A stretch of 43,309 nucleotides of DNA. Source: a virus. The position numbers were made by a program, and so were the translations under genes. Positions 1-43,309 of this stretch are shown here, in pieces. The stretch is taken from the IMG/VR virus record IMGVR_UViG_3300028392_001847, positions 1 through 43,309 of that record; one strand, given 5' to 3'. The number at the start of each line of letters is the position of its first letter. Within the stretch, counting starts at the first letter, position 1. Below the pieces are notes generated by a model. The model was not told the DNA's origin, ran no database searches, and was given only the letters and a program-made list of their open reading frames with translations.

Positions 1-77
1 TTTTGGTTAAGTAGGAATTTCTACCCCTACATATATATAACGCCATAGCCTGCACATCCGTTGACAAGTATTTTAGC

Positions 78-102
78 CAAAAGAAAAGCACCCGAAGGTG
101 CT
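78..102 (-). terminator. Rho-independent terminator of the leftmost minus-strand gene
   Basis: Read on the minus strand, a 6-bp stem (AGCACC/GGTGCT, plus-strand 87-92 and 97-102) with a UUCG tetraloop is followed by a U-rich run. It lies about 45 nt past the stop of the gene at 146-418. The first 77 bases show no gene that I can support. Confidence 0.8.
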
Positions 103-145
103 AGTGAATGTTACGCTATTCTGGCGAACTAGCTATGCTAATGTA

Positions 146-418
146 TTACTTCTTTGCAACGCCTTGGTTCACAAAGCTATACATCTTTTCAGCTGTTTCC
201 AACACTTTGTCAAGTCCTGGAAACTCAGGCATACCCACTGTGGTAACCAACTTGCCTGTAGCTGGATCTTTGGCAGTGGTCATTTCCCAGCCTTGGAATT
301 TGGCGTGGAAGTCGTCTTGTACTAGGCTTTTGGCCATGCCCAAGATGTCAGTACGGATTTCGTAGCCGTTCTTGCTGAATTTAACTTCTGGTAGTTTTGG
401 TGTTTCAAATTGTGACAT
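146..418 (-). CDS. Conserved small phage protein of unknown function
   Basis: This 90-residue soluble protein begins MSQFETPKLPEVKFSKNGYE. The start was chosen because an AGGAGATT Shine-Dalgarno lies just upstream (plus-strand 420-428); a longer frame has a poor start 39 nt further out. It has no signal peptide, membrane segment or cysteine. The NGYEIRT stretch is reminiscent, from memory, of small proteins in marine T4-like phages, but I cannot give a function. It has a late motif at 472-477, a leader hairpin at 450-467 and a terminator at 78-102, so it is a complete single-gene late unit. Strong dedicated expression would suit an abundant protein, which is inference. Confidence 0.75.
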   Translation of the reverse strand: MSQFETPKLPEVKFSKNGYEIRTDILGMAKSLVQDDFHAKFQGWEMTTAKDPATGKLVTTVGMPEFPGLDKVLETAEKMYSFVNQGVAKK

Positions 419-449
419 AATAATCTCCTGTGTGTTTAATGTCTGTATT

Positions 450-467
450 GACAGCAACTTTGCTGTC
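450..467 (-). promoter_or_regulatory. Leader hairpin between late promoter and SD
   Basis: A perfect 8-bp stem (GACAGCAA/TTGCTGTC) with a 2-nt spacer, which would open to a 4-nt or larger loop, lies just after the late motif at 472-477 and before the SD of the gene at 146-418. It may protect the 5' end of the transcript. Confidence 0.55.
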
Positions 468-471
468 CATG

Positions 472-477
472 TATTTA
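472..477 (-). promoter_or_regulatory. T4-type late promoter motif
   Basis: ATAAATAC on the minus strand about 54 nt before the start at 418, followed by a leader hairpin and SD. It matches the TATAAATA core of T4 late promoters. Confidence 0.6.
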
Positions 478-515
478 TTATACAGTGTACAAGACTGTGT
501 GTAAAGCTGAATGAC

Positions 516-1091
516 TTATTTTTTAAACTTGTTTACTCTTTCTTTAACAAGTCTAACAACAGCATCACTCAGCACAACTTCATAGTGGTTGCAGTCCACT
601 TCTACTAGTTCCATATCCGCATGATGCCGTTGACTGGCAATAGTTACAACGCCATCGTTAGGCTCATGCATAAATGGGCTTTGCCCTTTCACCGTAACAA
701 TGTTGGTCCACGGATGCTGTATCTTGATACGTTTAGCCTGCTTCATTACCCACGAACTGGGTCCAATATCACGCATCAGTCTGCTGAATGGCAAGAAGTA
801 TTGAGCATAGTCCGCTACTTCAGCACCACCATATGGAGTGCTTAGTGTCACAGCACCCTTAACTATATTAGGCATGCTGTTGGCCAAGTGCAATGCGTAT
901 ATACCACCAAGACTATGCGCAACAAACACTATGTCCTTATGATCCTGCAACGCAGTCTGCATATCTTTGAAGTTGTTTTCAAACCCGTTGCGACTATCGT
1001 AGTTAATGTCTAGTCCTGTGCCCAGTTTACTTTTAATATAGTTGAAGCTCTCGCTGGTGGCATTTGCCCCGTGAATATACACTAAGTTCAT
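516..1091 (-). CDS. Alpha/beta-hydrolase (lipase/esterase-like)
   Basis: This 191-residue protein is a compact alpha/beta hydrolase. It starts with the oxyanion-type turn VYIHGANA (residues about 4-11). Near residue 60 it carries the nucleophile elbow as VAHSLGG, with Ala in place of the first Gly of GxSxG. A candidate acid Asp lies in EPNDGVV and a candidate catalytic His in the late CNHYEV. It lacks a signal peptide and membrane segments, so it should act in the host cytoplasm. Substrate is unknown; acyl esters or lipids are possible. A late TAAATA motif lies only 5 nt before the ATG with no SD, so the mRNA may be leaderless. RGXA/PGAP1-type lipase-like proteins are alternatives. Confidence 0.82.
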   Translation of the reverse strand: MNLVYIHGANATSESFNYIKSKLGTGLDINYDSRNGFENNFKDMQTALQDHKDIVFVAHSLGGIYALHLANSMPNIVKGAVTLSTPYGGAEVADYAQYFLPFSRLMRDIGPSSWVMKQAKRIKIQHPWTNIVTVKGQSPFMHEPNDGVVTIASQRHHADMELVEVDCNHYEVVLSDAVVRLVKERVNKFKK

Positions 1092-1096
1092 GCCAA

Positions 1097-1102
1097 TATT
1101 TA
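1097..1102 (-). promoter_or_regulatory. Late promoter motif 5 nt before a start codon
   Basis: The minus strand reads GATAAATATTGGCATG: TAAATA, five bases, then the ATG of the hydrolase at 1091. If used as a T4 late promoter the transcript would begin at or next to the ATG. Confidence 0.55.
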
Positions 1103-1110
1103 TCGGTAGT

Positions 1111-1221
1111 TTACTGTGCTATTACCAAGTACACAACAATGGCCGCAATGGCCCATGTCGCGGCTCGTTCACCGTACTTGTGTTCAAAGTGTTGAACAGC
1201 TTCAAATACTTTAGTTGCCAT
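1111..1221 (-). CDS. Small single-membrane-span protein (36 aa)
   Basis: A 36-residue reading frame, MATKVFEAVQ then HFEHKYGERA, followed by a hydrophobic segment ATWAIAAIVVYLVIA at residues about 21-35 and a final Gln. The amphipathic N-terminus followed by one C-terminal membrane helix suggests a tail-anchored inner-membrane peptide. It overlaps the end of the upstream small gene by 11 nt, the same coupling seen elsewhere in this genome. Function is unknown; a holin-associated or membrane-modifying role is possible but nothing in the sequence specifies it. Confidence 0.6.
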   Translation of the reverse strand: MATKVFEAVQHFEHKYGERAATWAIAAIVVYLVIAQ

Positions 1222-1330
1222 ATACTGCCTTGGCTTCTTCTACTCGGCCTTGACGTGCGAGCCACGCCGCATGACGAGCTTCGCCTACTGAGACTAAGAT
1301 TGTCCAAATTGAGTTAAGAATGGTTTTCAT
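1211..1330 (-). CDS. Small protein of unknown function (39 aa)
   Basis: A 39-residue frame, MKTILNSIWTILVSVGEARH then AAWLARQGRVEEAKAVYGN. The N-terminal third is hydrophobic and the rest is a charged, Ala-rich helix. Its ATG overlaps the TGA of the upstream gene (1327-1330) and its end overlaps the next small gene, giving three translationally coupled small genes in one late transcript. Codon use looks like the neighbours and there is no competing gene. I do not recognise the family. Confidence 0.6.
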   Translation of the reverse strand: MKTILNSIWTILVSVGEARHAAWLARQGRVEEAKAVYGN

Positions 1331-1512
1331 AGTCCACGGCTCCAGTATTTGGCTTCTGAATCGTATTGGCGTTGCCAGTAGTCTACTTCTGCCGCATTAG
1401 TTGGGTTTTTGCTGTTAATATACTGCTCTAAGTGCGTTTGATAACCTGCTTTAGGAAACATTTCTGCCAGTCTTTCTAATATAGAAAGCATTTTATTTGA
1501 TATTGTTGTCAT
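1327..1512 (-). CDS. Small helical protein, possibly DUF3563-like
   Basis: This 61-residue protein contains ERLAEMF near residue 13 and then HLEQYINSKNPTNAAEVDYW, ending in WQRQYDSEAKYWSRGL. The layout of an N-terminal helix, a L(E)xYI segment and a (D/E)xWxRQ helix resembles the small DUF3563 family of proteobacteria, offered only as a tentative relation. An AGGAGTCAC SD lies upstream of the start. It is first in a three-gene minus-strand unit with a late promoter at 1560-1565 and a leader hairpin at 1534-1556. It has no membrane segment. Confidence 0.7.
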   Translation of the reverse strand: MTTISNKMLSILERLAEMFPKAGYQTHLEQYINSKNPTNAAEVDYWQRQYDSEAKYWSRGL

Positions 1513-1533
1513 TTTGTGACTCCTGTGGGTGTT

Positions 1534-1556
1534 AGTAGATACTCATGGTTTCTACT
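1534..1556 (-). promoter_or_regulatory. Leader hairpin of the minus-strand small-gene operon
   Basis: AGTAGA and TCTACT arms (1534-1539, 1551-1556) with an 11-nt loop sit between the late motif (1560-1565) and the SD. This is the same promoter-hairpin-SD order as at 450-477. Confidence 0.45.
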
Positions 1557-1559
1557 GAG

Positions 1560-1565
1560 TATTTA
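1560..1565 (-). promoter_or_regulatory. T4-type late promoter motif
   Basis: TTGATAAATACT on the minus strand about 47 nt upstream of the start at 1512, driving the three-gene small-protein operon. Confidence 0.55.
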
Positions 1566-1602
1566 TCAAGTATACGTGGCATTGCACAAATAATCAACTT
1601 GA

Positions 1603-1631
1603 TTGATGTTCTTATCATTGTTGTGTATAAT
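1603..1631 (+). promoter_or_regulatory. Sigma70-like promoter
   Basis: TTGATG, a 17-bp spacer and a perfect TATAAT (1626-1631). A late-type motif TAAATA follows at 1636-1641, so the operon starting at 1660 may be read by both host-type and late-modified polymerase. The region lies between divergent transcription units. Confidence 0.7.
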
Positions 1632-1659
1632 ACCATAAATACAGTTGGAAACTAAATTC

Positions 1660-1911
1660 ATGCGAAAAAGCACTAGAAGTATTTTACAAGAGTTAAACGA
1701 CATTGGTCTAAGCCGAAATTCGGATCTAGTCATAGAGAGCCGCGGCTCAAACATTATCCAAAGTGCTATCAATCTACTGACTATGATTCGAGAAAACTAT
1801 GACATAGAAACTGCCGCTGAGTTAGAGCGTAGATTTATCAATAGCATTAGAACTAGTGATGCTACCAAGTTCAAACGTGGTATCAAACGTATCCAGGAAT
1901 CAAAAGAATGA
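1660..1911 (+). CDS. Conserved small phage protein of unknown function
   Basis: This 83-residue protein (MRKSTRSILQELNDIG...) is predicted to be mostly helical and basic at both ends, ending in KFKRGIKRIQESKE. The ATG at 1660 was preferred over an in-frame TTG at 1645. It has no membrane segment or cysteine motif. It overlaps the following nucleotidyltransferase-like gene by an ATGA junction, so the two are probably co-translated. I do not assign a function. Confidence 0.75.
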   Translation: MRKSTRSILQELNDIGLSRNSDLVIESRGSNIIQSAINLLTMIRENYDIETAAELERRFINSIRTSDATKFKRGIKRIQESKE

Positions 1912-2750
1912 GCGGTAATGCACTTAAAAAGCTAGGCATAGATATACTAGCCAACGGTCCAACTAAGGGTGTGCTGGTTCGCCTAACACCAACTCAGTAT
2001 ATGGAAATAAAGAACGGACTACAGCCTGTGTTAGAAAGTATAGGCGACTCTGGATTCTGGCGCAGTGGCGGTGCTGGTTCGTTTGATCCGGAACACAGGT
2101 ATGCACACAAAGGTACTAGTAAAATTGACAGCGGCGATGTAGATGTGTTCATGGACGCAGTCAGTATTAAACAAAAATTACAGCTAGACCCTGGTACAGA
2201 TGATGCTGGTGTACGCAAAGCAGTAGCACAGCACATGACTCAGCACTATCCCACACTGCAAATAGGTAAGAATGTACACATAGGCTATCCTACCGGGCAC
2301 GAAATAGAAGGATTGCCCACATACTTTCAGATAGATCTAATGATCATGGAACATGCACATGAAATAGGTAAACATCATGAGCACGACTATTCTGTTAAAG
2401 ATAGTCCCTACGGTGGACAAGATCAACAGTTTGCCATGGCCAGTGTGATTAATACTATCCCAGGACATCCTCCTAAAACATTCCAATACAACGGCTTTGG
2501 TGGAGCACTACAAGATCGTGCTACTGGCGAAGTAGTCACACGTGACATAGACAAAGTAGCTGAAATTGCGCTAGGTGCTGGAGCAACTGCTGAAGATCTA
2601 GGCAATGTAGAAAGTATTATTGCTCGAGTGGGCGGCATCAATAGCCCACGCTTAGAACAATTCCGTGCAGATATGGCTAAAAAGTACCCGCATCTGCAAG
2701 AAGGTACCGTAGATTGGTTCAAAGCTATACGCCAAAAAATGTCTCTTTGA
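1908..2750 (+). CDS. Nucleotidyltransferase-fold-like phage protein
   Basis: This 280-residue soluble protein has an N-terminal region with a Gly-rich stretch (RSGGAGSFDPEH near 53-64), followed by IDSGDVDVFMD (about 73-83) and, further on, YFQIDLMI (about 139-146). A DxD pair on one strand and a third Asp on a following strand is the metal-binding layout of the polymerase-beta-like nucleotidyltransferase superfamily. The target is unknown. It is coupled by ATGA to the gene before it. A second, more canonical nucleotidyltransferase lies at 4370. The assignment rests on motif spacing only, so it could be another alpha/beta fold. Confidence 0.55.
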   Translation: MSGNALKKLGIDILANGPTKGVLVRLTPTQYMEIKNGLQPVLESIGDSGFWRSGGAGSFDPEHRYAHKGTSKIDSGDVDVFMDAVSIKQKLQLDPGTDDAGVRKAVAQHMTQHYPTLQIGKNVHIGYPTGHEIEGLPTYFQIDLMIMEHAHEIGKHHEHDYSVKDSPYGGQDQQFAMASVINTIPGHPPKTFQYNGFGGALQDRATGEVVTRDIDKVAEIALGAGATAEDLGNVESIIARVGGINSPRLEQFRADMAKKYPHLQEGTVDWFKAIRQKMSL

Positions 2751-2772
2751 GCCCGGTTTTTGCCCAAAGTGG

Positions 2773-2778
2773 TAAATA
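2773..2778 (+). promoter_or_regulatory. T4-type late promoter motif
   Basis: GGTAAATAATATT about 70 nt before the structural-type gene at 2848, followed by the hairpin at 2805-2821 and a strong SD. Confidence 0.5.
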
Positions 2779-2804
2779 ATATTACAAAGGCTTTTTAATA
2801 AGCC

Positions 2805-2821
2805 GCTCGAAGAGTTCGAGC
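2805..2821 (+). promoter_or_regulatory. Leader hairpin with GAG triloop
   Basis: GCTCGAA-GAG-TTCGAGC: a perfect 7-bp stem with a 3-nt loop in the leader of the gene at 2848. A shorter stem with the same GCTCG/GAG/CGAGC core occurs at 3910-3922. Confidence 0.6.
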
Positions 2822-2847
2822 AGTTATGGACATTTAGGAGAAAAATT

Positions 2848-3333
2848 ATGCCATCACTATTAGGTACAACAGTAGCAACAAATTACGGACGTATGGTCCC
2901 ACAACAAGGTTACGGTGTAGGTTCACTATTCAGTAACTTTGGAACACGTCAATTACGTGTATTGAAAGTAACAGCAACAGGAAACGACGGTTCAACAGCA
3001 GTAGCGTTCCAAAAAGATACAGGTCTATCCGGCGGCGCCGCTTACTCAGTAGTTGGTACAGGTTACCAAGCTTCAAACAGCGCATTCTCTAAAGCAGTTC
3101 GCGCACTACAAGTTGGCGCTGAAATTTACCAAGTATTCACACCTGGTACAACTGGTTTCTTGGTTCTTGTTACAGAAGACACAGTTAATGACAGCGACAC
3201 AACTGGTAACACAGCAGACGGATCATACGGTGATCTAGAAGCAGCCGTTGTAGCTAGTCTAGGATTTGGTGGTTCATCTACATGCACTATCGCAACCGTG
3301 ACTACTGATGCCACAGGCGTTGCTTTCGCTTAA
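2848..3333 (+). CDS. Probable virion structural protein
   Basis: This 161-residue protein is rich in Gly, Ser, Thr, Ala and Val with almost no Lys/Glu helix pattern: MPSLLGTTVATNYGRMVPQQ, then beta-type repeats to a TTDATGVAFA end. Such composition is typical of beta-structured capsid-decoration or tail proteins. It is the only gene between a late motif with leader hairpin and a strong terminator (3363-3392), and has a good AGGAGAAAAATT SD, so it should be abundantly made late. No signal peptide or membrane helix. I cannot name the family; capsid decoration or a tail-associated role is inference. Confidence 0.7.
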   Translation: MPSLLGTTVATNYGRMVPQQGYGVGSLFSNFGTRQLRVLKVTATGNDGSTAVAFQKDTGLSGGAAYSVVGTGYQASNSAFSKAVRALQVGAEIYQVFTPGTTGFLVLVTEDTVNDSDTTGNTADGSYGDLEAAVVASLGFGGSSTCTIATVTTDATGVAFA

Positions 3334-3362
3334 TAGCTTTATTTCTCAGGGATGGGAAGACT

Positions 3363-3392
3363 AAGCCTCACTTTTATAGTGGGGCTTTTTTA
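3363..3392 (+). terminator. Rho-independent terminator
   Basis: AAGCCTCAC pairs with GTGGGGCTT (one G-U pair) around a 7-nt loop, followed by TTTTT. It ends the single-gene unit of the probable structural protein. Confidence 0.85.
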
Positions 3393-3399
3393 CGACTGT

Positions 3400-3405
3400 T
3401 AAATA
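3400..3405 (+). promoter_or_regulatory. Late promoter motif 4 nt before a start codon
   Basis: GTTAAATATGTGATG: TAAATA is followed by TGTG and then the ATG at 3410, with no SD in the gap. Confidence 0.5.
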
Positions 3406-3409
3406 TGTG

Positions 3410-3811
3410 ATGGAATACAAACTCTACACACTTGTTGATATTACACATACTGGACAGCATAGGTCTGTTCCGGGATCTGAAATTGCACACAAAAAAGAAC
3501 AAAACTTTAACACAATTATACAAACACTGGGTATACGATCTAATATTGTGTGGACATACAAGCCCGACGTAACAGAAGTATGCGGAAGACTTGTTGGGTT
3601 TGATACTGATAAGATTATACGAGTTTGGAGATTTGATTGGTCCACAGATCTTGACTTTAACTATGAGGTCGACGGTGATCCAGTTGGTATGTTGCTACAG
3701 GACTTTCATTTAGTTCCCTACATAAATAACTTAGACGAAGATATGGAACAGGAGTACGCAGTATTCAACACATACGATCCTGGTAAGAATATTAGTTTCT
3801 TTAAAAAATAA
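3410..3811 (+). CDS. Conserved phage protein of unknown function
   Basis: This 133-residue soluble protein begins MEYKLYTLVDITHTGQH (a GTG one codon upstream is an alternative start). Its composition is mixed alpha/beta with acidic C-terminal segments (NLDEDMEQEY). It contains a single Cys and no recognisable catalytic signature. From memory the opening VDITHTGQ and a following NFNT segment recur in marine T4-like phages as an unassigned family. It follows a terminator and carries its own late motif at minimal distance from the start. Confidence 0.75.
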   Translation: MEYKLYTLVDITHTGQHRSVPGSEIAHKKEQNFNTIIQTLGIRSNIVWTYKPDVTEVCGRLVGFDTDKIIRVWRFDWSTDLDFNYEVDGDPVGMLLQDFHLVPYINNLDEDMEQEYAVFNTYDPGKNISFFKK

Positions 3812-3841
3812 ACTAGTGCTATAATATCTCGCATATATTAA

Positions 3842-3847
3842 TAAATA
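3842..3847 (+). promoter_or_regulatory. T4-type late promoter motif
   Basis: AATAAATACTATC followed by a leader of about 100 nt that contains the hairpin at 3910-3922, upstream of the gene at 3952. A TATAAT at about 3820-3825 has no clear -35 partner. Confidence 0.5.
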
Positions 3848-3909
3848 CTATCAGTGTAATTACTATACTACAAAGGCACATAGGCATTCAATCATAAATT
3901 AGGCACATG

Positions 3910-3922
3910 GCTCGGAGCGAGC
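3910..3922 (+). promoter_or_regulatory. Leader hairpin with GAG triloop
   Basis: GCTCG-GAG-CGAGC, a perfect 5-bp stem with the same loop and core stem as 2805-2821, in the leader of the gene at 3952. Confidence 0.5.
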
Positions 3923-3951
3923 ACTTGACTTATAACATTGGAGAGCCCAGA

Positions 3952-4353
3952 ATGGCCACGAAAGAAGCTGTAGCACAAATAGCTATGTTACCAGAGCGTG
4001 TAGGCATAGTTGAAACCAAAGTAGAATCACTCAAAGAACAGATCGTCGACCTCAAGGCCGATGTTAAAGACATGCACGAATGTCTTGACAATACTCGTGA
4101 TGTAGTCTTGGCACAGTTGGACAAGATGACCAATGAATATCGTAGTAATGCTGAAAAGTACTATGAGCATGCCAATCATTTAAATGAACAACAGTCTGCA
4201 CAACACAATGAATTAGCTGGCAAAATTGGCGACTTAGAAAAAGTCAAAAACAAGTACACCACGTATGCCATGGTTGGTCTGGCATTTGCCGCAGGCACAG
4301 GTTGGATCAATGCTGTTAACTTTCCACACATATTAAAGTTCTTAGGCTTATAA
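3952..4353 (+). CDS. Coiled-coil protein with C-terminal membrane anchor (holin/XhlA-like layout)
   Basis: This 133-residue protein starts MATKEAVAQIAMLPERVGIV after a GGAG SD (an in-frame ATG at 3907 would add 15 unlikely residues spanning the leader hairpin). Residues about 15-105 form a long heptad-rich coiled coil, and residues about 112-130 (YAMVGLAFAAGTGWINAV) are one hydrophobic helix. This layout resembles XhlA-type phage membrane proteins and some spanin or holin partners. Its late leader fits a virion or lysis role. Function is inferred from layout only. Confidence 0.7.
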   Translation: MATKEAVAQIAMLPERVGIVETKVESLKEQIVDLKADVKDMHECLDNTRDVVLAQLDKMTNEYRSNAEKYYEHANHLNEQQSAQHNELAGKIGDLEKVKNKYTTYAMVGLAFAAGTGWINAVNFPHILKFLGL

Positions 4354-4359
4354 TACTGT

Positions 4360-4365
4360 TAAATA
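4360..4365 (+). promoter_or_regulatory. Late promoter motif 4 nt before a start codon
   Basis: GTTAAATACAGTATG: TAAATA, four bases, then the ATG at 4370. No SD is present. Confidence 0.55.
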
Positions 4366-4369
4366 CAGT

Positions 4370-5080
4370 ATGAACTTTCAAGAGATCTCAATATCCCCTG
4401 TTACCTATAACAGCGAACTTAATCCCCTACTGTGGGAGAATAATCATTTAGAAACCACAGTTCGATACAAGTTGATGTCAATAGCTTTGCATTTTGCCAA
4501 GTTTCTAAATGTTACAAAGTTAAACTTAAGAGATATCACGATCAGTGGATCAAATGCCGCGTATGGGTATGGCCCGCATAGTGACCTAGATCTGCATCTA
4601 GTAGTTGACATGCCCAAAGATCAACCAGAACTAGCTGAACTATACACTGCCAAAAAGAATCAGTATAACTTTACATATGACATCAACATCAAAGGTATTG
4701 ATGTAGAATTGTATGTGCAAGATGTGCAACAGCCGCATCATTCAGCAGGCATATACTCTGTACTAAACGATCACTGGTTAGTTAAACCTACTCACAAAAT
4801 TCCACACATTCGAGATGCCGAAGTTAAAAGCAAAGCTCGAAATTATGCCAGTAAGATCAATCAAGCAATGCGCTCAAATGACTTAAATACAGCTGAAGAA
4901 ACAATGTCGGATATTCGTAGACTGCGCCAAACTGGACTTCAAGCTGGTGGCGAGTATTCAGTAGAAAACCTAGCTTTTAAACTACTACGTGCTCGTGGAA
5001 AAATTGACAAGTTTCGTAAACACATTGACAAATTAACAAGTGCTAAATTAAGCCTGGGAGAACACCATGAAGATCAGTGA
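4370..5080 (+). CDS. Minimal nucleotidyltransferase
   Basis: This 236-residue protein carries the classic polymerase-beta-like signature: ITISGSNAAYGYGPHSDLDL with HLVVD following (about residues 56-80), i.e. GS, then the DxD metal site, and a third acidic residue in GIDVELYV (about 110-117). The C-terminal half is helical and basic. Such enzymes transfer an NMP to nucleic acid, protein or small molecules; the target here is unknown. It is the first gene of a coupled group (overlaps the next by 14 nt) and appears to be expressed from a leaderless late transcript. Fold assignment is secure; substrate is not. Confidence 0.82.
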   Translation: MNFQEISISPVTYNSELNPLLWENNHLETTVRYKLMSIALHFAKFLNVTKLNLRDITISGSNAAYGYGPHSDLDLHLVVDMPKDQPELAELYTAKKNQYNFTYDINIKGIDVELYVQDVQQPHHSAGIYSVLNDHWLVKPTHKIPHIRDAEVKSKARNYASKINQAMRSNDLNTAEETMSDIRRLRQTGLQAGGEYSVENLAFKLLRARGKIDKFRKHIDKLTSAKLSLGEHHEDQ

Positions 5081-5783
5081 TATCGTAGAACATGCTAAAG
5101 GTCGTAGAGCCAAAATCTACACTAAAAAACCTATCAATACAATTGAGCCCAAGAAACCCGAAGCTCCCATGAACGAGGAAGATAAGGAACTAGGTACTAT
5201 CACAGCTCCTCCAGGACCAGACGGTAATGTTCAAATGAAAACACCCGATGGCAAAACAACAACAATGCCGGCAAAAGACATGGTTGCCAAAGATGATACT
5301 ACTCAACAAGTACCGGCTACACCGGGATCCGACCTAGTAGGCGACAAGGTAGTACAGACATCGGAAGACTACGAAGAAGATGAACATGAGCATCCAAGTC
5401 ATGCACATTTTCACGATTGGATGAATAGTGAGCATGCTCCGCACGACGATGATAGTGGGGACCATGACATGGTATTCAATAAGGCACTACACTTCTTGTC
5501 GGATAAAGTCCACCCAGGCGATATCGAAAATTATGCACACCATTTGACACACAAATTCCACGGTGGGGGAGTTGACGAAGCACAAAGTCCGTTTCCAAGC
5601 CGCAATGAGCCCACAAAAGAAAATCATGGCGAAATAGGCCGAGATGCTGGAGATGCATACATCGCTGATATCCTAGCACAACCTGAAGATGAGTTAGGTC
5701 ATGCTCATGTAAATGAAAGAGCCAATACATTCGGTGCTAAATCTGAATTAGAACACATGTTGCGAATTGCAGGTCTACGATGA
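5067..5783 (+). CDS. Acidic His-rich phage protein of unknown function
   Basis: This 238-residue hydrophilic protein begins MKISDIVEHAKGRRAK, an N-terminus type (MKI-x-(D/E)-(I/L)-V) repeated by neighbours at 5780 and 28713. Residues about 105-140 are extremely rich in Asp, Glu and His (EDYEEDEHEH, then a second cluster APHDDDSGDHD), a possible divalent-metal sink. A Pro/Thr-rich disordered region precedes it. No membrane segments. It overlaps both neighbours, so it is co-translated with the nucleotidyltransferase and the following small protein. An internal-head or scaffold-like protein is possible, but I cannot assign it. Confidence 0.7.
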   Translation: MKISDIVEHAKGRRAKIYTKKPINTIEPKKPEAPMNEEDKELGTITAPPGPDGNVQMKTPDGKTTTMPAKDMVAKDDTTQQVPATPGSDLVGDKVVQTSEDYEEDEHEHPSHAHFHDWMNSEHAPHDDDSGDHDMVFNKALHFLSDKVHPGDIENYAHHLTHKFHGGGVDEAQSPFPSRNEPTKENHGEIGRDAGDAYIADILAQPEDELGHAHVNERANTFGAKSELEHMLRIAGLR

Positions 5784-5986
5784 AAATAAACGAATTAGTA
5801 GGTGAGTTTGGAATCTGGACAACTAATGAAGAAGCAGAGTTGCTGTCCAGATTAAAGACCCCTGTTAAATTAAGCAACCTGAGTGAGCATGATCAATTCA
5901 GGATTCAGACACTCATACGTAAGAGTTTGGTAACTAAGAGTGGAATGAAAGATCCTACTGTAGTTGCAAATGAAAAAACAATCTAA
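5780..5986 (+). CDS. Small winged-helix-like phage protein
   Basis: This 68-residue protein begins MKINELVGEFGIWTTNEEAE. It is mainly helical with a pattern of helix (NEEAELLSRL), short strand (PVKLSNL), helix (EHDQFRIQTLIRKS) and LVTK that resembles a small winged-helix DNA-binding fold. The pattern IWT(T/S)NEEA...IRKSLV is familiar from marine T4-like phages as an unassigned family. It is ATGA-coupled to the gene upstream. DNA binding is inference. Confidence 0.7.
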   Translation: MKINELVGEFGIWTTNEEAELLSRLKTPVKLSNLSEHDQFRIQTLIRKSLVTKSGMKDPTVVANEKTI

Positions 5987-6452
5987 AAATACAAAACCTA
6001 AAACTCCTGCTCTTAAAAATAAATCTAAAATGATTAAAGAGCTGGCTCAGCATTTTGAGGAAACCTTAAATGCTAAACTGCCTATTGCAATACAGCCCGA
6101 CGGCAGTATTGTTTATAAAACATTTGTGATCAGACAACAAGCCACTGGCAACTGGGGATTATACAATATAAACTCTCGAGATTTGATAGAACAGTTTTTC
6201 TTAAAAACCAGTGCCCTGTTAGCGGCCAGAGCATACAGCAAGACATTTTTAGAAAAGTTCTTTGAAATTAAAGAACTCGACAATCAATACTGGGCAAACT
6301 ACTCAGACACCTTAATTTACGCACATAATATACAAAAAGCTAAAGATTTTGAAAGATTTCAAATATTATTAACTAGATTAGAACACAGCAGATTACTAAC
6401 TGAACAATTCAAGGACAGGATTTCCAAGATGTTTAAGTGGTCGTTCGTATAA
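5970..6452 (+). CDS. Conserved phage protein of unknown function
   Basis: This 160-residue protein starts MKKQSKNTKPKTPALKNKSK, a strongly basic tail of about 25 residues, followed by a beta-containing middle (IAIQPDGSIVYKTFVIRQQ, then NWGLYN) and a helical C-terminal half. It overlaps the previous gene by 17 nt. The basic N-terminus could bind nucleic acid. No catalytic motif, cysteine pair or membrane segment is visible. Unassigned. Confidence 0.7.
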   Translation: MKKQSKNTKPKTPALKNKSKMIKELAQHFEETLNAKLPIAIQPDGSIVYKTFVIRQQATGNWGLYNINSRDLIEQFFLKTSALLAARAYSKTFLEKFFEIKELDNQYWANYSDTLIYAHNIQKAKDFERFQILLTRLEHSRLLTEQFKDRISKMFKWSFV

Positions 6453-6455
6453 ATA
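6448..6455 (+). promoter_or_regulatory. T4-type late promoter (full TATAAATA)
   Basis: A perfect TATAAATA overlaps the stop codon of the preceding gene and lies 27 nt before the ATG at 6483, which has a weak AGGATACC SD. Confidence 0.65.
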
Positions 6456-6482
6456 CATACAATAGAAGCTTAGGATACCACC

Positions 6483-7457
6483 ATGCAAATTAGAGACTTA
6501 TCAAAACCTGTTACTAGCAAGCGTTTAAATGAAAGTATGGCAAAGAAATTTGGCTATACTATTAATTTCGAACAATTCAGCGATGTCCAACTAGAGGACG
6601 CTCGCAATAAGCTACGTACTAAAATTAGTCAGCTTGAAGTTAATGAAAGCTATGACGGAATGCTAGAAAGCACTGAATATCAAAAAACACGACTAATGTT
6701 AGACTGTGTTAACCAGGCAATTTTAGAAAGAGAAGATTGTTGTGATGCATGCAACAAGAATCCATGTGAGTGCGATGAAGAAGAACATGAACACAAGGCT
6801 GAGAAGAAAGCAGAACTACGTAAAAAAGTACACGCAGATAAATTAAAAGAAAAAGCTATGGAGCATTCAGTTCCTGAGTCATGGATTGATTCAGCTATTG
6901 AGCGCATTGAATTAGGCGAATCAGATGAAGAAGAACTCACAGCAGAATTAACAACACGATATGATCTAAGTGAAGCAGTGGCTAATCATATTGTATACCT
7001 AGCAGAAGGCGAAGAAGACAAAGCTGAAGTTATCATGGCAACAAAAGATATGGTTGACCGTATCACAGGCTGGCTAGAAGATGTGGCTGCAATGAAAGCA
7101 GAACAACTACTAGAATTAACAGACTCTATAAGAGAAACCCTAGGCAGCGATGTTGCGCAACAATATACAGAACAAGTAAAACCAGCCCTTGAAGCAATTT
7201 ATACAGCATTAGAAACAAGCCGTCAAGGCTTGTCAGGCGCATTGGCACTAGTATCAGGCGGTGAGGCTCCAACAATGGGCGGTGCTCCAGCAGGCGGCGG
7301 TATGCCTCCAGTTGGTGCTCCAGAAGCAGGCGGCGAAATGGGCGGCACTCCAGAAGAAGCAGGCGCAATGCCAGCTCCAGACGCTGGCCGTGAAAAGCGT
7401 GAAAGTGTCGACTACAGTCGTCGACTAGGCATGTTACTGAACTCAAAAAAAAAGTAA
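6483..7457 (+). CDS. Probable virion core/structural protein with Cys cluster
   Basis: This 324-residue acidic, largely helical protein has a distinct N-terminal domain (1-85), a compact CCDACNKNPCECDEEE cluster near residues 86-101 that could bind zinc, a charged Lys/Glu linker, a helical domain (about 180-255: DMVDRITGWLEDVAAMKAEQ...) and a Gly/Pro/Ala-rich tail (GGAPAGGGMPPVGAP...). From memory the MVDR(I/V)TGW segment recurs in unassigned marine T4-like proteins. It has its own full TATAAATA late promoter. Its bulk charge and low-complexity tail fit a prohead core or internal protein, which remains inference. Confidence 0.7.
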   Translation: MQIRDLSKPVTSKRLNESMAKKFGYTINFEQFSDVQLEDARNKLRTKISQLEVNESYDGMLESTEYQKTRLMLDCVNQAILEREDCCDACNKNPCECDEEEHEHKAEKKAELRKKVHADKLKEKAMEHSVPESWIDSAIERIELGESDEEELTAELTTRYDLSEAVANHIVYLAEGEEDKAEVIMATKDMVDRITGWLEDVAAMKAEQLLELTDSIRETLGSDVAQQYTEQVKPALEAIYTALETSRQGLSGALALVSGGEAPTMGGAPAGGGMPPVGAPEAGGEMGGTPEEAGAMPAPDAGREKRESVDYSRRLGMLLNSKKK

Positions 7458-7465
7458 TTGAAAGT

Positions 7466-7777
7466 ATGGGCGACCCATTAGTGGCAACACTAATGAGTCT
7501 CCAAGCTAATGCCAATAACAAAAATGCCCAAGGTTCTTACACCTGGGATGCAATAAACTCCATTAGTAAAAATCAAGGTGCTCCGATGATCCGTTACGAT
7601 CAGTTTGCCGCACGTTGGGAAAATGATCCTATGCTTAAACAGATCGTTGATCGCTTTGACGGGCACGGTTTAGTAATCAAAACCAATGCCGCCGAACCTG
7701 AAAAGCATGGCGGCAACAAGAAAAGCAAAATAAGCCAAATGGCTAAAAGAGCTACAGGCAAAGCATTAAAGAAATAA
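7466..7777 (+). CDS. Small basic phage protein of unknown function
   Basis: This 103-residue protein begins MGDPLVATLMSLQANANNKN and ends in a very basic, Gly-containing tail (EKHGGNKKSKISQMAKRATG). It follows the preceding gene by 8 nt and is likely co-transcribed with it from the late promoter at 6448. The middle part (YTWDAINSIS, YDQFAARWENDPMLKQIVDRF) is helical and reads like a helical DNA- or protein-binding module. No recognisable family. Confidence 0.7.
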   Translation: MGDPLVATLMSLQANANNKNAQGSYTWDAINSISKNQGAPMIRYDQFAARWENDPMLKQIVDRFDGHGLVIKTNAAEPEKHGGNKKSKISQMAKRATGKALKK

Positions 7778-7780
7778 CGT

Positions 7781-8452
7781 ATGCCCATACCTTCAACACA
7801 TTGGTATACAAAACCTGACACTCCTATAATATTACTAGGAAGTATTGAAAGGTCAATACTTGAACCACTTGCAACCTATATATTAGGTAACATAAAAGCA
7901 GAACGAGTAAGAAGATATCCAGAATGGTGGGATGGAATACATTGGATGCAGTTTCCTTTTTTCTTTCGAAAATATCAAGATCACATGCACTTATTAGATA
8001 ATCCTGCGAACGAAAATAAGTACGATCAAATAGTAAAAATAAACGAGTTATCTCAAGATATATTTGCTAGAGTTGAAGAGCTAAATCCTGGATTCAGTAT
8101 CTATCTAGCCGAAGTTAATTACATGTCGCCCGCGGCTTGCATTAAAGCTCACGTAGATAATTCCACTGGAGAATTTTGGTGGATAAACATGACTCGCAGA
8201 GTGCATGTGCCAATCACTACCAATGCTGAAACTATGATGACTTGTGGCAATATGTCTATGTGTATGGAAATTGGGTCAGTATATGAGTTTAATAATATAG
8301 TAATGCATTCTGGCGCCAACAATGGCACCAGTCCGAGAACCCACATAGTATTAGATCTTGTTCCAACTGAATATTTTGATGAATTTGAAAATTATATAGT
8401 AAACATATTTTGGAAAGGAAATAGTCAAGGAAAATCATGGTGGACAAAATAA
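7781..8452 (+). CDS. 2-oxoglutarate/Fe(II) oxygenase, copy 1
   Basis: This 223-residue protein has the double-stranded beta-helix facial triad: HVD at 124-126 and a distal His at 176 (VMHSGANN), with Arg186 in PRTHIVLDL as the likely 2-oxoglutarate salt-bridge residue. The overall pattern matches the aspartyl/asparaginyl beta-hydroxylase-like family, whose members hydroxylate protein side chains. The substrate is unknown; host or phage protein modification is possible. It is followed at once by a paralogue (8474-9148) with the same N-terminus (STHWYTKPDTPIILLG), so this is a tandem duplication. No SD is evident before either copy. Confidence 0.88.
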   Translation: MPIPSTHWYTKPDTPIILLGSIERSILEPLATYILGNIKAERVRRYPEWWDGIHWMQFPFFFRKYQDHMHLLDNPANENKYDQIVKINELSQDIFARVEELNPGFSIYLAEVNYMSPAACIKAHVDNSTGEFWWINMTRRVHVPITTNAETMMTCGNMSMCMEIGSVYEFNNIVMHSGANNGTSPRTHIVLDLVPTEYFDEFENYIVNIFWKGNSQGKSWWTK

Positions 8453-8473
8453 AGCCGTTATCCTTAAAAAACT

Positions 8474-9148
8474 ATGCTCACACCTTCAACACATTGGTAC
8501 ACTAAACCAGATACTCCTATAATATTACTAGGCGATATTGATAAATCTATGCTAGAGCCTCTTGCCGCCTGTGTGGCAGGCAACCTAAGAGAAGAACGCA
8601 CACAGCATTTTCCAGAAAAGTTTAAAGGTATACACTGGCATCAGTTTCCATTCTTCTTTCGCACATACTCGCATAAATTTAAAAAACTTCACCCTGCTTT
8701 AACAACAAAGTATTTTGAGGAAATTTCAGAAATATACGATGTATGCGAGGGTATATTTACTAGAGTTGAAGAATTAAATCCAGGATTTTCCATCTATATC
8801 GCAGACATAAACTATATGGCTCCGGGAACAGCAATTAAGCCTCATATAGATAATGAAGACGGATCTGTATGGTGGTTTACTATGACTAAGAGGGTACATG
8901 TACCTATTACCACTAATGCTGACACTATAATGACTTGTGGCAATATGTCTATGTGTATGGAAATTGGATCAGTATATGAGTTTAACAATATGGTCACACA
9001 TTTTGGTGCTAATAATGGTTCTAGTTCTAGAACGCATGTTGTAATCGATTTAATCCCAACAGAGTATTTTGATGAATTTGAAAATTATATACGAACTATA
9101 GTTTGGAAAAAAAATAAAGGTTGGGACATTGCTTGGTATCAAAGATAG
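8474..9148 (+). CDS. 2-oxoglutarate/Fe(II) oxygenase, copy 2
   Basis: This 224-residue paralogue of the preceding gene keeps the triad (HID near 125, distal His in VTHFGANNG, Arg in SSRTHVVIDL). The two proteins differ mainly in residues about 35-95 and near the C-terminus. One internal stretch, centred on the CGNMSMCMEIGSVYEFNN peptide, is almost identical at the DNA level (8239-8297 versus 8933-8991, about two mismatches), much closer than the surrounding sequence. This suggests gene conversion or a constrained site. The copies may have different substrates. The unit ends here, before a sigma70-like promoter. Confidence 0.87.
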   Translation: MLTPSTHWYTKPDTPIILLGDIDKSMLEPLAACVAGNLREERTQHFPEKFKGIHWHQFPFFFRTYSHKFKKLHPALTTKYFEEISEIYDVCEGIFTRVEELNPGFSIYIADINYMAPGTAIKPHIDNEDGSVWWFTMTKRVHVPITTNADTIMTCGNMSMCMEIGSVYEFNNMVTHFGANNGSSSRTHVVIDLIPTEYFDEFENYIRTIVWKKNKGWDIAWYQR

Positions 9149-9169
9149 TACTAGCATCGCCAATAAAGA

Positions 9170-9198
9170 TTGACTTACACTATAAATTGTTGTATAAT
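9170..9198 (+). promoter_or_regulatory. Sigma70-like promoter with start codon 5 nt past the -10
   Basis: TTGACT, a 17-bp spacer and TATAAT (9193-9198). The ATG of the nuclease at 9204 lies 5 nt after the -10 box, so the predicted mRNA has no leader. Confidence 0.8.
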
Positions 9199-9203
9199 TA
9201 TTG

Positions 9204-9920
9204 ATGACTTTATTAAAAGAACGGTATAACTACGAACCTATCAATAGAGAAAGCGTAGAAGGTAAGAGACTGTATGCACTACCAGATGGTAGCAAAGTTC
9301 CTAGTGTAACTACAATCCTAGACAAAACCAAAAGCGAAGAAAAGAAGCAAGCACTTGCTAATTGGAAAAAACGTGTCGGCGAAGTTAAAGCACAAGAAAT
9401 CGTAACTGAAGCGGCCGGTCGTGGCACACGTATGCACAAGTTCCTAGAGGACTATGTCAAACAGGGCTCTATCAACGAACCTGGAACAAATCCTTATAGT
9501 ATACAAAGTCACAAGATGGCCAAGGTTGTTATTGAACAAGGGTTGTCTAATGTCAACGAAGTCTGGGGTGTGGAAGTTCCCTTGTACTATCCCGGAATAT
9601 ATGCTGGAACTACTGACGGCTGCGGGCTTCATCTAAATGACGAAGCTATCCTAGATTACAAGCAAACAAATAAAGCTAAAAAAGAAGAGTGGATTGAAGA
9701 TTATTATCTGCAATTAACTGCCTATGCGCTAGCCCACAATAAAGTACACGGAAGTAATATACGCAAAGGTGTCGTGCTAATGTGTATTAAGCCGCCTGAA
9801 ATCAAGCCATTAATTTGGGGAGATCCTGTATATCAGGAATTTATATTAAAACCTGAAGATTTTAGCTATTGGGAAGCTAAGTGGTGGGACAAGGTGGAAC
9901 AATACTACAAACAGATGTGA
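9204..9920 (+). CDS. PD-(D/E)XK exonuclease, Cas4/RecB-like
   Basis: This 238-residue protein fits the single-domain phage exonuclease family of the PD-(D/E)XK superfamily. An early helix carries GRGTRMHKFLEDYV (about 73-86), the conserved G.xH element. The catalytic core is AGTTDGCGLH (Asp near 140) followed by AILDYKQTNKAKK (D-x-K near 150-152). A QLTAYALAHN helix (about 168-177) matches the conserved Q-xx-xY motif. It would degrade or process DNA ends in recombination or host DNA breakdown. It has its own strong early-type promoter, unlike the late genes around it. The ATG was chosen over a TTG one codon upstream. Confidence 0.85.
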   Translation: MTLLKERYNYEPINRESVEGKRLYALPDGSKVPSVTTILDKTKSEEKKQALANWKKRVGEVKAQEIVTEAAGRGTRMHKFLEDYVKQGSINEPGTNPYSIQSHKMAKVVIEQGLSNVNEVWGVEVPLYYPGIYAGTTDGCGLHLNDEAILDYKQTNKAKKEEWIEDYYLQLTAYALAHNKVHGSNIRKGVVLMCIKPPEIKPLIWGDPVYQEFILKPEDFSYWEAKWWDKVEQYYKQM

Positions 9921-9921
9921 T

Positions 9922-9945
9922 AAATATCCTATATAGGGGATATTT
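9922..9945 (+). promoter_or_regulatory. Late promoter motif and SD-containing leader hairpin
   Basis: TAAATA (9921-9926) starts an 8-bp inverted repeat, AAATATCC / GGATATTT, with an 8-nt loop. The SD-like AGGGGA (9935-9940) lies at the loop and 3' arm just before the ATG at 9948, so folding could mask it. Confidence 0.5.
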
Positions 9946-9947
9946 CC

Positions 9948-11873
9948 ATGGCTGTTGTCCAAATTTCAAGAATACAAATACGTCGCGGGCAAGCACAGAC
10001 CGGCACAGGGTTACCGCAACTGGCCAGCGGAGAAATGGCATGGGCCGTGGACACCCAAGAATTATACATTGGTAACGGAAGTGTTGCTGAAGGTGCTCCT
10101 GCTGTTGGTAATACTAAGATTGTTACACAAAACGATCTAACAGCTCAGGGGAATTTATTAGGGCTAGTGCAGTATGCCTACAAGGCCACAGACAGTACTA
10201 TCGTCACAGGTCCTAATGTAAACTCCCAAATAACTCGCTCTATACAAGCAAGGTTTGACGATCAGGTCAATACTGCGGAGTTTGGAGCTACTGGTAATGG
10301 TGTATCTAATGATACAGTAGCATTACAACGTGCAATTAATCAATTATTTTTAAATGTAACGAAATCAAGTGCAACGAATCTTGATGGAACTCCGCTTATT
10401 GCTGCCGCAAAAACTAGAGTAACGCTGACTATCCCTCCAGGAATTTACTTAACAACAAGTCCATTATACATTCCAAGCTATGCTACCCTTGTTGGGGCAG
10501 GTGCCGATAAAACATTTATATATTATAACCCAGTAATTACAATCCAAGGTAGTACAATTAACAACAGTGCTGTATTGTCAACAACATCTGCATCTGCCTA
10601 CTTGTTAGGCGCAACAGTAGTAGGAACAGGAATCCCAGCCAACACAGTGGTGTCGTCAGTGGTTGCTGGTGCTAGCATAACACTGAATAAGACTGCAACA
10701 GTATCATCCGGCGCAACTCTAAACACATTTACAGTGACTCCAGCACAGCCTGCTATCCAGTTAGTCAACGATGCAAGCACTGCTGGAAATCCTAGTAGTA
10801 TAAGTAACACATTAGGAACTACTCAGCCAAAAGGCATAACAATTAGTGATCTCAGTATTCGTGTTACCACAGGTCTTAATACTTGTATCCAACTCGATGC
10901 TGCCAAGGAATGTGTTTTTGAAAATATAAATCTCCGAGGTGCTACTGCCTTCAGTTCATTCAATGCACAGAGTTGCGGGATCACATTAAATGCAGTTAGT
11001 AATATTGTTACTTCAGACAGCAATAAATTTAAAAATATCAAACTTGACGGATTCAGTTACGGAGTATTTGCCAAGGGAGATATTTTAAACAACACATTTG
11101 ACAACATAAACACTAGTGATTGTTATACTGGATTTGGTTTAGGTATTGGTGCTAATGGCAGTACAGTTGGTCAACAATACGGACCAAGACAAACTACTAT
11201 TTCAAACAGTAAATTTTCTAATATCAAGCGCCAAGCTGTGTTTATAAACTTGGGCACTGGTAATGCAACTACCAATTGCAAATATATCAATGTGGGCAAC
11301 AACGGTGGTAGCAATGCATCAGCTTCGCAATATCCGCAGGTATGGTTCAACACATTTGGTAACTCCTCTCTAAACGATCAATCAGATCGAGCCGGTGATC
11401 TGTCTACGAGTAATTTATCACACCCATATGTTCCAGAAGTTGCAGGACACGCTTACTACAAATCATTTGGGCAACAACAAATATTGTTGGGGCAGGTGAT
11501 TAATCCAGTTATGGCATTTAGATTACCTGTTTCAACTGATCAAAACGGGACTCCGATTGGCAGTATAAATTATGAAATTGAATATTTCTATCAAAGTATT
11601 TCTAATAATTTTACACGTCGCGGCATAATAACAATCTCAGCAAACATTGACAGCAGAGTTATCCAATTGAGTGACGAATACGATTTTGCCGGCACAGATC
11701 CAAATAACCAAAATTCAATTCTATTATCATTCTCAGCTAGTTTTTTAGATCAAACTGGCGGTAATTATGTAGGCGGGGCCGGCCAAGTGCCTTATTCTAT
11801 TTCAGTTAAGTATCAAAATCTATTAACCGGCGATGCTGGATATTTCAATTATACCTACTTCACTGCGCTGTAA
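9948..11873 (+). CDS. Tail fibre/tailspike-like beta-helix protein
   Basis: This 641-residue protein opens with the fibre-type N-terminal module of marine T4-like phages (ISRIQIRRGQAQTGTGLPQL and then SGEMAWAVDTQELYIGNG), which usually attaches to the tail. From about 105 it shifts to a pectate-lyase-type beta-helix: VNTAEFGATGNGVSNDTVAL, IPPGIYLTTSPLYIP, then many Asn/Gly/Thr-rich repeats to about residue 490. A C-terminal beta domain follows. It should be a receptor-binding or host-polysaccharide-contacting virion protein. No catalytic residues can be assigned. The leader has a late motif and hairpin. The Ser/Thr/Asn-rich composition differs from neighbouring enzymes, as is common for fibres. 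Confidence 0.85.
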   Translation: MAVVQISRIQIRRGQAQTGTGLPQLASGEMAWAVDTQELYIGNGSVAEGAPAVGNTKIVTQNDLTAQGNLLGLVQYAYKATDSTIVTGPNVNSQITRSIQARFDDQVNTAEFGATGNGVSNDTVALQRAINQLFLNVTKSSATNLDGTPLIAAAKTRVTLTIPPGIYLTTSPLYIPSYATLVGAGADKTFIYYNPVITIQGSTINNSAVLSTTSASAYLLGATVVGTGIPANTVVSSVVAGASITLNKTATVSSGATLNTFTVTPAQPAIQLVNDASTAGNPSSISNTLGTTQPKGITISDLSIRVTTGLNTCIQLDAAKECVFENINLRGATAFSSFNAQSCGITLNAVSNIVTSDSNKFKNIKLDGFSYGVFAKGDILNNTFDNINTSDCYTGFGLGIGANGSTVGQQYGPRQTTISNSKFSNIKRQAVFINLGTGNATTNCKYINVGNNGGSNASASQYPQVWFNTFGNSSLNDQSDRAGDLSTSNLSHPYVPEVAGHAYYKSFGQQQILLGQVINPVMAFRLPVSTDQNGTPIGSINYEIEYFYQSISNNFTRRGIITISANIDSRVIQLSDEYDFAGTDPNNQNSILLSFSASFLDQTGGNYVGGAGQVPYSISVKYQNLLTGDAGYFNYTYFTAL

Positions 11874-11882
11874 CCGATTGAG

Positions 11883-11911
11883 TAGACATTGTCTATAAAT
11901 GCGTATATAAT
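11883..11911 (+). promoter_or_regulatory. Sigma70-like promoter for the nrd operon
   Basis: TAGACA, 17-bp spacer, TATAAT (11906-11911). An inverted repeat ATTCGT/ACGAAT (about 11910-11930) covers the expected start site and may bind a regulator. A late motif TAAATA also occurs at 11958-11963, about 53 nt before nrdA. Confidence 0.65.
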
Positions 11912-11957
11912 TCGTGTTAATATAACGAATAAGATGTAGAAGGCCATGTCTCATCAC

Positions 11958-11963
11958 TAAATA
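11958..11963 (+). promoter_or_regulatory. Late promoter motif upstream of nrdA
   Basis: CACTAAATACTTTT, 53 nt before the nrdA start. Together with the sigma70-like promoter this allows early and late expression. Confidence 0.45.
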
Positions 11964-12016
11964 CTTTTCTAAACAAACAAATTAAGTAAAGTATAAACAA
12001 TTTAGAATAGGTAATA

Positions 12017-14338
12017 ATGAGCAAGATAACAGTAATTAAGAGAAACGGCAGCCGGGAGCCGTTAGCAGTTGAGAAATGGCAAGCTCAAATAACCAAAGTC
12101 TGTCAAGGCATAGCAGACGTCAGTCAAAGTATGATTGAAATCAAGAGTCAGCCGCACTTCTATGATGGAATTACCACTAGCGAAATTGACAACATTACCC
12201 TACGTGCTATCGTAGATTTGATCGATGTAGAATCAAATCCAGATGTAGGCCACACCAATTATCAATATGTAGCAGGTAAACAGCGTCTCAGCATCTTGCG
12301 TAAAGATGTATACGGACAATACCAAGTCCCAAGTCTTTTCTCTATTGTACAAAAGAATGTGGCCACAGGCCTGTATACTCCAGAACTATTAGAATGGTAC
12401 TCAGAAGACGACTGGAACCGGATGAATGACATGCTGGATCATGAAAAAGATGAACAGTATGGTTATGCGGCTATTGAACAGCTAATCGAAAAATATCTAG
12501 TAAAGAATCGCGCAACAAAACAAACTTATGAAACACCACAGATTAGATATATTATTGCCGCTGCCACTGTCTTCCACAAAGAAGAACCCAACTCAGCGAG
12601 AATGCGCTACATCAAAGAGTACTACCAAGCGGCTAGTGACGGGTTATTTACTCTTGCTACTCCTGTTCTTGCTGGGCTTGGTACTCCTACGAAACAATTT
12701 AGCAGTTGCGTTCTTATTAGATCAGATGATGATCTGGACAGTATTTTCGCGTCTGGTGAGATGATGGCCAAGTATGCCAGCAAACGTGCTGGCATTGGTT
12801 TAGAGATTGGACGACTACGTCCTTTGGGCAGTCCCATCCGCGGAGGTGAGATTATGCACACAGGTATGGTTCCATTCCTTAAGAAGTGGTTTGGAGATTT
12901 ACGCTCATGCAGTCAAGGAGGTATTCGCAATGCAAGTGCTACTGTATTTTATCCCATTTGGCATCATCAGTTTGATGACCTTATTGTTCTTAAAAACAAT
13001 CAAGGCACAGAGGAAACTAGAGTTCGACACATGGACTACGGAGTTGTCCTTAGCAAATTCTTTTGGCGCCGGTTCAAGAACAAAGAGAACATCACCTTCT
13101 TTGACCCGAATGAGGTACCAGACCTATATGAAGCCTTTTATCGTAACACAGCAGAATTTGAAGAACTGTATGTAAAATACGAAAAGCGTCGAGACCTACG
13201 TACCAAAACTATGAGTGCTGAAGAAGTATTCAAGAGTGGCATACTAAAAGAACGTACCGACACTGGTCGGATCTATCTTGTGTTCATCGACAATGTACAG
13301 AATCAAGGACCATTTGATCCTGAGTACCATACCATTTATCAAAGTAACTTATGCTGTGAAATACTTTTACCTACTAAATCTTTTAAACGTCTTGATGATG
13401 TGGACGGCCGCATTGCTCTTTGCACACTCGGCAGTATCAACTGGGGAGCCTTCCGCAATCCAGAAGACATGCGCCGTGCTTGCCGCATTTTACAGCGCAG
13501 TCTGTGCAACATACTTGACTACCAAGATTTTTTAAGTATTCAAAGCAAACTCAGTAATGATGAAATCCAACCCTTGGGTATTGGCGTAACTAATTTGGCC
13601 TATTGGCATGCCAAACGTGGACTACGTTATGGTGAAAAGGATGCACTACAAGATGTCAAGAGCTGGATGGAGCATCAAGCCTTTTACTTGACTGAAGCCA
13701 CAGTAGAACTAGCTAAAGAACGTGGGCCATGCACCCACAGTGATAAGACACGATATGGTCAAGGCATATTCCCTTGGGAATTACGAGCAGAGGGTGCTAA
13801 TGAACTAGCAAACTTTGCCCCAGAACTTGATTGGGAAACACTGCGAGTCAACATGAAACAGTACGGTGTTCGCAATGCCACATTGATGGCCATTGCCCCA
13901 GTCGAAAGCTCAAGCGTTGTTATAAACAGCACTAATGGAATTGAGTTACCCATGAGTTTAATCAGTGTTAAAGAAAGTAAAGCAGGCAGTTTTATTCAAG
14001 TTGTTCCAGAGTATCATAAACTCAAGAACAAGTATCAACTCATGTGGGAACAAAAAGACTGCGACGGCTATTTGAAAACAGCCAGTGTGTTAGCCGCTTA
14101 TGTTGATCAAAGCATCAGCACTAACACATTCTATAATCCTGCGCATTGGGCGGATCGTAAAGTACCGACTACTTTAATTATTAAGAACTTAATGCAAGCA
14201 CATGCATGGGGACTAAAGACATTCTACTACAGTTTGATCAACAAAGCGGGCAGTAAAGCAGTACAAGAAGATGCGCCTGCGATGTTAGAACCAATTGACT
14301 TTGATAATGAAGAAGATTGTGAGAGTTGTAAGTTATGA
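12017..14338 (+). CDS. nrdA: Ribonucleoside-diphosphate reductase alpha subunit, class Ia
   Basis: This 773-residue protein is the catalytic subunit that reduces NDPs to dNDPs. The N-terminus (ITVIKRNGSREPLAVEKW) is an ATP-cone allosteric domain. Active-site elements are present: FSSCVLI (redox Cys), NLCCEI (thiyl-radical Cys plus Glu), ALCTLGSINW (second redox Cys) and TFYYS with the radical-relay tyrosines. The C-terminal CESCKL carries the shuttle cysteine pair reduced by glutaredoxin, which this phage also encodes at 16828. Length is normal for the family (about 760). Transcription likely starts at 11912-11920. The end overlaps the SGNH gene by ATGA. Confidence 0.97.
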   Translation: MSKITVIKRNGSREPLAVEKWQAQITKVCQGIADVSQSMIEIKSQPHFYDGITTSEIDNITLRAIVDLIDVESNPDVGHTNYQYVAGKQRLSILRKDVYGQYQVPSLFSIVQKNVATGLYTPELLEWYSEDDWNRMNDMLDHEKDEQYGYAAIEQLIEKYLVKNRATKQTYETPQIRYIIAAATVFHKEEPNSARMRYIKEYYQAASDGLFTLATPVLAGLGTPTKQFSSCVLIRSDDDLDSIFASGEMMAKYASKRAGIGLEIGRLRPLGSPIRGGEIMHTGMVPFLKKWFGDLRSCSQGGIRNASATVFYPIWHHQFDDLIVLKNNQGTEETRVRHMDYGVVLSKFFWRRFKNKENITFFDPNEVPDLYEAFYRNTAEFEELYVKYEKRRDLRTKTMSAEEVFKSGILKERTDTGRIYLVFIDNVQNQGPFDPEYHTIYQSNLCCEILLPTKSFKRLDDVDGRIALCTLGSINWGAFRNPEDMRRACRILQRSLCNILDYQDFLSIQSKLSNDEIQPLGIGVTNLAYWHAKRGLRYGEKDALQDVKSWMEHQAFYLTEATVELAKERGPCTHSDKTRYGQGIFPWELRAEGANELANFAPELDWETLRVNMKQYGVRNATLMAIAPVESSSVVINSTNGIELPMSLISVKESKAGSFIQVVPEYHKLKNKYQLMWEQKDCDGYLKTASVLAAYVDQSISTNTFYNPAHWADRKVPTTLIIKNLMQAHAWGLKTFYYSLINKAGSKAVQEDAPAMLEPIDFDNEEDCESCKL

Positions 14339-15042
14339 AAATAGGATTTTTTGGGGATAGTTTTTGTTCAGTGCTAGACAAGCGCCATGGCGGATTTGCT
14401 ACCAACGGTGTATGGCCTACCTATGAAACCTACATTAAAAAATTACAAAATCACTATCAAGCAGAGATCGTCAACATAGGACTTGCGGGAAGTTCTATCT
14501 ATGATACAATATTAATGCAAATTACTCCTTTTATTCAAGAGCAAACAATACCCGATGTATGTATATTCGTTTGGACTAGTAAAGATCGGTTGTTTCATAA
14601 AAATGTTCGAGACATAGTTTTTACAAAAATTATACACGGAAATGAAACCGGGCCAGTATGGAAGGCGGCCGAGCAATATTATAGATATCTGTACGATACA
14701 GAACTAGTAGATTTTCAAATGAAATCAGCTATGTATTATTTTGACAATACAATCTTACCTTTATTCCCACCATCGACAAAAATTATTCATTTATGGTCTT
14801 ACCATGAGATGTGGTGCTGGGCTGGGGAGTATCATTATCGATGGACTAACGGATTAGAAATTCGTCCAGCATTAGATAGAATAAGTATATCTAACGGTAA
14901 TACTATTGGCGGAGTAATAGGTGATCCAGCATGGAATCATCTAGATGGGGAAGGACGAAATGAAATTGTTTTCAATTGGATACGAGATGCAATAGATAAC
15001 TATAGCACAGGGAAATTAATAACCAATGAACTACCTGGATGA
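14335..15042 (+). CDS. SGNH/GDSL-type hydrolase-like protein
   Basis: This 235-residue protein has block I as GFFGDSFCS (residues 4-12, Ser near 9), a Gly-containing block II in NIGLAGSSIYD (about 47-57), and a late GDPAWNHLDGEGRNE (Asp and His of block V). An Asn block is less clear. SGNH enzymes are esterases or acyl/acetyl hydrolases; substrate unknown. It sits between nrdA and nrdB, coupled to nrdA by an ATGA overlap, so it looks like an insertion into the nrd operon. No signal peptide, so it should act in the cytoplasm unless it is a virion component. Confidence 0.78.
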   Translation: MKIGFFGDSFCSVLDKRHGGFATNGVWPTYETYIKKLQNHYQAEIVNIGLAGSSIYDTILMQITPFIQEQTIPDVCIFVWTSKDRLFHKNVRDIVFTKIIHGNETGPVWKAAEQYYRYLYDTELVDFQMKSAMYYFDNTILPLFPPSTKIIHLWSYHEMWCWAGEYHYRWTNGLEIRPALDRISISNGNTIGGVIGDPAWNHLDGEGRNEIVFNWIRDAIDNYSTGKLITNELPG

Positions 15043-15066
15043 ACAACTTGCATCAGGAAAATATTA

Positions 15067-16167
15067 ATGAGCAAAGCACAATACAACTTACACACTAAAA
15101 CTGACTACCTAAGCCGTAAGATGTTTCTGGATCCAGCAGGTCCAGTGACTATCCAACGCTTCGAAGAAGTTAAATACAAGAAGATTGCAGACTTCGATGC
15201 CACGGCTCGTGGTTTCTTCTGGCAACCCGAAGAGATTAGCCTAAGCAAAGACAGTAATGACTTTAAAGATGCCAGTGATGCCATTAAGCATATCTTTACC
15301 AGTAACTTACTACGACAAACAGCATTAGATAGTTTGCAAGGACGTGGCCCTACACAAGTGTTTACTCCAGTATGTAGTATTCCCGAATTAGAAGCACTGA
15401 TGTACAACTGGGGATTCTTTGAAACCAACATTCACTCAAAGAGCTACAGCCACATTATTCGCAACATCTACAATGTGCCCAAGGATGTATTTGCTACCAT
15501 TCACGACACTGAAGAAATTGTTAGCATGGCGGCAAGTGTAGGCAAGTATTATGACAATTTGCATTTGATTAACTGTCGCAAAGAAACAGGAGAATTTGTT
15601 TCCGAAGTTGAACATATACGAGCTATATGGTTGGCACTCAACGCCAGCTATGCCCTAGAGGCATTTCGATTCATGGTATCATTTGCTACTAGTTTGGCCA
15701 TGGTAGAGAACAAGATCTTTATTGGTAACGGTAATATTATCAGTTTGATACTACAAGACGAGTTGTTACATAAAGGCTGGACTGCTTACATTATCAATCA
15801 AGTGGTCAAGGAAGATCCTCGATTTGCCAACGCAAAACTTGATTGCGAGGCCGAAGTATACCAAATGTACTTGGATGTTATACAGGAAGAAAAAGATTGG
15901 GCAGTATACCTGTTTAAGAAAGGTCCTGTGATTGGTCTCAACGCAAACATTCTAAAAGATTTCGTTGATTATACCGCAGTAAGCGCACTCAAAGATATCG
16001 GAATCAAGTATCAAGTAAGTTCTCCAAAGTCAACACCAATTCCCTGGTTTAACAAACACGTAGATACTAGCAAGAAGCAAACAGCACTACAAGAAAATGA
16101 GTCGACAAATTATGTTATTGGCATCATGGGGGAGGGCATAGATTATGAAGCACTGCCGTCACTATGA
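15067..16167 (+). CDS. nrdB: Ribonucleoside-diphosphate reductase beta subunit, class Ia
   Basis: This 366-residue diiron/tyrosyl-radical subunit partners NrdA. Ligands visible by motif are Asp in LDSLQGRGP, Glu and His in FFETNIHSKSY, Glu in ALEAFRFMVSF, and Glu and His in QDELLHKGW. The Tyr of HSKSYSHIIRNIY matches the radical tyrosine position. The C-terminal tail (GEGIDYEALPSL) should bind NrdA. An SD (AGGAAAAT) precedes the ATG. It overlaps the methyltransferase by ATGA. Iron demand links it to the IscU/IscA and heme-oxygenase genes downstream, which is inference. Confidence 0.96.
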   Translation: MSKAQYNLHTKTDYLSRKMFLDPAGPVTIQRFEEVKYKKIADFDATARGFFWQPEEISLSKDSNDFKDASDAIKHIFTSNLLRQTALDSLQGRGPTQVFTPVCSIPELEALMYNWGFFETNIHSKSYSHIIRNIYNVPKDVFATIHDTEEIVSMAASVGKYYDNLHLINCRKETGEFVSEVEHIRAIWLALNASYALEAFRFMVSFATSLAMVENKIFIGNGNIISLILQDELLHKGWTAYIINQVVKEDPRFANAKLDCEAEVYQMYLDVIQEEKDWAVYLFKKGPVIGLNANILKDFVDYTAVSALKDIGIKYQVSSPKSTPIPWFNKHVDTSKKQTALQENESTNYVIGIMGEGIDYEALPSL

Positions 16168-16826
16168 AATTAATGTCATTAGACTATGAGAAAGATTGGA
16201 CTCCTCTTGATGTTACTCTAGATAGCGGCATCAAGATTACGTCTCCTGTCCATTTAGACGGCGGTGGGCTAAGATACAAAAATGATATTATAAAAGCAAT
16301 TAGAAATTCCGGCAAAGAAAAGTACAATCGCGGATTTGAATGGTGTGCTGGTTTTGGAGTTATTGGTTTTGAAGTACTAGGCGCCGGTCTATGCGATCAT
16401 ATGGTGTTCTCTGATTACTATGATGTAGCTATAAAAGACTGTTACAGCACCGCACACAATAATAACCTAACCGATAAAATTACAGGCTATGTAAGCCCTG
16501 CAATTGAATATATTCCCCAAGAAGAAATTTGGGATCTAGTTGTAGCAAATCCCCCATGGACATTTGATGAAACTGCTACTAGCAAGGATTATCCAGATCC
16601 AAATATGCTACGCATACTAGTAGATCAAGATTTTGCCATCCATAGAGAATTCTATAAAAACATAAACGCTCATTTAACAGATGATGCAGATCTTTATATT
16701 ATTGAAGTTAACAAGGATCCTAAATTAATCATGTTAGCCGGAATGTATGGACTTGACTTAATAAGTATGTATAATACTAACAACGCACCTAATGGGGGCG
16801 TGTTCCACTTTAAACCAAGGAGATAA
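16164..16826 (+). CDS. SAM-dependent methyltransferase (class I)
   Basis: This 220-residue protein has a class I fold: motif I as EWCAGFGVIGFEVLG (about 59-73), an acidic motif II region (FSDYYDVAIKD), and motif IV as LVVANPPW (about 127-134). The NPPW/NPPY motif is used by enzymes that methylate planar nitrogens, such as DNA adenine or the HemK-type glutamine of release factors. No target-recognition domain is visible, so a protein or small target is as likely as DNA. It is ATGA-coupled to nrdB and lies directly upstream of the glutaredoxin gene. Confidence 0.82.
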   Translation: MKLMSLDYEKDWTPLDVTLDSGIKITSPVHLDGGGLRYKNDIIKAIRNSGKEKYNRGFEWCAGFGVIGFEVLGAGLCDHMVFSDYYDVAIKDCYSTAHNNNLTDKITGYVSPAIEYIPQEEIWDLVVANPPWTFDETATSKDYPDPNMLRILVDQDFAIHREFYKNINAHLTDDADLYIIEVNKDPKLIMLAGMYGLDLISMYNTNNAPNGGVFHFKPRR

Positions 16827-16827
16827 C

Positions 16828-17148
16828 ATGTCAGGAAAAGGAAGTACTCCAAGACCTTTCAGTGTTGATCACAAGACATTTGACAGTAATTGGGACAATA
16901 TTTTTAAGAAAAAGGACAATATGAAAGCAGTAGTATGGAGTAAGAATTCTTGCCCATTTTGTGTACAGGCCAAAGCCCTACTTGAAATGAAAGGTATTGA
17001 ATACGAAGAAAGAAATGTCGAAACAACATGGACTAAAGAACAACTATTAGAAGCTGTACCTACAGCCAGAACTTTACCACAGATATTTTTAGACGATAAT
17101 TATATAGGTGGGTTCACAGAACTCAAAAAACATTTCGAAAAGGTATAA
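16828..17148 (+). CDS. Glutaredoxin with an extra N-terminal phage module
   Basis: This 106-residue protein has two parts. Residues 1-31 (MSGKGSTPRPFSVDHKTFDS, then NWDNIFKKKDN) match a short peptide that, from memory, stands alone as a small protein in many phages. From Met32 a complete glutaredoxin follows: redox CPFC at 42-45, cis-Pro in RTLPQIF, and GGFTEL for glutathione binding. It should reduce NrdA. The AAGGAG SD lies 5 nt before the ATG at 16828; Met32 could be a second start giving a plain glutaredoxin. Fusion is visible directly; any gain of function is unknown. Confidence 0.9.
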   Translation: MSGKGSTPRPFSVDHKTFDSNWDNIFKKKDNMKAVVWSKNSCPFCVQAKALLEMKGIEYEERNVETTWTKEQLLEAVPTARTLPQIFLDDNYIGGFTELKKHFEKV

Positions 17149-17149
17149 C

Positions 17150-17440
17150 ATGTTAATTAATAAAGGTATCGCCGCTGGCGAAGTAGTCACAATTAAAACT
17201 ACAGCAGGTGAAGAGATTGTTGCCAAACTGGTATCCGAAAACCCAATGGCTGTTACTGTAAGGAAACCATTGTGCTTGACAGCAACCAAAGATGGTATTG
17301 GCCTAGTACCATTTCTGTTTACCACAGATCCAGACGGCGAAGTTAATATAAACAGAAGTGCAATTATGGTGCTGGCCCCTACGGTAAAAGATGCCGCTGA
17401 TCGATATACTGAGCAGACTACTGGTATCAAATTGGCATAA
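17150..17440 (+). CDS. Small Sm/SH3-like beta-barrel phage protein
   Basis: This 96-residue protein (MLINKGIAAGEVVTIKTTAG, then EEIVAKLVSENPMAVTVRKP) has the strand-turn pattern of a small barrel: GEVVTIKTTAGEEIVAKLV resembles the Sm1 core of LSm/Hfq-like or SH3-like folds. An in-frame upstream start inside the glutaredoxin gene was rejected. It follows the glutaredoxin by one base, so it is cotranslated. Function is unknown; related proteins recur in marine T4-like phages from memory. Confidence 0.65.
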   Translation: MLINKGIAAGEVVTIKTTAGEEIVAKLVSENPMAVTVRKPLCLTATKDGIGLVPFLFTTDPDGEVNINRSAIMVLAPTVKDAADRYTEQTTGIKLA

Positions 17441-17443
17441 ATA
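17438..17443 (+). promoter_or_regulatory. Late promoter motif 5 nt before a start codon
   Basis: CATAAATAATTTTATG: TAAATA, five bases, then the ATG of the PAAR gene at 17449. It overlaps the stop of the preceding gene. Confidence 0.55.
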
Positions 17444-17448
17444 ATTTT

Positions 17449-17754
17449 ATGCCAGCAATAGCCCGAGACGGAGACCCAACAACAACCGGACACAGTTGTG
17501 ACGGAACAACCACTGTGACTGGCCCTACCGGTGCCGGAGCCAAAGTGTTTGCCAACGGCATAGCGATAGAGTGTATCGGCAATCCAACTGCGGCCCATAC
17601 AATACGATCTGGCAGAAACTGTGTACCGCATGGCGCTGTTATTAACGCAGGTTCGAGCAATGTATTTGTTGGTGGCGTTGGTGTTGCCCGAGTAGGAGAT
17701 TCAACAGACGGTGGCGCAATCACTGCCGGATCACCGGATGTGATAGTCAATTAA
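17449..17754 (+). CDS. PAAR-domain tail spike tip protein
   Basis: This 101-residue protein is a complete PAAR module: MPAIARDGDPTTTGHSCDGT then repeated Gly-rich turns (AKVFANGIAIECIGNP, SNVFVGGVGVARVGDS, GAITAGSPDVIVN). Conserved His and Cys residues (GHSCDG, TAAHTI, NCVPHG) would bind the metal ion at the apex. In T4 the equivalent is gp5.4, capping the gp5 spike that pierces the outer membrane, which supports a contractile-tailed phage and a Gram-negative host. A late motif immediately precedes it. Confidence 0.92.
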   Translation: MPAIARDGDPTTTGHSCDGTTTVTGPTGAGAKVFANGIAIECIGNPTAAHTIRSGRNCVPHGAVINAGSSNVFVGGVGVARVGDSTDGGAITAGSPDVIVN

Positions 17755-17822
17755 CTAGACCTTTATTTTCGACACCTGTACAATAGGTATAAGTACTCTG
17801 TACTCACATTAAAGGAAATAAA

Positions 17823-18017
17823 ATGGCTACAAATAAATTTGCAGAATTCACAAAGATCGTCGAAGCAATGGAAGCAGACTTCGAAAAGTTCTATGACAAA
17901 GAAGTAGGTGCCGCTGGTACCCGTGTTCGAAAGCACTGTCAGGATTTGGCTAAGTTGTGCAAAGAAACTCGCAACGATGTCACCGCAGTTAAAAACGCAC
18001 GTAAAGAACCAAAATAA
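17823..18017 (+). CDS. Histone H1-like (Hc1-type) DNA-binding protein
   Basis: This 64-residue protein (MATNKFAEFTKIVEAMEADF, then EKFYDKEVGAAGTRVRKHCQ and DLAKLC...) closely follows the pattern of small bacterial histone H1-like proteins: an acidic first helix with DFEKFYDK, the AAGTRVRK core, then a second helix and basic tail. Such proteins bind nucleic acid and can compact DNA. A phage copy could act in genome packing or host nucleoid takeover. An AAAGGAAAT SD precedes it. The basic Lys/Ala tail of larger Hc1 proteins is missing. Confidence 0.8.
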   Translation: MATNKFAEFTKIVEAMEADFEKFYDKEVGAAGTRVRKHCQDLAKLCKETRNDVTAVKNARKEPK

Positions 18018-18023
18018 GTCAAC

Positions 18024-18029
18024 TAAATA
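18024..18029 (+). promoter_or_regulatory. Late promoter motif
   Basis: AACTAAATACTAG about 40 nt before the ATG at 18070, with a GGAG SD between. Confidence 0.45.
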
Positions 18030-18069
18030 CTAGCCTAAGGCGTTATATATGCATAGCCCGGAGACTATT

Positions 18070-18393
18070 ATGAAACAGTTATTATTAGCACTTTCAATGT
18101 TAGCAGTAGTAGGTACTGCTAATGCACAATGGCATCATCATGGTCCTTACTATAGGGGCGGCGGCTTCTATGCTGGAGGCAACTGGGTTGGGCCAGCACT
18201 TATCGGTGGTGTAATTGGTTATGAACTTAATCGTCCACGCTATTATGAACCACCTGTAGTTGTACAGCAACAGCCGATTATTGTGCAACAGCAACCTGTA
18301 TATACAGTTACACCGCAACCAAGTTGTACGGTATGGACAGAAACACAACACTCTGATGGTACCGTTACTCGTACCAGGACCTGTACACAATAA
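18070..18393 (+). CDS. Secreted His/Tyr/Gln-rich periplasmic protein
   Basis: This 107-residue protein has a clear signal peptide: MKQLLLALSMLAVVGTANAQ with predicted cleavage after ANA. The mature part begins WHHHGPYYRGGGFYAGGNWV, has a Gly-rich zipper (VGPALIGGVIGYEL) and PVVVQQQPIIVQQQP-type repeats, and ends with two Cys residues in a Thr-rich tail. The GGVIGYE segment resembles the glycine-zipper of small outer-membrane or periplasmic proteins. An in-frame ATG at 18049 was rejected because it would precede the signal peptide. It would be exported by the host. It abuts iscU (overlap of one base). Confidence 0.75.
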   Translation: MKQLLLALSMLAVVGTANAQWHHHGPYYRGGGFYAGGNWVGPALIGGVIGYELNRPRYYEPPVVVQQQPIIVQQQPVYTVTPQPSCTVWTETQHSDGTVTRTRTCTQ

Positions 18394-18797
18394 TGGCATA
18401 CTCGGATAAAGTAATTGATCATTACGAAAATCCACGCAACGTGGGATCGTTTGAAAAAGATGATCCCACAGTTGGCACAGGTATGGTCGGTGCACCTGCT
18501 TGTGGCGATGTGATGAAACTACAAATAAAAGTAGGCGCAGATGGTATCATTACAGATGCAAAATTCAAGACTTACGGTTGTGGTTCGGCCATTGCTAGTA
18601 GTTCTCTTATCACTGAATTGGTCAAAGGCATGAGTTTGGATCAAGCAAGCTCAATCAAGAACAGCGACATTGCTGAAGAGTTGGCTCTACCTCCGGTCAA
18701 GATACATTGTTCAATACTAGCAGAAGATGCTATCAAGGCGGCAGTAAATGATTATCGTAACCGAAACAGCATCAAAGAAGATACAGCAACAGCTTAA
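18393..18797 (+). CDS. iscU: Iron-sulfur cluster scaffold IscU
   Basis: This 134-residue protein has the IscU signature. All three cluster ligands are present: Cys37 in GAPACGD (with Asp39), Cys63 in TYGCGSAIASS, and Cys106 in KIHCSILAEDAI. The LPPVK motif bound by Hsp70/HscA chaperones appears as ALPPVKIHC (about 98-106). It assembles nascent Fe-S clusters using sulfur from a cysteine desulfurase, which is not encoded here and would come from the host. It overlaps iscA by 50 nt. Length is typical (about 128). Confidence 0.95.
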   Translation: MAYSDKVIDHYENPRNVGSFEKDDPTVGTGMVGAPACGDVMKLQIKVGADGIITDAKFKTYGCGSAIASSSLITELVKGMSLDQASSIKNSDIAEELALPPVKIHCSILAEDAIKAAVNDYRNRNSIKEDTATA

Positions 18798-19074
18798 ACG
18801 CCGAGGCCGAGGTGTTGGCATACGAATCGGTGTAAAGACCACAGGTTGCAGTGGATTGGCTTATACACTGGAATATGTGGACGAGTACGAACCTGAAGTT
18901 GGTGTTACCAATTTTGCCCAACCAGATTTTTGTGTGTTGGTAGATGCCAAAAGTCTAGCATACTTGAATGGCTTGACAATGGATTGGGTCCGCAATGGTC
19001 TCAATGAAGGGTTTGAATTTTCCAATCCAAATTCCAAAGGCGAATGCGGTTGCGGTGAAAGTTTTCGAGTGTAA
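18748..19074 (+). CDS. iscA: A-type iron-sulfur carrier IscA
   Basis: This 108-residue A-type carrier has the three conserved cysteines: Cys34 in TTGCSGLAY, and Cys100 and Cys102 in GECGCGESF. A-type proteins pass clusters from IscU to targets or deliver iron. The gene begins inside iscU (50-nt overlap in another frame), so the two are tightly coupled. Likely clients are the phage Grx/NrdB system or the host ferredoxin needed by the bilin reductase at 28016 (inference). SufA/ErpA naming is possible for the same family. Confidence 0.93.
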   Translation: MIIVTETASKKIQQQLKRRGRGVGIRIGVKTTGCSGLAYTLEYVDEYEPEVGVTNFAQPDFCVLVDAKSLAYLNGLTMDWVRNGLNEGFEFSNPNSKGECGCGESFRV

Positions 19075-19080
19075 ACACAT

Positions 19081-19109
19081 TTGACATAGTTTGACTATTC
19101 TAGTATAAT
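19081..19109 (+). promoter_or_regulatory. Sigma70 promoter with palindrome over the -10
   Basis: Perfect TTGACA, 17-bp spacer, perfect TATAAT (19104-19109). CTAGTATAATACTAG (19100-19114) is a perfect 15-nt palindrome centred on the -10, an operator-like layout also seen at 42857-42871. Confidence 0.85.
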
Positions 19110-19139
19110 ACTAGTAGTGTATAACTTTTGGAGTTTAAC

Positions 19140-19478
19140 TTGACACCAGAACAGCAACATTTTTGGAATGTACTTAAATTTGATCCTAAAACTATGGCAG
19201 ATGAATTGGGTAATCTAATGCAAGATGCTAAGTTAAGATACGGTGATGATAGTAACGAGTTTCATGATACAGTTGATCGATGCGTATTTTTATCAATGCA
19301 ACAATGTCAGAATGATATTGATTTGCTTCGCATGACTAAACATTGGCTTTCTAAAATGCAACTTCCGTTTGATGCAACCAAGATGAAATCAACTGACCCT
19401 TTACACAATCGAATTGGTGGACTTGTTTCAAAATTAACAGAAACACAATCAGGCAAGCAACTAATGGAGTGGAACTGA
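19140..19478 (+). CDS. Conserved phage protein of unknown function, TTG start
   Basis: This 112-residue, mainly helical protein begins (M)TPEQQHFWNVLKFDPKTMAD. The start chosen is TTG at 19140 because GGAG lies 6 nt before it; no ATG is available near the N-terminus. It contains two Cys residues and no membrane helix. It is the first gene after the strong promoter at 19081 and is one base short of touching the next gene, so an early operon is likely. No family recognised. Confidence 0.7.
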   Translation: MTPEQQHFWNVLKFDPKTMADELGNLMQDAKLRYGDDSNEFHDTVDRCVFLSMQQCQNDIDLLRMTKHWLSKMQLPFDATKMKSTDPLHNRIGGLVSKLTETQSGKQLMEWN

Positions 19479-19479
19479 T

Positions 19480-19875
19480 ATGTCAATGCATTTAGAAGGT
19501 CCGTGGCTCAGTACCACCGGCAAAAAGAAAGGCAAACAAAAATTCGCTTCGGCAGAACATGCTAGAAAAGCTAGAGATCTAGACGAGTCATGGAAAGAAC
19601 TCCAGAAAAAATGGGGCGTTGAAGCAGAGGCTAAGAAACGTGCCCGAGCCATGACTGCACCCAGCTTGAGCGGACACTATAGTTTGACAATCCCCGAAGG
19701 TCGCAACACAACCGCACATTTGAAAAGCATAGATACTGGTGGTAACGCTACTTTGGCTCCAGCCAAAGTTTATACAGGAACCAAAGTCAAAGGCATCGCA
19801 ACCATGCACAAAAGCAATGCAGTGCCAATTTTTAGCGATGAGGAAGCAGTTGATATCGCTCGTATGAGGCGATAA
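19480..19875 (+). CDS. Basic conserved phage protein of unknown function
   Basis: This 131-residue protein is very basic, with KKKGKQKFASAEHARKARDL near residues 16-35 and KKRARAM near 57. The middle contains a conserved-looking SLSGHYSLTIPEGRNTTAHL segment, and the tail has PIFSDEEAVDIARMRR. From memory, proteins with an opening of this kind (GPWLSTTGKKKGK) and this SIPEGRNTT-type core recur in T4-like and other phages without a function. It is likely cotranscribed with the preceding gene. DNA or RNA binding is plausible from charge alone. Confidence 0.75.
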   Translation: MSMHLEGPWLSTTGKKKGKQKFASAEHARKARDLDESWKELQKKWGVEAEAKKRARAMTAPSLSGHYSLTIPEGRNTTAHLKSIDTGGNATLAPAKVYTGTKVKGIATMHKSNAVPIFSDEEAVDIARMRR

Positions 19876-19932
19876 AGCATGGTCACTCATAATAATAGTA
19901 TTTTAACGCTGTCAACAAAGGATAACTATATA

Positions 19933-19958
19933 TTGCCCACTAAAGGTTTAGTGGGCAA
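19933..19958 (+). terminator. Strong hairpin, possible terminator
   Basis: TTGCCCACTAA pairs with TTAGTGGGCAA (11 bp) around an AGGT loop; TATTTTT follows after 6 nt. The 170-nt gap 19876-20046 otherwise holds two SD-like AAGGAG sites and no gene that I support. Confidence 0.6.
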
Positions 19959-20046
19959 CGGCCTATTTTTAAGGAGAAACGGAAACAGCCAAGCAATTAA
20001 CAATGATGGTACTAGCGATACCTCATCCAGCGTAAAGGAGAAAAAA

Positions 20047-20577
20047 ATGATACGCATTATCAAAACAATTTTAAATATTTCAGTAGTACTAGCAGTGGCA
20101 TTGGCCGCTCAACAAGCAGTACAATTTAAGTTCAACAAACTTAAAGAAGCTCGTGAAACAGCAAGCCCAATTACAGCGCAAATGAGACAAACACAATTAG
20201 ATTGTCTAGCTCGTAATATCTACCATGAAGCAGGCTCGGAACCTTTTGAAGGCAAAGTGGCAGTGGCTCAAGTAACAATCAACAGAACAGAAAGTGGCGC
20301 ATTTCCATCTGACATCTGCCAAGTAGTCTACCAAAAGAATATAGTCTACGAACGTGTGCTGTGCCAGTTCAGCTGGTATTGCCAAAGTCCAAATGCCATG
20401 AAACCAATGAATGGACCTATCTATACCGAAAGTATGGAAGTGGCAAAGAAAGTCTTACTTGAAGGATTTAGACTTCCAGACCTAAAGAATGCCCTGTACT
20501 TTCATGGGGACTATGTAAAACCCGGGTGGAACAAGAAACCAGTGGCCAAGATCGGCCGTCACATATTTTATAATTAA
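20047..20577 (+). CDS. SleB/CwlJ-type cell wall hydrolase with N-terminal anchor
   Basis: This 176-residue protein has a signal-anchor helix (residues about 5-22, TILNISVVLAVALAAQQAVQ) followed by the hydrolase_2 (SleB) domain. Its landmarks are CLARNIYHEAGSEPFEGKVA (catalytic Glu), AVAQVTINR, and the CQFSWYC motif, ending in NALYFHGDYVKPGW. These enzymes cleave peptidoglycan glycan strands. The membrane anchor implies a SAR-type or membrane-tethered endolysin. The ATG at 20047 has an AAAGGAG SD; an earlier in-frame ATG at 19879 would read through the hairpin and was rejected. A holin candidate follows. Confidence 0.9.
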   Translation: MIRIIKTILNISVVLAVALAAQQAVQFKFNKLKEARETASPITAQMRQTQLDCLARNIYHEAGSEPFEGKVAVAQVTINRTESGAFPSDICQVVYQKNIVYERVLCQFSWYCQSPNAMKPMNGPIYTESMEVAKKVLLEGFRLPDLKNALYFHGDYVKPGWNKKPVAKIGRHIFYN

Positions 20578-20585
20578 GGACTACC

Positions 20586-20933
20586 ATGAACACACAAGCA
20601 ATTATTACCACAGTCAAGTCAACAATTCACAATTTCTTTGATTTGGATTTGCTGGTCAAAAACATCAAAGAACATGCTCCCCATATGAGCGCAGAAACAA
20701 TGGGATGGGTTGCGGTCATACTCATGCACTTGGCCACAATTCCTACACTTTTGGCAGTTTTGACAGGTTTAACTGAAAAAATGCCTCCAGTAGATTTGGT
20801 TCTGTTTGCATGGGCTGGACTGTTCTGCTTTTTTATCAAAGCCGCAATTCAAAAGGACTTTTTGAACATTGTAACCATTGGATTTGGGTTCTTTGTGCAG
20901 GCCGCTCTAATGGCCATGATTATTTTTAAATAA
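20586..20933 (+). CDS. Multi-span membrane protein, holin candidate
   Basis: This 115-residue protein has an amphipathic N-terminal region (residues 1-35) followed by three hydrophobic segments at about 38-60 (MGWVAVILMHLATIPTLLAV), 66-83 (VDLVLFAWAGLFCFFIKA) and 93-114 (IVTIGFGFFVQAALMAMIIF). Three membrane helices and the position 8 nt after the wall hydrolase match a class I holin. I do not recognise a named family, so the lysis role rests on size and position. Confidence 0.75.
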   Translation: MNTQAIITTVKSTIHNFFDLDLLVKNIKEHAPHMSAETMGWVAVILMHLATIPTLLAVLTGLTEKMPPVDLVLFAWAGLFCFFIKAAIQKDFLNIVTIGFGFFVQAALMAMIIFK

Positions 20934-20942
20934 CCAATAAGA

Positions 20943-20998
20943 TTGCAATAAATTGCCCTTACTGTATAATAAGGGAATGGGCAATTTACTGATAAATA
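20943..20998 (+). promoter_or_regulatory. Promoter embedded in an inverted repeat, plus late motif
   Basis: TTGCAA, 16-bp spacer, TATAAT (20965-20970). AAATTGCCC (20950-20958) and GGGCAATTT (20979-20987) form perfect arms around the -10, with inner CCCTTA/TAAGGG pairs. A late motif TAAATA (20993-20998) follows, then an AAGGAG SD before 21024. The fold could be a regulator site or a terminator-like stem. Confidence 0.6.
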
Positions 20999-21023
20999 TC
21001 TTATAATACAAGGAGTAGGTATA

Positions 21024-21596
21024 ATGGCCTCAGGATTTCAAAATGATGCAAATCAGCTACAAGCTGAAATGTACAAAGTGATTATTACTATGAGTAATAG
21101 CACTTATTACCCAACCGCAGATGGTAACGATAACGGCGGTGTTACACCAAACAGTTCAGACAGCTTTGCTACTCTGCCAACTACACTAGTTTTGGGAAAA
21201 GCCCGTGCTAGAGGAAATATGCGTTTTCGCAATATCGTTAACCGTTTAACAGGTCTAGGCGATTGCCAAGTACGTGATATTACTATTACAGAAGCTAACG
21301 GTGATGCACAGGCTACAAGTTTACAGTTTACAGTGAACTATGAGCGTCCAGCATTTATCGCACTCACTGGTACTGCCATCGACGGATCAACGGCAATCTC
21401 AACGACAGCTATTGCTATTAAAAATGCAATCGCACAAGGTATCCGTGATGTTACAACAGCGACTCAACGTGTGTATGATCCATCAAATGGCGACACTCAA
21501 GCAAGTATCACAGTAACAACAACAGGTGCAACTGCAAGCCAATCATACGGTACTGTGGCTGTTACATTAATTGACGAATCAACACTTTTTGATTAA
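21024..21596 (+). CDS. Probable virion structural protein
   Basis: This 190-residue protein (MASGFQNDANQLQAEMYKVI...) is Thr/Ala/Ser/Asn-rich with beta-strand character and few charged residues. The C-terminal part is a run of ITVTTTGATASQSYGTVAVT-type strands. An AAGGAGTAGG SD and a dual promoter (sigma70-like plus late) suggest high expression. There is one Cys and no membrane helix or signal peptide. Tail or capsid-associated roles are possible; family not recognised. Confidence 0.68.
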   Translation: MASGFQNDANQLQAEMYKVIITMSNSTYYPTADGNDNGGVTPNSSDSFATLPTTLVLGKARARGNMRFRNIVNRLTGLGDCQVRDITITEANGDAQATSLQFTVNYERPAFIALTGTAIDGSTAISTTAIAIKNAIAQGIRDVTTATQRVYDPSNGDTQASITVTTTGATASQSYGTVAVTLIDESTLFD

Positions 21597-21605
21597 GCAA
21601 CACGG

Positions 21606-22850
21606 ATGATATTAGCATACCTACTTCTTCTTACAGGTTTAACAATTTCAGCGGTCGCAATCTACTATTCAGTAGTAGGTTTGACCGCTATCTTTTCAGC
21701 GGCTGTGATTCCAATTATTATTATGGGATCAGCTTTAGAAGTAGGCAAACTGGTATGTGCTAGTTGGCTTAAAGAAAATTGGCACAAAGCCCCTGCGTAC
21801 ATGAAGTATTACATGGTATCAGCAGTGGCAATTCTCATGCTGATTACCAGCATGGGCATTTTTGGATTCCTGAGCAAAGCGCACAATGATCAAAACTTAG
21901 TGTCAGGTGATGTTCAAAGTAAGATTGCTGTCTATGATGAAAAACTTAAAACAGAAAAAGAAAATATAGATGCAAATCGTAAAGTTCTCAAACAACTTGA
22001 TGAGGCAGTGGACCAAGTTATGGGTCGCTCAACGGATGAAAAGGGTGCCGAAAAAGCAGTCGCAATTCGTAAAGCCCAGCAAAAAGATCGCGGTCGTATT
22101 ACTCAAGAAATTGCTCAATCGCAAAAGATCATCGCTACACTTAACAGTGAGAGAGCACCTATTGCGGCAGAGGTTCGAAAGGTGGAGGCCGAGGTTGGGC
22201 CAATAAAATACATAGCCAAATTCATCTATGGCGACCACGGCGCAGATGAAAACATGCTGGAAAAAGCAGTAACATGGATCATCATAATGATTGTTGTTGT
22301 GTTTGATCCGCTAGCAGTTATCATGCTACTAGCCGCGCAGATGACATTTGGTTGGAAGAAAGAAGAAGTTGAACCAGCACCTGTAAGTATCAATGACTTT
22401 GTACCACAGCCTACAGAATTTATTCCCAAAGAAGAATCAGCAGAGGGTAACAGCCTGACTACGGAGAGTAAAGTCAATATAGTTGATGAAGCTACTGTTA
22501 CAGAAATTGAATCACCATCTGAGCCAACACAACTATACAGTGATGTGGTTTCTGTTATAGATACGCCCCCTCCGCCTGCTATTGAAGATTCAGAACTAGA
22601 CAAGTGGAATAAAATGGTCGAAGAAGCTGAAAAGCATATCGCTGTAGAATCAACTGTTGAAGAACGTGTAGCCAAGGGTGAAACTTATATCAACACAGCT
22701 GGTGCAGAAGTGCCGGCAGTAGAAACTCCAGCCGATCAGCCTAAGACAATTTTGTTTTCTGATATAATGGGCGGAGAAGACGAATCTAAAAAAAAGACAT
22801 ACATGACCAAGGACGAAACTGGGCAGATACAGATAAAGAATCGAATATAG
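21606..22850 (+). CDS. Polytopic membrane protein with coiled coil and acidic cytoplasmic tail
   Basis: This 414-residue protein has two or three N-terminal membrane helices (about 2-22, 27-48, 68-91), a long Lys/Glu coiled coil (about 110-200), another membrane helix (about 220-245, VTWIIIMIVVVFDPLAVIML), and a disordered acidic, Pro/Glu/Thr-rich C-terminal half (about 255-400). It lies 10 nt after the structural gene. Near the end, at 22790-22796, is A AAA AAG in the correct phase, preceded 13 nt upstream by GGAG, and the -1 frame stays open to 23122, so a 505-residue frameshift product is possible. Function unknown; a membrane-remodelling or superinfection role is speculation. Confidence 0.78.
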   Translation: MILAYLLLLTGLTISAVAIYYSVVGLTAIFSAAVIPIIIMGSALEVGKLVCASWLKENWHKAPAYMKYYMVSAVAILMLITSMGIFGFLSKAHNDQNLVSGDVQSKIAVYDEKLKTEKENIDANRKVLKQLDEAVDQVMGRSTDEKGAEKAVAIRKAQQKDRGRITQEIAQSQKIIATLNSERAPIAAEVRKVEAEVGPIKYIAKFIYGDHGADENMLEKAVTWIIIMIVVVFDPLAVIMLLAAQMTFGWKKEEVEPAPVSINDFVPQPTEFIPKEESAEGNSLTTESKVNIVDEATVTEIESPSEPTQLYSDVVSVIDTPPPPAIEDSELDKWNKMVEEAEKHIAVESTVEERVAKGETYINTAGAEVPAVETPADQPKTILFSDIMGGEDESKKKTYMTKDETGQIQIKNRI

Positions 22851-23122
22851 GCTACATACAAAATCAAGAACAAACTACTAACACATTATGGGCAAGGGTA
22901 TCTGGTATCAAACCAAGAGACCAACTATACATAGAATATTCTAAAGATCAATTTAAAGATCTAAATGTTGATAAAGACACTGATCCCGAATTATTTGAAT
23001 TTATAGAAGATATAAAAGCAAATGGTCCAAGATTTTATGGTTATCCAGAAGAAAAAATAACATATTTTGAAGAGCGTATATATGAACTTAGGAAAAATAA
23101 CACTGATAACACCGCCGGATAA
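22790..23122 (+). CDS. Start-codon-less reading frame, candidate -1 frameshift extension
   Basis: A 110-codon open frame follows a TAA at 22787 and has no ATG, GTG or TTG near its beginning. Its translation from 22847 on is protein-like: GYIQNQEQTTNTLWARVSGI, then KPRDQLYIEYSKDQF, FIEDIKANGPRFYGYPEEKI, ending NNTDNTAG. It bridges the 216-nt gap after the membrane-protein gene and overlaps the next start (23082). The simplest explanation is a -1 ribosomal frameshift at 22790-22796, giving the membrane protein a 108-residue C-terminal extension. A single-base sequencing error near 22841-22850, or a non-canonical start, are alternatives. Confidence 0.65.
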   Translation, partial: KKDIHDQGRNWADTDKESNIGYIQNQEQTTNTLWARVSGIKPRDQLYIEYSKDQFKDLNVDKDTDPELFEFIEDIKANGPRFYGYPEEKITYFEERIYELRKNNTDNTAG

Positions 23123-23507
23123 ACTCTTCAATATGAGTTTAAGTTATCTGTTAGTGAAACCATCTAATCCAGTTAAAGAACAATTTCAAACTATTCTAAG
23201 TCATAGTATCGACGATATAAATGTGTTTATATTTGACCAAGACGATGTTGATATTGATTGGTTATTAAGTGTATCACAGCAAGTAGAAGTTATTATTATT
23301 GATATAGATAACTGTGATGGAGTAACCAGTCAATTTGTCACATACTTGTTAGCGCACCCTAACAGTCATTATATCACAAATGACGAAATCACTCCATATA
23401 ATCTAATAAGTAAGAATCGAATTTATGATTTGAATTGGATTGTTGAGCAGATAGCCAGTCATGAAGACGGCGATATTGAGGATGATGAAGATGCATCAGA
23501 AGAGTAA
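23082..23507 (+). CDS. Conserved phage protein of unknown function
   Basis: This 141-residue protein starts [20 protein letters not shown] (a TTG five codons upstream is possible). Alternating strands and helices ([33 protein letters not shown]) suggest a Rossmann-like alpha/beta fold. The tail is strongly acidic ([14 protein letters not shown]). It begins within the frameshift extension and ends inside the S21 gene, so three genes are translationally coupled. From memory a similar protein precedes S21-like genes in marine phages, but I cannot cite a function. Confidence 0.75.
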
Positions 23508-23721
23508 GGGAACTGGTATCTCAGTTCGGGAAGGCGAAAACATCAATGTAAGTCTTCGCCGATTCAAACGTAAAATTGAAGATGCTGGCACTTTGGAAAC
23601 ATTACGTGCCAAAGAATTTTACGAAAAGCCAACTACAGAACGCAAACGTAAAAAAGGTGCCGCCAAAAGTCGTTGGAATAAAAAGCTCAGAGATCAACAA
23701 CTTCCACCAAAACTCTATTGA
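23485..23721 (+). CDS. rpsU: Ribosomal protein S21 (bS21) homologue
   Basis: This 78-residue protein contains the full bS21 core: [20 protein letters not shown], then [20 protein letters not shown] and [14 protein letters not shown] with a basic tail ending QQLPPKLY. bS21 sits on the 30S platform near the anti-SD helix and influences initiation. A phage copy can replace the host protein and bias translation to phage mRNA. Several ATGs are possible (23461, 23482, 23485, 23491); 23485 was chosen for its spacing to GAGG at 23479-23482. It overlaps the previous gene by 23 nt. Phage-encoded S21 is known from marine phages. Confidence 0.93.
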
Positions 23722-23746
23722 CATAATACATTAACAGTGTTATAAT
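23718..23746 (+). promoter_or_regulatory. Consensus sigma70 promoter with start codon 6 nt past the -10
   Basis: Perfect TTGACA (overlapping the S21 stop), 17-bp spacer, perfect TATAAT (23741-23746), then 6 nt and the ATG at 23753. The expected mRNA is leaderless, as at 9204. Confidence 0.85.
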
Positions 23747-23752
23747 GTTTGT

Positions 23753-24334
23753 ATGAATACTGACATTATGATAGATTTGGAGACTCTAAATACAACTCCC
23801 GACGCAACTATCCTTACAATTGGTGCTGTAAAATTTGATCCTTTTGGGTCCGAAATTAAAGAACCTAAAATGGATAGTTTTTATGTGAAAGTAGATATAG
23901 ACAGTTGTGATCGAATTGGACTAACAACCAGTGATGCTACTATTGAATGGTGGGCACAACAAAGTAAAGAGGCACAAACTGCTGCCTTTGATCCCGAAGG
24001 AAGAATTGATATTGTTGATGCATTTAATCAACTGTACAAATTCTGCTGGGGTGCCAAACGTGTTTGGTCAAATGGGTCGTGCTTTGATGTTATAATATGT
24101 GAGCATGTGTTCCGTAAAATCAATAAAGCTATTCCATGGAAGTTTTGGGAAGTCAGAGACGTGCGTACAGCATTTGATCTAGGTATCAATCCACAACGTC
24201 CTCCCGTAACAGCACACCATGCATTGGAAGATGCATGGAACCAAGCAGTAGGAATTCAAAATGTCTACAATACTCTCAGAACTAGCACAACTAGCGGTGG
24301 CACTTACATCGCTCCCTTTGCCAACCAACGATAA
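23753..24334 (+). CDS. DEDDh 3'-5' exonuclease (DnaQ/DexA-like)
   Basis: This 193-residue protein has the exonuclease motifs: Exo I IMIDLETLNT (Asp and Glu near 7-9), Exo II around SNGSCFDVIICEH (Asp near 109) and Exo III HHALEDAWNQ (His and Asp near 157-161). The order and the NGSCFDV form resemble T4 DexA and the Rv2179c-type RNase T-like group. It would trim single-stranded DNA or RNA 3' ends. It has its own consensus early promoter. Its end overlaps or abuts the MazG-like gene. Whether its substrate is DNA or RNA cannot be told. Confidence 0.88.
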   Translation: MNTDIMIDLETLNTTPDATILTIGAVKFDPFGSEIKEPKMDSFYVKVDIDSCDRIGLTTSDATIEWWAQQSKEAQTAAFDPEGRIDIVDAFNQLYKFCWGAKRVWSNGSCFDVIICEHVFRKINKAIPWKFWEVRDVRTAFDLGINPQRPPVTAHHALEDAWNQAVGIQNVYNTLRTSTTSGGTYIAPFANQR

Positions 24335-24386
24335 TATGCACTATACAAATACAGACAATCCAATAGACTTTCCAAAGGTAACTACA

Positions 24387-24671
24387 ATGGACTCCCAAAC
24401 TAAAGAAGTAATGGACATTCTTCAAGAAGAGTGTGCAGAAGTTATTCAAGCAGTAAGTAAAATCAGCCGCTTTGGGCTTGATAATTTTAAGCCAGGAAAA
24501 CCCAAAACCAATAGGGAACATCTTGAAGAAGAGCTAGGCGATATGCTAGCTATGATTGATATCTTACACAGCATGGATATTGTTAGTTATACTAACATTG
24601 AACGTGCTCAAGAAGCTAAGATTGAAAAACTAAAAAAATGGTCAAATATTCAGAATTTAGAGAATATCTGA
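24387..24671 (+). CDS. MazG-like NTP pyrophosphohydrolase
   Basis: This 94-residue all-alpha protein carries the MazG-family metal-binding motif: EECAEVIQAVSK (EExxE, about 13-24) and EELGDMLAMIDIL (ExxD, about 51-63). Enzymes of this type hydrolyse NTPs or dNTPs to NMP and PPi, and phage versions may act on the nucleotide pool or alarmones. The ATG at 24387 was chosen for its AAAGG SD 8 nt upstream; ATGs at 24336 and 24261 are possible earlier starts. The gene lies between an early exonuclease and the dnaK leader. Confidence 0.85.
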   Translation: MDSQTKEVMDILQEECAEVIQAVSKISRFGLDNFKPGKPKTNREHLEEELGDMLAMIDILHSMDIVSYTNIERAQEAKIEKLKKWSNIQNLENI

Positions 24672-24673
24672 GA

Positions 24674-24679
24674 TAAATA
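24674..24679 (+). promoter_or_regulatory. Late promoter motif upstream of dnaK
   Basis: GATAAATAAATTT about 58 nt before dnaK. A start near 24685 would remove part of the first leader hairpin but keep the ROSE-like one. Confidence 0.45.
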
Positions 24680-24739
24680 AATTTGTAGAACGCCGCGAGG
24701 GTCTACAAATTTCTTGCTTAATTAAAGGAGATTATTATG
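24679..24739 (+). promoter_or_regulatory. ROSE-like RNA thermometer in the dnaK leader
   Basis: Two hairpins precede dnaK. The first has an 11-bp stem (24679-24689 with 24702-24712). The second pairs TCTTGCTT (24712-24719) with the SD region AAGGAGA (24725-24731), with G716 bulged and one U-G pair, loop AATTA. A TTGCT strand facing the SD with a bulged G is the hallmark of ROSE thermometers. The same element precedes hsp20. Confidence 0.75.
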
Positions 24740-26644
24740 AGCAAAATCATCGGTATCGATTTAGGTACAACAAATAGCTGTGTAGCGATCCTAGAAAACG
24801 GAATTGCTAAAGTAATTGAAAACAGCGAAGGTGCTAGAACAACACCATCAATCATTGCATATACAAAAGACGAGATCCTAGTAGGTGCAACAGCAAAACG
24901 ACAAGCAGTCACAAACCCAAAGAACACAATCTACGCCAGCAAACGTCTTATTGGACGTAAGTTTGACGAGAAAGAAGTACAAAAAGACATTGACTTGATG
25001 CCATATACTATTGTCAAAGCGGACAACGGTGACGCTTGGATCGAAGCCAACGGCGAAAAGCTAGCACCACAACAAGTGTCAGCTGAAGTACTTCGCAAAA
25101 TGAAAAAGACTGCTGAAGACTATCTAGGTTATGCAGTAACGCAGGCAGTAATTACTGTACCTGCGTACTTTAATGATAGCCAACGTCAAGCTACTAAAGA
25201 TGCAGGTCGTATCGCTGGCTTAGAAGTATTGCGTATTATCAACGAACCAACAGCGGCCGCACTGGCATATGGTGTGGACAAAGCAGACAAGAAGGATCGC
25301 AAGATTGCGGTATACGACTTGGGCGGTGGTACATTTGATATCAGCATTATTGAAATTGCCAATGTGGAAGGCGATAAGCAAATTGAAGTGCTCTCCACAA
25401 ATGGCGACACCTTCTTGGGTGGCGAAGACTTTGACCAAGTAATTATGGATTACCTAGTTGACGAGTTCAAGAAAGATAATGGTGTTGATCTGAAGCAGGA
25501 TGTACTTGCTCTTCAACGTTTGAAAGAATCCGCAGAAAAGGCCAAGATTGAACTATCCAGTGCCGCAAGCACAAGCGTTAATTTGCCTTACATCACGGCA
25601 GATGCAACAGGTCCTAAACACATGAATGTAACTATCAGCCGTGCCAAGTTTGAGTCAATGGTTGAAAAGCTAATTGCTCGTTCAATTGAGCCATGTAAGA
25701 TCGCTATGACTGATGCTAAAGTAACAGCCGCAGACATTGACGAAGTTATCCTAGTTGGTGGACAAACACGTATGCCTAAAGTGCAGGAAGCAGTTGAGAA
25801 ACTGTTTGGCAAGGCTCCACGTAAAGACGTAAACCCAGACGAAGCAGTTGCCGCCGGCGCCGCCATCCAGGGTGCCGTTCTAGCAGGCGATAAGACAGAC
25901 GTATTGTTGTTAGACGTTACTCCGTTGACACTAGGTATTGAAACAATGGGCGGAGTGTTTACCAAGCTGATTGCCAAGAACACCACAATTCCAACTAAGC
26001 ACTCACAGACTTTCTCAACAGCAGAAGACAATCAACCAGCTGTAACTATCAAAGTTGCACAGGGCGAGCGTGACTTGTTTAGATACAACAAATCACTAGG
26101 TGAGTTTAACTTAGAAGGTATTGCCCCAGCAATGCGTGGTACTCCACAAATTGAAGTTACACTTGACTTAGATGCTAACGGTATTCTTAATGTAAGTGCC
26201 AAAGATAAAAACACTGGCAAAGAAAATAAGATTACTATTAAATCCGACTCAGGCCTAACTGAAGCTGAAATCCAACGTATGGTTAAAGAAGCTGAAGAAA
26301 ATGCAGAGTCAGATAAACAGCAAAAAGAGTTAATCGAAGCACGTAATCAAGCAGAATCAACTCGTCACTCTTTAAACAAAGATTATGACGAGTTCAAAGA
26401 TCAAGTTACTGAACAAGAACGTACTGATTTTGAAACTGCTAGAACTGCATTAGATGAAGCGGTGGCTGGTGAAGACAAAGAAAAAATAACTGAAGCAGTT
26501 ACTAATTTGTTTGAACAAGCTGGGCCGTTCATCACTAAGAAACAGGAAGCTGAATCTGCCAAAGCGGCAGAACCTGTACAAGCAACCGAAGGTGAAACTG
26601 TTAATGCGAGTTTTACAGAAGTTGACAAAGAAGAAAAGAAGTAA
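24737..26644 (+). CDS. dnaK: Hsp70 chaperone DnaK, full length
   Basis: This 635-residue protein is a complete DnaK. The N-terminal ATPase domain has [16 protein letters not shown], the Walker-like [12 protein letters not shown] (phosphate 2) and [11 protein letters not shown]; the linker [14 protein letters not shown] is intact; the substrate domain and helical lid follow, ending in an acidic Glu/Lys tail. Family length is about 638. It refolds proteins with DnaJ and GrpE, which are not in this window and must come from the host. Roles could be capsid folding or replication, or serving the phage IscU through its LPPVK motif. The leader contains a ROSE-like thermometer. Full-length DnaK is unusual in phages. 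Confidence 0.98.
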
Positions 26645-26658
26645 TATAATAAACACCC

Positions 26659-26713
26659 GGGGCGCCTATGATAGGGCCCCGTAAAGTTCTTGCTTAACAT
26701 AAGGAGATATAAC
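26659..26713 (+). promoter_or_regulatory. ROSE-like RNA thermometer in the hsp20 leader
   Basis: A GC-rich hairpin (about 26659-26682, 10 bp with one bulged G) is followed by TCTTGCTT (26688-26695) pairing with AAGGAGA (26701-26707) around AACAT, again with a bulged G (26692). The 11 bases TTCTTGCTTAA are shared exactly with the dnaK leader. Confidence 0.78.
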
Positions 26714-27139
26714 ATGTCAGGAATGCAACTTAGAACTATTAACCCAGCTGACCTAGCACAGATTAGCAGAGCCCTAGTAGGGTTTGATCAGTATTTTAAT
26801 AATACTAGAACACACTCAAACTATCCTCCACATAATATTGTGAAGTATAGTGATAGTGATTATGCTATTGAAGTAGCAGTAGCTGGATTCAGCAAAGAAG
26901 AAATCACAGTAGAAGTAGACCAAGATCAATTGGTCGTACGTGGTGTAAAGTCAGAAGCAGATACTGATACTAAAGAGTATCTGCACAGAGGATTAGCCGC
27001 ACGTAACTTTGAACAAAATTGGACTCTTGCCGAATACATGGAAGTAAGAGAAGCTGAAGTAACAGATGGAATGTTAATCGTTCGTATCGAGCGAATCATG
27101 CCAGAAGCACTGAAGCCTCGACAAATTGTAGTTAAATAA
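26714..27139 (+). CDS. Small heat-shock protein Hsp20 (IbpA-like)
   Basis: This 141-residue protein is an alpha-crystallin-domain holdase. The core runs from about 38 to 130: IVKYSDSDYAIEVAVAGFSK (the AV(A/P)GF strand), ITVEVDQDQLVVRGVKS, YLHRGLAARNFEQNWTLAEY (matching the YxHRGIAxRxFxRxFxLAD block of IbpA), then DGMLIVRIERIMPE. It holds unfolded proteins for DnaK refolding. The ATG at 26714 lies 7 nt after its SD, which is masked in a ROSE-like hairpin. It follows dnaK by 70 nt. Hsp20 genes are common in marine T4-like phages. Confidence 0.95.
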   Translation: MSGMQLRTINPADLAQISRALVGFDQYFNNTRTHSNYPPHNIVKYSDSDYAIEVAVAGFSKEEITVEVDQDQLVVRGVKSEADTDTKEYLHRGLAARNFEQNWTLAEYMEVREAEVTDGMLIVRIERIMPEALKPRQIVVK

Positions 27140-27145
27140 TCAACC

Positions 27146-27175
27146 GGGGGAGGAAACTCCCCCTCTTAGAAAGAG
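27146..27175 (+). promoter_or_regulatory. Two hairpins in the clpS leader
   Basis: GGGGGAG-GAAA-CTCCCCC (27146-27163, GNRA tetraloop) is followed by CTCTT-AGA-AAGAG (27163-27175), whose 3' arm is the only purine-rich SD candidate for clpS. They share one base, so they may compete. Masked SD is again possible. Confidence 0.5.
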
Positions 27176-27181
27176 AAAATA

Positions 27182-27481
27182 ATGTCCACTGATATTCAGA
27201 TCGAAGAGAAGATCAAAATTAAAGCTACAGAGCCAAAGCGTTGGAAAGTTATCTTATTGAATGACGACTCGACTCCTATGGAATTTGTAATATCGTTGTT
27301 GATCAGTATCTTTAAACATACTCATGAAACGTCCCAAGAAATTATGCTACAGGTTCATGAAACTGGCAGTGGTGTAGCTGGTCTATACAGTTTTGAAATT
27401 GCTGAAGCCAAGGCTGTTGAATCAACACAACAAGCTCGAACTGCAGGTTACCCACTACAAATTAAATTGGAGGAAGAATGA
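27182..27481 (+). CDS. clpS: ClpS adaptor (N-degron recognition)
   Basis: This 99-residue protein matches ClpS: KRWKVILLNDDSTPMEFVIS (the NDD-x-TPM segment that contacts the N-end residue), the LQVHETGSGVAGLY block with the conserved His, and YPLQIKLEEE at the end. ClpS delivers N-degron substrates to the ClpAP protease. A phage copy could redirect host proteolysis. The gene lies within the chaperone cluster and overlaps the heme oxygenase by ATGA. The N-terminal extension needed for ClpA contact is present (about 20 residues). Confidence 0.94.
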   Translation: MSTDIQIEEKIKIKATEPKRWKVILLNDDSTPMEFVISLLISIFKHTHETSQEIMLQVHETGSGVAGLYSFEIAEAKAVESTQQARTAGYPLQIKLEEE

Positions 27482-28029
27482 GCCTACGAGATTTAACTCA
27501 TGAAGCGCATAAAAATGCTGAGCGTCAAGAATTTGTAAAAATATTGTTTTCAGGTAATATTAATCCTAAACTCTATGCTACATTTTTAAAAAATCAGCAT
27601 CCACAGTATGAAATTTTAGAAGTATGCGCAATGATGCACGGGCTACTAAGTGATATGCCGGAGATTCGTCGAGCACCTGCAATACTTGACGATTTTATTG
27701 AACTATGGGGTTCTGACAGTAAAGAAATGCCAAATATGTGTCCCACTGTACAGAAGTACATGGATTACATCATGAGCATTAAAGATCAACCTGAACGATT
27801 AATGGCACATATCTATGTGCGCCACATGGGTGACCTAGCTGGCGGACAAATGATTGCCGCTAAGGTGCCCGGCAAAGGCAAAATGTATAAATTTAATAAT
27901 CCGGACGAACTTAAGGCAACTATTCGTTCAAAAATTAACGACAATATGGCAGACGAAGCAAAAGTGTGTTTTGAATTTGCTACAGAAATGTTTAAAGAAA
28001 TGCTAGAAATTGCCAATGACTTCAAGTAA
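27478..28029 (+). CDS. Heme oxygenase (biliverdin-forming)
   Basis: This 183-residue protein is a heme oxygenase. The proximal His is likely His11 in LTHEAHKNAE, matching H-xx-AE of the family. The distal helix signature appears as HIYVRHMGDLAGGQMI (about 111-126), matching the (Y/H)xRxLGDLSGGQ pattern. It cleaves heme to biliverdin IXa, CO and Fe(II) using reduced ferredoxin. The protein is shorter than plastid types but similar to phage and bacterial ones. It is coupled by ATGA to clpS and by a 14-nt overlap to the bilin reductase, so its product feeds the next enzyme. Confidence 0.93.
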   Translation: MSLRDLTHEAHKNAERQEFVKILFSGNINPKLYATFLKNQHPQYEILEVCAMMHGLLSDMPEIRRAPAILDDFIELWGSDSKEMPNMCPTVQKYMDYIMSIKDQPERLMAHIYVRHMGDLAGGQMIAAKVPGKGKMYKFNNPDELKATIRSKINDNMADEAKVCFEFATEMFKEMLEIANDFK

Positions 28030-28702
28030 AGTATGGGATACATTAATAGAAATTCAGCATCTATTGGAGAGCGAATTTGGCCGGACTGGGAGTGAAATTT
28101 TCGAGCCTGGAATGGATCGTTTTAACCAACCTGGTTGGGTTAATCGTGTATGGACTTCTGATCGCTATCGCCGTGCTCATATTGATGTGGTTGATGCGCG
28201 AGATTCTAAAGGACTCTGGATGATGCACTGTTGCATCTTCCCACATACGCATAATCCTGCGCCAATATTTGGGTTTGATGTAGTAGCTGGTAAGAACAAA
28301 ATGACTGGTTGCTTTCATGACTTTTCAAAAGCTGGCGATCCTGAACATCCGCTAATGGACTGGTTTGCAGACGAAGCACAAAAGCTAGAATGGAATAAAA
28401 CTCGAAAATTACCTGACTGGGCAGAACGTATTTTTAGCCCTAGCATGATTGCCGCTGGTAATGTTAGTGAAGAAGCAGAATTAGAGCAAATTTTTGCCAT
28501 GGCTAGGCACAATCTAGCGCATTATTTAGAATCAGTAGCTGAAACTAATAATACAGCTAACGATACTACAGCAGAACAAAATTACTACTGCGAAAATCAA
28601 AAGCAAAACCCACACACACCGCGTGTTATGATTAGTTTGGGACTAAGTGAGGAAGATGTACAAGTATTCATACAAGAATGCCTGTTCCCGGAACTAGCAT
28701 AA
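28016..28702 (+). CDS. pcyX: Ferredoxin-dependent bilin reductase (PcyX/PebS-like)
   Basis: This 228-residue protein belongs to the ferredoxin-dependent bilin reductase family. Landmarks are RRAHIDVVDARDSKGLWMMH, PAPIFGFDVVAGKNKMTGCF with the probable catalytic Asp in FGFD, HDFSK, WAERIFSPSMIAAGN, and the C-terminal block NPHTPRVMISLGLSEEDVQV ending FIQECLFPEL. It reduces biliverdin to a pink or blue bilin. Oceanic phage PcyX enzymes, found beside heme oxygenases, make phycoerythrobilin; this assignment is by resemblance, and PcyA- or PebS-type products remain possible. It overlaps the heme oxygenase by 14 nt. Reduced ferredoxin must come from elsewhere. Confidence 0.9.
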   Translation: MTSSKVWDTLIEIQHLLESEFGRTGSEIFEPGMDRFNQPGWVNRVWTSDRYRRAHIDVVDARDSKGLWMMHCCIFPHTHNPAPIFGFDVVAGKNKMTGCFHDFSKAGDPEHPLMDWFADEAQKLEWNKTRKLPDWAERIFSPSMIAAGNVSEEAELEQIFAMARHNLAHYLESVAETNNTANDTTAEQNYYCENQKQNPHTPRVMISLGLSEEDVQVFIQECLFPELA

Positions 28703-28705
28703 ATA
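28700..28705 (+). promoter_or_regulatory. Late promoter motif 7 nt before a start codon
   Basis: GCATAAATATTACACTATG: TAAATA overlaps the stop of the bilin reductase, with 7 nt to the ATG at 28713. Confidence 0.55.
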
Positions 28706-28712
28706 TTACACT

Positions 28713-29915
28713 ATGCGTGTAATTGATATTATTAATGAAATGGCCACTTTGAGTAGAGCACAATTGCTCGATCCTCGTACCAAGTGGCGAGCCGACGTTT
28801 TACTGAAGAAAGTTGCCGACGGTGCCACAGTTGAAATTGAAGAAAAAGTAGACGGTAAAATTGTAAGAACTCCAGTTAAGTTAGACAACTCCCCAGAAGA
28901 AGTAGCAAGAGTTTCTGCTTGGTTAAATGATCCAGCTCAGCAGGCTAGCGGTAATTTAATTCTGGCAACACGCAATAAAAAATATCCAGTTGTTTCTCTT
29001 AATAAAATAGCCAAAGACAAAGATTTTGGCGGTGAAGAACTAGCTTCTCGTGAGCGAGTAGAACAGGGACAGATTGAGTCAATCAACCAGCATATAATAC
29101 AAAATGCACGTAAACTTGGGTCAAAAACTATTAGCTTAAAAGTAGGCAACAGAATTGTAGATGCCGGAGGTGTATTTAAAGCTACTCCTGGAGTCAAAGC
29201 AGATGCCCAAATTGTTGATGGAGCAAGTAACCCGGTTGCATGGATCAGTCTGAAAGACGGCCCTGGACCCAAAGCCATTGCAGGTTGGGGCGGTATTACA
29301 CACCCTCCGGTTGTCCATCATCCTGAGATTCAAGACTTTATCTCACAATCGCAAATACTGTTTGGCAAAGAGGGAATTCCTAAAGCGACCTCAATGGGTC
29401 GTGAAATAAACGATACAACCTTAAAAAATCAAATTATTTTTGGTAAGAAATTTGGAGGTGACCCAGGCCCTAGCAATGTTGATGCAGTAATGGCGGGCGA
29501 CATCCAAATTAAAAAAATAGATAAAGATACATTTGAAATCTACGGTACTGATAATACTTGGCCAAATGGAATCACTCCAGACGGTACTTTTGATCCTGTA
29601 TTAAATATTTCTTACAAGGGCGATAGAGATAACGCTGGTATTCCCGGAGCAAGGATATCAGTACAACCCATTGGCGGACGTAGATGGGATCCAATTGATG
29701 GCGAAATTAAAAAGCTAGCGAAAAAGAAACCAGCTAAAAAAGCCAACACAAAAGAACTTCCGCATGATGGCGAGCGCAAGTTACCTGTACCTCCGACTAA
29801 GGCCGTTAAACCAGTCAAACCTGTTGCTCCAGTTCCCGCAGTACCTACAACACCAGTAACTCCTACAGTAAACACTACTGATATCCCAGAGGAAGAGTTA
29901 GCATATAAAAGCTAA
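28713..29915 (+). CDS. Phage protein with a PD-(D/E)XK-like core
   Basis: This 400-residue protein opens MRVIDIINEMATLSRAQLLD. A central region reads VKADAQIVDGASNPVAWISL then KDGPGPKAIAGWGGITHPPV (about 168-208); D-x(n)-WISxKDG is familiar from unassigned T4-like proteins and resembles a PD-(D/E)XK nuclease-like core. The last 80 residues are a Lys/Pro/Val/Thr-rich low-complexity tail (AKKKPAKKANTK, then VPPTKAVKPVKPVAPVPAVP). It stands alone behind a late motif. Nuclease activity is unproven; an internal virion protein is an alternative. Confidence 0.6.
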   Translation: MRVIDIINEMATLSRAQLLDPRTKWRADVLLKKVADGATVEIEEKVDGKIVRTPVKLDNSPEEVARVSAWLNDPAQQASGNLILATRNKKYPVVSLNKIAKDKDFGGEELASRERVEQGQIESINQHIIQNARKLGSKTISLKVGNRIVDAGGVFKATPGVKADAQIVDGASNPVAWISLKDGPGPKAIAGWGGITHPPVVHHPEIQDFISQSQILFGKEGIPKATSMGREINDTTLKNQIIFGKKFGGDPGPSNVDAVMAGDIQIKKIDKDTFEIYGTDNTWPNGITPDGTFDPVLNISYKGDRDNAGIPGARISVQPIGGRRWDPIDGEIKKLAKKKPAKKANTKELPHDGERKLPVPPTKAVKPVKPVAPVPAVPTTPVTPTVNTTDIPEEELAYKS

Positions 29916-29921
29916 TATTCG

Positions 29922-29949
29922 CCCGGTAAATATATAAAGTATTACCGGG
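29922..29949 (+). promoter_or_regulatory. Late motif inside a leader hairpin
   Basis: CCCGGTAA/TTACCGGG, an 8-bp stem with a 12-nt A/T loop. TAAATA (29927-29932) spans the 5' arm and loop, and the SD GGGAG overlaps the end of the 3' arm, 7 nt before the GTG start at 29958. Confidence 0.5.
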
Positions 29950-29957
29950 AGCGAACC

Positions 29958-30731
29958 GTGGATCCTATCACCTTATTTGCGCTAGCAAACACAGCCGTTG
30001 CGGCTGTTAAGAAAGGGTGTCAATTATACAAGGACATCAAAGGTGCCGCGGGCGATGTAAAAGCTGTGCTCAAGGATCTTGACGAGCAGTTCAATAGCAA
30101 TCACAAAGACAAGCCTGCTACAGTTACGCAACGTAACGCCTACATAGAAGAAAAAAATCGGGTAATAGAATTAAACAAGAAGGGCGGCGAAACTGTGGGC
30201 ATCTATACAGAAATTGGCAACCACCTTGGTGCGTACTACGACAACCTAAACAAGTGCATGGCAATCTTTGCTGAAGAAGAACGCAGAAGTAAAACTGAAG
30301 TTTATACTGGAGATGATAGCTTAGGTAAACGTGCATTACAACGTGTGTTAATGAAAAAGCAGTTGGAACAAATGGGCACTGAACTGCGTGAGATCATGGT
30401 ATATCAGAGTCCACCAGAGTTGGGTGCGCTTTATACGGAAGTAGAAGAGATGATGAGGGTACTAGGCAAGGAACAAAAAGTTCTTATCGCCATACAAATG
30501 CAACGAGAAGCTGTTCAACAAAAAAGACGTGCGGCACGCATGAAACATCTTAGAGACGAATTTATAATAGGTGTAATAGTCGTTATAATAATATTTGCTG
30601 TGGGCGGAATGATGATGTGGGTGGCCTACGATCGTCAACAAAAGTATCCGCAATATGGTACTGGATTATTTCCTAAAAGTGAAAAGCAACGGCACCAAGA
30701 AGCAGAAACTCAGGTATATATAGGGCGCTAG
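29958..30731 (+). CDS. Coiled-coil protein with one membrane span, GTG start
   Basis: This 257-residue protein starts at GTG (M)DPITLFALANTAVAAVKKG. It is predominantly helical and highly charged, with an amphipathic N-terminus, long helices between about 60 and 205, and one membrane helix at about 207-230 (FIIGVIVVIIIFAVGGMMMW) near the C-terminus. The tail (about 27 residues) is polar. Virion or membrane-associated late functions are possible. The DPITxFA(L/M)A opening recurs from memory in marine T4-like phages without a function. The GGGAGCGAA leader motif before the start is repeated upstream of the gene at 42784. Confidence 0.75.
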   Translation: MDPITLFALANTAVAAVKKGCQLYKDIKGAAGDVKAVLKDLDEQFNSNHKDKPATVTQRNAYIEEKNRVIELNKKGGETVGIYTEIGNHLGAYYDNLNKCMAIFAEEERRSKTEVYTGDDSLGKRALQRVLMKKQLEQMGTELREIMVYQSPPELGALYTEVEEMMRVLGKEQKVLIAIQMQREAVQQKRRAARMKHLRDEFIIGVIVVIIIFAVGGMMMWVAYDRQQKYPQYGTGLFPKSEKQRHQEAETQVYIGR

Positions 30732-30793
30732 GTGTTGATATTTTTACATGTCAAAATTATAACACTATAGTATTATTTTTGTAAAATTCGGGT

Positions 30794-30799
30794 TAAATA
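30794..30799 (+). promoter_or_regulatory. Late promoter motif
   Basis: GGTTAAATACTATG, 22 nt before the ATG at 30822, with AAAGGAG as SD. This is a regular leadered late unit. Confidence 0.6.
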
Positions 30800-30821
30800 C
30801 TATGTTAAAGGAGCGACAACC

Positions 30822-31202
30822 ATGGATGTAGAACAAATGAAGGAGCAGATGAGTGCCAACGCCAGCAAAGGCGCACTGATCGAAAAAGTAACATTTGCAG
30901 TATTGCCAATCATGTTTGCCTGTGTGGTGTACTTGATGAATGCGTTGAGTGCTGTTAATCACAACTTGACCATTCTTGAAAGCAAGATGCAGTTGGTGGT
31001 GACATCAGACAACAAGCAAGCACCAAACATGGGTGCTGAACTGGCCCGTGAAAAACTGCGCCAAGACTTCATGCAGGGCAATCAAGAAGCCATGGCCCGA
31101 AGCGGTGCCAACAAAGCAATCCTTGACACACTAGTATGGCGTGTTCAAGAGTTGGAAAAGCACAAAGACAAACAAATGTCCAGCAGTGGTGGGAAGAAGT
31201 AA
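30822..31202 (+). CDS. Membrane protein with C-terminal coiled coil
   Basis: This 126-residue protein starts MDVEQMKEQMSANASKGALI, has one membrane helix at about 25-43 (VTFAVLPIMFACVVYLMNAL), then a helical, charged remainder ending in a Lys/Ser/Gly tail. It is the reverse topology of the protein encoded at 3952. It has a strong late promoter and SD and follows another single-span coiled-coil protein, so the two may form a membrane complex. Function unknown; a spanin or holin partner is possible. Confidence 0.72.
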   Translation: MDVEQMKEQMSANASKGALIEKVTFAVLPIMFACVVYLMNALSAVNHNLTILESKMQLVVTSDNKQAPNMGAELAREKLRQDFMQGNQEAMARSGANKAILDTLVWRVQELEKHKDKQMSSSGGKK

Positions 31203-31236
31203 TATAATTGTAACTGTTTAACTCTTTCCTATTATA

Positions 31237-31242
31237 TAAATA
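31237..31242 (+). promoter_or_regulatory. Late promoter motif 7 nt before a start codon
   Basis: A full TATAAATA (31235-31242) with only 7 nt to the ATG at 31250, and no SD. Confidence 0.62.
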
Positions 31243-31249
31243 CTTAACT

Positions 31250-32083
31250 ATGAAAAAACTACTCACTTTATTATTTGTACTGGTTGCATTTGGAGCTACT
31301 CCGGCTCTGAGCCAAGCTCAATTGGCCACATCAACAGTACCACTACCCGCAGATATTGCCGCAATTAAGAAAGCTAATGTTCTTGTTGTGGCAATGACTA
31401 AAAAAGATGTTCCACCGTTTTTCAGCGGCGAAGGTGACAACTTACACGGTCTTGACGTTGAGATTGCTCAACGTATTGGTGTCTTACTTGGTGTTCCTGT
31501 CAAGTTCAGACGCGATGCAGAAAGTTTTGCAGAAGTTGTGGAACAGGTGCGTGACGGTCGTGCTGACATTGCTGTTAGCAAACTGTCAGTAACAGGTCCT
31601 AGACTACAAGTTGTTAGATTTAGCGATCCTTATGTTCGACTAAAACAAAGTTTGATTGTTAACCGTTTATGGCTGAGTCAAAACAGTCAAGGCAAAGAAA
31701 CATATCAAGTTATCAGAGATTTTAATGGCAAGATAAGTTTTGTCAAGAACTCCAGTTACGACACGTTTGCTCGTATTAATTTCCCCAATGCCACTTACCT
31801 TCCTGAAGAAAAGTGGGAAGTGATTATTGATAAAGTTACTCGTGGAGATATCGCTGCCGCTTATCGTGATGAATTTGAAATTAAGAAAATTTCGTTTGAG
31901 AAGCCCGATGCCGCGATCAGCACCAAGACCATTACAATCAGCGACAGTGTGGATTATATTGCCATAGCAGTGCATCCTAAAGCAATTCAATTATTAAGCG
32001 TTGTTAACTATGTTGTTAAAAATGAATACAGCGACATTAACACTAAAAAGTTAATGGAACGCTACAAAGCTGAAAAGAAATAA
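31250..32083 (+). CDS. Periplasmic amino-acid-binding protein (SBP family 3)
   Basis: This 277-residue protein has a signal peptide (MKKLLTLLFVLVAFGATPAL, cleavage near SQA-QL) and the type II periplasmic binding fold of polar amino-acid receptors: VLVVAMTKKDVPPFF, GLDVEIAQRIGVLLGVPVKF, VEQVRDGRADIAVSKLSVT and RFSDPYVRLKQSLIV. In such receptors the aspartate of GxADIA and a nearby Arg hold the amino acid; the Arg is not certain here. No ABC permease or ATPase gene follows; a sodium-type symporter starts 9 nt later instead. The leaderless-type late motif precedes it. It should bind an amino acid in the host periplasm. Confidence 0.9.
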   Translation: MKKLLTLLFVLVAFGATPALSQAQLATSTVPLPADIAAIKKANVLVVAMTKKDVPPFFSGEGDNLHGLDVEIAQRIGVLLGVPVKFRRDAESFAEVVEQVRDGRADIAVSKLSVTGPRLQVVRFSDPYVRLKQSLIVNRLWLSQNSQGKETYQVIRDFNGKISFVKNSSYDTFARINFPNATYLPEEKWEVIIDKVTRGDIAAAYRDEFEIKKISFEKPDAAISTKTITISDSVDYIAIAVHPKAIQLLSVVNYVVKNEYSDINTKKLMERYKAEKK

Positions 32084-32092
32084 GGATAAATC

Positions 32093-33385
32093 ATGATAAC
32101 AACATCACATTTAAAAAGTTTCCTGGTTAGTCCTTGGACTATTTTAGGATCAATCATCGTAGGTATAGTCTGTGGCGTGTATGCTCCTGCATTTAGTATT
32201 GGTCTCGACAGTATTGGCAGCATCTATATCAGCTTGCTCAAGGTAGTTGTACTGCCATTCTTGTTAGCAACTATTCTAGTTGGTATTATAGGACTACTAC
32301 AAAAAGAAGGTAGTGAGGCCCTGATACGCAAAATTATCATTGGCTTTGTGGGCAGTATGTTCTTGGCCGCAGTTATCGGAGTTGGCACTGTGCTGGTCAC
32401 AGGCACAGATATGACACCTGGAAAGAAAACAGAATTTGGTGTACTAGTTAACAATAAGGATACTGGCACTGAATTAAGCATTACCCTACACGAACCAATG
32501 ACAAAAGCGCCCGAAGTCAGCGCAGGTAAAATGGCTGAGAAGTTTATTCCTGAAAACATTTTTGCTACACTGAACAATGGTGAGAGTTTAAAGATTGTTA
32601 TTTTCTGTTTAATATTTGGTGTTGCCCTTGGACATTTGAAAACAGAAGGACAGCGCATGCTGGTAGAAGTTCTAAAGAGCATACAGCAGGCCAGCATCAG
32701 CATTTTTAAATTCTTAAACTACTTCTTACCTATTGCACTACTAGCAATGATTTCTGCGCAAGTTGGAAAAGTCGGAGTTGGTATATTCTTGACCATGTTT
32801 GACTTTGTGTTCCAACAGTTTGTTGGTGGACTATTAGTAATTGTGTTAGGCACCATTGTAATTTGGAAGCGTTCGGGATTAGATCTAATGACAGTGATCC
32901 GTGAAACTAAAGAAACATTAATTGTTGCTATTAGTTCACGCAGTTCGTTAGCCTGTATTCCATACGCACAAGAAGCCTTACACAAACTACATTTTGACAA
33001 GGGCGGAGTTGAACTAACTGTTCCACTAAGTTTTACAGTTAATCGTATTGGCAGTATTGTTTACTATGCTATTGCCACAGTATTCATTGCCAACATCTAT
33101 GATGCTCCATTAGGTTTTACTGGCTTATTTGTTGTGCTGTTTGGCAGTATCCTAGCTGGCTTGGCATCAGCAGGTACAACAGGTATCTTAACTGTGGCAA
33201 CAGTTGCAGTGGTATGTGACTTGTTAAAACTACCCAGCGAAGCGGTGTTGGTGTTGTTGATTGCAGTAGATCCCTTAATGGACATGATTCGCACAGCAAG
33301 TCATGTACATGGTAATGTAGCAGTAACAGCATTTGTCTGCGATAAGGAACATTCAGATGGACAAGCTGAAAGAGTTCCTACTTAG
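32093..33385 (+). CDS. Dicarboxylate/amino-acid:cation symporter (DAACS family)
   Basis: This 430-residue protein is a full-length GltP/DctA-type transporter with about eight membrane helices and two hairpins. HP1 appears as ISSRSSLACIPYAQ (about 281-294), HP2 as AGLASAGTTGILT (about 357-369), and TM8 as AVDPLMDMIRTASHVHGN (about 392-409). The TM8 Asp and Arg that hold acidic substrates in GltPh are kept, but the TM7 NMDGT motif reads NRIGS and the TM8 Asn is His, so ion coupling or substrate may differ. It should import an amino or dicarboxylic acid across the host inner membrane. It follows the binding protein by 9 nt with an AAGGATAA SD. Confidence 0.92.
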   Translation: MITTSHLKSFLVSPWTILGSIIVGIVCGVYAPAFSIGLDSIGSIYISLLKVVVLPFLLATILVGIIGLLQKEGSEALIRKIIIGFVGSMFLAAVIGVGTVLVTGTDMTPGKKTEFGVLVNNKDTGTELSITLHEPMTKAPEVSAGKMAEKFIPENIFATLNNGESLKIVIFCLIFGVALGHLKTEGQRMLVEVLKSIQQASISIFKFLNYFLPIALLAMISAQVGKVGVGIFLTMFDFVFQQFVGGLLVIVLGTIVIWKRSGLDLMTVIRETKETLIVAISSRSSLACIPYAQEALHKLHFDKGGVELTVPLSFTVNRIGSIVYYAIATVFIANIYDAPLGFTGLFVVLFGSILAGLASAGTTGILTVATVAVVCDLLKLPSEAVLVLLIAVDPLMDMIRTASHVHGNVAVTAFVCDKEHSDGQAERVPT

Positions 33386-33971
33386 TTTACTAACCTGGAT
33401 CGGTGAAAGCCCATTCAGGTTGTTCACAGTAATACTGCTGTGCTTGCTAACATTCATTGGATGGGTTGCATACACGGAAAAAGATGCGTTCATGGCCAGC
33501 TATCGTGCCCAACAATCACTGCCACGCATGAACGGCGAGTATGAAAAAGCCGCTAACTTTATACTTAAAAACAGCCAAGCAGAACTGATAGCTATATTTG
33601 AAGTTAATACTTTGTTAAACACTAGAAAATTAGTATACTTTGTTACACGCAAAGGCGGTCAAGACAAAACCATGTATGGCACCGATGTTGGTTTGCTAAC
33701 TAAAAATTACGACAACAACAACGATGTGATTTCCATGATGTCGGGTAAGATACCTTGCCAAACTTATGAAAAACCTCAGAGTCTAATGGGTTTCATCTAT
33801 GTTGAGAAAGGTGTCAAGTGGATGTGTCGTATTAGTGTTCCAGCTGAGCCTGGCATATTTATTGGACAGATATCCGTAGGCTGGACAGAAGTTCCTGCTG
33901 ATAAACAACCTGTCGACACACAACAAACAGTAATGACTGTGGCCAGCGGTCTATTGTATAATAAAAAATGA
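33357..33971 (+). CDS. Membrane-anchored protein of unknown function
   Basis: This 204-residue protein starts MDKLKEFLLSLLTWIGESPF and has one N-terminal membrane helix (about 21-40, FRLFTVILLCLLTFIGWVAY), followed by a soluble, probably periplasmic domain of about 160 residues with two Cys residues (IPCQTYE, WMCRIS) that could form a disulfide. It overlaps the symporter gene by 29 nt, so it is likely part of the same transport module. A transporter partner or regulator is possible; family not recognised. Confidence 0.75.
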   Translation: MDKLKEFLLSLLTWIGESPFRLFTVILLCLLTFIGWVAYTEKDAFMASYRAQQSLPRMNGEYEKAANFILKNSQAELIAIFEVNTLLNTRKLVYFVTRKGGQDKTMYGTDVGLLTKNYDNNNDVISMMSGKIPCQTYEKPQSLMGFIYVEKGVKWMCRISVPAEPGIFIGQISVGWTEVPADKQPVDTQQTVMTVASGLLYNKK

Positions 33972-34033
33972 GACTTCCTTCTGTCATAGCTGGTTTTATT
34001 CTAATTGTTATCTTATTGATTGCATTATTATGA
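33968..34033 (+). CDS. Tiny membrane peptide (21 aa)
   Basis: MRLPSVIAGFILIVILLIAL ends in one more Leu and a TGA. It overlaps the preceding stop (ATGA) and the next gene's start (ATGA), exactly bridging two genes. Almost the whole peptide is one membrane helix. It may be a small transporter subunit or only a coupling frame; no SD is obvious. Confidence 0.45.
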   Translation: MRLPSVIAGFILIVILLIALL

Positions 34034-34719
34034 AACGCTTAGGAGTTCTTGGTGGTATGGGGCCAGCGGCAGGTGCAGAATTCCTAGTTCGCCTTACTCA
34101 TCAAACTCCAGCCGCCTGCGACCAAGAACATATTCCAGTGATACTATGGAGCGATCCAACTGTACCCGACCGTAGTACCAGCTTGCTCAACAAAGATGAC
34201 TTGCCTTGGGAAAAACTTAAACAGGGAGTACAAGGTTTAAAAGCCGCAGGATGTGATCACATTGTTATTCCTTGTAACACAGCACATTTTTGGTATGAAA
34301 GGCTAGTGGAACTGGGTGTTCCGATTACACACATAGTAGACAGTGTAGCAGATGAATTACGTGCGCAAGATATCTCTGGCACTATTGGAATACTTGGTAC
34401 ACGAGCTACAATGAAGTTAGGCTTGTATAGTGATAGATTAAATGCGGCAGGTTGGCAGTGCATAATGCCCACAAGCAAAGAAATGGAAGACTATGTACAA
34501 CCAGGAATCGATCTAATCAAAGCCAACAAGCCCATTTCAGCCAACGGCATGTTGATGACTGCGGTTCGTTCACTAATTAAACGTGGTGCCAATGCTGTTG
34601 TGCTAGGATGTACTGAAATTCCGCTGGTGATACGAGAATATCATTGCCAAGAAATTCCGTTAATAAATAGTATTGACAGCTTGGTAAAAGCATCAATTAA
34701 TAAATTCAAAAGGAATTAA
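34030..34719 (+). CDS. Aspartate/glutamate racemase family protein
   Basis: This 229-residue protein matches the PLP-independent Asp/Glu racemase family: KRLGVLGGMGPAAGAEFL (1-20), first catalytic Cys in VIPCNTAHFW (about 82), second in VLGCTEIPLV (about 199). These enzymes interconvert L- and D-aspartate or related acids by a two-cysteine mechanism. Both cysteines and the (N)TAH context are intact. Placement behind a binding protein and an acidic-amino-acid-type symporter suggests handling of imported Asp/Glu or supply of D-Asp/D-Glu. Amino-acid racemase YgeA-like enzymes with broader substrates are an alternative. Confidence 0.92.
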   Translation: MKRLGVLGGMGPAAGAEFLVRLTHQTPAACDQEHIPVILWSDPTVPDRSTSLLNKDDLPWEKLKQGVQGLKAAGCDHIVIPCNTAHFWYERLVELGVPITHIVDSVADELRAQDISGTIGILGTRATMKLGLYSDRLNAAGWQCIMPTSKEMEDYVQPGIDLIKANKPISANGMLMTAVRSLIKRGANAVVLGCTEIPLVIREYHCQEIPLINSIDSLVKASINKFKRN

Positions 34720-34720
34720 C

Positions 34721-34861
34721 ATGACAAGAACATTATGCGCAGTTATTTTAGCAGTATTTGCTTATGGATGTGCTACAGCAATCAGTGCTTCAGAAAGAGA
34801 AGTAAGTGCTAGAGAAGATGCTAGGGAAGCAGCCTTATGGAAGGTAATGGCTGGCAAGTAA
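34721..34861 (+). CDS. Small exported protein, possible lipoprotein (46 aa)
   Basis: MTRTLCAVILAVFAYGCATA then ISASEREVSA and a charged helical tail ending WKVMAGK. A basic start, hydrophobic core and AYGC|A give a signal peptide with an imperfect lipobox; cleavage at ATA or ISA is the alternative. An AAAAGGAATT SD precedes the ATG, one base after the racemase stop. Its size and charge resemble small entericidin-like or Lpp-like envelope peptides. Function unknown. Confidence 0.65.
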   Translation: MTRTLCAVILAVFAYGCATAISASEREVSAREDAREAALWKVMAGK

Positions 34862-34865
34862 AAGA

Positions 34866-34871
34866 TAAATA
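34866..34871 (+). promoter_or_regulatory. Late promoter motif
   Basis: GATAAATAAAG just after the small lipoprotein-like gene. It is followed by stems GGCAC/GTGCC (34879-34896) and the hairpin at 34918. Confidence 0.4.
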
Positions 34872-34917
34872 AAGTACGGGCACAAAATTGGGTGCCGTGG
34901 GACCCCGTAATCCACAG

Positions 34918-34940
34918 TGGAACGCAAGTTCCATTTTTTA
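34918..34940 (+). terminator. Hairpin with T-run, terminator or attenuator
   Basis: TGGAAC-GCAA-GTTCCA with a GNRA-type loop followed directly by TTTTTT. It lies between a late motif and the SD of the gene at 34960, so it may end the upstream unit or attenuate the next. Confidence 0.75.
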
Positions 34941-34959
34941 TCTAAAAGGAGACTCAACC

Positions 34960-35118
34960 ATGAAGCAACGTAAATTAATTGAAAAGTTGTACAGGGCTTG
35001 CGTCGACCACGATGCCGAGAAACAATACGAACTTCGCTTGAAAGAGTTCGCCAAAATCTTGAAACACAAGGCCGAAGGCAAACCATTTACAACCAAATGG
35101 ACTTTGGTACAGATTTAA
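34960..35118 (+). CDS. Small basic phage protein of unknown function
   Basis: This 52-residue protein, [20 protein letters not shown] then [20 protein letters not shown] and [12 protein letters not shown], is two charged helices with a short C-terminal strand. A good AAAGGAGACT SD precedes it; an in-frame ATG at 34888 would read through the terminator hairpin. It is bracketed by hairpins on both sides, so it is a self-contained unit that should be strongly made. From memory close relatives occur in marine T4-like phages. Function unknown; nucleic-acid or polymerase binding is plausible from size and charge. Confidence 0.75.
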
Positions 35119-35126
35119 CACACACT

Positions 35127-35152
35127 AGGGCTACTCAGGTAGCCCTTTCTTT
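35127..35152 (+). terminator. Rho-independent terminator
   Basis: AGGGCTAC-TCAG-GTAGCCCT, an 8-bp stem followed by TTCTTTT, 9 nt after the stop of the gene at 34960. Confidence 0.85.
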
Positions 35153-35156
35153 TGGC

Positions 35157-35162
35157 TAAATA
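35157..35162 (+). promoter_or_regulatory. Late promoter motif for the second fibre gene
   Basis: GGCTAAATACACG, about 60 nt before the ATG at 35223, with AAGGACTAAACC as SD. The leader carries no strong hairpin. Confidence 0.5.
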
Positions 35163-35222
35163 CACGATATAAACATACTCTGCTTTTCGCAAACTCATTG
35201 TATGTCCAACAAGGACTAAACC

Positions 35223-36359
35223 ATGACTATTAGAAAACTCGTAAGTAAAGCAGTAGCGGGCACCGTGGGTGCGTATGTGGGTCAAGCAGGTGAAATATCC
35301 TTTGACCCTGTGCTAGGGGCACTTAAACTATCCGATGGCATATCGCCGGGTGGTGTAGCAATTACACAGCCTACCGTACCCACCCTATCAGATAATCGTT
35401 GGTATGTTGACCCCAGTAGAACAGACATAAATCCTGTGTCAGCAACTGGTAACGACTCAAATCCATTCCTCGGCATAACTGCCGCACTGGTCTATATTGA
35501 AGCAAGAATTGCTGACGGCAGTTTGGTCCTAAACATTTCGGGCGCCGTTGTTGATAACCCACAGTTCATTATTCTAAAGAGTTCAACTACAGAAAATGTG
35601 GCACTAACTCGTGGTAATATTTTTATTATAGGTGATACTCCAGATGCTGGACACGTACCCATCTGGATCAACGGATACATTACTGTTACTCCGGCAGACT
35701 CAAGTGGCAACGCCATAAACGTCAATAGATTTGGTTTGTTTAATGTTGCTGTCAAAACTAACAGTGCAAATCATGCTATTCAAGTGACTGGTGCCAACTC
35801 ATCAAAACTTTACCTAGAAGATGTATATGCCTACCAAAACGATGCTACCAAGAGTTGTGTTTATGCCAATAATACTGGCACTGGCAGCAGAGTGGAAATA
35901 GGTGATTGTACCATGGCTAGAGCCAGTGGTTCCGTATATCTAATAGACATCCAACGTGGATTCTGTAGCATAAACAATCTTGAAACCAATGGCATAGGAC
36001 AAGTACTTAACCAAGCAAACGATTCCACCGGTACTATGCTAAGAAGTGGGGTAGAAGCCAACACTGGTGCTGTGGTTACTCTAAGTGGTTCAGTACAATG
36101 GGGTATGGGTGAAGTTATTCTTAACAACACTGGCACAGGTGCCAATACATACGGTATCTCAATGAGTGGTTCAGCAACCATGCAGTTTGGTGTGTGTACA
36201 TTTAACATACCGGCCGCACAGGCCACCAATCGTGCTATCAATGGAGTGGCTGGCAATGTGGTATTATACTCTGGACCAATTTTCCAATATGGAAGCACAA
36301 ACAAGATATCCTCAGCAATTACGTTGATTCCGTTGACAACAACATTCACAGCAGTTTAA
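35223..36359 (+). CDS. Tail fibre/adhesin-like beta-helix protein
   Basis: This 378-residue protein opens MTIRKLVSKAVAGTVGAYVG, then EISFDPVLGALKLSDGISPGG, a short fibre-type N-terminal module like that of the larger fibre at 9948 (phage minor-structural repeats that read DP-x-(T/V)-G-x-L-(K/R)-x-x-DG). From about 60 it becomes a parallel-beta-helix-like sequence rich in Asn, Gly, Thr and Ser (IFIIGDTPDAGHVPIWINGY, VEIGDCTMARASGSVYLIDI). It is probably a virion adhesin, decoration or accessory fibre. It has its own late promoter and precedes the lipid genes, which start on another late motif. Confidence 0.8.
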   Translation: MTIRKLVSKAVAGTVGAYVGQAGEISFDPVLGALKLSDGISPGGVAITQPTVPTLSDNRWYVDPSRTDINPVSATGNDSNPFLGITAALVYIEARIADGSLVLNISGAVVDNPQFIILKSSTTENVALTRGNIFIIGDTPDAGHVPIWINGYITVTPADSSGNAINVNRFGLFNVAVKTNSANHAIQVTGANSSKLYLEDVYAYQNDATKSCVYANNTGTGSRVEIGDCTMARASGSVYLIDIQRGFCSINNLETNGIGQVLNQANDSTGTMLRSGVEANTGAVVTLSGSVQWGMGEVILNNTGTGANTYGISMSGSATMQFGVCTFNIPAAQATNRAINGVAGNVVLYSGPIFQYGSTNKISSAITLIPLTTTFTAV

Positions 36360-36399
36360 CGTGTAACACAACTGCAATCTTTGTAACACCATGCTACGA

Positions 36400-36405
36400 T
36401 AAATA
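36400..36405 (+). promoter_or_regulatory. Late promoter motif 5 nt before a start codon
   Basis: CGATAAATACTGCTATG: TAAATA, five bases, then the ATG of the plcP-like gene. ATGCTACGATAAATACTGC also forms a weak repeat with the coding start (CTTATCGTAGCAT), giving an 11-nt inverted repeat ATGCTACGATA/TATCGTAGCAT (36391-36401, 36423-36433). Confidence 0.55.
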
Positions 36406-36410
36406 CTGCT

Positions 36411-37187
36411 ATGCAGAAAACTTATCGTAGCATTTTTATTTCTGACGTACACCTTGGCACACGTGACTCACAAGCTGCCAAGCTCAACAACTTTCTCAAA
36501 CACAATACATGCGAAACATTATATCTTGTAGGAGATATTATCGATGCATGGAAAATTCAACAAAACAAATGGCGATGGAAACAAAGCCATACAAATGTTG
36601 TTCGCCGTGTACTTGGCCATGCCAAACGTGGCACTAGGGTTGTATACGTGGCTGGAAATCATGACGAATTCCTGCGCCCGATGATACCATATGGTTTTAG
36701 TTTTGGTCTTGTTGAAATACACAATCAAACAGAACACATAGGTGCAGATGGCAAACACTATCTTGTAACACACGGTGATTTGTTTGATGGCATTACTAGA
36801 CTTGCTCCGTGGCTTGCTTTTTTGGGAGACAAGTTATACGATTTAGTATTAGATTGGAACAGTAGATTCAATTGGATACGCCATAAGTTAGGCTTTGGTT
36901 ACTGGAGTCTTAGTAAATATCTCAAGCACAAAGTCAAGAAGGCCTCGGACTTTATGTTTCAATTTGAAAAGAATCTAGCAGGCTATTGTAAAAAGCGCGG
37001 CTTTGACGGTGTTATATGCGGACATATACATCACGCTGAAATAAAAGAAATAGACGGCGTCACATACATGAATGATGGTGACTGGGTTGAAAGTTGTACG
37101 GCCTTGGTTGAACACCACGATGGTAAGTGGGAGATAATCACATGGACACGAGAGAATGACAAAGACGATACTGATAATAACGGATAA
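36411..37187 (+). CDS. plcP: PlcP-like metallophosphoesterase (phospholipase C of lipid renovation)
   Basis: This 258-residue calcineurin-like phosphoesterase has ISDVHLGT (Asp12, His14), LVGDIIDAW, VYVAGNHDEFL, VTHGDLFD, and VICGHIHHAE. The later blocks (NWIRHKLGFGYWSLSKYLKH, MNDGDWVESCTALVEH) match the alphaproteobacterial group long annotated as UDP-2,3-diacylglucosamine hydrolase, several of which are PlcP. PlcP removes the head group of phospholipids to give diacylglycerol during phosphate stress. The next gene, overlapping by 32 nt, is an Agt-like glycosyltransferase, the usual partner. A true LpxH function is less likely because no other lipid A gene is present. Confidence 0.87.
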   Translation: MQKTYRSIFISDVHLGTRDSQAAKLNNFLKHNTCETLYLVGDIIDAWKIQQNKWRWKQSHTNVVRRVLGHAKRGTRVVYVAGNHDEFLRPMIPYGFSFGLVEIHNQTEHIGADGKHYLVTHGDLFDGITRLAPWLAFLGDKLYDLVLDWNSRFNWIRHKLGFGYWSLSKYLKHKVKKASDFMFQFEKNLAGYCKKRGFDGVICGHIHHAEIKEIDGVTYMNDGDWVESCTALVEHHDGKWEIITWTRENDKDDTDNNG

Positions 37188-38154
37188 TCTTAAGGATCAA
37201 ATCAATGGTGTTGTTACGACCTACAAAAATATTGAGATTTGTGCTGTTCGTGACGGTTATAACGTTGTGGTGTTGGATCCCGGGTGGTTCAGCTACATTG
37301 ATTGCCCTGGCTACAACGAAGTCAAGATTGCCTATCCGCGGAACCTGGGCAAGAAGATTGCGGAGATATCTCCGGATTATATCCATGTCGCCACAGAGGG
37401 TCCTCTTGGTCTGTGGGCTAGAGCATATCTTTCATTGGCTGGTGTTCCTCACAATACCGCTTATCATACTAAGTTTCCAGAAGGACTTAAGAAGCTGTTT
37501 GGAATACCTGAGTGGATCACTTGGCGCTTTGTACGCTGGTTTCATAAGCATAGCGGTAAAGTTTTAACCACTACAGACAGTATGGTTCGAGAATTGCAAG
37601 CACATGGGTTTGATGGTGAGGTTATTTCCTGGACTCGTGGTGTTGACCGTGCGATCTTTACTCCCGATCTTAGAGAAGATGCGCCAGCCAAATATTTGTT
37701 ATGTGTCAGCCGCGTGAGTAAAGAAAAGAATTTAGAAAAGTTTTTTGAACTGGACTATCCAGGATACCTAAAGATCATGGTGGGCGATGGTCCCATGCTG
37801 GAAAAGTATAAGAAGCATTATCCAGCAGTGCATTTTACAGGTTTCAAAACTGGCAAAGATTTGGCACGTTACTATGCCAATGCCGAAGTATTTGTATTTC
37901 CCAGCCAGTGGGAAACATTTGGTATTGTTATGATTGAAGCAATGTCTTGCGGTACACCAGTTGCGGCTTTTCCGTGCCAAGGCCCAGAAGATGTAATTGA
38001 TCAAGCTGAAACAGGATTCATGAATGAAAATTTAGAGGATGCTGTTACTGCTTGCTTACAACTCAACAGAGATCGTGTTTACAAAGGTAGTCAACGTTGG
38101 TCTTGGGACCGTGCCTGGGATATATTCCGCGACAATTTAATTCCTACTAAATAG
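37156..38154 (+). CDS. agt: Agt-like glycolipid glycosyltransferase (GT4)
   Basis: This 332-residue GT-B enzyme starts MTKTILIITDNLKDQINGVV, the N-terminal lobe with IHVATEGPLGLWARAYLSLA and NTAYHTKFPEGLKKLFG, then WTRGVDRAIFTPD and the C-terminal lobe donor site LLCVSRVSKEKNLEKF, MVGDGPMLEKYKK, and FPSQWETFGIVMIEAMSCGT (EX7E type). This pattern fits the GT4 enzymes that transfer sugar to diacylglycerol (Agt, SQD2-like). With PlcP it would convert phospholipid into glycolipid, releasing phosphate. The donor sugar cannot be told. It lies in the same transcript as plcP. Confidence 0.87.
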   Translation: MTKTILIITDNLKDQINGVVTTYKNIEICAVRDGYNVVVLDPGWFSYIDCPGYNEVKIAYPRNLGKKIAEISPDYIHVATEGPLGLWARAYLSLAGVPHNTAYHTKFPEGLKKLFGIPEWITWRFVRWFHKHSGKVLTTTDSMVRELQAHGFDGEVISWTRGVDRAIFTPDLREDAPAKYLLCVSRVSKEKNLEKFFELDYPGYLKIMVGDGPMLEKYKKHYPAVHFTGFKTGKDLARYYANAEVFVFPSQWETFGIVMIEAMSCGTPVAAFPCQGPEDVIDQAETGFMNENLEDAVTACLQLNRDRVYKGSQRWSWDRAWDIFRDNLIPTK

Positions 38155-38177
38155 TAGTAGTTAATGAGAGGACACAC

Positions 38178-38321
38178 ATGGGCATACTAGAAGTAGTAGT
38201 ATACGGATTCTTCACAGCATTTGGTTGGTGGGGTGCAAATCACTACGTAATTGAACCCTATTTTCCGCAGCCAATTGAGCGTAAAGAAGAATCAAAAAAT
38301 GAACGATCCAAAGAAAAATAA
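38178..38321 (+). CDS. Small membrane protein (47 aa)
   Basis: MGILEVVVYGFFTAFGWWGA then NHYVIEPYFPQPIERKEESK and NERSKEK. One N-terminal hydrophobic helix (about 3-20) with Trp/Gly is followed by a Pro-rich linker and a basic/acidic tail. A GAGAGG SD lies 8 nt upstream. It follows agt by 23 nt and overlaps the next small gene by 23 nt. Such small spans are common in phage membrane units. Not recognised. Confidence 0.65.
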   Translation: MGILEVVVYGFFTAFGWWGANHYVIEPYFPQPIERKEESKNERSKEK

Positions 38322-38418
38322 GTGGATTGAACTCTACGAACGAATCGTCGATAATATATTAAGAGTCCTGTGGCTAATTTTATTAGTCACATGGATTATA
38401 ACAGAACACAAGCTGTAA
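38299..38418 (+). CDS. Small membrane protein (39 aa)
   Basis: MNDPKKNKWIELYERIVDNI then LRVLWLILLVTWIITEHKL. A charged, amphipathic N-terminal half leads into one membrane helix (about 22-36). It starts inside the preceding small gene (23-nt overlap in another frame) and ends 1 nt before the next gene. Together with its upstream partner it may form a two-component small membrane unit downstream of plcP-agt. Function unknown. Confidence 0.6.
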   Translation: MNDPKKNKWIELYERIVDNILRVLWLILLVTWIITEHKL

Positions 38419-38419
38419 C

Positions 38420-39055
38420 ATGAAACCCACAATTGCTCTTTTCCTGTATGATCCTAAATGTAGCGTACAGTCGGGCAATGGAGTCATTCACGCATTACAA
38501 GACTATTACAATTTTAAAATTTTCAGCATTAACGAACTGGAAGACACCTTCTTTGACGATGTAGATATCGTAGCTGTGCCAGGCGGATTCGGAGATGCTG
38601 GATCATTTGATCGAGCATTTAAACACAACAAACAACGTATTAAAAACTTTGTCCGTGACGGCGGCAAATACTTGGGTATTTGTATGGGTGCTTACTGGGC
38701 TGGCAAGCACTACTTTGATATATTAAATAATGTAGATGCTGTACAGTATATAACACGACCAAATACAGACACAAGGAGACCACATGCTAAAGATATCAAA
38801 ATTAAATGGAATAACCTTGATACAACAATGTTTTTTTACGATGGTTGTGCTTTGGTTGGTAACGGTCAGTACGATCGAATCTCTACATACGCGAATGGCG
38901 ATTCAATGGCAATCATTCAGGAAAACATAGGATTAATAGGTGCCCATCCAGAGGCTGAACCTTTCTGGTATGACGGTTATACTTGGATGCGGGGAAAATA
39001 TGCCAGCAAGCATGATTTACTTTTAGACTTTGTTGACCAGCTAAATAGTGTATGA
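38420..39055 (+). CDS. Glutamine-amidotransferase-like protein (BPL_N type)
   Basis: This 211-residue class I amidotransferase-fold protein has VDIVAVPGGFGDAGSFDRAF (about 48-67), the nucleophile elbow KYLGICMGAYWAG (Cys near 90) and a late IGAHPEAEPFWYDGY with His. The order matches the BPL_N family, fused in some organisms to biotin-protein ligase, whose role is unclear. A glutamine-hydrolysing partner subunit is absent, so it may be a hydrolase or peptidase-like enzyme on an unknown substrate. It overlaps the GH19-like gene by ATGA. Confidence 0.8.
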   Translation: MKPTIALFLYDPKCSVQSGNGVIHALQDYYNFKIFSINELEDTFFDDVDIVAVPGGFGDAGSFDRAFKHNKQRIKNFVRDGGKYLGICMGAYWAGKHYFDILNNVDAVQYITRPNTDTRRPHAKDIKIKWNNLDTTMFFYDGCALVGNGQYDRISTYANGDSMAIIQENIGLIGAHPEAEPFWYDGYTWMRGKYASKHDLLLDFVDQLNSV

Positions 39056-39843
39056 GACTAAAAGAATTTGCGTCTATGACGTCACTATCAATAGATACAC
39101 CTACTCCCGCACTTGCACAAGATCCGTTAGGCAGTATATTAGAACGAACAGCCAAAGCCGCAGGTATAATGGGAGTAGAATTAGCACAGTTGTTAGGCCA
39201 GTGTCACGTAGAGACTATAGGATATCAAACTCTTAAAGAATTGCCAAACAAGTGGCAAAAACATTATGAGCCGCCTAGCAAGACAGCTTCTATGCTAGGT
39301 AATACTGAACGAGGTGATGGACAAAAATTCTTAGGGCGTGGGTTTATTCAGGTAACCGGTCGGTATAACTATCAACAGTTTGCACAGAATTCAGGTATAG
39401 ATGTAGTAAGCCATCCCGAGTTATTAGAAAAACCAGATACAGCGGCTAAGGCTACTGTAGATTTTTGGTTAAATCGTATACGTCCAAATGTAAAAGATTT
39501 TACAAAAACTGATCAAGTAACCAAGATTATTAATCATGCTAAGAAGCATGCTAGCGAACGTAAATCAGCATTTACTCAATATGCTAGTAAATTACCAGAT
39601 AAATTGCGCCCGGATACAAAATTAGCACAGTCAACTACTAAACAGCAGGGCCAAGGGGCAAATCCAGCACCTAAGCAAAAACTAACAAATCCAGTGCCGA
39701 CTAAACCAACAGCACCAACTAAACCAATACTGCCTCAAGATTTAGCAAAAGTACAACAGCAGGCAATCAAATCAATGCCTGCACTACAAACAGGTGGCGA
39801 TGGCCTAGATGCTATGTTGAAACTCAAAGGGTTAAGTAACTAA
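39052..39843 (+). CDS. GH19-like peptidoglycan hydrolase with Pro-rich tail
   Basis: This 263-residue protein has a GH19/lysozyme-like domain at about 25-165: ELAQLLGQCHVETIGYQTLK with the first catalytic Glu, then GDGQKFLGRGFIQVTGRYNY, the classic F-x-GRG-x(I/L)-QxTGR motif, and a following helical part. Residues about 195-240 are Gln/Pro/Thr/Lys-rich, and the C-terminus is a short helix. GH19 enzymes cleave chitin or peptidoglycan glycans; in phages they act at entry or lysis. The opening MRLKEFAS resembles N-termini of internal phage proteins, so it may be virion-associated. It ends tail-to-tail with the desaturase gene, one base apart, without a clear terminator. Confidence 0.85.
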   Translation: MRLKEFASMTSLSIDTPTPALAQDPLGSILERTAKAAGIMGVELAQLLGQCHVETIGYQTLKELPNKWQKHYEPPSKTASMLGNTERGDGQKFLGRGFIQVTGRYNYQQFAQNSGIDVVSHPELLEKPDTAAKATVDFWLNRIRPNVKDFTKTDQVTKIINHAKKHASERKSAFTQYASKLPDKLRPDTKLAQSTTKQQGQGANPAPKQKLTNPVPTKPTAPTKPILPQDLAKVQQQAIKSMPALQTGGDGLDAMLKLKGLSN

Positions 39844-39844
39844 T

Positions 39845-40561
39845 TTATATTAGATCGGTTCTTACGATACTAGCAAGTCCTAGTAGGCTAAACACTCTTA
39901 GCCATGCATATCCTAAGTCAAACTCAAACCACTTGCGACTAAGTTTAACACTAGCCGGCGACAAGTGATGATTATTATGCAGTTCCTCACCGCCAACCAC
40001 AATTCCCCATGGAACTAAATTAGTACTCTTATCACGAGACTCACCATTGCGATATCCTAGCCAATGACCTAGCCCGTTGATAACTCCGGCGGCCCAGAAA
40101 GGGATCCATATCATTTGTACACCCCACACTACTAGGCCCCACGGTCCAAAGAACAGGCAGTCTATGACCAGCATTAGAAGAATACCGAGGCGGCTATGGG
40201 GTGTATAAATGACACGTTCTATCCAATCGTCAGGAGTACCTACTCCAAACTTGTTGATCATGTCTTTGTCTTTGCTGGCATCATGATACAGGCCTGCACC
40301 TTTAAAGAACACACGAGTAATGCCATAAACATGCGGCGAGTGCGGATCGCCTTCTTTATCGCTAAATGCGTGATGTTTACGATGTATTGCCACCCATTGT
40401 TTAGTGACCATCCCAGTTGTTAGCCATAACCAGCTTCGCATGAAATGTTCTAGCACTGGATGGAATTTTATTCCTCTATGAGCTTGGCCTCGATGCAAAA
40501 ACAAAGTCACACATACTATCGTGATATGTGTGACTACCAGAGTGTATAAAATTATATCCAT
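39845..40561 (-). CDS. Fatty-acid desaturase (delta-9 acyl-CoA/acyl-lipid type)
   Basis: This 238-residue membrane protein has the three His boxes of the membrane diiron desaturases: HRGQAH (23-28), HRKHH (60-64) and HNNHH (near 195), between hydrophobic segments at about 5-22, 38-55, 125-150 and 155-170. The spacing fits the delta-9-type front-end-free desaturases. It would introduce a double bond into host acyl chains, raising membrane fluidity. It is shorter than many bacterial homologues (about 280-300). Its position next to the lipid genes plcP and agt (opposite strand) suggests coordinated membrane remodelling. It needs an electron donor such as ferredoxin. Confidence 0.92.
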   Translation of the reverse strand: MDIILYTLVVTHITIVCVTLFLHRGQAHRGIKFHPVLEHFMRSWLWLTTGMVTKQWVAIHRKHHAFSDKEGDPHSPHVYGITRVFFKGAGLYHDASKDKDMINKFGVGTPDDWIERVIYTPHSRLGILLMLVIDCLFFGPWGLVVWGVQMIWIPFWAAGVINGLGHWLGYRNGESRDKSTNLVPWGIVVGGEELHNNHHLSPASVKLSRKWFEFDLGYAWLRVFSLLGLASIVRTDLI

Positions 40562-40749
40562 TAGGCGTATGTTGCCGTAGCATTCACTGAAGACGCATGT
40601 AATAATTCACCACTTTCACTATATACTTTAGAAGAATGGGCTGTCCCATCATCTGCACTTTTAATTGCTTCTTCTAAGCTATCAAAGATGTGTTCTATAG
40701 TAGTAAGAACTCCAGCTTTCCAGTAGTGTTTTCTAACTCTGTGAGACAT
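40561..40749 (-). CDS. Small paralogous protein, copy A (62 aa)
   Basis: MSHRVRKHYWKAGVLTTIEH then IFDSLEEAIKSADDGTAHSS and KVYSESGELLHASS... It shares layout and residues with the next upstream gene: a basic start, W-x-(A/N)-G-(V/I)-L-x-T-(V/I)-EH-x-FD-(S/T)-L-xEA, then AH-x-x-KVY-x-ES. It overlaps the desaturase start by one base. A short alpha/beta protein, possibly a dimerising adaptor. No known family. Confidence 0.72.
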   Translation of the reverse strand: MSHRVRKHYWKAGVLTTIEHIFDSLEEAIKSADDGTAHSSKVYSESGELLHASSVNATATYA

Positions 40750-40753
40750 CTTA

Positions 40754-40966
40754 TTAGGCGTATGTTTCTCTAATATTGCTTTGATCTACAACTAATTCAG
40801 TAGAATGTGAAAATACCATTTCACTGCTTTCGTTATAGACTTTTACAGTATGTGCATTGCTACTTTTTGCATGATCTAATGCTTCTGCTAGTGTGTCAAA
40901 AAAGTGCTCAACAGTTTTAAGAATTCCGTTGTGCCAGTGGTGTTTTTTTACGTGGTGTTTTGTCAT
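40754..40966 (-). CDS. Small paralogous protein, copy B (70 aa)
   Basis: MTKHHVKKHHWHNGILKTVE then HFFDTLAEALDHAKSSNAHT and VKVYNESSEMVFSH... This is a tandem paralogue of the gene at 40561-40749, with a His-rich N-terminus (HHVKKHHWH) and a longer C-terminal tail, and both end in TYA. The two are 4 nt apart, showing recent local duplication and divergence. Function unknown; the shared AH-x-x-KVY-x-ES strand may form a small ligand- or protein-binding surface. Confidence 0.72.
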   Translation of the reverse strand: MTKHHVKKHHWHNGILKTVEHFFDTLAEALDHAKSSNAHTVKVYNESSEMVFSHSTELVVDQSNIRETYA

Positions 40967-40975
40967 GATATTATC

Positions 40976-42028
40976 CTATTGGAAGTATTTAGTCCACAGT
41001 TTTGCAGTGTTATCTGTATAATGGGTCAATGCATATTGGTGAGTTTGCACGTTAAGCTCTGAATACTGATAGCTTAAATGTAATTTTTTAATAATATCTC
41101 TACTACTATTAGGATCCGCACTAAATTCTGGAATAGCCCAAGGAATCTCATCACTATTGCCAATCAATGGTATTCCTTGACTAATCAAATCGGCGCCCAC
41201 GATATTAAATGTTTCGCTCAAATTACACTGTAAGCCAATGTCCATTTCGGCACACAATTCTAAAAATTTATCTCGGGGTCGCCACAGGTGGTTGACCATC
41301 TCGTGTCCTAGTCCGTGAATTTGTTGGAACAAACTTTTTAAATTTTTAATAACCGGGCCACCCTGCATTTCAATGCGTCCTGCATTTACATGGAATCTTA
41401 ATTTTTTTCCTATCTCGTTAGCAAATCCTATAGCTGCCACTGCCTGTAGCACATGATTTTTCAGTGGGCGTATTGCACCAAAACAGCTGATGTCTATAGT
41501 GTCTTTATCTTTGTTTAATTTTTTACTAACATATGCTTGTGGATAATAATTAGGCAAGTAGATTACTTTCTCACTAGTTTGTTCATCAGTCCAACCGTTA
41601 CGATGTTGTAGATAAATTTTAATATCTTCCATCATGCGGGGAGCATTGATAGCAAGTATAATATTTTTAAATCCCGAGTAATCACCAATCCAATCCATAG
41701 CCATGCTTTCGCCTGCTAGAAATGGCATTTCACTATGCACACGAATTACCCATTTAACATTGGGATGTAGTTTTTGTAAAATTGCAAACTTTTGTGGAAT
41801 GACCCAAATTGCTTCTATGATACAGTGGGTGGGGCGATGTAGGGTCACATACTTGTCAATACGATTATAGTCTTCAACTACTTCAAGATGACTTTCTACG
41901 CCATGGTCTACTAACATATCGTTCATAAACTTGGCACTGTTGTACAGACCTGTACTCAAGCCAACGTGTGTGTGTACTTTTGCATCAAAATCAGGACGAC
42001 GCTTTAGGATGAATAGGACTTTTGCCAT
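40976..42028 (-). CDS. Glycosyltransferase-like protein (GT-B/GT4-type)
   Basis: This 350-residue protein starts MAKVLFILKRRPDF and continues with a GT-B-like N-lobe (LYNSAKFMNDMLVDHGVESH, then IIEAIWVIP). The C-lobe contains ISCFGAIRPLKNHVLQAVAA, LCAEMDIGLQCNLSETFNIV (a match to the C-terminal SESFN-type donor region) and GADLISQGIPLIGNSDEIPW. It lacks a signal peptide. T4-like marine phages carry similar enzymes of unknown acceptor; DNA, virion protein or host glycan modification are possible. It has a minus-strand late motif and 24-nt palindrome just upstream. Confidence 0.8.
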   Translation of the reverse strand: MAKVLFILKRRPDFDAKVHTHVGLSTGLYNSAKFMNDMLVDHGVESHLEVVEDYNRIDKYVTLHRPTHCIIEAIWVIPQKFAILQKLHPNVKWVIRVHSEMPFLAGESMAMDWIGDYSGFKNIILAINAPRMMEDIKIYLQHRNGWTDEQTSEKVIYLPNYYPQAYVSKKLNKDKDTIDISCFGAIRPLKNHVLQAVAAIGFANEIGKKLRFHVNAGRIEMQGGPVIKNLKSLFQQIHGLGHEMVNHLWRPRDKFLELCAEMDIGLQCNLSETFNIVGADLISQGIPLIGNSDEIPWAIPEFSADPNSSRDIIKKLHLSYQYSELNVQTHQYALTHYTDNTAKLWTKYFQ

Positions 42029-42059
42029 GTTTACTCGCTACAGTTAGTGTTAGTACGAG

Positions 42060-42065
42060 TATTTA
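42060..42065 (-). promoter_or_regulatory. Late promoter motif for the glycosyltransferase operon
   Basis: AGATAAATACTCG on the minus strand, 31 nt before the start at 42028. The upstream side touches the palindrome at 42065-42088. Confidence 0.55.
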
Positions 42066-42088
42066 TCTTTATATGCGCATATAAAGAT
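42065..42088. promoter_or_regulatory. 24-bp perfect palindrome, operator-like
   Basis: CTTTATATGC meets GCATATAAAG with two more matched bases on each side, giving 12-bp half-sites with no spacer. It lies directly upstream of a late motif, so it could bind a dimeric regulator or extrude a hairpin. Confidence 0.65.
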
Positions 42089-42110
42089 TGCAATTATATT
42101 AAAGCTCACT

Positions 42111-42186
42111 TTAGGATTCCCGGTAGCGAATCGGGCCGTCCAAGGCAGCAGCCGCCTACACCTTCGGTAACTGAATACCGGTCCTA
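42111..42186. ncRNA. Candidate structured RNA element (76 nt)
   Basis: Ends pair as TTAGGA/TCCTAA and CCGGT/ACCGG, enclosing two or three inner hairpins (AGGC/GCCT at the centre, ACC/GGT, CCCG/CGGG). It is GC-rich against the surrounding A/T-rich intergenic DNA. The fold resembles a tRNA cloverleaf but lacks T-loop and anticodon-loop consensus on either strand. It sits 3' of the gene at 42194-42784 on the minus strand and could be its terminator-stabilising structure or a small RNA. Confidence 0.4.
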
Positions 42187-42193
42187 AGGGTGT

Positions 42194-42784
42194 TTAGATA
42201 AAGAGGAATACACCTTGTGCCGACAGCAATAAACCTAGTCCAGCAACAAAGAAACTCCCCCAGAACATGCTCATACTAACAGCAAGGATACTTGCTGACA
42301 GCACAACTATGCTTAATTGATATAGTGTACTGGCATAACCAATCCACGGACTTTGTTTCTTGGCGTAATCTCTTTCAGCTTCTAGCTTATGAGCTTTTGC
42401 CATTAATTCTTTTTTACCTTCGCCGGTTGCAGGATCACTTTCATATCGAGCAATTTTAGCCTCGAGTTTAGCAATCTTGCCTGCATCTTTGCGGAACTGT
42501 GCATCATCTAGACTCTGTTCAGCTAGAGTTTGTTTGATTGCCTTAGCTTGATAAAATGCCCAAGTGTCATTGGCCGCAATGGTGTTGTTAAGGGTAATAC
42601 TACTCAATTTGCCGCCGTACCACGAATTAACTGCCAGCAACAGTGCAAATACGGAAATAACCATGCCTGCTTTGTCTTTGAGTTTGGCTTCACGCTCTGA
42701 ACGTGATCCTGCAGGCGGTTTTGGTGCATCTGGATCTTTGGGTTGTTTGGTGATTAAATTCAATACTGAGTCAATTAATGCCAT
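42194..42784 (-). CDS. DUF4337-like membrane protein
   Basis: This 196-residue protein has an N-terminal polar region (PKDPDAPKPPAGSRSEREAK), a first membrane helix at about 40-58, the NDTWAFYQAKAIKQ segment characteristic of the DUF4337 family (about 72-86), a charged coiled-coil helix (about 95-140), and two C-terminal membrane helices at about 148-170 and 174-195. DUF4337 proteins are of unknown function and occur in many bacteria. The leader has a full TATAAATA and a CGGGAGCGAATCGATGG motif, nearly the same as the leader at 29945. Confidence 0.85.
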   Translation of the reverse strand: MALIDSVLNLITKQPKDPDAPKPPAGSRSEREAKLKDKAGMVISVFALLLAVNSWYGGKLSSITLNNTIAANDTWAFYQAKAIKQTLAEQSLDDAQFRKDAGKIAKLEAKIARYESDPATGEGKKELMAKAHKLEAERDYAKKQSPWIGYASTLYQLSIVVLSASILAVSMSMFWGSFFVAGLGLLLSAQGVFLFI

Positions 42785-42810
42785 CGATTCGCTCCCGGAG
42801 TAATATAATA

Positions 42811-42818
42811 TATTTATA
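42811..42818 (-). promoter_or_regulatory. T4-type late promoter (full TATAAATA)
   Basis: ACTATAAATATATT on the minus strand, 26 nt before the start at 42784. CGGGAGCG provides the SD. Confidence 0.6.
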
Positions 42819-42837
42819 GTTTTTTAGCTCGAACAAC

Positions 42838-42871
42838 TTGCTATACTAAATACAAGACACTATAATAGTGT
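42838..42871 (+). promoter_or_regulatory. Sigma70-like promoter with palindrome over the -10
   Basis: TTGCTA, 17-bp spacer, TATAAT (42861-42866). ACACTATAATAGTGT (42857-42871) is a perfect 15-nt palindrome centred on the -10, the same layout as 19100-19114. The csp gene starts at 42891 after an AGGAAAT SD. Confidence 0.78.
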
Positions 42872-42890
42872 TTTAACAGGAAATTAAGTA

Positions 42891-43094
42891 ATGGCAACAG
42901 GTAAAGTAAAATGGTTTAATGAAACCAAAGGTTTTGGATTTATTACTCCAGACGGTGGCGGCGAAGAACTTTTCGCTCACTACTCGGCAATTCAAACATC
43001 AGGATTCAAAGTTCTGCAAGAGAATCAAGCAGTAACGTTTGATGTAGTTCAGGGACAAAAAGGCTTGCAGGCAGCAAATATTCAACCCAAGTAA
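42891..43094 (+). CDS. Cold-shock protein (CspA family)
   Basis: This 67-residue single cold-shock domain has [20 protein letters not shown] with RNP1 (KGFGFI) and ELFAHYSAI as RNP2 (usual VFVHFSAI; Phe to Leu and His-Phe to His-Tyr changes), ending [10 protein letters not shown]. It binds single-stranded RNA or DNA and melts secondary structure. Given the many leader hairpins here, a role in unwinding phage mRNA is plausible. It has its own promoter and lies directly upstream of the tmRNA gene; the stop codon sits in a hairpin (43084-43101). Confidence 0.95.
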
Positions 43095-43103
43095 TTGGGT
43101 TAA

Positions 43104-43309
43104 AGAGATAGTTGTAATCCCTTCAAAGTGAAGGCATTCTGGACCCGGGGGCAGTGCCCGGCAGGTCCACCATAAGCAGTTTGGGTCAGATGTTATAAGT
43201 CCATAGTGCATTCATATACAAGACTGTTTTTGATGGGCCTGACACAGTTTCGACAGGGTGAGATAATAGAGACGGCAACTCAGTAGGCGATGACTGTAAA
43301 TCAAGCAAA
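43104..43309 (+). ncRNA. ssrA: Circularly permuted two-piece tmRNA (partial, runs off the window)
   Basis: The acceptor piece comes first: a CCTTCA/TGAAGG stem, the T-arm CCGGG-GGCAGTG-CCCGG (43145-43161) with the atypical alphaproteobacterial T-loop, then CAGGTCC (43162-43168) and encoded ACCA. After an intervening segment (43173-43234) the coding piece begins GGGCCTGACACAGTTTCGAC; GGGCCTG (43235-43241) pairs with CAGGTCC in all 7 positions (one G-U) to form the acceptor stem. GCA at 43305-43307 after GTAAATCAA is the likely resume codon (Ala), followed by AA, fitting an Ala-Asn tag start. The rest lies outside. The 5' end is approximate. Confidence 0.92.

Follow-up and report, generated by a model that had tools for sequence, protein, structure and literature searches.

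Why phages of nonphotosynthetic bacteria keep a heme oxygenase gene (hemO) together with the bilin reductase gene pcyX has been called enigmatic (PMC11480375). We approached this question through a 43.3-kb virus fragment (IMGVR_UViG_3300028392_001847), the whole stretch of which, 43,309 nucleotides, is hereafter called the window. An initial annotation had described in it a heme oxygenase (HO) with a GDLAGGQ motif that overlaps a ferredoxin-dependent bilin reductase (FDBR) by 14 nt, and both genes and their overlap are confirmed here. They stand in the following group:

24737..26644, plus strand: dnaK (Hsp70), PF00012, E 6e-256; constant neighbour upstream of hsp20-clpS-hemO-pcyX
26622..26650, plus strand: sigma70 promoter TTGACA-N17-TATAAT, 12/12 consensus match; immediately 5′ of hsp20
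26690..27139, plus strand: hsp20, small heat-shock chaperone, PF00011, E 6.6e-15, phrog_432
27182..27481, plus strand: clpS, N-degron adaptor of ClpAP, PF02617, E 8.5e-28; 4-nt overlap with hemO
27478..28029, plus strand: hemO, heme oxygenase, 183 aa, PF01126 (Heme_oxygenase), E 1e-22
28016..28702, plus strand: pcyX-type FDBR, 228 aa, ATG at 28016, PF05996 (Fe_bilin_red), E 2.7e-18, phrog_7278, E 5e-23
28713..29915, plus strand: phrog_13937 protein (E 7e-44), 10 nt past pcyX; candidate operon end

The window HO shows the features of the HO-1 type, a type that forms biliverdin IXalpha: the profile match, the proximal His (His11), and the distal GxxxGG-type motif (GDLAGGQ, residues 118-124); in the alignment of relatives, the proximal His is retained in 152/152 sequences and GGQ in 153/153. 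The hemO/pcyX overlap (28016-28029) is exactly 14 nt long, with the FDBR ATG inside the HO frame. HO is present beside the reductase in all 163 related loci that are assessable, meaning that their upstream side is present (four further loci begin at a contig edge), and in 157 of these the two genes are separated by −32 to +11 nt. This pairing goes beyond chance. Purifying selection acts on the two genes alike (median omega: FDBR, 0.115; HO, 0.086). Two HO lineages nevertheless occur with the same reductase in window-type phages (locus pairs: FDBR 93% vs. HO 39% identical). HO was therefore replaced while the reductase stayed, so that the kept function is heme opening plus reduction, not one particular HO.

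The reductase had been assigned to the PcyX type in a noncyanophage context where a role in antennae was unlikely, an assignment that our comparisons uphold. Its closest solved structure is 5OWG, PcyX_EBK42635 (phmmer E = 2.7e-69, 50% identity), followed distantly by PcyA (E = 3.5e-14), and the same comparison gave no match to PebS at E ≤ 1. The AlphaFold model (pLDDT 92.7) has 5OWG as its rank 1 PDB match in Foldseek, and the Foldseek order agrees with phmmer in placing PcyX over PcyA, PebS, PebA, and PebB. The PcyX-specific catalytic residue is Asp55, which is missing from the PCB-making CB_2 enzyme (PMC11480375). By our alignment with 5OWG, from which this numbering was derived (Asp55 = chain residue 63), it corresponds to Asp57 of the window enzyme, in the column of PcyA Glu76. 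Asp occupies this column in 167/168 alignment rows, comprising all 167 phage-type sequences, and Glu is found solely in Synechocystis PcyA; window His71 and Asp88, which align with His88 and Asp105 of PcyA, do not vary across the 168 rows. Family profile, nearest relative, Asp55 without Glu76, the His/Asp pair, and a hemO cassette in a phage are thus all present, and judged from sequence and modeled fold the window reductase is PcyX-like. Given Asp57, the invariant His/Asp pair, and the fold, phycoerythrobilin (PEB), which PcyX enzymes form from biliverdin via 15,16-DHBV, is its predicted product.

A scan of viral contigs returned 286 reductase relatives, of which 80 at 75-85% identity were kept (contigs up to 353 kb); Mosig-type relatives formed a second set. 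In a tree whose rows included no alphaproteobacterial PcyA and whose PcyA outgroup sat on a very long branch, 53 nonredundant window-type rows and 28 marine/pelagiphage rows (including Mosig and 5OWG) fell on opposite sides of one branch (99/98 support). By these sequences, window-type reductases form a large group separate from marine pelagiphage PcyX, and the group likely inhabits freshwater. No FDBR was detected in 398 sampled Pseudomonadota genomes, which makes it very probable that the host itself lacks this pathway. Scanning genome contigs with a single reductase protein as query gave no relatives; with the alignment as query, four contigs from metagenome-assembled genomes (MAGs) were found to hold them. 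One of these (L170, 335 kb, binned as Neomarinimicrobiota) has the phage-type hsp20-clpS-hemO block and looks viral, and the remaining three all encode ClpS. In L170 (8078-10687), hemO and the reductase are kept apart by an inserted nitrilase-like gene, the block being otherwise of phage type.

Cassettes of hemO-pcyX in noncyanophages were already known from pelagiphage Mosig and from Wegner et al. (2024), so the initial claim that this contig gives PcyX genes a genomic neighbourhood came too late: the isolate Mosig and that study (PMC11480375) had supplied one. What is new is the separate clade, its operon and promoter, the HO exchange, and the beta-type host signal. The oceanic cassettes (PcyX_EBK42635/5OWG and Pelagibacter phage Mosig EXVC030M) resemble the window in gene order, overlap style, and the catalytic Asp/His/Asp, at 50-52% identity for the reductase and 46.5% for HO (Mosig). 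However, they adjoin 2OG oxygenases and neck/terminase genes (in Mosig, the flanks hold four 2OG-Fe(II) oxygenases and a ferrochelatase), whereas the window cassette adjoins dnaK-hsp20-clpS; and Mosig has an alpha-type tmRNA, whereas the window group, a separate sequence group, has a beta-type tmRNA and yielded no 2Fe-2S ferredoxin. The CB_2 pair vHemO and vPcyA/X (Wegner 2024, PMC11480375) is like the window group in that hemO adjoins an FDBR, the phage is a large one from freshwater, and part of the group has AlaS, but its proposed host is Methylocystis, an alphaproteobacterium (PMC11480375), and its enzyme, without Asp55, makes PCB, whereas the window clade keeps Asp55 without exception. 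Cyanophage ho1-pebS/pcyA likewise joins HO to a phage bilin reductase, but one of another FDBR lineage (23-35% identity to the window enzyme) in hosts that are cyanobacteria with phycobilisomes. By its description (PMC11480375), the hemO-pcyA-alaS island of Bradyrhizobium ORS278 gives a proteobacterium these same enzymes; it is, however, chromosomal, adjoins a phytochrome, and makes PCB, while the window belongs to a phage.

Which host does the phage infect? The initial annotation pointed to an alphaproteobacterium on the strength of a permuted tmRNA and lipid genes, the relevant features being:

43110..43309, plus strand: permuted tmRNA of beta type, truncated at the contig end (RF04321, 108.8 bits; RF01850, 92.9 bits)
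39845-40561, minus strand: fatty acid desaturase, from the annotation of window proteins
36411-37187: LpxH-like phosphoesterase, from the same annotation
37156-38154: glycosyltransferase, from the same annotation

Both pointers exist, but the lipid genes are uninformative on host class, and permuted tmRNAs are known in alpha- and betaproteobacteria and in cyanobacteria (PMC9004378). Host prediction by tmRNA, the check proposed with that claim, came out as beta type, against alpha: beta_tmRNA is the best-scoring class for each of the 20 full-length tmRNAs from sister phages, none of which scores as alpha, and also for the window's cut copy (its own tag is cut off), while the tmRNA of Mosig, grown on SAR11 and used as a control, scores alpha. 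The sister tags ANDEQFALAA and ANDTRFALAA resemble ANDERFALAA of a genome with a beta_tmRNA (G323), not ANDNYAEARLAA of genomes with alpha-type tags. DnaK is 68-73% identical to genomes in the order of the beta_tmRNA genome vs. 62-65% to genomes with alpha-type tags. Both the tmRNA class, with Mosig as positive control, and DnaK speak against an alphaproteobacterial host. Phage Melnitz of OM43 carries a tmRNA of its former host class (PMC9004378), so a phage tmRNA may record a former host; with this in mind, the sequences point to a betaproteobacterial host as the probable one, and we infer Burkholderiales as the order. Two gene families are not decisive for the host: phrog_27048 occurs in Delftia and Acidovorax phages and one Synechococcus phage, and the gene that follows pcyX has counterparts in phages of Sinorhizobium, Stenotrophomonas, and Synechococcus. 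Two further queries among named phages gave no match.

The region around the tmRNA has other features. Immediately before it, window positions 42900-43100 hold a cold-shock-like coding stretch and a subthreshold Rfam match to the cspA thermoregulator. Three relatives (L178, L181, and L182) have tRNA genes with a CTA anticodon near the tmRNA (tRNA-Pyl in ARAGORN), and the frame of one phage AlaS (G045:C1:58491-59666) continues across a single TAG and a single TAA; some members of the phage group may recode amber codons.

That the host is instead a cyanobacterium and the bilin an antenna pigment is highly improbable. Cyanophages with PebS/PcyA do this, and phycobilisomes can incorporate PEB from PcyX (PMC13197396), but the tmRNA is of beta type, DnaK is proteobacterial, the best reductase matches are not cyanophage enzymes, and no photosynthesis genes were seen among the annotated window proteins.

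The operon itself bears on the role of the pair. We found no description of dnaK-hsp20-clpS-hemO-pcyX in the open-access literature. The order DnaK-Hsp20-ClpS-HO-FDBR is retained in 55/60 nonredundant loci, and ClpS is encoded at 80/81 window-type loci and on 4/4 MAG contigs but at 0/68 marine loci (some marine contigs begin only a short way before hemO); its degron-pocket residues Asn27, Asp28, and His59 are invariant in 59 copies. In 44/56 relatives, the stretch from the end of dnaK to hemO contains a sigma70 promoter matching at least 11/12 consensus positions (before hsp20 in 30, before clpS in 14), and such near-perfect sites occur at 1.6 per 10 kb in relatives vs. 0.05 per 10 kb after shuffling. 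The T4-type late promoter TATAAATA was not enriched, and none is found at the operon. The window has further perfect sigma70 promoters at 19081-19109 and 23718-23746, indicating that consensus host-type promoters are general in this phage. Downstream of pcyX by 2-3 kb, 42/60 relatives encode CsgF and CsgG (curli secretion), with a FecR-domain protein next in 38 relatives and a CHASE2-nucleotide cyclase in 28, e.g., L036:12329-12874, L044:12848-14179, L059:13291-14475, and L074:18306-20435; in place of this region, the window encodes a solute-binding protein, an SDF symporter, and an Asp/Glu racemase.

The constant linkage to dnaK, hsp20, and clpS under a common promoter suggests one alternative, namely that the pair protects against oxidants within an Hsp20/DnaK/ClpS stress operon by removing toxic heme, with biliverdin and reduced bilins as quenchers. 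We regard this as possible, though unlikely: the link is one of co-localization, defense against oxidants is not known to require a four-electron bilin reductase, and the pelagiphage cassettes go without clpS (0/68). The failure of ferredoxin, phytochrome, and phycobiliprotein searches to find an acceptor protein, described below, does speak in its favor.

The position of clpS immediately 5′ of hemO in nearly all window-type loci, with pocket residues intact, suggests another, by which the phage would take over tetrapyrrole synthesis. Phage ClpS would send host glutamyl-tRNA reductase (GluTR) to ClpAP, phage AlaS, where present, would substitute for it, and HemO-PcyX would drain heme so that feedback stays off, sparing host Glu-tRNA for translation. 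Among the relatives, 9/21 records encode AlaS, a heme-making enzyme. All bacteria except alphaproteobacteria use the C5 route (PMC11480375), and betaproteobacteria are taken as its users; plant GluTR is passed to Clp by ClpS, in bacteria GluTR is a proteolytic substrate of Clp and Lon (PMC6597238), and sparing of Glu-tRNA through AlaS has already been proposed (PMC11480375). ClpS, however, also adjoins general chaperones, its handover of GluTR is known from plants and extended to bacterial ClpS by analogy, and AlaS is found neither in the window, a fragment, nor in every large relative. We consider this a doubtful, though novel, option. Doubtful by a shade more is its extension to a tetrapyrrole-control module of large betaproteobacterial phages, in which ClpS would remove host GluTR, AlaS supply precursor, and HemO-PcyX drain heme under early host-type promoters; if it held, the phage, not the host, would set heme and Glu-tRNA levels.

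What might receive the bilin, and what reduces it? Many virus records are fragments, and absences among phage records are accordingly soft: phytochrome was detected in 0/50 related phage records, phycobiliprotein in none above the cut-off, and 2Fe-2S ferredoxin in none of 49 window-type records, with one in Mosig. Having no phage ferredoxin, the reductase must then draw electrons from the host; with neither phytochrome nor phycobiliprotein, there is no phage acceptor for a chromophore. The host might provide one, a bacteriophytochrome or a bilin-binding globin: in E. coli, a phytochrome can obtain its bilin from the CB_2 enzymes (PMC11480375), and a PHY domain occurs in 26/250 genomes of the likely host order. 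The same sample, however, leaves ~90% of genomes without PHY. The chromophore of bacteriophytochromes is biliverdin itself, and adducts with PEB show no photoswitching. We therefore hold a chromophore role improbable, and the bacteriophytochrome suggested initially finds no support in phage records and little in the host order.

The reading that we tentatively rank first, ahead of the antioxidant role and the ClpS-mediated takeover, is early heme breakdown that would free iron and clear biliverdin with host electrons in a nonphotosynthetic, probably betaproteobacterial host. Host RNA polymerase would transcribe hsp20-clpS-hemO-pcyX from the consensus sigma70 promoter; HemO, judging by its family and invariant catalytic residues, would open heme to biliverdin, Fe2+, and CO; and PcyX, translated from the overlapping frame, would reduce biliverdin with four electrons from host ferredoxin, presumably to phycoerythrobilin. 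During takeover, the phage would likely gain iron and rid the cell of heme and biliverdin; the bilin would be a disposal product rather than a chromophore. Freed iron could supply phage NrdB, 2OG oxygenases, and IscU/IscA, encoded in the window as follows:

15067..16167, plus strand: nrdB, ribonucleotide reductase small chain, PF00268, E 7e-40; possible iron consumer
7781..9148, plus strand: two Asp/Asn beta-hydroxylases (2OG-Fe type), PF05118, E 8e-10 and 1e-11; possible iron consumers
18393..18797, plus strand: iscU-like Fe-S scaffold, PF01592, E 5.6e-53
18748..19074, plus strand: iscA-like Fe-S carrier, PF01521, E 3.9e-17

IscU is also encoded in 15/21 related records, in the same phages yet outside the operon. 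Besides these iron users, early heme breakdown is favored by the enzyme identities, active-site residues, 163/163 pairing, overlap, purifying selection, and the promoter in 44/56 relatives. The HO exchange, the missing phage acceptor, the oxygenases and ferrochelatase beside the Mosig cassette, and the lack of FDBR in the 398 Pseudomonadota genomes count in the same direction. Against it, the sequence gives no reason, were iron the aim, for reducing biliverdin instead of exporting it; AlaS in 9/21 records fits awkwardly with pure heme salvage; and CB_2, the characterized freshwater phage enzyme, made PCB, not PEB (PMC11480375). Iron release from heme, one of the roles first suggested for the bilin pathway, is possible, and we infer it from these gene contents.

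An inseparable pair, an exchanged oxygenase with kept function, and the tie to clpS, hsp20, and a strong early-type promoter together narrow the role of hemO-pcyX: light harvesting is very unlikely and light sensing unlikely, and early heme/iron handling or heme-pathway control is likely. The probable host class moves from alpha- to betaproteobacteria, which tells experimenters which bacteria to use.

Follow-up and report, generated by a model that had tools for sequence, protein, structure and literature searches.

A conserved phage cassette places a predicted amino-acid receptor and transporter beside a putative relative of T4 holin T

Why should a phage carry, in one tight run of genes, a periplasmic amino-acid receptor, a secondary transporter and an amino-acid racemase? 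The question is raised by a six-gene block in the window, that is, the whole 43,309-nucleotide stretch of phage DNA analysed here. A sequence-only reading had taken the block for a system of acidic amino-acid uptake and conversion. As to protein families that view holds, with the receptor, symporter and racemase assigned to PF00497, PF00375 and PF01177, respectively. The third gene, however, appears to encode a relative of T4 holin T, which points to lysis control as well as to nutrition. The results suggest, without proving, a coupling of lysis timing to sensed amino acids in large freshwater phages.

Results

The plus strand carries all six genes at the coordinates given earlier. The first (SBP, 31250..32083) encodes an exported family 3 solute-binding protein of 277 residues with a signal peptide, followed after a gap of 9 nt by a membrane transporter of the SDF/DAACS fold with 430 residues (SDF, 32093..33385). 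The SDF reading frame overlaps by 29 nt that of MEM (33357..33971), a protein of 204 residues which combines one N-terminal membrane helix with a GAF-like domain and has two invariant Cys residues; its ATG start at 33357 is preferred over an alternative TTG at 33333 because of an AAGGA ribosome site. A translationally coupled, single-span membrane peptide of 21 residues (33968..34033) overlaps by 4 nt both MEM and the gene for a 229-residue Asp/Glu-type racemase (RAC, 34030..34719), and a 46-residue exported peptide, possibly lipidated (s46, 34721..34861), begins 1 nt beyond RAC.

The six-gene block is real, and is a conserved cassette of IMG/VR phages. SBP lies immediately 5' of SDF in 60 of 60 testable contigs and SDF immediately 5' of MEM in 54 of 54, mostly with overlapping reading frames, so that chance adjacency of the three genes is ruled out. 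Scattering of the block genes in related phages was looked for and not seen: the order SBP-SDF-MEM is constant across all testable contigs while the flanks differ or are unrelated, and it persists although the alleles recombine. Median dN/dS values of 0.066 to 0.085 for the three core genes indicate strong purifying selection, and mirror-tree correlations (rho) are 0.94 for SBP with SDF, 0.77 for SDF with MEM, and about 0.3 for RAC with the others. Most of the database matches of SDF, RAC and SBP labelled as phage proved to be bacterial contamination.

The racemase and the two small peptides are common in the cassette but optional. Of all the members RAC is bound most loosely to the cassette: several phages lack it or have it displaced, and it is exchanged independently. 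The 21-residue peptide is more than a chance reading frame, since its sequence MRLP[ST]VI... recurs in 19 phage loci at the same position and with the identical 4-nt overlap. Homologs of s46 occur in nine other phage loci, 3' of RAC or MEM, and share a conserved S-A-[KR]-E-D-A-R motif and a Cys at which the hydrophobic segment ends.

The block is a single late operon, judging from a T4-type late promoter upstream of SBP and from a gp55-like sigma factor encoded in nine of ten large records; this operon start had escaped the view of the block as an amino-acid acquisition unit. The motif TATAAATA is found at 31235..31242 on the plus strand, its first base 15 nt 5' of the SBP start. Among 62 phage loci, [TC]ATAAATA occurs at most 80 nt upstream of the SBP start in 46, with 30 of these having it at 13 to 16 nt, and the exact TATAAATA precedes SBP in 31 of the 62 and SDF, MEM or RAC in none. 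The motif is enriched before gene starts generally (40-42%, versus 10% in the control). Across the whole window TATAAATA is not over-represented (3 found, 4.0 expected), so the case for a late promoter is based on conserved position and not on window-wide abundance.

By profile, fold and ligand-binding residues, SBP is predicted to be a family 3 amino-acid-binding protein. It matches SBP_bac_3 (PF00497) with an E-value of 4e-17, and with its structural model, of pLDDT 89, the PDB proteins that bind amino acids are matched at about 1e-19. The residues for amino-acid binding are retained in this predicted receptor, with Arg118 for the alpha-carboxylate and an amine-type Asp207 both invariant in 19 relatives. 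A hidden ABC permease to serve the receptor was sought in ten large phage records, and PF00528 was absent from all ten, in agreement with the earlier remark that the permease is missing.

SDF matches PF00375 over its full length (E-value 8e-66, residues 15-415), and shares with DAACS/SLC1 acidic amino-acid transporters such as GltPh, GltP and DctA the fold, the SRSS of HP1 and the TM8 substrate residues D-x-x-x-D-x-x-R-T. The substrate residues DMIRT are invariant in phage SDFs and the same as in GltP, and the contacts to acidic amino acids, D394 and R397 in GltPh numbering, are kept, in line with the first reading. Phage SDF differs from this family in that SBP is always adjacent and in its sodium sites, where T92/S93, D312, N401 and D405 are altered and NMDG has become NRIG; because of these changes, the label of sodium symporter is unwarranted. 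NRIG, D405N and S-M in TM3 are invariant or nearly so among phage SDFs. Variation of NMDG alone is unremarkable, as YdjN and an enterococcal SDF also vary, and D405N is found also in H+-coupled members of the family (PMC12668577).

The pairing of receptor and symporter had been singled out as unusual; it is rare, but it is not unique to phages. SBP adjoins SDF in nine of nine testable bacterial relatives, MEM is absent from these bacterial systems, and an arginine marks SBP-linked SDFs (10 of the 11 bacterial members in the alignment and all phage members). This receptor-linked subfamily with its arginine-bearing motif is apparently a rare and undescribed bacterial two-gene system for transport or sensing; its phage members are short and lend themselves readily to expression. 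TRAP and TTT systems likewise combine a receptor with a secondary transporter and no ATPase, but their membrane proteins are unrelated to the SDF-fold partner found here. One Burkholderiales genome has a phage-like SBP-SDF pair without MEM. Since its SDF nests within the phage clade, beside that of phage locus L039 (support 89/98), a direct origin of phage SDF from this bacterial copy is rejected.

Sequence profile, fold and context support MEM as a relative of T4 holin T and thus as a predicted lysis protein; the sequence-only reading recognized it as membrane-anchored but missed this relationship. Comparisons of MEM with the T family by hhalign gave P-values of 3e-7 to 5e-6 (probability 86-93%), the best of them over 164 columns that include the membrane helix, while reversed and unrelated decoys reached 0.027 or worse. 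At 18% identity MEM lies below Pfam detection: individual members fall short of the T model PF11031, and no Pfam holin model matched. In Foldseek, the soluble domain of the AlphaFold model (pLDDT 89) resembles the periplasmic domain of T4 T (6psk, 6px4 and 6pxe, probability 1.00; E-value 1e-4 for 6psk_T, target TM-score 0.68 for 6px4_B), and the predicted fold also matches annotated phage holins. GAF proteins score equally to T4 T in this search, the T-type domain being itself GAF-like.

T4 T is a class III holin that acts with the antiholin RI in lysis inhibition. MEM has the same single N-terminal membrane helix, C-terminal fold and conserved Cys pair, and is likewise a late gene with family members in lysis cassettes: genes for endolysin, 3TM holin and spanins adjoin those of the MEM family in one locus (L150) and in 17 of 29 loci of the MEM2 family. 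Unlike these relatives, the block itself is not located with lysis genes in most large records. Because a main lysis locus, with a 3TM (TeaA-type) holin and a GH19 endolysin, stands elsewhere in most of those records, the block is ruled out as their core lysis cassette, and around it endolysins show no clear excess over chance. The block further differs from the T4 system in that no RI-like gene is found within it, and an amino-acid receptor and transporter head the operon. A 91-residue exported partner of MEM2 was considered as an RI-like antiholin and gave no match to T4 RI (hhalign 0.2%). MEM could be a regulator instead of a pore, and its receptor-like domain should be located in the periplasm.

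RAC matches PF01177 with an E-value of 6e-39 and PDB aspartate racemases at 6e-43. Like Asp/Glu racemases including CuyB, it has both catalytic Cys motifs (PCNTAH and GCTE), and it scores above two curated cut-offs, with 221.8 bits against the NCBIfam cysteate racemase CuyB (cut-off 190) and 151.5 bits against TIGR00035 (cut-off 93.1). The putative enzyme differs from them in being phage-borne and optional in its cassette.

Discussion

The reading that we favor, with a probability of roughly 0.4, is that the receptor and transporter pair is coupled to the T-like lysis protein and adjusts lysis to the acidic amino acids present in the periplasm. The late operon would join the periplasmic receptor SBP and its partner SDF to MEM, and SBP, loaded or empty, would act on the periplasmic domain of MEM directly or via SDF, on the model of T4 T, which is inhibited by its periplasmic partner RI (PMC11413866). 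Lysis might thereby be delayed or released by Asp, Glu or cysteate, for example as spilled from lysing neighbor cells; removal or conversion of the ligand by SDF and the racemase would reset the signal, and the 21- and 46-residue peptides may be small envelope partners. We infer such gating of MEM by SBP or SDF, and put forward only tentatively the more specific proposal that SBP and an ion-decoupled SDF form a transceptor that signals across the periplasm to a T4-type holin, with acidic amino acids set free around the cell governing lysis inhibition. In Corynebacterium, a periplasmic solute-binding protein is known to sense Asp and Glu on behalf of a membrane protein (PMC9769921); that GlnH-GlnX-PknG system differs from the block, which has no GlnX or kinase and whose proposed output is lysis.

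If true, the linkage of a T-type holin to a small-metabolite receptor would introduce a new class of input to lysis inhibition, and whether a phage reads the nutrient state of its neighborhood before the host bursts would become a directly testable question. To our knowledge, the known signals for lysis inhibition come from other phages, by superinfection; phage DNA in the periplasm is the proposed cue for T4 RI. No phage receptor-symporter operon or nutrient-set holin was found in openly available papers. Counted against coupling are block-type MEM genes without neighboring SBP-SDF (L150 and L141), the Burkholderiales pair without MEM, the main lysis locus elsewhere, and the equal Foldseek scores of GAF proteins and T.

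A serious rival, possible if somewhat doubtful, is late nutrient uptake, in which SBP-SDF would import an acidic amino acid for virion synthesis, RAC would convert its mirror form, and the T-like gene would be merely co-transcribed. SBP-SDF stands alone as a two-gene system in bacteria, the substrate residues are those of GltP, and the Burkholderiales copy within the phage clade does without MEM. Phage nutrient receptors are known besides: cyanophage PstS is likewise encoded without its ABC permease, although in the block the receptor is accompanied by a lysis-type gene and by a secondary transporter dedicated to it. Uptake sits poorly, however, with a cassette that stays intact in changing genomic surroundings despite allele recombination, and late transcription comes when import for synthesis is least profitable. 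The separate holin and endolysin locus, moreover, means that MEM is not required as the only holin, which also counts against uptake.

An improbable alternative is that MEM is no lysis protein but, anchored in the membrane, serves the SBP-SDF transporter as a GAF-like sensor or an accessory subunit, its likeness to T reflecting a shared GAF-like fold. Translational coupling to SDF, the Foldseek tie and the lack of a Pfam holin match would fit, but the profile similarity to T extends over both the domain and the membrane helix, MEM-family members without SBP-SDF are found in lysis cassettes, and bacterial SBP-SDF systems have no MEM. Very unlikely is envelope remodeling, in which the racemase, transporter and an amidotransferase-like neighbor would supply or remove D-Glu or D-Asp and so alter peptidoglycan before lysis: RAC does belong to the Asp/Glu racemase superfamily, and a GATase-like gene stands directly after s46 in three loci (L093, L133 and L148) and, in the window, before the gene for the GH19 endolysin, but RAC is optional and closer to cysteate and aspartate racemases than to MurI, and the amidotransferase match is weak (GatD, E-value 1e-3).

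Two plus-strand genes upstream of the block show links, by association only, to MEM relatives elsewhere. In locus L181, a look-alike of the membrane or coiled-coil protein encoded at 30822..31202 immediately precedes a MEM relative, and the membrane protein encoded at 29958..30731 belongs to phrog_32327, which includes a protein adjoining a MEM relative in locus L221.

The receptor-transporter-membrane protein block

The six plus-strand genes of the block, in the order and orientation listed by the sequence-only reading, are all confirmed in the window, a 43,309-base virus record from IMG/VR: an exported solute-binding protein, SBP (31250-32083; SBP_bac_3, E 4e-17), a transporter of SDF/DAACS fold, SDF (32093-33385; E 8e-66 in the family scan of the window protein), a third gene, MEM (33357-33971), for which family scans returned no match beyond one unnamed PHROG, a 21-aa peptide (33968-34033), a racemase (34030-34719; Asp_Glu_race, E 6e-39) and a 46-aa peptide (34721-34861). 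SBP and SDF are 9 nt apart, SDF overlaps MEM by 29 nt, the 21-aa peptide gene overlaps MEM and the racemase gene by 4 nt each, and 1 nt separates the racemase from the 46-aa peptide; ribosome-binding sites lie 5' of SDF, MEM (start 33357) and the 46-aa peptide.

IMG/VR searches returned 34 loci for SDF, 67 for SBP, 56 for MEM and 23 for the racemase; many of them lie on contigs 100-525 kb long. With copies removed and testable loci only counted, SBP lies directly 5' of SDF in 60 of 60 and MEM directly 3' of SDF in 54 of 54; the core genes are not scattered in related phages. The genes flanking the block vary between contigs. The racemase directly follows MEM in most loci, and elsewhere is 1-2 kb off or absent. 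Distance correlations are high for SBP-SDF (rho 0.94) and SDF-MEM (0.77) and about 0.3 for the racemase with the other genes; median dN/dS is 0.085 for SBP, 0.066 for SDF, 0.073 for MEM and 0.176 for the racemase. Because the sequence MRLP[ST]VI... and an identical 4-nt overlap recur in 19 loci, the 21-aa peptide is judged genuine. The 46-aa peptide has nine homologs, and a GATase-like gene directly follows it in three loci (L093, L133, L148). In the window, a GATase-like gene and the GH19 endolysin gene overlap and together span 38420-39843. Large records carry one MEM per SBP-SDF block, two of them adding a more distant MEM relative. Two complete SBP-SDF-MEM blocks occur in one record of 524,565 b (G002, IMGVR_UViG_3300027749_002876), which may reflect a real duplication or the joined assembly of two phages.

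In the window the T4 late-promoter element, TATAAATA, sits 15 nt 5' of the SBP start. Among 62 loci, an exact copy stands 5' of SBP in 31 and 5' of SDF, MEM or the racemase in none. The looser motif [TC]ATAAATA falls within 80 nt of the start of SBP in 46 of the 62, at 13-16 nt in 30 of these. Outside the SBP regions, which were masked, 40-42% of the occurrences of the two motifs still lie before a gene start, versus 10% for permuted motifs, and nine of ten large records encode a gp55-like sigma factor (E 4e-8 to 4e-5). On motif position and enrichment, together with this sigma factor, the block is a single late operon.

MEM is a relative of the T4 holin T

In hhalign, the alignment of the MEM family to T holins of the T4/T5 type, gathered with a T4 query 100% identical to the T4 record, spans 164 columns and takes in the membrane helix. 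Its probability is 93% and its P value 3e-7; controls, reversed or unrelated, did no better than 0.027. AlphaFold models MEM (pLDDT 89) as a helical membrane anchor at the N-terminus followed by a GAF-like domain. In Foldseek, the periplasmic domain of T4 T (6psk, 6px4, 6pxe) ranks with GAF domains among the best matches of solved structure, and the viral matches include annotated phage holins. MEM is therefore assigned as a relative of T4 holin T. Two cysteines are invariant throughout the family, which fits a periplasmic location for the domain.

Relatives of MEM are found in lysis cassettes. At L150 the order is Rz1-like/spanin, GH19 endolysin, MEM and three-transmembrane (3TM) holin, a lysis cassette, and a holin or endolysin lies within 3 kb of the MEM relatives termed MEM2 at 17 of their 29 loci (L181-L227). 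At 23 of these 29, the relative is translationally coupled to a small exported protein of about 91 aa with two invariant cysteines (for example L205:6612-6887), a candidate antiholin; comparison with T4 RI found no similarity. Since in most large records a 3TM holin (TeaA-type; TeaA is PF11351, PMC7182436) is also present near a GH19 gene at a separate locus, MEM may be either pore or regulator.

Amino-acid recognition and the proposed control of lysis

SBP retains the Arg and Asp residues predicted to contact a bound amino acid, and its structure model resembles amino-acid-binding proteins. SDF retains the TM8 D-M-I-R-T contacts typical of acidic amino-acid transporters, and its family assignment as a DAACS protein stands. 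Its sodium-site residues are lost (GltPh numbering: NMD to NRI, D405 to N, N401 to H, T92/S93 to S/M); as the NMD motif is described as the point where sodium binding and substrate binding meet, and D405N as marking proton-coupled members (PMC12668577), SDF cannot be claimed as a sodium symporter. No ABC permease was found in any of the 10 large phage records searched.

These results support a conserved late operon in which a T-type lysis protein is joined to an amino-acid receptor and the SDF protein linked to that receptor. By inference, the receptor and transporter would set the activity of MEM in response to acidic amino acids in the periplasm. The earlier proposal of amino-acid uptake and conversion is kept in part, redirected from nutrient supply to lysis control. 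Each step of such control has a precedent, since a periplasmic partner occupying the self-association site of T4 T inhibits this holin (PMC11413866) and a membrane protein sensing Asp/Glu through an SBP exists (PMC9769921), while the combination has none: lysis modules of T type and secondary transport that depends on an SBP are known elements, and we found no literature on the two together. Transport alone would explain SBP-SDF, and the SBP-SDF and MEM halves do occur separately, at L150, at L141 and in a Burkholderiales genome; this is the strongest evidence against gating of MEM.

Bacterial relatives

Relatives of the phage SDF (E up to 1e-40) occur in 8 of 398 sampled Pseudomonadota genomes, with one more from a class-level sample. 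Although SBP linkage was no criterion of the search, an SBP gene adjoins the SDF gene in nine of nine testable loci, often with a second SDF gene (e.g. L243 in G067, L241 in G325, L242 in G666); the two SDF proteins may form a hetero-oligomer. Arg replaces the Met/Leu of NMDG/NLDG in 10 of 11 aligned bacterial members, and none of the curated NCBIfam models claims the SBP-linked members. Bacterial SBP-linked and phage SDFs, members chosen by similarity to the phage profile, separate from canonical SDFs in the tree (100/100). A close Burkholderiales copy nests within the phage clade (89/98), which suggests phage-to-bacterium transfer. A few kb from this probably phage-derived SBP-SDF pair, a Burkholderiales MAG (G001 contig 29) carries a further, divergent SBP-SDF-SDF cluster with a cNMP-domain MscS-like gene after it (L240, 4883-8471), just 3' of VgrG/PAAR-like type VI secretion genes.

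Other genes in the window

At 27478-28702, a heme oxygenase gene (PF01126) with a ferredoxin-dependent bilin reductase gene (PF05996) immediately after it encodes a predicted phage bilin pathway; its neighbors are DnaK (24737), Hsp20 (26690) and ClpS (27182). A DesA-like fatty-acid desaturase is encoded on the opposite (minus) strand at 39845-40561 and, at 238 aa, is shorter than the family model of about 385.

Follow-up and report, generated by a model that had tools for sequence, protein, structure and literature searches.

Two overlapping genes on a virus record from IMG/VR probably form a viral membrane-remodelling module (we put the chance at roughly two in three), which would turn phospholipid into diacylglycerol (DAG) and DAG into glycolipid, the phosphorus passing to phage DNA. 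The whole record, 43.3 kb in length, was analysed and is referred to here as the window. The first gene (PE; 36411..37187, + strand, 258 aa, ATG start) encodes a PlcP-type calcineurin-like phosphoesterase, a predicted phospholipid phosphodiesterase (phospholipase C), and the second (GT; 37156..38154, + strand, 332 aa, ATG start) encodes a GT4 glycosyltransferase of the Agt lineage with a GT-B fold, a predicted diacylglycerol glycosyltransferase. The end of PE and the start of GT share 32 nt (37156..37187, + strand), an overlap that suggests coupled translation.

In the proposed mechanism, PE would cleave the phosphorylated head group off host phosphatidylglycerol or phosphatidylethanolamine to give DAG, and the GT4 enzyme would then glycosylate the DAG, with a nucleotide sugar as donor, producing a phosphorus-free and possibly virus-specific glycolipid with the bilayer left intact. 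The released phosphorus would join the pool from which the infected cell makes phage DNA; as PlcP releases a phosphorylated head group, a further phosphatase would be needed to yield Pi. This account rests on the family placement of the two proteins, their pairing, purifying selection, linkage to pstS in some relatives and a change in the catalytic site of GT; the substrates, the product, its sugar, the use of the phosphorus and continued glycosylation of DAG by the altered active site are what we infer.

Family placement of the phosphoesterase

The PE protein matched Pfam Metallophos (PF00149, 8e-11) and possessed the metal-site motifs D12-V-H14 (36444..36452, + strand) and G204-H-I-H-H (37020..37034, + strand), of which D12, H14, G204, H205 and H207 were invariant in an alignment of 39 sequences, together with G41D42, H121 and G82-N-H-D85 (GNHD; 36654..36665, + strand). 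ORFs, motifs and Pfam matches all confirmed the initial description, made from the letters of the sequence, of a phosphoesterase with DxH, GD, GNHD and GHIHH motifs overlapping a GT4 gene by 32 nt. Where PE has GNHD, E. coli LpxH has GNRD. GNHD was found in 145/145 viral and 119/119 bacterial PEs with at least 225 aligned aa (counted as loci, not dereplicated) and in two of three named phage records, the third having GNHE.

Over 247 aa, PE was 53.8 % identical to a Pseudomonas protein that is apparently PA3219. The corresponding P. aeruginosa plasmid record carries the PE homologue, then a glycosyltransferase, then a cyclase-domain gene, and on the basis of this gene order, with PA3217 as the cyclase, we take the homologue and the glycosyltransferase to be PA3219-PA3218. 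According to PMC8528852, deletion of plcP (PA3219) abolished one glycolipid and much reduced another, and PA3219 is 46–47 % identical to the S. meliloti and Phaeobacter MED193 PlcPs; PE is therefore as near to a supported PlcP as those proteins are to each other.

Automatic annotation would instead place PE in lipid A synthesis as an LpxH-type enzyme, since in related phage records the name given is UDP-2,3-diacylglucosamine hydrolase or diphosphatase, and the nearest solved fold to the predicted PE structure (pLDDT 82) was indeed LpxH (TMq 0.54–0.57), as expected for members of the same superfamily. The scores of PE with two NCBIfam LpxH models were, however, far under the cut-offs (47.1 bits against 134 and 37.6 bits against 190.35), E. 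coli LpxH aligned with PE at 22.5 % identity over 120 aa only, and the apparent PA3219 bears the same LpxH-type automatic name, yet genetics give it the role of a PlcP. LpxH identity was rejected on scores, the GNHD motif and similarity, and we consider it very improbable. In a quick tree with its root placed on LpxH, whose branch was very long, the viral PEs nested within the PlcP-like proteins of bacteria (row L084, from a fecal phage, occurs twice in this tree, once in the bacterial group). This nesting and the failed LpxH cut-offs uphold the original choice of PlcP over LpxH, and PE is, as judged from its sequence, a member of the PlcP family and far from LpxH.

Occurrence of the pair in viruses and bacteria

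A scan of viral contigs with PE identified at least 598 stretches encoding a relative (598 of 600 candidates among the matches listed), and a scan with GT identified a GT relative in 326 of 346 candidate stretches. These viral scans overlap, with some contigs retrieved by more than one of them, and all trees in this work are of the quick type. The 80 viral PE loci kept from the PE scan were 85–97 % identical. The two-gene set was also present on at least 100 related virus fragments, and in 77 of the 111 viral loci that had both genes (two scans pooled, not dereplicated) PE and GT overlapped or were 50 nt or less apart. The sequence-only reading had proposed a search of viral contigs for the same pair, and this search revealed a genuine and frequent viral module, which recurs far above chance. 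Values of dN/dS (NG86) were 0.035 and 0.040 for PE in two of four pairs, dS being saturated in the other two, and 0.085–0.205 for GT in all four pairs; both genes are under purifying selection.

The best full-length bacterial PE found, from Hellea/Hyphomonadaceae, was 61 % identical to that of the window, one from a gammaproteobacterium reached 58 %, and a 91-aa bacterial fragment (L137) 67 %. Among the bacteria sampled, 103 of 369 Gammaproteobacteria and 100 of 289 Alphaproteobacteria had a match to PE (E ≤ 1e-30); the bacterial scan required exact 8-residue words and the class surveys are samples, and nearer bacteria may exist. A GT4 gene was found in the examined flank of 79 of the 122 bacterial PE loci, the flank being short in many. 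The pair had been described at the outset as a feature of marine alphaproteobacteria, a description too narrow for genes also found beyond them; a recent marine-alphaproteobacterial origin was likewise considered and is not supported, the nearest full-length bacterial PEs found being those of Hellea/Hyphomonadaceae and of a gammaproteobacterium. The viral PEs formed one side of a branch with an SH-aLRT of 95 (quick tree) and the viral GT clade had a support of 100. With the full-length bacterial PEs found at most 61 % identical, the viral PE lineage is separate.

It could be argued that the pair is passenger host DNA, or belongs to a mis-binned bacterial fragment, and is functionless in the virus. 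No clear capsid or terminase gene was found among the window ORFs scanned, which gave one weak hit to a family of virion structural proteins, and some of the loci retrieved in a scan with the PE of the isolated pelagiphage Mosig are perhaps bacterial. On the other hand, the viral PEs and GTs fall in clades of their own, the full-length bacterial identity is no higher than 61 %, both genes are under purifying selection, and a gene for the capsid protein Gp23 was found in 10 of 35 chosen related records compared with none of 14 control genomes. Terminase is a weaker sign of a virus: 7 of 44 related records had it, but 6 of the 14 control genomes matched too. The passenger reading is largely refuted, and we regard it as extremely improbable. 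Some of the related virus records are evidently phages, as their Gp23 gene shows, and many are fragments. In the complete records of Mosig and S-SRM01 PE was present, and no GT4 match was detected in either.

A rebuilt donor site in the glycosyltransferase

The GT protein matched Glycos_transf_1 (PF00534, 1e-24) and Glyco_transf_4, and was 38.4 % identical over 331 aa to the apparent PA3218 (Agt1), an enzyme which, when purified, makes monoglucosyl-DAG from DAG and UDP-glucose (PMC8528852). Its structural model (pLDDT 93.3) resembled GT4-type folds, the nearest being BshA, sucrose-phosphate and glycogen synthases, with PimA lower; no DAG-type GT4 structure was among the best 50 Foldseek rows listed. 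Both signatures from which GT had been called a GT4 enzyme, TEGPLGLWAR and EX7E (E253...E261), are present, but EX7E is atypical, characterised Agts having DX7E.

The change lies in the donor-site motif FPSQWETFG (37897..37923, + strand), in which W252-E253 (37909-37914) replace the bacterial Thr-Asp. In PMC8231724 the Agt motif is given as FPSXTDTFG, and Asp256 of the SAR11 Agt is essential, the D256E variant losing more than 90 % of its activity. Among distinct sequences whose GT alignment spanned 250 aa or more, with shorter fragments left out, 85 viral proteins had Trp-Glu and 2 had Thr-Asp, while the bacterial GT4s at PE loci had Thr-Asp in 77 cases and Thr-Glu in one. The GT scan over-collects Trp-Glu types because its search pattern was WETFGIVM; in the PE scan alone, Trp-Glu was found in 35 of 37 readable loci, five more being unreadable. 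The loci retrieved with the Mosig PE were more varied, comprising Val-Asp (13), Trp-Asp (7), Thr-Asp (6), Ala-Asp (3), Trp-Glu (3) and Ser-Asp (2), with the motif absent from one.

When both residues were masked, a quick tree of 78 rows placed a single gain of Trp and, inside the Trp clade, a single gain of Glu (support 93 for the Trp clade and 87 for the Trp-Glu group). Parsimony favours the path Thr-Asp to Trp-Asp to Trp-Glu at the catalytic site, with Trp coming first and perhaps permitting an Asp-to-Glu change that would otherwise be crippling. A bacterial Thr-Glu enzyme, L282, is encoded next to plcP, is 50 % identical to PA3218 and lies outside the 78-row tree; its Glu, in a protein encoded beside plcP, suggests that this residue may work there too and need not be fatal.

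As the viral GT has Glu in place of an Asp that the SAR11 Agt cannot do without, its reaction may have changed, and on account of this catalytic replacement the protein is named here an Agt-derived viral variant and not Agt. Taken to its limit, this would mean that the Trp-Glu site serves a new acceptor or donor, such as an LPS sugar, and that the two genes are neighbours with no common product. Such a shift would accord with the clade-wide loss of the SAR11-essential Asp, which separates the viral (Trp-Glu in 85/87) from the bacterial (Thr-Asp in 77/78) distinct sequences. It sits poorly with the close or overlapping arrangement of PE and GT, and with the existence of Trp-Asp intermediates in the same arrangement. 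The SAR11-essential residues G82, G85, H104, R161, R186, K191, T254, G256, E261 and W317 are also kept in GT, as mapped by motif alignment and not by aligning the SAR11 sequence itself. Three of these, H104, R161 and W317, correspond to residues given a role in DAG binding by the SAR11 enzyme (PMC8231724), and are conserved or nearly so. A GT that has left DAG altogether is improbable in our judgement, and DAG is retained as its predicted acceptor.

Alternation between two glycosyltransferase partners

The partner of PE was compared across loci. Sixty-six of the 80 loci from the PE scan were distinct, and 11 of these, with less than 900 nt downstream, were set aside. A glycosyltransferase gene was found within 1.5 kb downstream of PE, on the same strand, in 54 of the 55 assessable loci (GT4 in 31 and a GT2-type enzyme in 23); the remaining locus, L022, had neither type and no locus had both. 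In the Mosig PE scan, from which 2 partial and 15 duplicate loci were dropped and in which some loci may be bacterial, the 63 distinct loci comprised 35 with GT4, 11 with GT2, 8 with neither and 9 that were too short. A reciprocal picture was obtained with the GT2-type gene: of the 62 distinct loci left after removal of 18 duplicates, 59 had PE no more than 1.5 kb upstream, one had no PE and two were too short.

One GT2-type representative passed the Pfam cut-offs of both GT2 and GT21 (GT21 29.4 against 21.7 bits). GT4 and GT21 are among the glycoglycerolipid synthase families, and GT21 includes the processive DAG glycosyltransferases of rhizobia, as summarized in PMC8231724. A quick PE tree with 117 rows required 25 changes of the partner label, at least 8 of them forced by well-supported branches; after thinning, the analysis kept 114 of the 203 distinct PEs that had a label, and 24 of 227 PEs with no nearby GT were omitted. 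The best explanation for two unrelated glycosyltransferases swapping after the same phosphoesterase is an intermediate common to both, and DAG would suit this role.

Linkage to phosphate acquisition

PstS-like genes, detected by BLAST from four seeds, were found near PE in 17 of 230 distinct viral loci, within the flank examined, and all 17 were on the PE strand. Thirteen were upstream of PE (nine of them within 130 nt between ORF limits) and four downstream. All three PstS-like proteins tested scored above the NCBIfam PstS cut-offs (e.g. 426.9 against 339 bits), and PF12849, the PstS fold family, was detected in 4 of 35 chosen whole records, each time about 1.5 kb or less from the pair. In Mosig, a PE that is 50 % identical is divergent from a gene annotated as a phosphate ABC transporter. 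This linkage provides independent support for a phosphate role. There was no pstS gene in the examined flank of the other 213 of the 230 viral PE loci, nor among the Pfam-scanned ORFs of the window record. A search near PE for a Pho box, with up to three mismatches allowed, gave no site, and the window as a whole contained 3 Pho-box matches compared with 4.8 expected. The phosphate role suggested by the sequence-only reading has gained from pstS beside some copies of PE.

The main rival keeps the chemistry and changes its purpose: the host envelope would be altered in charge, receptor environment or stability, so as to prevent superinfection or postpone lysis, with any effect on phosphate incidental. 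Phages are known to carry glycosyltransferases that change surfaces, the window also has a desaturase gene, and the alternation of two unrelated glycosyltransferases behind PE is what would be expected with the sugar under selection; the 213 loci lacking pstS in their flanks point the same way. This purpose leaves aside the consistent placement of pstS where it does occur, on the PE strand in 17/17 loci and upstream in 13, and an intracellular pool of DAG from PlcP would be superfluous for a pure change of surface sugar. We regard an envelope purpose as unlikely, and prefer recovery of phosphorus from host phospholipid by way of DAG and glycolipid. A fuller form of the preferred reading, which we advance only tentatively, would have the pathway evolved in viruses themselves instead of being taken from the host, with a virus-only PlcP lineage, two swappable glycosyltransferases, a catalytic site rebuilt in two steps, a glycolipid foreign to the host, and pstS together with membrane recycling feeding phage DNA.

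Other genes of the window

A third recurrent gene, encoding a BPL_N/class-I amidotransferase-like protein (38420..39055, + strand; PF09825, 1.5e-10), follows the pair and is a possible accessory; BPL_N-like proteins were encoded in 49 of the 157 viral loci examined, on the PE or GT strand in 40 of the 49. The desaturase noted nearby on the other strand in the first description is present, as a DesA-type fatty acid desaturase gene (39845..40561, − strand) whose product matched NF049918 at 404.5 bits (cut-off 400; model positions 9–242 of 385). It may possibly be a lipid gene of the same programme, a weak link, and was rejected as a core part of the module, as a desaturase was found in only 22 of the 157 viral loci examined.

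The window ORFs also include ribonucleotide reductase, DnaK, exonuclease, endolysin-type and tail-fibre-type genes, and no tRNA was found in the window. Promoter-like sites numbered 15 (15.9 expected) and terminator-like sites 12 (4.5 expected). The window has no close isolated phage. Its ribonucleotide reductase pointed weakly to Xanthomonas phage X1 (60 %, among the matches listed); X1 was not among the five records with a PE match at 1e-5, and the X1 paper lists an lpxH gene.

Significance of the module

Phage genomes are rich in phosphorus, a scarce element in many waters, and the known phage answers to phosphate scarcity, pstS and phoH, act on uptake. If the preferred reading is true, the module mines the host's own membrane, a phosphate store of the order of a burst's need: a 200 kb genome contains about 4 × 10^5 phosphates and 50 copies about 2 × 10^7, which is close to the number of phospholipid molecules in one E. 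coli cell. Infected cells would then be predicted to contain measurable lipids, and GT would be a clear example of the stepwise rebuilding of a catalytic site in a glycosyltransferase.

In the literature searched, which covered few subscription papers or preprints, no description of a phage-borne plcP gene or plcP–glycosyltransferase pair was found. Viral gene lists include lpxH (PMC9611531, PMC10653327 and PMC13384950); some viral genes so named may be misnamed PlcP-type genes, and a better name is suggested here for some of the lpxH genes called by pipelines.

Comparison with known systems

LpxH (UDP-2,3-diacylglucosamine diphosphatase) resembles PE in superfamily, in fold and in the name given by automatic annotation, including that in viral gene lists, whereas PE falls below both LpxH cut-offs, has GNHD, and is linked to glycosyltransferases and in some relatives to pstS. 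With the PlcPs (PA3219; also MED193_17359, SAR11 PB7211_983 and that of S. meliloti) PE shares the metal motifs, GNHD and a glycosyltransferase gene next to it. It differs from these known PlcPs in being virus-borne and in a separate viral clade, in its near-constant pairing with a glycosyltransferase (PE scan) and in that a Pho box was not seen.

The Agt/GTcp enzymes (PA3218 Agt1, SAR11 PB7211_960 and A. tumefaciens atu2297) are GT4 diacylglycerol glycosyltransferases, and GT is like them in its plcP-adjacent position and in the sugar-donor and DAG-binding residues kept in the motif alignment; it is unlike them in the replacement of the catalytic Thr-Asp by Trp-Glu, with viral Trp-Asp and Thr-Asp forms nearby on the tree. 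The alternative partner recalls the GT21-type Pgt of rhizobia, in that one representative passed the GT21 cut-off and the gene sits downstream of PE. It departs from rhizobial Pgt in matching the general GT2 family better, and is a partner known from sequence that is absent from the window. Cyanophages carry pstS, and this phage phosphate-acquisition gene lies beside some of the viral PEs, where it is joined with a predicted lipid-recycling pair.

Genes accompanying the pair in viral loci

The gene pair encoding the PlcP-type phosphoesterase and the Agt-lineage glycosyltransferase (GT4) had several recurrent neighbours among the 157 viral loci compared. A BPL_N/amidotransferase-like gene, located at 38420-39055 in the window, was found near the pair in 49/157 loci. 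A RimK-like ATP-grasp protein (L187:4099-4998) lay near the pair and was represented in 17/157 loci, and a putative peroxiredoxin, so named by eye, near the pair in another locus (L207:6454-7014), in 16/157. ORFs resembling a NifU_N (IscU-like) protein (L211:2375-2794) and a Fe-S_biosyn (IscA-like) protein (L217:2658-2993) were present in 16 and 15 of the 157 loci, respectively.

Other genes of the window

A cassette at 31250-34719 is possibly an amino-acid uptake module: it encodes a periplasmic substrate-binding protein and a sodium:dicarboxylate symporter together with a racemase, whose score of 221.8 bits exceeded the cut-off of 190 bits for cysteate racemase. The window also carries a full-length DnaK (HSP70) gene at 24737-26641 (PF00012, 6e-256), whose matches included several phage records of >480 kb. 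Two similar neighbouring ORFs of 62 and 70 aa on the minus strand (40561-40966) are, judged by eye, apparently tandem paralogues.

Relatives of the pair

The phosphoesterase family extends to the Bacteroidota, since phosphoesterases with 43 % and 43.5 % identity were found on the human-faeces phage record MT836169 (L084) and a Parabacteroides plasmid, respectively. Among the bacterial GT4 enzymes compared that are encoded beside plcP, which usually possess Thr-Asp at the catalytic site, only that at L282:2259-3350 had Thr-Glu; its sequence apparently represents the Asp-to-Glu change without the Trp of the Trp-Glu viral clade.
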